Positions 1 through 11,226 of a stretch of DNA of 11,226 nucleotides are shown here, in pieces. Both the position numbers and the translations under genes were made by a program. Origin of the DNA: Acidobacteriaceae bacterium (GTDB lineage: Bacteria; Acidobacteriota; Terriglobia; Terriglobales; Acidobacteriaceae); assembly GCA_003162495.1 (NCBI GenBank), contig PMOF01000094.1, positions 1-11,226 of the forward strand, given 5' to 3'. Below the pieces are notes generated by a model. It was not told the DNA's origin and did no database searches. It saw only the letters and a program-made list of their open reading frames with translations. How positions within the stretch are numbered: position 1 is the first letter of the stretch; every line of letters starts with the position of its first letter.

Positions 1-245
1 TCGAGATTGATGACCGCATATTCGGTGCGGAAGATGTTGGTAAAGCCGCGCTTGGGAAGCCGGCGATGCAGCGGCATCTGGCCGCCCTCAAAGCCGCGCA
101 TTAAGCTCGAGCCGGTGCGCGAACCCTGGCCTTTGTGCCCTCGGGTTGAGGTTTTGCCCATGCCGGATCCCATACCCCGGCCCACACGCTTGCTCCCAGT
201 GTTGGCTTTCTTGGGCGCACGTAAATTCGATAGATTCTTTGCCAT
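1..245 (-). CDS. rplO: 50S ribosomal protein L15, N-terminal 81 codons (runs off window)
   Basis: Large-subunit protein L15, a late-assembling 50S protein contacting 23S rRNA. The reading frame starts at an ATG at 245 and is still open at base 1. The protein opens [20 protein letters not shown] and continues with the Gly-rich, basic segment typical of the family ([20 protein letters not shown]), then [15 protein letters not shown], which is the family hallmark. A GAGG ribosome binding site lies about six bases upstream of this ATG. The start is preferred over one further upstream in a different frame because the L15 motifs are in this frame. It is the last gene of the visible run, after rpmD; secY usually follows but is outside the window. 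The C-terminal half is missing only because the window ends. Confidence 0.97.
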
Positions 246-310
246 GATTTTCCTCGCTGTAGCGCCGTCGGAATTTTCTTACTCCGCCGACTCGCGTTGT
301 GATGCAACCC

Positions 311-404
311 CTAGCTGCTAGCTTTCAGCTTCTAGCTCATCGCACTGGCACCAAATTCATTGGCTCAGCAAGGACTGCTAGGAGCTAGAGGCTAGTAGCT
401 AGCC
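311..404. repeat. Heptamer repeat A1, bipartite inverted array between rpmD and rplO
   Basis: Left arm 311-338 is four 7-base units of the form YYAGCYN. Right arm 377-404 is four units of the form GCTAGNN. The spacer 339-376 is 38 bases and unrelated to the other spacers. The reverse complement of the right arm matches the left arm at 21 of 26 positions with the heptamers in register, so the transcript could form a long imperfect stem. The right arm runs over the rpmD stop codon (399-401), so the repeat itself supplies the TAG and one to two preceding bases. The function is unknown. Confidence 0.85.
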
Positions 405-605
405 TTCGAGTATCCGAACCAGGTGCGGTATGGTCTTCACCATGCCGCGAATCGATTCGTTATCCACGCGCTCGACAATCTGATTGAGCCGCGTAAAGCC
501 CAGCCCCTTGACCACCGCTTTATGCTTGAACGGCGTGGAGTTCTTGGAGCGGTAGTACTCAATGCGAATCATCCCAATCTTCTTGGTATCTTTGGTTTTC
601 GCCAT
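399..605 (-). CDS. rpmD: 50S ribosomal protein L30
   Basis: Small 50S protein of 68 residues, close to the usual 58-65. The core reads [20 protein letters not shown], then [20 protein letters not shown] and a C-terminal strand ending VRILEG; the [12 protein letters not shown] block is diagnostic. The ATG lies three bases after the rpsE stop, and its ribosome binding site GGAGGAG sits inside the last codons of rpsE, so translation is probably coupled to S5. L30 is not universal in bacteria and its presence here is a mild lineage marker. The TAG stop lies inside the downstream heptamer array, which suggests that the repeat grew up to, or into, the gene end. Confidence 0.96.
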
Positions 606-608
606 GGC

Positions 609-1118
609 CTACATCTCCTCCACGGTCTTGCCGCGCATGGTGGCGACAGCCGCCCGGTCGCGCAACTGCACCAGCGCATCGAACGTCGCCTTGACGACGT
701 TGTGCGGATTGGGCGAGCCCAGGCTCTTGGTGAGCACATTCTGCACACCGGCCGAGGTCATTACCGCGCGCACCGCGCCGCCGGCGATCACTCCAGTGCC
801 CTCGGGGGCCGGCTTGAGCAGCACCTGGCCGGAGCCAAAGCGCCCCAGCACCTGGTGTGGAATTGTGGTTTCGGTCAGGTTCACCCGAACCAGATTTTTC
901 TTGGCCGACTCGATTCCCTTGCGAATCGCCTGGGGAACCTCCTTGGCCTTGCCGGAACCGTGGCCCACCACTCCGGCAGCGGCGTCACCCACCACCACCA
1001 GCGCGGCAAACGACATGTTCTTGCCGCCCTTCACCACTTTGGTCACACGATTGATGGCCACCACCTGATCCTTCAGGTTGTACTGGTTGGCATCGAGTTT
1101 CTTTTTCAGAATCGTCAT
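609..1118 (-). CDS. rpsE: 30S ribosomal protein S5
   Basis: 30S protein S5 (169 residues) at the decoding side, involved in accuracy and mRNA entry. The N-terminal double-stranded-RNA-binding-like domain is seen in [20 protein letters not shown] followed by LVVVGD and [13 protein letters not shown]; the C-terminal domain has [18 protein letters not shown] and the end [17 protein letters not shown]. In the loop after VVVGD the family usually has Gly-rich GNGHVGYG; here it is AAAGVVGHG, a small departure that may be lineage-specific. The ATG at 1118 has only a purine-rich GAGAG stretch upstream. It precedes rpmD by three bases and is separated from rplR by heptamer array A2. Confidence 0.97.
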
Positions 1119-1143
1119 TGCTCTCTCGTCTCTTCTTGAGCCG

Positions 1144-1244
1144 CTAGCCTCTAGCTCTTAGCTTCTAGCTGATCTCGTGGTTGCCACGTTTGTCCAGTTA
1201 CCTCGATAAGCTAGCAGCTAGAAGCTGGCGGCTAGTAGCTGCCA
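1144..1244. repeat. Heptamer repeat A2, bipartite inverted array between rplR and rpsE
   Basis: Left arm 1144-1171 is exactly four heptamers, all with AGC at positions 3-5. Right arm 1210-1244 is five heptamers, all beginning GCT. The spacer 1172-1209 is 38 bases, the same length as in A1 but with unrelated sequence. Reverse-complemented right arm and left arm agree at 21 of 26 positions. The right arm ends at the base next to the rplR stop codon (1245-1247). There is no open reading frame of note and no poly-T tract, so it does not look like an ordinary intrinsic terminator. Confidence 0.87.
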
Positions 1245-1595
1245 TTAGAACTCCAACCCTGCTTCGCGGGCCGCATCGGCCAGCGCCTTGATGCGCCCGT
1301 GATAAAGGTAGCCGCCGCGATCGAAGACCACCTTCTTGATGCCCTGTTTCACGGCCAGCTCGGCAACGGCCTTGCCGATCTCTTTGGCCGCGGCCACATT
1401 GCCGCCGGTCTTCAACTTAATGGAAGAGGCCGAAACCAGCGTCTCGCCCTTCTGGTCGTCGATCACCTGCGCGTAAATGTGGTTCAGCGAGCGGTAAACG
1501 TTCAGCCGCGGCCGCACCTCGGTGCCCGTCATCTTGCGACGGATGCGGTCGTGAATGCGCTGGCGGATTGCGTTCCTCTTGGTCTGCGTAATCAT
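1245..1595 (-). CDS. rplR: 50S ribosomal protein L18
   Basis: 5S rRNA-binding 50S protein, 116 residues, the normal length. Recognised by the basic N-terminus ([20 protein letters not shown]), the strand [17 protein letters not shown], and the C-terminal block [19 protein letters not shown] followed by [11 protein letters not shown], which is the L18 signature. With L5 (rplE, also in this window) it forms the 5S RNP of the central protuberance. The start at 1595 gives the canonical N-terminus. The flanking gaps are unusually long: array B1 lies upstream toward rplF and array A2 directly touches the TAA stop. Confidence 0.97.
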
Positions 1596-1650
1596 GGTCT
1601 CTCGTTCCTATCAGCGGAGCCGCCCTGCGTCCCCGTTCGGTTGTTTTTTA

Positions 1651-1744
1651 GGGATTCGGGACTGGGGACTAAGGGACTAAGGAGAAGATGAATCTGCGAA
1701 TCTCCGCGACGAACTAGTCCCTGTTCCCTTAGTCCCTGGTCCCT
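1651..1744. repeat. Heptamer repeat B1, bipartite inverted array between rplF and rplR
   Basis: Left arm 1651-1679 is made of GGGATTC, GGGACTG and GGGACTA-type units. Right arm 1716-1744 is made of AGTCCCT, GTTCCCT and GGTCCCT-type units, which are the reverse complement type. Each arm contains one extra base (1672 and 1730) that shifts the 7-base phase once. The spacer of about 36 bases (1680-1715) is unrelated to the others. The array ends a few bases before the rplF stop codon at 1752. It is the same design as family A with a different heptamer. Confidence 0.83.
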
Positions 1745-1751
1745 GCCTTTC

Positions 1752-2291
1752 TTACTTCGCGCCCGTCTTGCCGGCCTTCTTCTTCAGCTTCTCGTCTGAG
1801 TAACGCACACCTTTGTTCTTGTAAGGATCGGGCTTGCGCAGCGAGCGCATGTCAGCCGCCACCTGGCCCACCTTTTGCCGGTCGATGCCGGAAACAGTCA
1901 AGTGGGTCTGCTTGGGATCGACAGCCACCTCAATGCCCGAAGGTAGCGGAACCTCGATCTGGTGCGAGTAGCCCAGCGTGAAAACGACCGTTCCCTTGCC
2001 CTTCAATTCGGCGCGGTAACCGATGCCCACAATGTCCAGCTCGCGCTTCCAACCTGTGGTGACGCCGTGAACGGCGTTGAACACCAACGCCCGGGTCAGC
2101 CCATGCACCGCAGCGTATTTGTCGGCCGAGCGATTCACGTGCAGTTCCCCGCCCACGGTTGCGAGAGAGATGCCCTCGGCGATCAGCGCCGAAACTTTCC
2201 CCTTGGGCCCCTCGACCAGAACGGTATTGCCCTCGACCCTATACTTCACGCCCGCGGGCAGCGGGATCGGCTTCTTTCCAATGCGCGACAT
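1752..2291 (-). CDS. rplF: 50S ribosomal protein L6
   Basis: 50S protein L6 (179 residues, usual length) located near the factor-binding site and the sarcin-ricin loop. The start [15 protein letters not shown] is the canonical N-terminus. Two alpha/beta L6 domains can be followed: residues about 1-82 and 83-179. The second carries [16 protein letters not shown] and the near-universal C-terminal motif [16 protein letters not shown] with a Lys-rich tail ending GKTGAK. An AAGGA ribosome binding site precedes the ATG by about nine bases. The upstream neighbour is rpsH across a 154-base gap with short palindromes; the downstream neighbour is rplR across array B1. Confidence 0.97.
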
Positions 2292-2405
2292 GAATTCAAT
2301 CCTTCTTCTGGCTTGCGAGTCCCGCCAAAGTTACTCTGGAGTTCCACTGTAGCCTGCCGGAGCAGCGCCCCAGCCAAACCAATCGCTTAATAACCGACGA
2401 GGCAC

Positions 2406-2445
2406 GTCCGGACACGCCGAAGGCGATTGCCTGGACGGCCAGTCC
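2406..2445. other. Cluster of short palindromes after the rpsH stop codon
   Basis: In the 154-base gap between rplF and rpsH, three short hairpin-forming palindromes lie directly after the rpsH stop (read on the minus strand): GGAC/GTCC at 2433-2445 with a 5-base loop, CGCC/GGCG with a 3-base loop at 2415-2425, and the perfect palindrome GTCCGGAC at 2406-2413. There is no T-run after them in the direction of transcription, so an intrinsic terminator is not supported. The rest of the gap (2292-2405) shows nothing recognisable apart from the rplF ribosome binding site. Confidence 0.5.
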
Positions 2446-2841
2446 TTACCACACTTCGCAGAGCAGCTCGCCGCCCACGCCTTCGCGGCGCGCCTGACGG
2501 CCGGTCATCACGCCCTTGGGCGTCGTCATAATTGAAATGCCTAGGCCGCCCTGAACGCGCTTGATCTCGTCGCGGCCGATGTATACACGGCAGCCGGGAC
2601 GCGAGATGCGCGCCAGATCGCGGATGGCCGCTTCTGCGCCGCCATACTTCAGATACACGCGCAGAACCTGCTTGCCTTCCTCTTCCTGTGTCTTGTAGTT
2701 CGAGATATAGCCCTCCTCTTTGAGGATGCGGGCAATCTCGGTCTTCAGCTTCGAAGCCGGAACATCCAGCTTCTGATGACGCGCCCGGATTGCGTTCCGG
2801 ATCCGCGCCAGAAAATCGGCTACTGGGTCAGTCAGACTCAT
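2446..2841 (-). CDS. rpsH: 30S ribosomal protein S8
   Basis: 30S protein S8 (131 residues, normal length), a primary binder of the central domain of 16S rRNA and, in E. coli, the translational repressor of the spc operon. The N-terminus MSLTDPVADFLARIRNAIRA and the C-terminal block TTPKGVMTGRQARREGVGGE followed by LLCEVW are family signatures. An AAGGAG ribosome binding site precedes the ATG at 2841. In E. coli S8 binds an operator at the start of rplE; I could not identify an equivalent by eye. Array C1 lies between rpsN and this gene. Confidence 0.97.
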   Translation of the reverse strand: MSLTDPVADFLARIRNAIRARHQKLDVPASKLKTEIARILKEEGYISNYKTQEEEGKQVLRVYLKYGGAEAAIRDLARISRPGCRVYIGRDEIKRVQGGLGISIMTTPKGVMTGRQARREGVGGELLCEVW

Positions 2842-2918
2842 TCCTTCTCCTTCATTCCCCGTTCGCTCCCTGTTTTCCTTGCTCCGGATCCAGGGAGAAC
2901 CAGCGGGAATGCATACTA

Positions 2919-3030
2919 CAGTGATCAGTGGTCAGTGATTAGTGGTCAGCAGCGAACCGTTTGGTCCTCACCGATGCGGCCAGTTCAGGCATGAATCAAC
3001 TGACCACTGTTCACTATCCACTAGCCACTG
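2919..3030. repeat. Heptamer repeat C1, bipartite inverted array between rpsN and rpsH
   Basis: Left arm 2919-2946 is four heptamers (CAGTGAT, CAGTGGT and TAGTGGT forms), all with AGTG at positions 2-5. Right arm 2999-3026 is four heptamers beginning ACT and ending in C, plus a partial ACTG to 3030. The spacer 2947-2998 is 52 bases and unique. The reverse complement of the right arm matches the left arm at 24 of 31 positions, and the mismatches fall almost only on the variable heptamer positions. The right arm ends six bases from the rpsN stop at 3036. Confidence 0.86.
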
Positions 3031-3035
3031 TTTTG

Positions 3036-3221
3036 CTACCAGCTCGACTTGACGACGCCGGGAATCTCACCCTTGAGCGCCAGCCCCCGGAAACACAAGC
3101 GGCAAACGCCAAACTTGCGCAAAAATCCTCGCGGCCGTCCGCAGAGCTGGCACCGGTTGTGCTTGCGGCAGCTGAACTTCGGCTTCCGCGCGTCTTTCAC
3201 CCTTTTTGCAGTGGTTGCCAT
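3036..3221 (-). CDS. rpsN: 30S ribosomal protein S14, zinc-binding (type Z)
   Basis: Short 61-residue S14 of the 30S head. The zinc ligands are visible as C24-x2-C27 ([10 protein letters not shown]) and C40-x2-C43 ([12 protein letters not shown]), followed by the conserved end [13 protein letters not shown]. Length and four cysteines place it in the zinc-containing class (also called rpsZ), as opposed to the roughly 100-residue cysteine-free form. An additional cysteine at residue 18 lies outside the motif. A GAGG site is five bases upstream of the ATG, and only 16 bases separate it from rplE. Zinc-dependent S14 can be replaced under zinc starvation in some bacteria; no second copy is in this window. 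Confidence 0.97.
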
Positions 3222-3237
3222 AAATCCTCAAATCCCC

Positions 3238-3786
3238 TTACGCGCCCTGGCGGAACGGCATGCCGAAATGCGCCAGCAACGCCCTCGCCTGGTTGTCGTC
3301 CTTGGCCGTGGTCACGATGGTGATGTTCATGCCCTTCAGCTTCTCCACTTTGGAATAATCGATCTCAGGAAAAATCAACTGATCGCGCAGGCCAAGTGTG
3401 TAGTTGCCGCGTCCGTCGAAACTCTTTGTCGATACGCCCCGGAAGTCGCGCACTCGTGGCAGCGCCGTTGAAATCAGGCGGTCAAGAAACTCATACGCCT
3501 TCTCGTTGCGCAGCGTGACCATGGCCCCGATTGACATGCCCGCTCTCACCTTGAAGGCTGCAATCGATTTCTTGGCCTTGGTGGTCACCGGCTTCTGCCC
3601 GGCAATCAACGCCAGGTCGTTCACCAGCGGATCAAGCAGCTTGGTGTTGCCCGTGGCCTCGCCCAGACCCATATTGATCACGATCTTGTCCAGCTCCGGC
3701 ACCGCCATTGCATTGTCAAGACCCAGCTCCTTCTGCAGAGCCTTCTTGATCTCCTTGTGATACTTCTCTTTCAATCTTGCTGCCAT
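3238..3786 (-). CDS. rplE: 50S ribosomal protein L5
   Basis: 5S rRNA-binding protein of the central protuberance, 182 residues, the usual length. Diagnostic segments are [16 protein letters not shown] (residues 29-44), [19 protein letters not shown] (63-81), and [20 protein letters not shown] with the C-terminal [20 protein letters not shown]. It partners with L18 on 5S rRNA. The ATG at 3786 is preceded by an AUAGGAA-type site. The 126-base gap to rplX upstream contains palindromes, described separately; the downstream rpsN follows closely and is probably co-translated. Confidence 0.97.
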
Positions 3787-3855
3787 GTTCCTATGCTCTC
3801 TTTCTTCCGGCCCTCGGATTGGCTCGCATTTTCCGGCCGTTTACCGTTGCGGAAG

Positions 3856-3912
3856 GCGCTTGCCGCACGGGCGGAAGCGCTGCGCGCCTCATCCCAGCGG
3901 GCTCAAGTCCCG
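3856..3912. other. Paired hairpins after the rplX stop codon
   Basis: Between rplX and rplE (gap 3787-3912) two palindromes follow the rplX stop. The first is CGGG/CCCG around 3898-3912, directly next to the stop codon at 3913. The second is a stronger one at 3856-3880: GCGCTT pairs with AAGCGC, then after a one-base bulge CCGC pairs with GCGG around a 4-base ACGG loop, ten pairs in total. No T-run follows in the transcribed direction. It may act as an mRNA processing or stability element, or be a dispersed REP-like repeat; neither can be decided from the window. Confidence 0.55.
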
Positions 3913-4239
3913 TTACTTCTTAGTTGGCAAGGTCTGCCCGCATTTCTTGCAGACGCGCACCTTGTGGTCGCCTTCAACCTTGTATCCCACGCGCACCGGG
4001 CCGCAGTTGGCGCACACCAGCATCACGTTCGAGACATCGATGGGCGATTCCTGCTCTGCGATGCCGCCCTTGGTGCGCTGTCCCTGCTTGCTCGAAACCG
4101 TCTTCTTGACCACCCGCACGTGCTCCACAAGCACCGTGCCCTTGTCCGGAAACACGCGCAGCACGCGGCCCGTTTTGCCCCGGTCCGAGCCCGTGAGCAC
4201 CTTGACCGTATCGTTGCGATGAATATTCAAACTCGGCAT
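3913..4239 (-). CDS. rplX: 50S ribosomal protein L24 with C-terminal zinc ribbon
   Basis: Assembly-initiating 50S protein L24, 108 residues. The KOW domain is at about residues 7-42 (HRNDTVKVLTGSDRGKTGRV, then LRVFPDKGTVLVEHV). The family motif SPIDVSNVMLVC follows. The C-terminus carries two CxxC pairs, C76-x2-C79 and C97-x2-C100, predicting a zinc ribbon that many but not all bacterial L24 proteins have. The ATG at 4239 is chosen over an in-frame start 28 codons upstream, because that stretch reads through heptamer array C2 and lacks L24 similarity, while GGAGAG sits just before the chosen ATG. Confidence 0.96.
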   Translation of the reverse strand: MPSLNIHRNDTVKVLTGSDRGKTGRVLRVFPDKGTVLVEHVRVVKKTVSSKQGQRTKGGIAEQESPIDVSNVMLVCANCGPVRVGYKVEGDHKVRVCKKCGQTLPTKK

Positions 4240-4253
4240 CTTCTCTCCAAAAA

Positions 4254-4403
4254 CAGTGGTTAGTGTTGAGTGATTAGTGGCCAGATTTTCAACTGGTACA
4301 GGCAACACAGCTGCACTGACCAATTACTTCTTTCAGGCCACTAAGACTGATCACAGACCATTGCCGTTCCTAATCACTAACCACTAATCACTGACCACTG
4401 CCG
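4254..4403. repeat. Heptamer repeat C2, bipartite inverted array between rplN and rplX
   Basis: Left arm 4254-4281 is four heptamers, each with AGTG at positions 2-5. Right arm 4369-4403 is five heptamers of ACTAATC / ACTGACC type. A more decayed extension of the right arm can be traced inward to about 4346 (ACTGATC, ACAGACC). Spacer length is about 87 bases, or 64 if the decayed units are counted as arm. The reverse complement of the right arm matches the left arm at 24 of 31 positions. The right arm ends on the base next to the rplN stop codon (4404-4406). Confidence 0.85.
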
Positions 4404-4775
4404 TTAAACCACTTCCGGGGCCAGCGAAACAATTTTCAAAAACTTCTTCTCGCGCAGTTCGCGGGCCACCGGCCCGAAGACGCGCGTTCCCACCGGCTCG
4501 CGTGCATCGTCGATTACGACCGCCGCGTTCTCATCAAACCGGATATAGGTGCCGTCGCGCCTACGGTATTCCTTGCGGGTGCGGACGATCACCGCCTTCA
4601 CCACTTTGCCCTTCTTGACCGTGCCGTCCGGCGAGGCTTCCTTGACCGCCGCGGTCACTACGTCGCCGAGGCCGGCCTTCTTGCCCAGTCCGCCGCCCAG
4701 CGGCAGAATCACTTGCAGCTTGCGCGCGCCGGAGTTGTCGGCCACCGCGAGCATGGTTCTCATTTGCACAGCCAT
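4404..4775 (-). CDS. rplN: 50S ribosomal protein L14
   Basis: 50S protein L14 (123 residues, typical 122) that binds helix 95 of 23S rRNA, contributes to an intersubunit bridge and is the docking site of the silencing factor RsfS. Signatures are [20 protein letters not shown] near the N-terminus, the strand [20 protein letters not shown], and [11 protein letters not shown] then [14 protein letters not shown]. The ATG at 4775 has AAGGAG about nine bases upstream. rpsQ ends 26 bases upstream, so this is one of the few ordinary-sized gaps; the downstream gap is filled by array C2. Confidence 0.97.
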
Positions 4776-4801
4776 GGGTTCTTCTCCTTAACTCGCTCCG
4801 G

Positions 4802-5140
4802 TTAGCTTGCGGCCTTGATTTCTGTTTTCGGTTCGGCGTCCTCGATCTGACCAAGGGCCGAGCGCCGCACAATCTCTTCGAGCGACCACCGCTTCAACTT
4901 GCTCAAGGGGCGCGTCTCCCGGATGCGCACCACGTCGCCCATGCGCGCCGAGCTCTGCTCGTCGTGGGCATAAAACTTCTTGGTCGAGCGCACGATTCGC
5001 TTGTACTTGGCATGAGCCTTGCGCATTTCGACTTCGACCACAATCGTCTTCTGCATCTTGGTCGAGACCACATTGCCGACCTTCTCATTGCGCCGCGCGC
5101 CCGTCCCCGGTGCGTGCACTGCCTCTGTAGTCGCCGCCAT
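4802..5140 (-). CDS. rpsQ: 30S ribosomal protein S17, with terminal extensions
   Basis: 16S rRNA-binding protein with an OB fold. The core [20 protein letters not shown], then [20 protein letters not shown] and [19 protein letters not shown], is a clear S17. The protein is 112 residues where 80-90 is usual; the surplus is about 20 residues at the N-terminus (Ala/Thr/Gly-rich) and 15-20 at the C-terminus. The ATG at 5140 directly abuts the TAA of rpmC, which supports this start and translational coupling. A later internal start would remove the N-terminal extension but has no equally good context. Confidence 0.95.
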
Positions 5141-5389
5141 TTATCGGGCTCCTTTGCTGGTTGTTTCCGCAACCTTGCTATCCGCGGCCGCGCCGCGAAT
5201 GCTCAACGCGCGCTCTTTGGCCACGGTCTTGATCTGAGCAATCTCCTTGCGCAACTGGCGGAGCTTCTTCACTCCGTCGTTCTGCCCCAGGGAAACCTGA
5301 AAGCGAAGCCGGAAAAGCTGCTCGGAGGTTGTCTTCTCCTGGTGCTGCAATTCTTCGTCGCTCAAATTGCGAATCTTCTCGAGTTCCAT
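5141..5389 (-). CDS. rpmC: 50S ribosomal protein L29
   Basis: Two-helix 50S protein near the peptide exit tunnel, a contact point for trigger factor and SRP. Residues 1-62 carry the family pattern: ELEKIRNLSDEELQ, EQLFRLRFQVSLGQ and KKLRQLRKEIAQIKTVAKER. About 20 Ala/Thr/Lys residues follow, making it 82 residues where 60-70 is usual. The ATG at 5389 is preferred over an in-frame start at 5503: the extra 38 codons read through an intergenic hairpin and show no L29 similarity. The stop codon directly adjoins the rpsQ start. Confidence 0.95.
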   Translation of the reverse strand: MELEKIRNLSDEELQHQEKTTSEQLFRLRFQVSLGQNDGVKKLRQLRKEIAQIKTVAKERALSIRGAAADSKVAETTSKGAR

Positions 5390-5459
5390 CTCTGTTTCTC
5401 TCTCCGCCGCCTGCACGCCCAATTCGGCGCAGCGCGTCAACCTTCTAAAAACTGGGTGC

Positions 5460-5494
5460 CCCATCCTTTCCGCGCTGTTTGCGGAAAGGGTGGG
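5460..5494. repeat. Strong REP-like palindrome between rplP and rpmC
   Basis: Stem 5460-5473 (CCCATCCTTTCCGC) faces 5481-5494 (GCGGAAAGGGTGGG) around a 7-base loop. All 14 positions pair on the plus strand if one T·G wobble is allowed; on the rpl mRNA (minus strand) that position is an A·C mismatch. It lies eight bases from the rplP stop codon and no T-run follows, so it is more like an extragenic palindrome or an mRNA stability element than a terminator. The remainder of the 113-base gap (5390-5459) is featureless. Confidence 0.75.
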
Positions 5495-5502
5495 AGACCA
5501 CA

Positions 5503-5940
5503 CTACTTCGCCGCGGCGACTACTTTTTCGGCGCCCGGCCGCATCACGAACTTGGTCCTCAGCGGCAGCTTGTTTGAAGCCAGCCGCATGGCTTCCTGCG
5601 CAATCTCCGGAGCCACCCCTTCCATTTCGAAAAGGATCTTGCCCGGCCGCACCACCGCGACCCAGTGGTCCAGCGCGCCCTTGCCCGAGCCCATGCGGAC
5701 TTCGGCCGGCTTTTTGGTGATCGGTTTATCCGGGAACAGGCGCAGCCAGATCTTGCCGCCGCGCTTGATGAAGCGGGTCATGGCGATGCGGCTGGCCTCG
5801 ATCTGCCGGTCGGTGATGTAACCGCACTCCAGCACCTTCAACCCGTATTCGCCGAACGACAGCGAGGAGCCGCGCCACGCCTTGCCGCGGCGTTTGCCCT
5901 TCTGCTGCTTGCGAAACTTCACCTTCTTTGGCATCAACAT
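5503..5940 (-). CDS. rplP: 50S ribosomal protein L16
   Basis: 50S protein L16, important for A-site tRNA positioning and late assembly. Protein of 145 residues. The N-terminus [20 protein letters not shown] is canonical. The block [20 protein letters not shown] (residues 78-97) contains the arginine (R82) that corresponds to the one hydroxylated in E. coli L16, but the family MGKGKG is MGSGKG here. The end [15 protein letters not shown] is slightly longer than usual. The ATG at 5940 is chosen because in-frame codons further upstream run through heptamer array B2; a GAGG site is about 11 bases upstream. Confidence 0.96.
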
Positions 5941-5962
5941 AGCGAAAAACCTCGAAAAGACA

Positions 5963-6100
5963 GGGAATAGGGAATAGGGATTAGGGACTAGCTTCATCCC
6001 GTCGCGATTCGCTTCCCGGTCTGCGTAGTGCAAACCTCAACAACCAACAATCAATCTACCGGCAATTGGAACCCCTATTCCCTGGTCCCTATTCCCTGCT
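5963..6100. repeat. Heptamer repeat B2, bipartite inverted array between rpsC and rplP
   Basis: Left arm 5963-5990 is four exact 7-base units (GGGAATA, GGGATTA and GGGACTA forms). Right arm 6073-6100 is four units of CCCTATT / CCCTGGT / CCCTGCT form. Reverse complement of the right arm matches the left arm region at 23 of 26 positions, the best pairing of any array here. The spacer 5991-6072 is 82 bases, with no gene and no other recognisable element. The right arm ends one base from the rpsC stop (6102-6104). Confidence 0.88.
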
Positions 6101-6101
6101 T

Positions 6102-6770
6102 CTAGAACACCGACGTGCCGACGGGCGGATTCTGACGCCGCTTCTGCTCATAGATGTCGCCGCGATAGATCCACGTCTTCACGCCGATCACGCCATACGT
6201 TGTATGCGCCTCGGTAAACCCGTAATCGATATCGGCGCGCAGCGTGTGCAGCGGCAAACGCCCCTGCAGGTACCACTCCGAGCGGGCGATTTCATTGCCG
6301 TTCAGCCGGCCCGATACACGCACCTTGATGCCCTTGCAGCCGAAGCGCAGCGCCGAGTCCACACTTTTTCTCATCGCGCGGCGGAAGCTGACGCGCTTTT
6401 CCAGTTGCAGCGCGATGTTCTCTGAAACCAGTTGCGCGTCCAGCTCCGGCTTGTTCACTTCGATGATGTCGATGAACACGTCGCGGTTGGTGCGCTTGCC
6501 GAGCTCGGTCTTGAGCTTCTCGATCTCCGCGCCCTTGCGGCCGATCACGATGCCAGGCCGGGCGGTGCGGATCAAAAAGCGCAGCTTATTGCCGGGTCGC
6601 TCGATCTCGACCGAGCTCACGCCTGCGGCCTTCAGCTTCTCGCGCAACTCAGCCTTCAGCTTCACGTCCTCGACCAGGAGCTTCGAATAGTCGCGCTCAG
6701 AGAACCAGCGCGAACGCCACGGCTTGTTCACTCCCAGCCGAAATCCGTAAGGATGGACTTTCTGTCCCAT
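6102..6770 (-). CDS. rpsC: 30S ribosomal protein S3
   Basis: 30S protein at the mRNA entry channel, 222 residues. The N-terminus [18 protein letters not shown] is canonical. A type II KH domain is marked by [16 protein letters not shown] (GRKG at 77-80). FRRAMRK at 129-135 corresponds to the basic patch linked to mRNA helicase activity in E. coli S3. The C-terminal domain has [18 protein letters not shown] and [28 protein letters not shown] site precedes the ATG, and rplV ends 19 bases upstream. No unusual residues are seen. Confidence 0.98.
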
Positions 6771-6789
6771 ATGCTTCCTCTCAAAACCT

Positions 6790-7410
6790 CTAGGCCTTCT
6801 TGCCGGCCTTTTTCCCAGTTGTCTTTGCCTTCGGCGCCTCGGCCGTCTCAGCTGTCTTGGCCGTTGCCTTCGGCGCCCCAGCCTTCTTGGCCGCCGCCTT
6901 TGGCTTTTCGGTCTTGGTCCCGCTCTTGGTCTTGGTGGCCTTGGACGCTGGTTTGCTCGCCTTGGCCCCAGCCTTCGGTGCTGCCTTGGGCGCCAACGCG
7001 GGCGCGACCTTCGGCTCCTCGATCTTTGTCACAAGCCCGTTGGCTGCCTGGCGCTCGGCAACGGAAAGAATAATGTGCGTCAGCCTGCGCTGATAGCGGA
7101 AAGCCCGCCCCATCGGCGCGGGGCGAATGCGCTTCATGCGCGGTCCGTCATTGGCCAGGGCCAGCTTGACGTAGAGATTGTCCACGTCCAGATCCAACCC
7201 CCGCTCGCCGGACAGATACTTTGCGTTGTCCACCGCCGACGTCAGCAGCTTGTGAATCACCGGAGCGATCCGCTTCTTGGTGAAGGCCGCCGTCTCCAGC
7301 GCCTCCTGCACTCCCCGGCCTTTGATCAGATCCAACACCAGCCGCGCCTTTTGCGGCGACACGCGCTGAAACCTGGCCTCGGCCCGATATTCGTTTGTCA
7401 CGACTGCCAT
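6790..7410 (-). CDS. rplV: 50S ribosomal protein L22 with long histone H1-like C-terminal tail
   Basis: 50S protein L22, whose beta-hairpin lines the peptide exit tunnel. The core is residues 1 to about 120: [15 protein letters not shown] (18-32), [13 protein letters not shown], and the hairpin [19 protein letters not shown] (91-109) followed by LTHIILSV. From about residue 121 to 206 the protein is a low-complexity Ala/Lys/Pro/Thr tail with repeated KPA, KAA and KTEKPKA-type steps, ending GKKAGKKA. Typical L22 is 110-120 residues, so the tail adds about 85. Its frame is open and continuous with the core, and its stop lies 19 bases before rpsC. It resembles eukaryotic H1 tails and some bacterial basic tails in composition; its role is unknown. 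Confidence 0.96.
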
Positions 7411-7453
7411 TGTGTCTTCCTCAAATCTCCGCCAGTGGCTGGTTCTGCCCAGC

Positions 7454-7484
7454 AGTCCCTGCTCCCTGGTCCCATATAGTCCCT
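7454..7484. repeat. Heptamer repeat B3, single arm between rpsS and rplV
   Basis: Units AGTCCCT, GCTCCCT and GGTCCCA are contiguous at 7454-7474. After a three-base slip, another AGTCCCT follows at 7478-7484, four bases from the rpsS stop (7489-7491). No facing G-rich arm is found in the rest of the gap (7411-7453). It is the same orientation and position as the stop-proximal arm of B1 and B2, which suggests a reduced or incomplete array. Confidence 0.75.
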
Positions 7485-7488
7485 GTCT

Positions 7489-7788
7489 CTACCGCGGCTT
7501 GGCCGTGACCTCAGCAGCGGCCTTGCTGCTGCCCCCGGTATGCCCTTTGAACGTGCGCGTGGGCGCAAACTCGCCCAGCTTGTGTCCCACCATGTTCTCG
7601 GTCACATACACCGGAACAAATTTCTTGCCGTTGTGGACGGCGATCGTGTGCCCCACAAACTCGGGAAAAATCGTCGAACGCCGCGACCAGGTCTTCACGA
7701 CCTTCTTGTCGTTGGCCTGGTTCAACACCTCGATCTTCACCGTGAGGTGCGCATCCACGAACGGGCCCTTCTTTGTCGAACGTGCCAT
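7489..7788 (-). CDS. rpsS: 30S ribosomal protein S19
   Basis: 30S head protein contacting S13 and the A-site finger, 99 residues (usual 90-95). Hallmarks are [15 protein letters not shown] at the N-terminus, [20 protein letters not shown] and [20 protein letters not shown], then PTRTFKGH. A short Ala/Ser/Lys tail of about 12 residues follows. The best ribosome binding site is AGGAG at 7798-7802, nine bases from the ATG, and it lies inside heptamer array A3. Downstream toward rplV is the single-arm array B3. Confidence 0.97.
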
Positions 7789-7793
7789 AAAAC

Positions 7794-7918
7794 TCAGCTC
7801 CTAGCTTCCAGCCTTTAGCCTCTAGCTTTGAAACGTTCGCTATCGACCGGCCATTGCCTTAAATCTCTTTTCACAACCGTTTAGCTAGAAGCTGGAAGCT
7901 AGAAGCTAAAAGCTGCAT
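7794..7918. repeat. Heptamer repeat A3, bipartite inverted array between rplB and rpsS
   Basis: Left arm 7794-7828 is five heptamers, all with AGC at positions 3-5 and C/T exchanges elsewhere. Right arm 7884-7918 is five heptamers beginning GCT (GCTAGAA, GCTGGAA and GCTAAAA forms). The spacer 7829-7883 is 55 bases and unique. The reverse complement of the right arm matches the left arm at 25 of 32 positions. The right arm ends two bases from the rplB stop, and the left arm begins five bases from the rpsS start, so the whole gap is essentially this element. Confidence 0.88.
7798..7802 (-). promoter_or_regulatory. Ribosome binding site of rpsS inside a heptamer repeat
   Basis: AGGAG on the minus strand, nine bases before the rpsS ATG. 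It is formed at the junction of two A-type heptamers of array A3 (7794-7800 and 7801-7807). It therefore lies in the arm that could pair with the distal arm at 7884-7918, which would hide the site in a folded transcript. That this affects translation is inference. Confidence 0.6.
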
Positions 7919-7920
7919 TT

Positions 7921-8745
<825 letters not shown>

Positions 8746-8804
8746 CGTCTTTGTCCTGGAGTGCTGACGCTTGAAAATCTCTCGCGCCGCTCTCCCCGTT
8801 TCTC

Positions 8805-8831
8805 CGGAACTCAATCCACTTCCGAGTTCCG
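8805..8831. other. Perfect 8-bp inverted repeat upstream of rplB
   Basis: CGGAACTC at 8805-8812 faces GAGTTCCG at 8824-8831 around an 11-base loop, in the 140-base gap between rplW and rplB. There is no T-run after it. It lies about 60 bases before the rplB start and 28 bases from array B4. It could be a hairpin or a protein-binding dyad; there is no further evidence. Confidence 0.5.
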
Positions 8832-8858
8832 ATAGTCCTTCAAGGCCGGGTCTTTACT

Positions 8859-8879
8859 AGTCCCTAGTCTCTATTCCCT
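8859..8879. repeat. Heptamer repeat B4, single arm between rplW and rplB
   Basis: Three contiguous units AGTCCCT, AGTCTCT and ATTCCCT, ending six bases from the rplW stop (8886-8888). No facing G-rich arm is seen in the gap. Position and orientation equal the stop-proximal arms of the complete B arrays. Confidence 0.72.
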
Positions 8880-8885
8880 GCACTT

Positions 8886-9179
8886 CTAGAGGTTGCTCAC
8901 GTATTCCGGCAGCTTTTCGCCCGCTTTCAGCCGGACGTAAGCCTTCTTCCAGTCCGGACGGAAGCCCGCAAATTTGCCGCGGCGGCGTTCCTTGCCGACC
9001 ACATTGGCCGTGCGCACCGCGATCACCTTCACCTTGAAGAGCGTCTCGACTGCCTGCTTGACTTCAGTTTTAGTGGCCTCGGGAGCGACGTCGAACACCA
9101 GCGTCCCCTCGGTCTCTTTCACGCTCAATCCCTTTTCAGTAATCAGCGGGCGGCGAATCACGGTATAAAGTGTCGGCAT
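8886..9179 (-). CDS. rplW: 50S ribosomal protein L23
   Basis: 50S protein at the tunnel exit and the docking site for trigger factor and SRP; 97 residues, normal. The N-terminal YTVIRRPLITEKG is the family signature, followed by the strand LVFDVAPEATKTEVKQAVET and the loop TANVVGKERRRGKFAGFRPD leading to KKAYVRLKAGEKL. Its ATG overlaps the rplD stop by one base (TAATG), which fixes the start and implies coupled translation with L4. Confidence 0.97.
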   Translation of the reverse strand: MPTLYTVIRRPLITEKGLSVKETEGTLVFDVAPEATKTEVKQAVETLFKVKVIAVRTANVVGKERRRGKFAGFRPDWKKAYVRLKAGEKLPEYVSNL

Positions 9180-9856
9180 TACGCTGCCTCCGTTTCCGCG
9201 GCATGCTTGCGCTTTGACGCGGCTTTCTCAAACATCTCGATGAGTTGCTCGATGGCGGCCGTCGAGAAAATGGCCCGTTCATAGCGCAGCAGATCGTAAG
9301 GGTGCACTTCGTTGTTGAGCACCAGTTCCACGCCCGCCAGGTTGCGCGCGCCCAGCAGCAGCGATTGGGTCAGCGTCTTGTTGTTCTCAACCAAAAGAGC
9401 TGTGCGCGTAACGTCCAGCTTGTCCAGCGCCGCGCGGTAGAGTTTGGTCTTGCCGTCTTTGAGCTCCAGCGTGTCGACTACGGTGAGCTTGCCGTCGGCC
9501 AGCTTCGAAGCCAGCGCTGAGCGTAAGGCCCCGAGCAGCTTCTTGCGCGGAAACGCGTACTCGTAGCTGCGCGGCTGCGGCCCGTGCACCGTGTAGCCGT
9601 GGCGCCAAAGCGGCGAACGCACCGAGCCGATTCGCGCCCGGCCAGTGCCCTTCTGCTTCCACAGCTTCTTGCCGGAACCAGCAACCTGGGTGCGGCTCTT
9701 GGTGGCGGCCGTGCCCTGGCGCAGCGAAGCGCGGTAGTGCTTCACCGCCTCCCACAGCAGAGCCTCGTTCACCTGGTCGGGTCCAAAGAGCGCATCAGAC
9801 AACTCCAGCGTCCCAACCTTGTCTCCGTTCATGTTCAATACATCCACGTTTGCCAT
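9179..9856 (-). CDS. rplD: 50S ribosomal protein L4
   Basis: 50S protein with a tunnel-lining loop; in E. coli it also represses the S10 operon. The protein is 225 residues. The N-terminus MANVDVLNMNGDKVGTLEL is typical, and the extended loop carries the hallmark GSGKKLWKQKGTGRARIGSV followed by RSPLWRHGYTVHGPQPRSY. The C-terminal alpha/beta part ends in an Ala/Lys/Glu-rich tail. The ATG at 9856 is preceded by GGAAGAAGAAG; an in-frame start 25 codons upstream would add sequence translated from intergenic palindromes and is rejected. Whether L4 autoregulation exists here is not visible. Confidence 0.96.
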   Translation of the reverse strand: MANVDVLNMNGDKVGTLELSDALFGPDQVNEALLWEAVKHYRASLRQGTAATKSRTQVAGSGKKLWKQKGTGRARIGSVRSPLWRHGYTVHGPQPRSYEYAFPRKKLLGALRSALASKLADGKLTVVDTLELKDGKTKLYRAALDKLDVTRTALLVENNKTLTQSLLLGARNLAGVELVLNNEVHPYDLLRYERAIFSTAAIEQLIEMFEKAASKRKHAAETEAA

Positions 9857-9904
9857 CTTCTTCTTCTTCCGCCCCGAGCATCGCTCCGGGCTCTCAAACT
9901 CTCT

Positions 9905-9939
9905 TGCGCCGCAAGGCGCGATTGGCCGCACCGCAGGTG
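9905..9939. other. Tandem hairpins after the rplC stop codon
   Basis: Read on the minus strand, the rplC TAG is followed at once by CACC/GGTG with a 3-base loop (about 9928-9940). Ten or so bases later comes GCGCC/GGCGC around a 4-base loop (9906-9919). The same two-hairpin layout with nearly the same second hairpin follows the rpsJ stop (10762-10795), so this is probably one dispersed element present twice. The rest of the 83-base gap holds only a short GAGC/GCTC palindrome near 9877. Confidence 0.65.
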
Positions 9940-10665
9940 CTATTTACGCTTGCCGCCGGCCTTCTTCGATGCCTTCAACGGATCAACAGTGCCGGAACCG
10001 GCAAAGCCACGGCGCTCGCGCGGCGGAGTCTTGGCCTTCGAAATCAGCACATACCCTTCGCGCGATCCGGGAACCGCGCCTTCAACCATGATCAGATTCT
10101 CTTCAATGTCGATGCCGCGAATGCGCAGATTGCGAACCGTCACCTGCTCCGCGCCCATGTGCCCCGGCATCCGCTGCCCCGGAAACACGCGCGACGGAAA
10201 ACTGGAGGCGCCGATCGAGCCCTGCACCTGAAACATATGTCCGTGCGATTTGGGTCCGCCACCAAAACCGTGACGGCGCACGACGCCTGCAAAGCCGCGG
10301 CCTTTGGAGGTGCCAATCACATCGACAAACCGCGTCTCGGAGAAGATGTCAACCAACACACGGTCGCCCGCCTTGGTCGCGACCACTCCGTCCGCATCCA
10401 CTTCAAGCGCGACTTCGCGAATTACTTTGACCGGCGGCGCCTCGGTTTTGGCGAAGTGCCCAGCCTGCGGTTTGGTCACATTCTTGTTTTTGACAAACTC
10501 GACCAGGCCGATCTGCGCAGCCTCATAGCCGTCGCGCGCCAGCGTCTTCAACTGCGTAATCACGCACGGGCCGGCCTGCAGCACCGTAATCGGGTGCACG
10601 TCGCCCTTTTCATCGAAGACCTGCGTCATGCCGATCTTTTTTCCCACAATTCCTGTAACTGCCAT
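9940..10665 (-). CDS. rplC: 50S ribosomal protein L3
   Basis: Early-assembly 50S protein reaching toward the peptidyl transferase centre, 241 residues. The N-terminus TGIVGKKIGMTQVFDEKG is canonical, and the conserved central part has SKGRGFAGVVRRHGFGGGPK (120-139), SHGHMFQVQGSIGASSFPSR (140-159) and PGQRMPGHMGAEQVTVRNL. The glutamine methylated by PrmB in E. coli (context GQNQTPG) has no counterpart: the loop reads GASSFPS, as in many non-proteobacterial L3 proteins. The C-terminus is a 25-30 residue Lys/Arg-rich extension ending KKAGGKRK. The GAGGAAG site precedes the ATG at 10665. Confidence 0.97.
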   Translation of the reverse strand: MAVTGIVGKKIGMTQVFDEKGDVHPITVLQAGPCVITQLKTLARDGYEAAQIGLVEFVKNKNVTKPQAGHFAKTEAPPVKVIREVALEVDADGVVATKAGDRVLVDIFSETRFVDVIGTSKGRGFAGVVRRHGFGGGPKSHGHMFQVQGSIGASSFPSRVFPGQRMPGHMGAEQVTVRNLRIRGIDIEENLIMVEGAVPGSREGYVLISKAKTPPRERRGFAGSGTVDPLKASKKAGGKRK

Positions 10666-10683
10666 GTCTTCCTCACCTCATCA

Positions 10684-10704
10684 TGCGATGTTGAACTCAT
10701 CGCA
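10684..10704. other. Perfect 7-bp stem-loop upstream of rplC
   Basis: TGCGATG at 10684-10690 faces CATCGCA at 10698-10704 around a 7-base loop, in the 130-base gap between rpsJ and rplC, about 20 bases before the rplC start. It is symmetric enough to fold on either strand. In the mRNA it would lie just 5' of the rplC ribosome binding site (10666-10676) without covering it. Confidence 0.5.
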
Positions 10705-10711
10705 CTGCCGG

Positions 10712-10731
10712 GGTCCTTCCGGACCTTTTTT
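10712..10731 (+). terminator. Possible intrinsic terminator on the plus strand (antisense to the operon)
   Basis: GGTCC (10712-10716) and GGACC (10721-10725) form a short GC-rich stem with a 4-base loop, directly followed by six Ts (10726-10731). The polarity of the T-run fits transcription on the plus strand, against the ribosomal genes. The stem is only five pairs and no plus-strand gene is present, so this may be chance or part of an intergenic repeat. Confidence 0.3.
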
Positions 10732-10761
10732 ACTGCTTCGCGCGGCTTCCACGAAGGTTGT

Positions 10762-10795
10762 GCGCCGTAAGGCGCGTCTGCCCCACCACGGGTGG
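10762..10795. other. Tandem hairpins after the rpsJ stop codon
   Basis: On the minus strand the rpsJ TAG is followed by CCACC/GGTGG with a 3-base loop (10783-10795), and then by GCGCC/GGCGC around a 4-base loop at 10762-10775. The layout and second hairpin match the element after the rplC stop (9905-9939), although the genes themselves are unrelated. No T-run follows, so ordinary termination is unlikely. Confidence 0.65.
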
Positions 10796-11113
10796 CTATT
10801 TTTCAAACGCCTTGATCTCGACATCGACGCCCGCCGGCAGATCGAGCTTCATCAGCGCGTCCACCGTTTGCTGGGTCGGCTCGAGAATATCGATCAGCCG
10901 TTTGTGGGTGCGAATCTCGAAAGCCTCGCGGGACTTCTTGTCCACGTGGGGCGAACGCAGCACGCAATATTTGTTCTTGATCGTCGGCAAGGGAATGGGG
11001 CCTGCCACGGTTGCTCCGGTGCGCTTGGCCGTCTCCACAATTTCGCCGGTCGAGGTGTCCAGCACGCGATAATCGTATGCCTTCAACCGTATGCGAATTC
11101 TCTGTCCTACCAT
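10796..11113 (-). CDS. rpsJ: 30S ribosomal protein S10 (also NusE)
   Basis: First gene of the S10 operon, 105 residues, normal length. It is a 30S head protein that also acts as NusE, the NusB partner that links transcription and translation. Recognised by [18 protein letters not shown] at the N-terminus, [20 protein letters not shown] (residues 36-55), and [20 protein letters not shown] with the end [19 protein letters not shown] lies about ten bases before the ATG at 11113. In many bacteria tuf is directly upstream, which fits the fragment at the window edge. Confidence 0.98.
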
Positions 11114-11143
11114 GCTTGTTCGTCCTTCTGGTGATCAGGGCCG

Positions 11144-11177
11144 GAGATCAGACATCAGTTTGTCCGCGGCTGATCTC
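11144..11177. other. 8-bp inverted repeat in the rpsJ leader
   Basis: GAGATCAG at 11144-11151 faces CTGATCTC at 11170-11177 around an 18-base loop, 30 bases upstream of the rpsJ start and next to array B5. It could form a leader hairpin in the transcript. I see no -35/-10 pair that I would trust in this 96-base gap. Confidence 0.45.
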
Positions 11178-11178
11178 T

Positions 11179-11208
11179 AGTCCCTGAGTCCCTACGTCCC
11201 TAGTCCCT
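11179..11208. repeat. Heptamer repeat B5, single arm between tuf (probable) and rpsJ
   Basis: Three AGTCCCT units and one CGTCCCT unit within 30 bases, with two of the steps being eight bases, so the phase is looser than in the other arrays. It ends one base before the stop codon of the upstream gene (11210-11212). No facing G-rich arm is found before rpsJ. Confidence 0.72.
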
Positions 11209-11209
11209 G

Positions 11210-11226
11210 TTATTTCGTAATCTCCG
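11210..11226 (-). CDS. tuf: Last codons of an upstream gene, probably elongation factor Tu
   Basis: Only 17 bases are inside the window. In one minus-strand frame they read Glu-Ile-Thr-Lys-stop, preceded by a partial codon ending CG that is compatible with Thr. TEITK at the very end fits the VVTEI-type C-terminus of bacterial EF-Tu, and tuf commonly precedes rpsJ. The position of the stop next to heptamer array B5, as seen for the other genes here, also supports a gene end at this point. The identification rests mainly on gene order and could be wrong. Confidence 0.4.

Follow-up and report, generated by a model that had tools for sequence, protein, structure and literature searches.

Seven-base repeats are abundant in bacteria; the origin of this wealth is an old question, to which polymerase slippage is the usual answer. 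The question is posed in an unusual place by the S10-spc ribosomal protein operon of an Acidobacteriaceae bacterium (contig PMOF01000094.1), where ten intergenic gaps in the 11,226 nucleotides analysed here (the window) carry arrays of degenerate heptamers. An earlier note on this DNA had assigned the arrays to three unrelated families, A, B and C, and had proposed a common generating process or a common structural requirement behind their shared period.

Heptamer arrays in the window

Fifteen gaps were 60 nt or longer; pooled over them, identity at lag 7 was 0.357 compared with 0.260 in dinucleotide shuffles (z = 9.6). Harmonics were observed at lag 14 (z 5.6) and lag 21 (z 4.1), no other lag between 2 and 29 rose above z = 2, and lag 2 was low (z –3.5). 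The best lag-7 segment reached p < 0.05 against 300 shuffles in 10 of the 15 gaps, the weakest of these being 11114-11214 (p = 0.043); the other five carried no array. Inspection of the sequence and the lag-7 statistics thus agreed with the earlier note on where the arrays lie, and the 7-base phase, which it had proposed to compare with shuffled gap sequence, stood well clear of that control. Its details on families, arms and period were corrected. Lag 7 dominated the pooled gaps, but the period of seven was not strict, with lags 8 and 15 outscoring lag 7 in gaps 1596-1751 and 11114-11214. The inverted two-part layout was found in seven of the ten gaps, and in three only the stop-side arm was seen (Table 1).

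Table 1. Arms of the heptamer arrays in the window (motifs in mRNA orientation)
Feature	Position	Strand	Remarks
rpmD-rplO element, stop-side arm	377..401	-	YAGCTNN units; overlaps rpmD stop codon
rpmD-rplO element, start-side arm	311..337	-	reverse-complement units; R1 match 305-408
rplR-rpsE element, stop-side arm	1207..1241	-	YAGCTNN; R1 match 1138-1241, 72.9 bits
rplR-rpsE element, start-side arm	1142..1171	-	
rplF-rplR element, stop-side arm	1713..1745	-	YAGGGNN, partly 8-nt spacing
rplF-rplR element, start-side arm	1650..1684	-	
rpsN-rpsH element, stop-side arm	2998..3030	-	YAGTGNN
rpsN-rpsH element, start-side arm	2918..2949	-	
rplN-rplX element, stop-side arm	4368..4400	-	YAGTGNN
rplN-rplX element, start-side arm	4254..4284	-	
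rpsC-rplP element, stop-side arm	6070..6098	-	YAGGGNN
rpsC-rplP element, start-side arm	5961..5991	-	
rplB-rpsS element, stop-side arm	7883..7915	-	YAGCTNN; R1 match 7795-7915
rplB-rpsS element, start-side arm	7795..7826	-	last unit contains AGGAG, likely rpsS Shine-Dalgarno
rpsS-rplV gap, stop-side arm only	7454..7485	-	YAGGGNN
rplW-rplB gap, stop-side arm only	8857..8880	-	YAGGGNN
gap before rpsJ, stop-side arm only	11177..11209	-	YAGGGNN, 7-8 nt spacing; upstream gene outside window

Unit grammar and polarity of the arms

Read as mRNA, the arm that follows the stop codon was (YAG-xx-NN)4-5, and the arm nearer the next start was its reverse complement. The variable xx was CT in family A, GG in family B and TG in family C. 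The claims that the families differ completely and are unrelated were therefore abandoned, because all three follow this one grammar and some spacers are homologous across gaps; the expected common architecture under different sequences was borne out by the same grammar. YAG was the most constant part of the unit, with frequencies of 0.97 for A and 1.00 for G at positions 2 and 3 in 715 units of classified arrays, values inflated by the choice of unit register by YAG. The sixth base was free. Units within an arm were degenerate copies of one another, and arms mostly had 4–5 units. Heptamers of the GTCGTTG, AATTTGC and CGTGAAC types, which do not contain YAG, occurred in the same gaps of other genomes.

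The order of the two arms was almost invariant. Of 232 YAG chains, 228 had their start within the first third of the gap, and among 170 gaps with a chain of at least four units on each strand YAG came first in 163, overlapped the other in six and was reversed in one. Stop-side arms started 0–27 nt past the stop codon (mode 3). Of 250 start-side chains, only 167 were located in the final third of their gap. At least three units of the other arm were present in 230 of the 312 gaps with a chain of at least four, the remaining 82 having one recognisable arm; over the same set of 1055 gaps, reversed-motif chains occurred in 47. Loci L031, L032, L033 and L035, from the same bins as L199, L201, L207 and L211, were dropped from the chain and polarity counts and from the spacer counts given below. 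Sequestration of the Shine-Dalgarno site as a general role was rejected, as many of the start-side arms stop well short of the site (offsets 1–72 nt), although it may hold for rplB-rpsS.

Pairing and folding

Arms were swapped between elements in 75 of 109 two-arm elements (those from genomes with at least three; gaps with N or beyond the length limits were skipped). The element's own partner paired best in 32 of the 75, compared with 15 expected, and in gaps without arrays in 65 of 391, compared with 58. With 100 gaps per group, drawn from 185, 187 and 210, the mean folding z was –3.67 for array gaps, –2.14 for no-array gaps of the same genomes and –1.35 for gaps of array-free genomes. Eighteen family-A elements from eight gaps, picked for alike spacers, could be aligned over arms and spacer. 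Their consensus fold consisted of 5-bp helices and 2-nt loops; 8 of its 22 pairs showed a double change in some sequence, and the covariation term was small (–0.21 of –22.54).

Base-level selection on an mRNA stem was not seen, since G.U and C.A were about equally frequent where paired arms differed on the mRNA strand (153 versus 155; 287 versus 266 in a larger set). Selection on mRNA-strand pairing as a demonstrated mechanism was therefore discarded. When Rfam models were compared with the window, the sole match was sub-threshold and lay inside rpsC, and there was none in a gap.

Distribution and turnover

The gaps of 81 S10-spc loci, 91 kb in total, contained 274 lag-7 arrays, and their 633 kb of coding DNA had none; the array detectors were strict, that of this survey calling 5 of the 14 window gaps examined. 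In 798 kb of Occallatibacter, arrays favoured co-directional gaps of at most 300 nt and were rare in divergent and convergent ones, with a density of 8.9/kb in S10-spc gaps and 1.04/kb in other short co-directional gaps. Arrays were also observed there in operons read as rpl, rpo, atp, nuo and leu-ilv, the genes being taken from a simple in-house caller and the names outside the window being read from protein starts rather than database hits. R1 matches occurred at many places; at E <= 1e-6 with strict filters, they were found in 33 of 199 genomes of the phylum, in a patchy distribution. In support of the earlier note, a small number of families was thus met again and again across the genome and those of relatives. 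The genomes of Terriglobus roseus and Edaphobacter had almost no elements, and the elements are therefore not vital.

Filled and empty versions of a gap between similar flanks were found among relatives, as is characteristic of MITEs. The rplB-rpsS gap was filled in 12 of 26 genomes and shorter than 45 nt in 13, and between species elements were gained, lost or switched in family with the flanks conserved. When one gap was compared between genomes, agreement in family (341/1078) was about that of unrelated pairs (3975/12587), but it was higher within one genome (168/363). Spacers of different gaps, gaps with N being skipped, were alike in 41 of 9521 pairs compared with 0 of 3556 after shuffling, most pairs not being similar; relative to transcription, 11 of 14 spacers were in sense orientation (p = 0.057). 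Visual comparison of filled and empty versions showed no target-site duplication. In a search of five genomes for the Y1 family, no transposase was linked to the elements. Y1 matches numbered 2, 2 and 3 in element-rich and 5 and 0 in element-poor genomes, and on these copy numbers an association with RAYT/REP (Y1) transposases was rejected.

Origin and possible role of the elements

If the arrays were products of polymerase slippage (LSSR/STRR), seven would be the length favoured by slippage, the tandem arms would be functionless and the inverted partner would have arisen by template switching. The degenerate likeness of the units agrees with this explanation, as does the literature: among long simple repeats, heptamers are given as the most frequent in many bacteria, with a polymerase footprint proposed as the reason (Mrazek 2007, as cited in PMC4679880 and PMC4692102). 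Nevertheless, we consider slippage unlikely. Adjacent identical units were rarer than in permuted arms (0.062 versus 0.086, z –4.2) and units two apart more alike (z +3.75), z-scores which are inflated by kinship of the elements and are not clean probabilities. The growth by slippage of identical units expected of SSRs is thus not what was found. The prevalence of arms of 4–5 units, the fixed polarity, the scarcity of arrays in convergent and divergent gaps and the homology of some spacers also speak against it. The generic repeat-generating process suggested in the earlier note does not suffice either, because identical neighbours are depleted and convergent and divergent gaps are array-poor. 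If a protein recognised YAG at seven-base intervals in RNA or DNA, with the arrays as its binding sites, the constancy of YAG would be explained, with the same reservation about register. As the sole cause such a protein was rejected because non-YAG heptamers share the same gaps, and we regard the idea as very improbable.

Two further explanations were considered. Purely selfish miniature elements might prefer transcribed DNA near stops and be tolerated by the host, the hairpin bringing no benefit. Their patchy occurrence, a family that depends more on the genome than on the gap, the presence/absence polymorphism and the missing G.U bias would fit; we nevertheless hold this to be quite unlikely in view of the concentration in S10-spc, the absence of duplications visible by eye and the lack of a linked Y1 transposase. 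Leaky intrinsic terminators or attenuators could tune the relative output of successive cistrons, and indeed, of the 142 elements with enough space after the start-side arm, 38 had a U-rich tract there, compared with 9 of 412 control windows; A was also enriched ahead of the stop-side arm. However, the tract is missing in about three quarters of the elements, spacers of tens of nucleotides make slow hairpins, and a scan of the window for terminators with loops of 3–8 nt gave 14 compared with 13.5 in shuffles, i.e. no excess. This explanation appears distinctly improbable.

We favour, with a probability of roughly one half, the explanation that the arrays are the arms of short inverted-repeat elements which follow a stop codon and precede the next start within operons, are mobile or copied, and shape the operon mRNA as stem-loops. 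The excess of U-rich tracts behind the start-side arm counts in favour of this explanation as well. The elements would be dispersed, non-autonomous inverted repeats of the ERIC/REP/MITE or RUP kind, with heptad arms. In the transcript, a long stem is predicted, in which helices of about 5 bp are parted by 2x2 internal loops, so that seven would be the sum of a 5-bp helix and a 2-nt internal loop. Fast change between species and the preference for co-directional gaps suggest that the shared mRNA is probably where the elements act or are tolerated. Judging from sequence, the intercistronic stem-loop may protect or process the 3' end of the upstream cistron and cause partial attenuation, and the elements may be retained in highly expressed operons because it shapes the mRNA in this way.

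Because one essential operon here combines several sequences of the same geometry, with fixed polarity and fast turnover, the old question becomes testable, as mRNA structure or as a mobile element, in the culturable Occallatibacter. The heptad geometry suggests a structural meaning for the number seven.

Comparison with known repeats

Intergenic heptamers of several sequences are known as STRRs in cyanobacteria, and the present arrays share with such heptameric SSRs the tandem 7-nt units, the intergenic location and the dispersal. Rehm et al. (2015, PMC4692102) described degenerate intergenic heptamers, GGGAATC in Xanthomonas and GGGGA(C/T)T in Nostoc, following one sequence per genome and reading it as a G-quadruplex former. 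The Xanthomonas arrays mostly have four units, lie on average 28 nt from the next 5' neighbouring gene and mostly between co-directional genes; inverted pairs number 70 and 75 in two Xanthomonas genomes and are few in Nostoc (PMC4692102). The present arrays are likewise intergenic, degenerate, mostly co-directional and found in inverted pairs, and family B has nearly the same sequence, but several families of one grammar share an operon, A and C are without G runs, and two arms are the rule.

In Beggiatoaceae, some Cyanobacteria and Bacteroidetes, TAACTGA direct repeats stand right before start codons, including those of ribosomal protein operons; 169 sets are direct and one is indirect, and no RNA structure is predicted for the repeats themselves (MacGregor 2015, PMC4679880). 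On the other strand TAACTGA reads CAG-TT-AT, a YAG-xx-NN unit oriented as in the start-side arm here. In the P6b stem-loop of the Nostoc tRNA-Leu intron, degenerate heptanucleotides that vary in copy number pair as a hairpin (PMC3488679, citing Costa et al. 2002). That pairing resembles ours, but at a single locus within an intron. Given this hairpin and the Xanthomonas pairs, the inverted layout has known equivalents, although the earlier note knew of no named one; of its interpretation, the recurring families and the common architecture were supported, and the unrelatedness of the families and the sufficiency of a generic process were not.

The ERIC, RUP, NEMIS and REP-type families are known for one conserved sequence each, and BIME/REP are likewise intergenic, dispersed inverted-repeat elements. 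ERIC/IRU, RUP and Correia/NEMIS are described in PMC2229807 as dispersed intergenic inverted repeats of ∼100–150 bp, ERIC and NEMIS being reported there to affect mRNA stability or processing. The elements described here differ in having modular, heptad-based arms that come in several sequences, and no transposase or duplication is known for them.

Among the units printed elsewhere, TAACTGA of Beggiatoaceae and Cyanobacteria, GTGATTA of Helicobacter and MTYCTGA of Geobacter (PMC4679880, PMC4692102, PMC2700814) are rotations or complements of YAG-xx-NN, while Xanthomonas GGGAATC and Geobacter GGGACCG are not. These heptamers and the Acidobacteriota families could possibly form one modular class of heptad-armed hairpins across phyla, built of repeated 5-bp helices with 2-nt loops and settling as intercistronic mRNA structure in highly expressed operons, with unit sequence free and geometry and polarity kept, a suggestion that we put forward with considerable doubt. 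Similar heptamers were known in Xanthomonas, Nostoc and Beggiatoaceae; what sets the present case apart is that several heptamer families, with one grammar and mainly two arms, share one operon.

Heptamer arrays in the S10-spc operon

The S10-spc operon fills the window on the minus strand from rpsJ to the start of rplO, gene names being taken from the usual operon order and our own reading of the proteins. The window lies on contig C153 of a genome bin (G000) of 2.82 Mb and 71% completeness. The earlier note had described heptamer arrays in ten gaps of this operon, and seven-base units were indeed present in 10 of the 15 gaps of ≥60 nt. The 7-base phase was stronger than in shuffled sequence (lag-7 identity 0.357 vs 0.260, z = 9.6, gaps of ≥60 nt), and only lags 14 and 21 stood out besides. 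An inverted-repeat search connected the arms inside individual gaps; seven gaps were two-armed and three carried the stop-side arm alone. The chain detector overlooked the rplF-rplR arms because of an 8-nt spacing.

Individual features (Table) were observed beside the arrays. The short hairpins of the heptamer-free gaps, which include the GCGCCNYAAGGCGC type and a GTGCCCCATCCTTTCCGC inverted repeat, may be further repeats. The conserved stretches upstream of rplR and rpsH are candidate regulatory RNAs or ribosomal-protein binding sites. The second S10 locus of the bin carries heptamer elements of its own; the bin is probably a mix of two close species.

Table. Positions of individual features in the window and in other loci
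Sequence	Position	Gap or neighbours	Feature
Window	1606-1644	rplF-rplR, directly upstream of rplR	ACCGAACGGGG...CGGCTCCGCTGATAGG, conserved in congeners; adjacent heptamer element changes
Window	2842-2905	rpsN-rpsH, directly upstream of rpsH	CATTCCCGC...GAACGGGGAATGAAGG, conserved in congeners; adjacent heptamer element changes
Window	5455-5499		Heptamer-free gap, short hairpins
Window	6790-7020		L22 protein with long Ala/Lys-rich C-terminal extension
Window	9857-9939		Heptamer-free gap, short hairpins
Window	10666-10795		Heptamer-free gap, short hairpins
G000, contig C78	3739-4404		Second S10 locus of the bin; S3 98% identical to that of the window
L219 (genome G009)	6278-6394	rpmG and tuf (own reading)	Single YAGTG-type arm as three direct copies ~42 bp apart
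L227 (Occallatibacter)	5208-5380	One gap	173-bp compound array, families B, A and others mixed

Unit grammar and anatomy

On the mRNA strand, the arm on the stop-codon side is a run of YAG-xx-NN units (Y, pyrimidine); the other arm (CTR), lying closer to the following start codon, is the reverse complement of this run. The pair xx is CT in family A, GG in B and TG in C; relatives add TT and others. The earlier view that the three families are unrelated thus has to be given up, as they share one grammar. In 715 units drawn from arrays classed YAG or CTR, the sixth base was nearly uniform (A.22, C.27, G.30, T.22); conservation of YAG is partly by construction, because the units were registered by it. 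Among 309 arrays, 98 were called YAG, 121 CTR and 90 remained without a clear call. When 60 of these 90 were viewed, part proved to be family A, ambiguous between YAG and CTR, and part were other heptamers (GTCGTTG, AATTTGC and CGTGAAC types). Such non-YAG heptamers fill the same gaps in other lineages (rpsC-rplP of L035; several gaps of L078, L080, L083 and L088).

The polarity was fixed. Of the YAG arrays, 96/98 had their midpoint in the gap's 5′ half, and 99/121 CTR arrays had theirs in the 3′ half. By the chain detector, 228/232 YAG chains started within the first third of the gap, and only 167/250 CTR chains lay within the last third; where both occurred (n = 170), YAG came first in 163 gaps, the two overlapped in 6 and the order was reversed in 1. 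Chains of at least four units on either strand were detected in 312/1055 gaps, vs 47/1055 for a reversed-motif control, and 230 of the 312 also held an opposite arm of at least three units. One-armed gaps were balanced (39 stop-side, 43 start-side).

In 101 two-armed elements (gap length 82–221 nt), arms mostly had 4–5 units, the stop-side arm began 0–27 nt past the stop (mode 3), and the start-side arm ended 1–72 nt from the start codon. The RNAalifold consensus of 18 family-A elements, in which the covariation term was small, showed 5-bp helices separated by 2×2 internal loops, suggesting that the unit of seven corresponds to one helix plus one loop. A U-rich tract followed the start-side arm in 38/142 elements (those of 168 with this arm ≥8 nt from the start), vs 9/412 control windows.

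Distribution across loci and genomes

In 81 loci (the window and 80 others), 274 lag-7 arrays were found in 91,390 gap bases, and none in 633,447 coding bases; 45 loci had at least one array gap. Other lags gave 0–2 arrays each (4–6 and 9–12), 36 (8), 4 (13) and 9 (15), and lag 14, a multiple of 7, gave 197. One S10 locus titled Rhodanobacteraceae (L067) encodes an S3 88% identical to that of the window; the entry is thus probably an Acidobacteriota bin under a wrong label.

Over 798 kb of Occallatibacter savannae, scanned at a stricter array threshold with genes from our own caller, 52 lag-7 arrays were non-coding and 2 coding. Arrays occupied 13/17 S10-spc gaps (8.92 per kb), 23/224 co-directional gaps of 40–300 nt (1.04 per kb), 5/60 longer co-directional gaps (0.16 per kb), 2/99 divergent gaps (0.06 per kb) and 2/62 convergent gaps (0.17 per kb). 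Five of the 23 lie just behind S10-spc on the same contig (13.7–18.4 kb), perhaps as part of its operon; where gaps are convergent or divergent, the arrays stop ≤14 nt from a gene end or start.

The earlier expectation of other copies in the genome and its relatives was borne out. YAG4 counts vs reversed-pattern control were 42+72 vs 18+15 in G000 and 467+383 vs 55+65 in Occallatibacter, and 1+10 vs 5+5 in Terriglobus roseus and 4+1 vs 5+8 in Edaphobacter. A family-A covariance model (R1), counted at E ≤ 0.01 on both strands and hence with ~2 matches per place, matched 21 times in G000, 60 in O. savannae, 38 in G009, 55 in G062, 1 in T. roseus and 2 in Edaphobacter. In regions selected for having matches, these clustered in putative operons, identified from protein starts (rplK-nusG-secE-rpmG-tuf, rplA-rplJ-rplL-rpoB, atp, nuo, leu-ilv and others). 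At E ≤ 1e-6, R1 matched 33 of 199 phylum-wide genomes and 17 of 119 genera, and one same-genus genome of this sample had no match.

Turnover, copying and possible RNA role

In congeners the flanks were similar, and the element between them was of another family, absent or a stub; the rplB-rpsS gap was filled in 12/26 genomes and under 45 nt in 13/26. Among 168 two-armed elements from 50 genomes, whose pairs are non-independent, family agreement was 341/1078 for the same gap of another genome, the same rate as for unrelated pairs (3975/12587), and 168/363 within one genome. Spacers of different gaps reached a local score of 26 or more in 41/9521 pairs, vs 0/3556 shuffled; at the same gap 50/775 pairs did so. 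The word TTCGTGC occurred in 10/144 spacers from six gaps (expected 0.12). The spacer matches and the shared word suggest that at least part of the elements were copied from one another, arms and interior together; most spacer pairs were unlike.

Two observations speak against plain slippage: identical neighbouring units were scarcer, and units two apart more similar, than in permuted arms, with z-scores inflated by kinship among elements. As to a role in RNA, array gaps had a mean folding z of −3.67 (n = 100), vs −2.14 and −1.35 in two controls; the own arm was the best pairing partner in 32/75 cases vs 15 expected from swaps, and arm families agreed in 70/101 own vs 152/354 swapped pairs. 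Strong folding, own-arm pairing, co-directional bias, post-stop position and fixed polarity support such a role. Against it, inter-arm transitions on the mRNA strand gave C.A 155 and G.U 153 in a first set and C.A 266 and G.U 287 in a second, and this near parity is expected without selection on the stem, or with a strand-symmetric DNA-level process only. That about a quarter of array gaps were one-armed was also counted against it.

Comparison with known repeats

Related repeats are described in several papers. GGGAATC heptamers of Xanthomonas, mostly of four units (Rehm et al. 2015, PMC4692102), lie mostly between co-directional genes and form inverted pairs, 70 in one genome and 75 in a second. 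TAACTGA repeats precede start codons, ribosomal operons included (MacGregor 2015, PMC4679880); in the tRNA-Leu intron of Nostoc, degenerate heptanucleotides are stated to pair into hairpin P6b (Nephroma study, PMC3488679); and the Geobacter metallireducens genome has elements of four or five heptanucleotides (PMC2700814). Going by titles and abstract starts, none of the open-access papers listed by the literature searches reports such repeats for Acidobacteria. ERIC, RUP and NEMIS are reviewed in PMC2229807; the present elements share with small mobile elements their dispersion and their presence/absence pattern. Partial tests found no transposase or duplication for them, and they were therefore not classed as MITEs. 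In unit and place they match the heptamer-repeat class.
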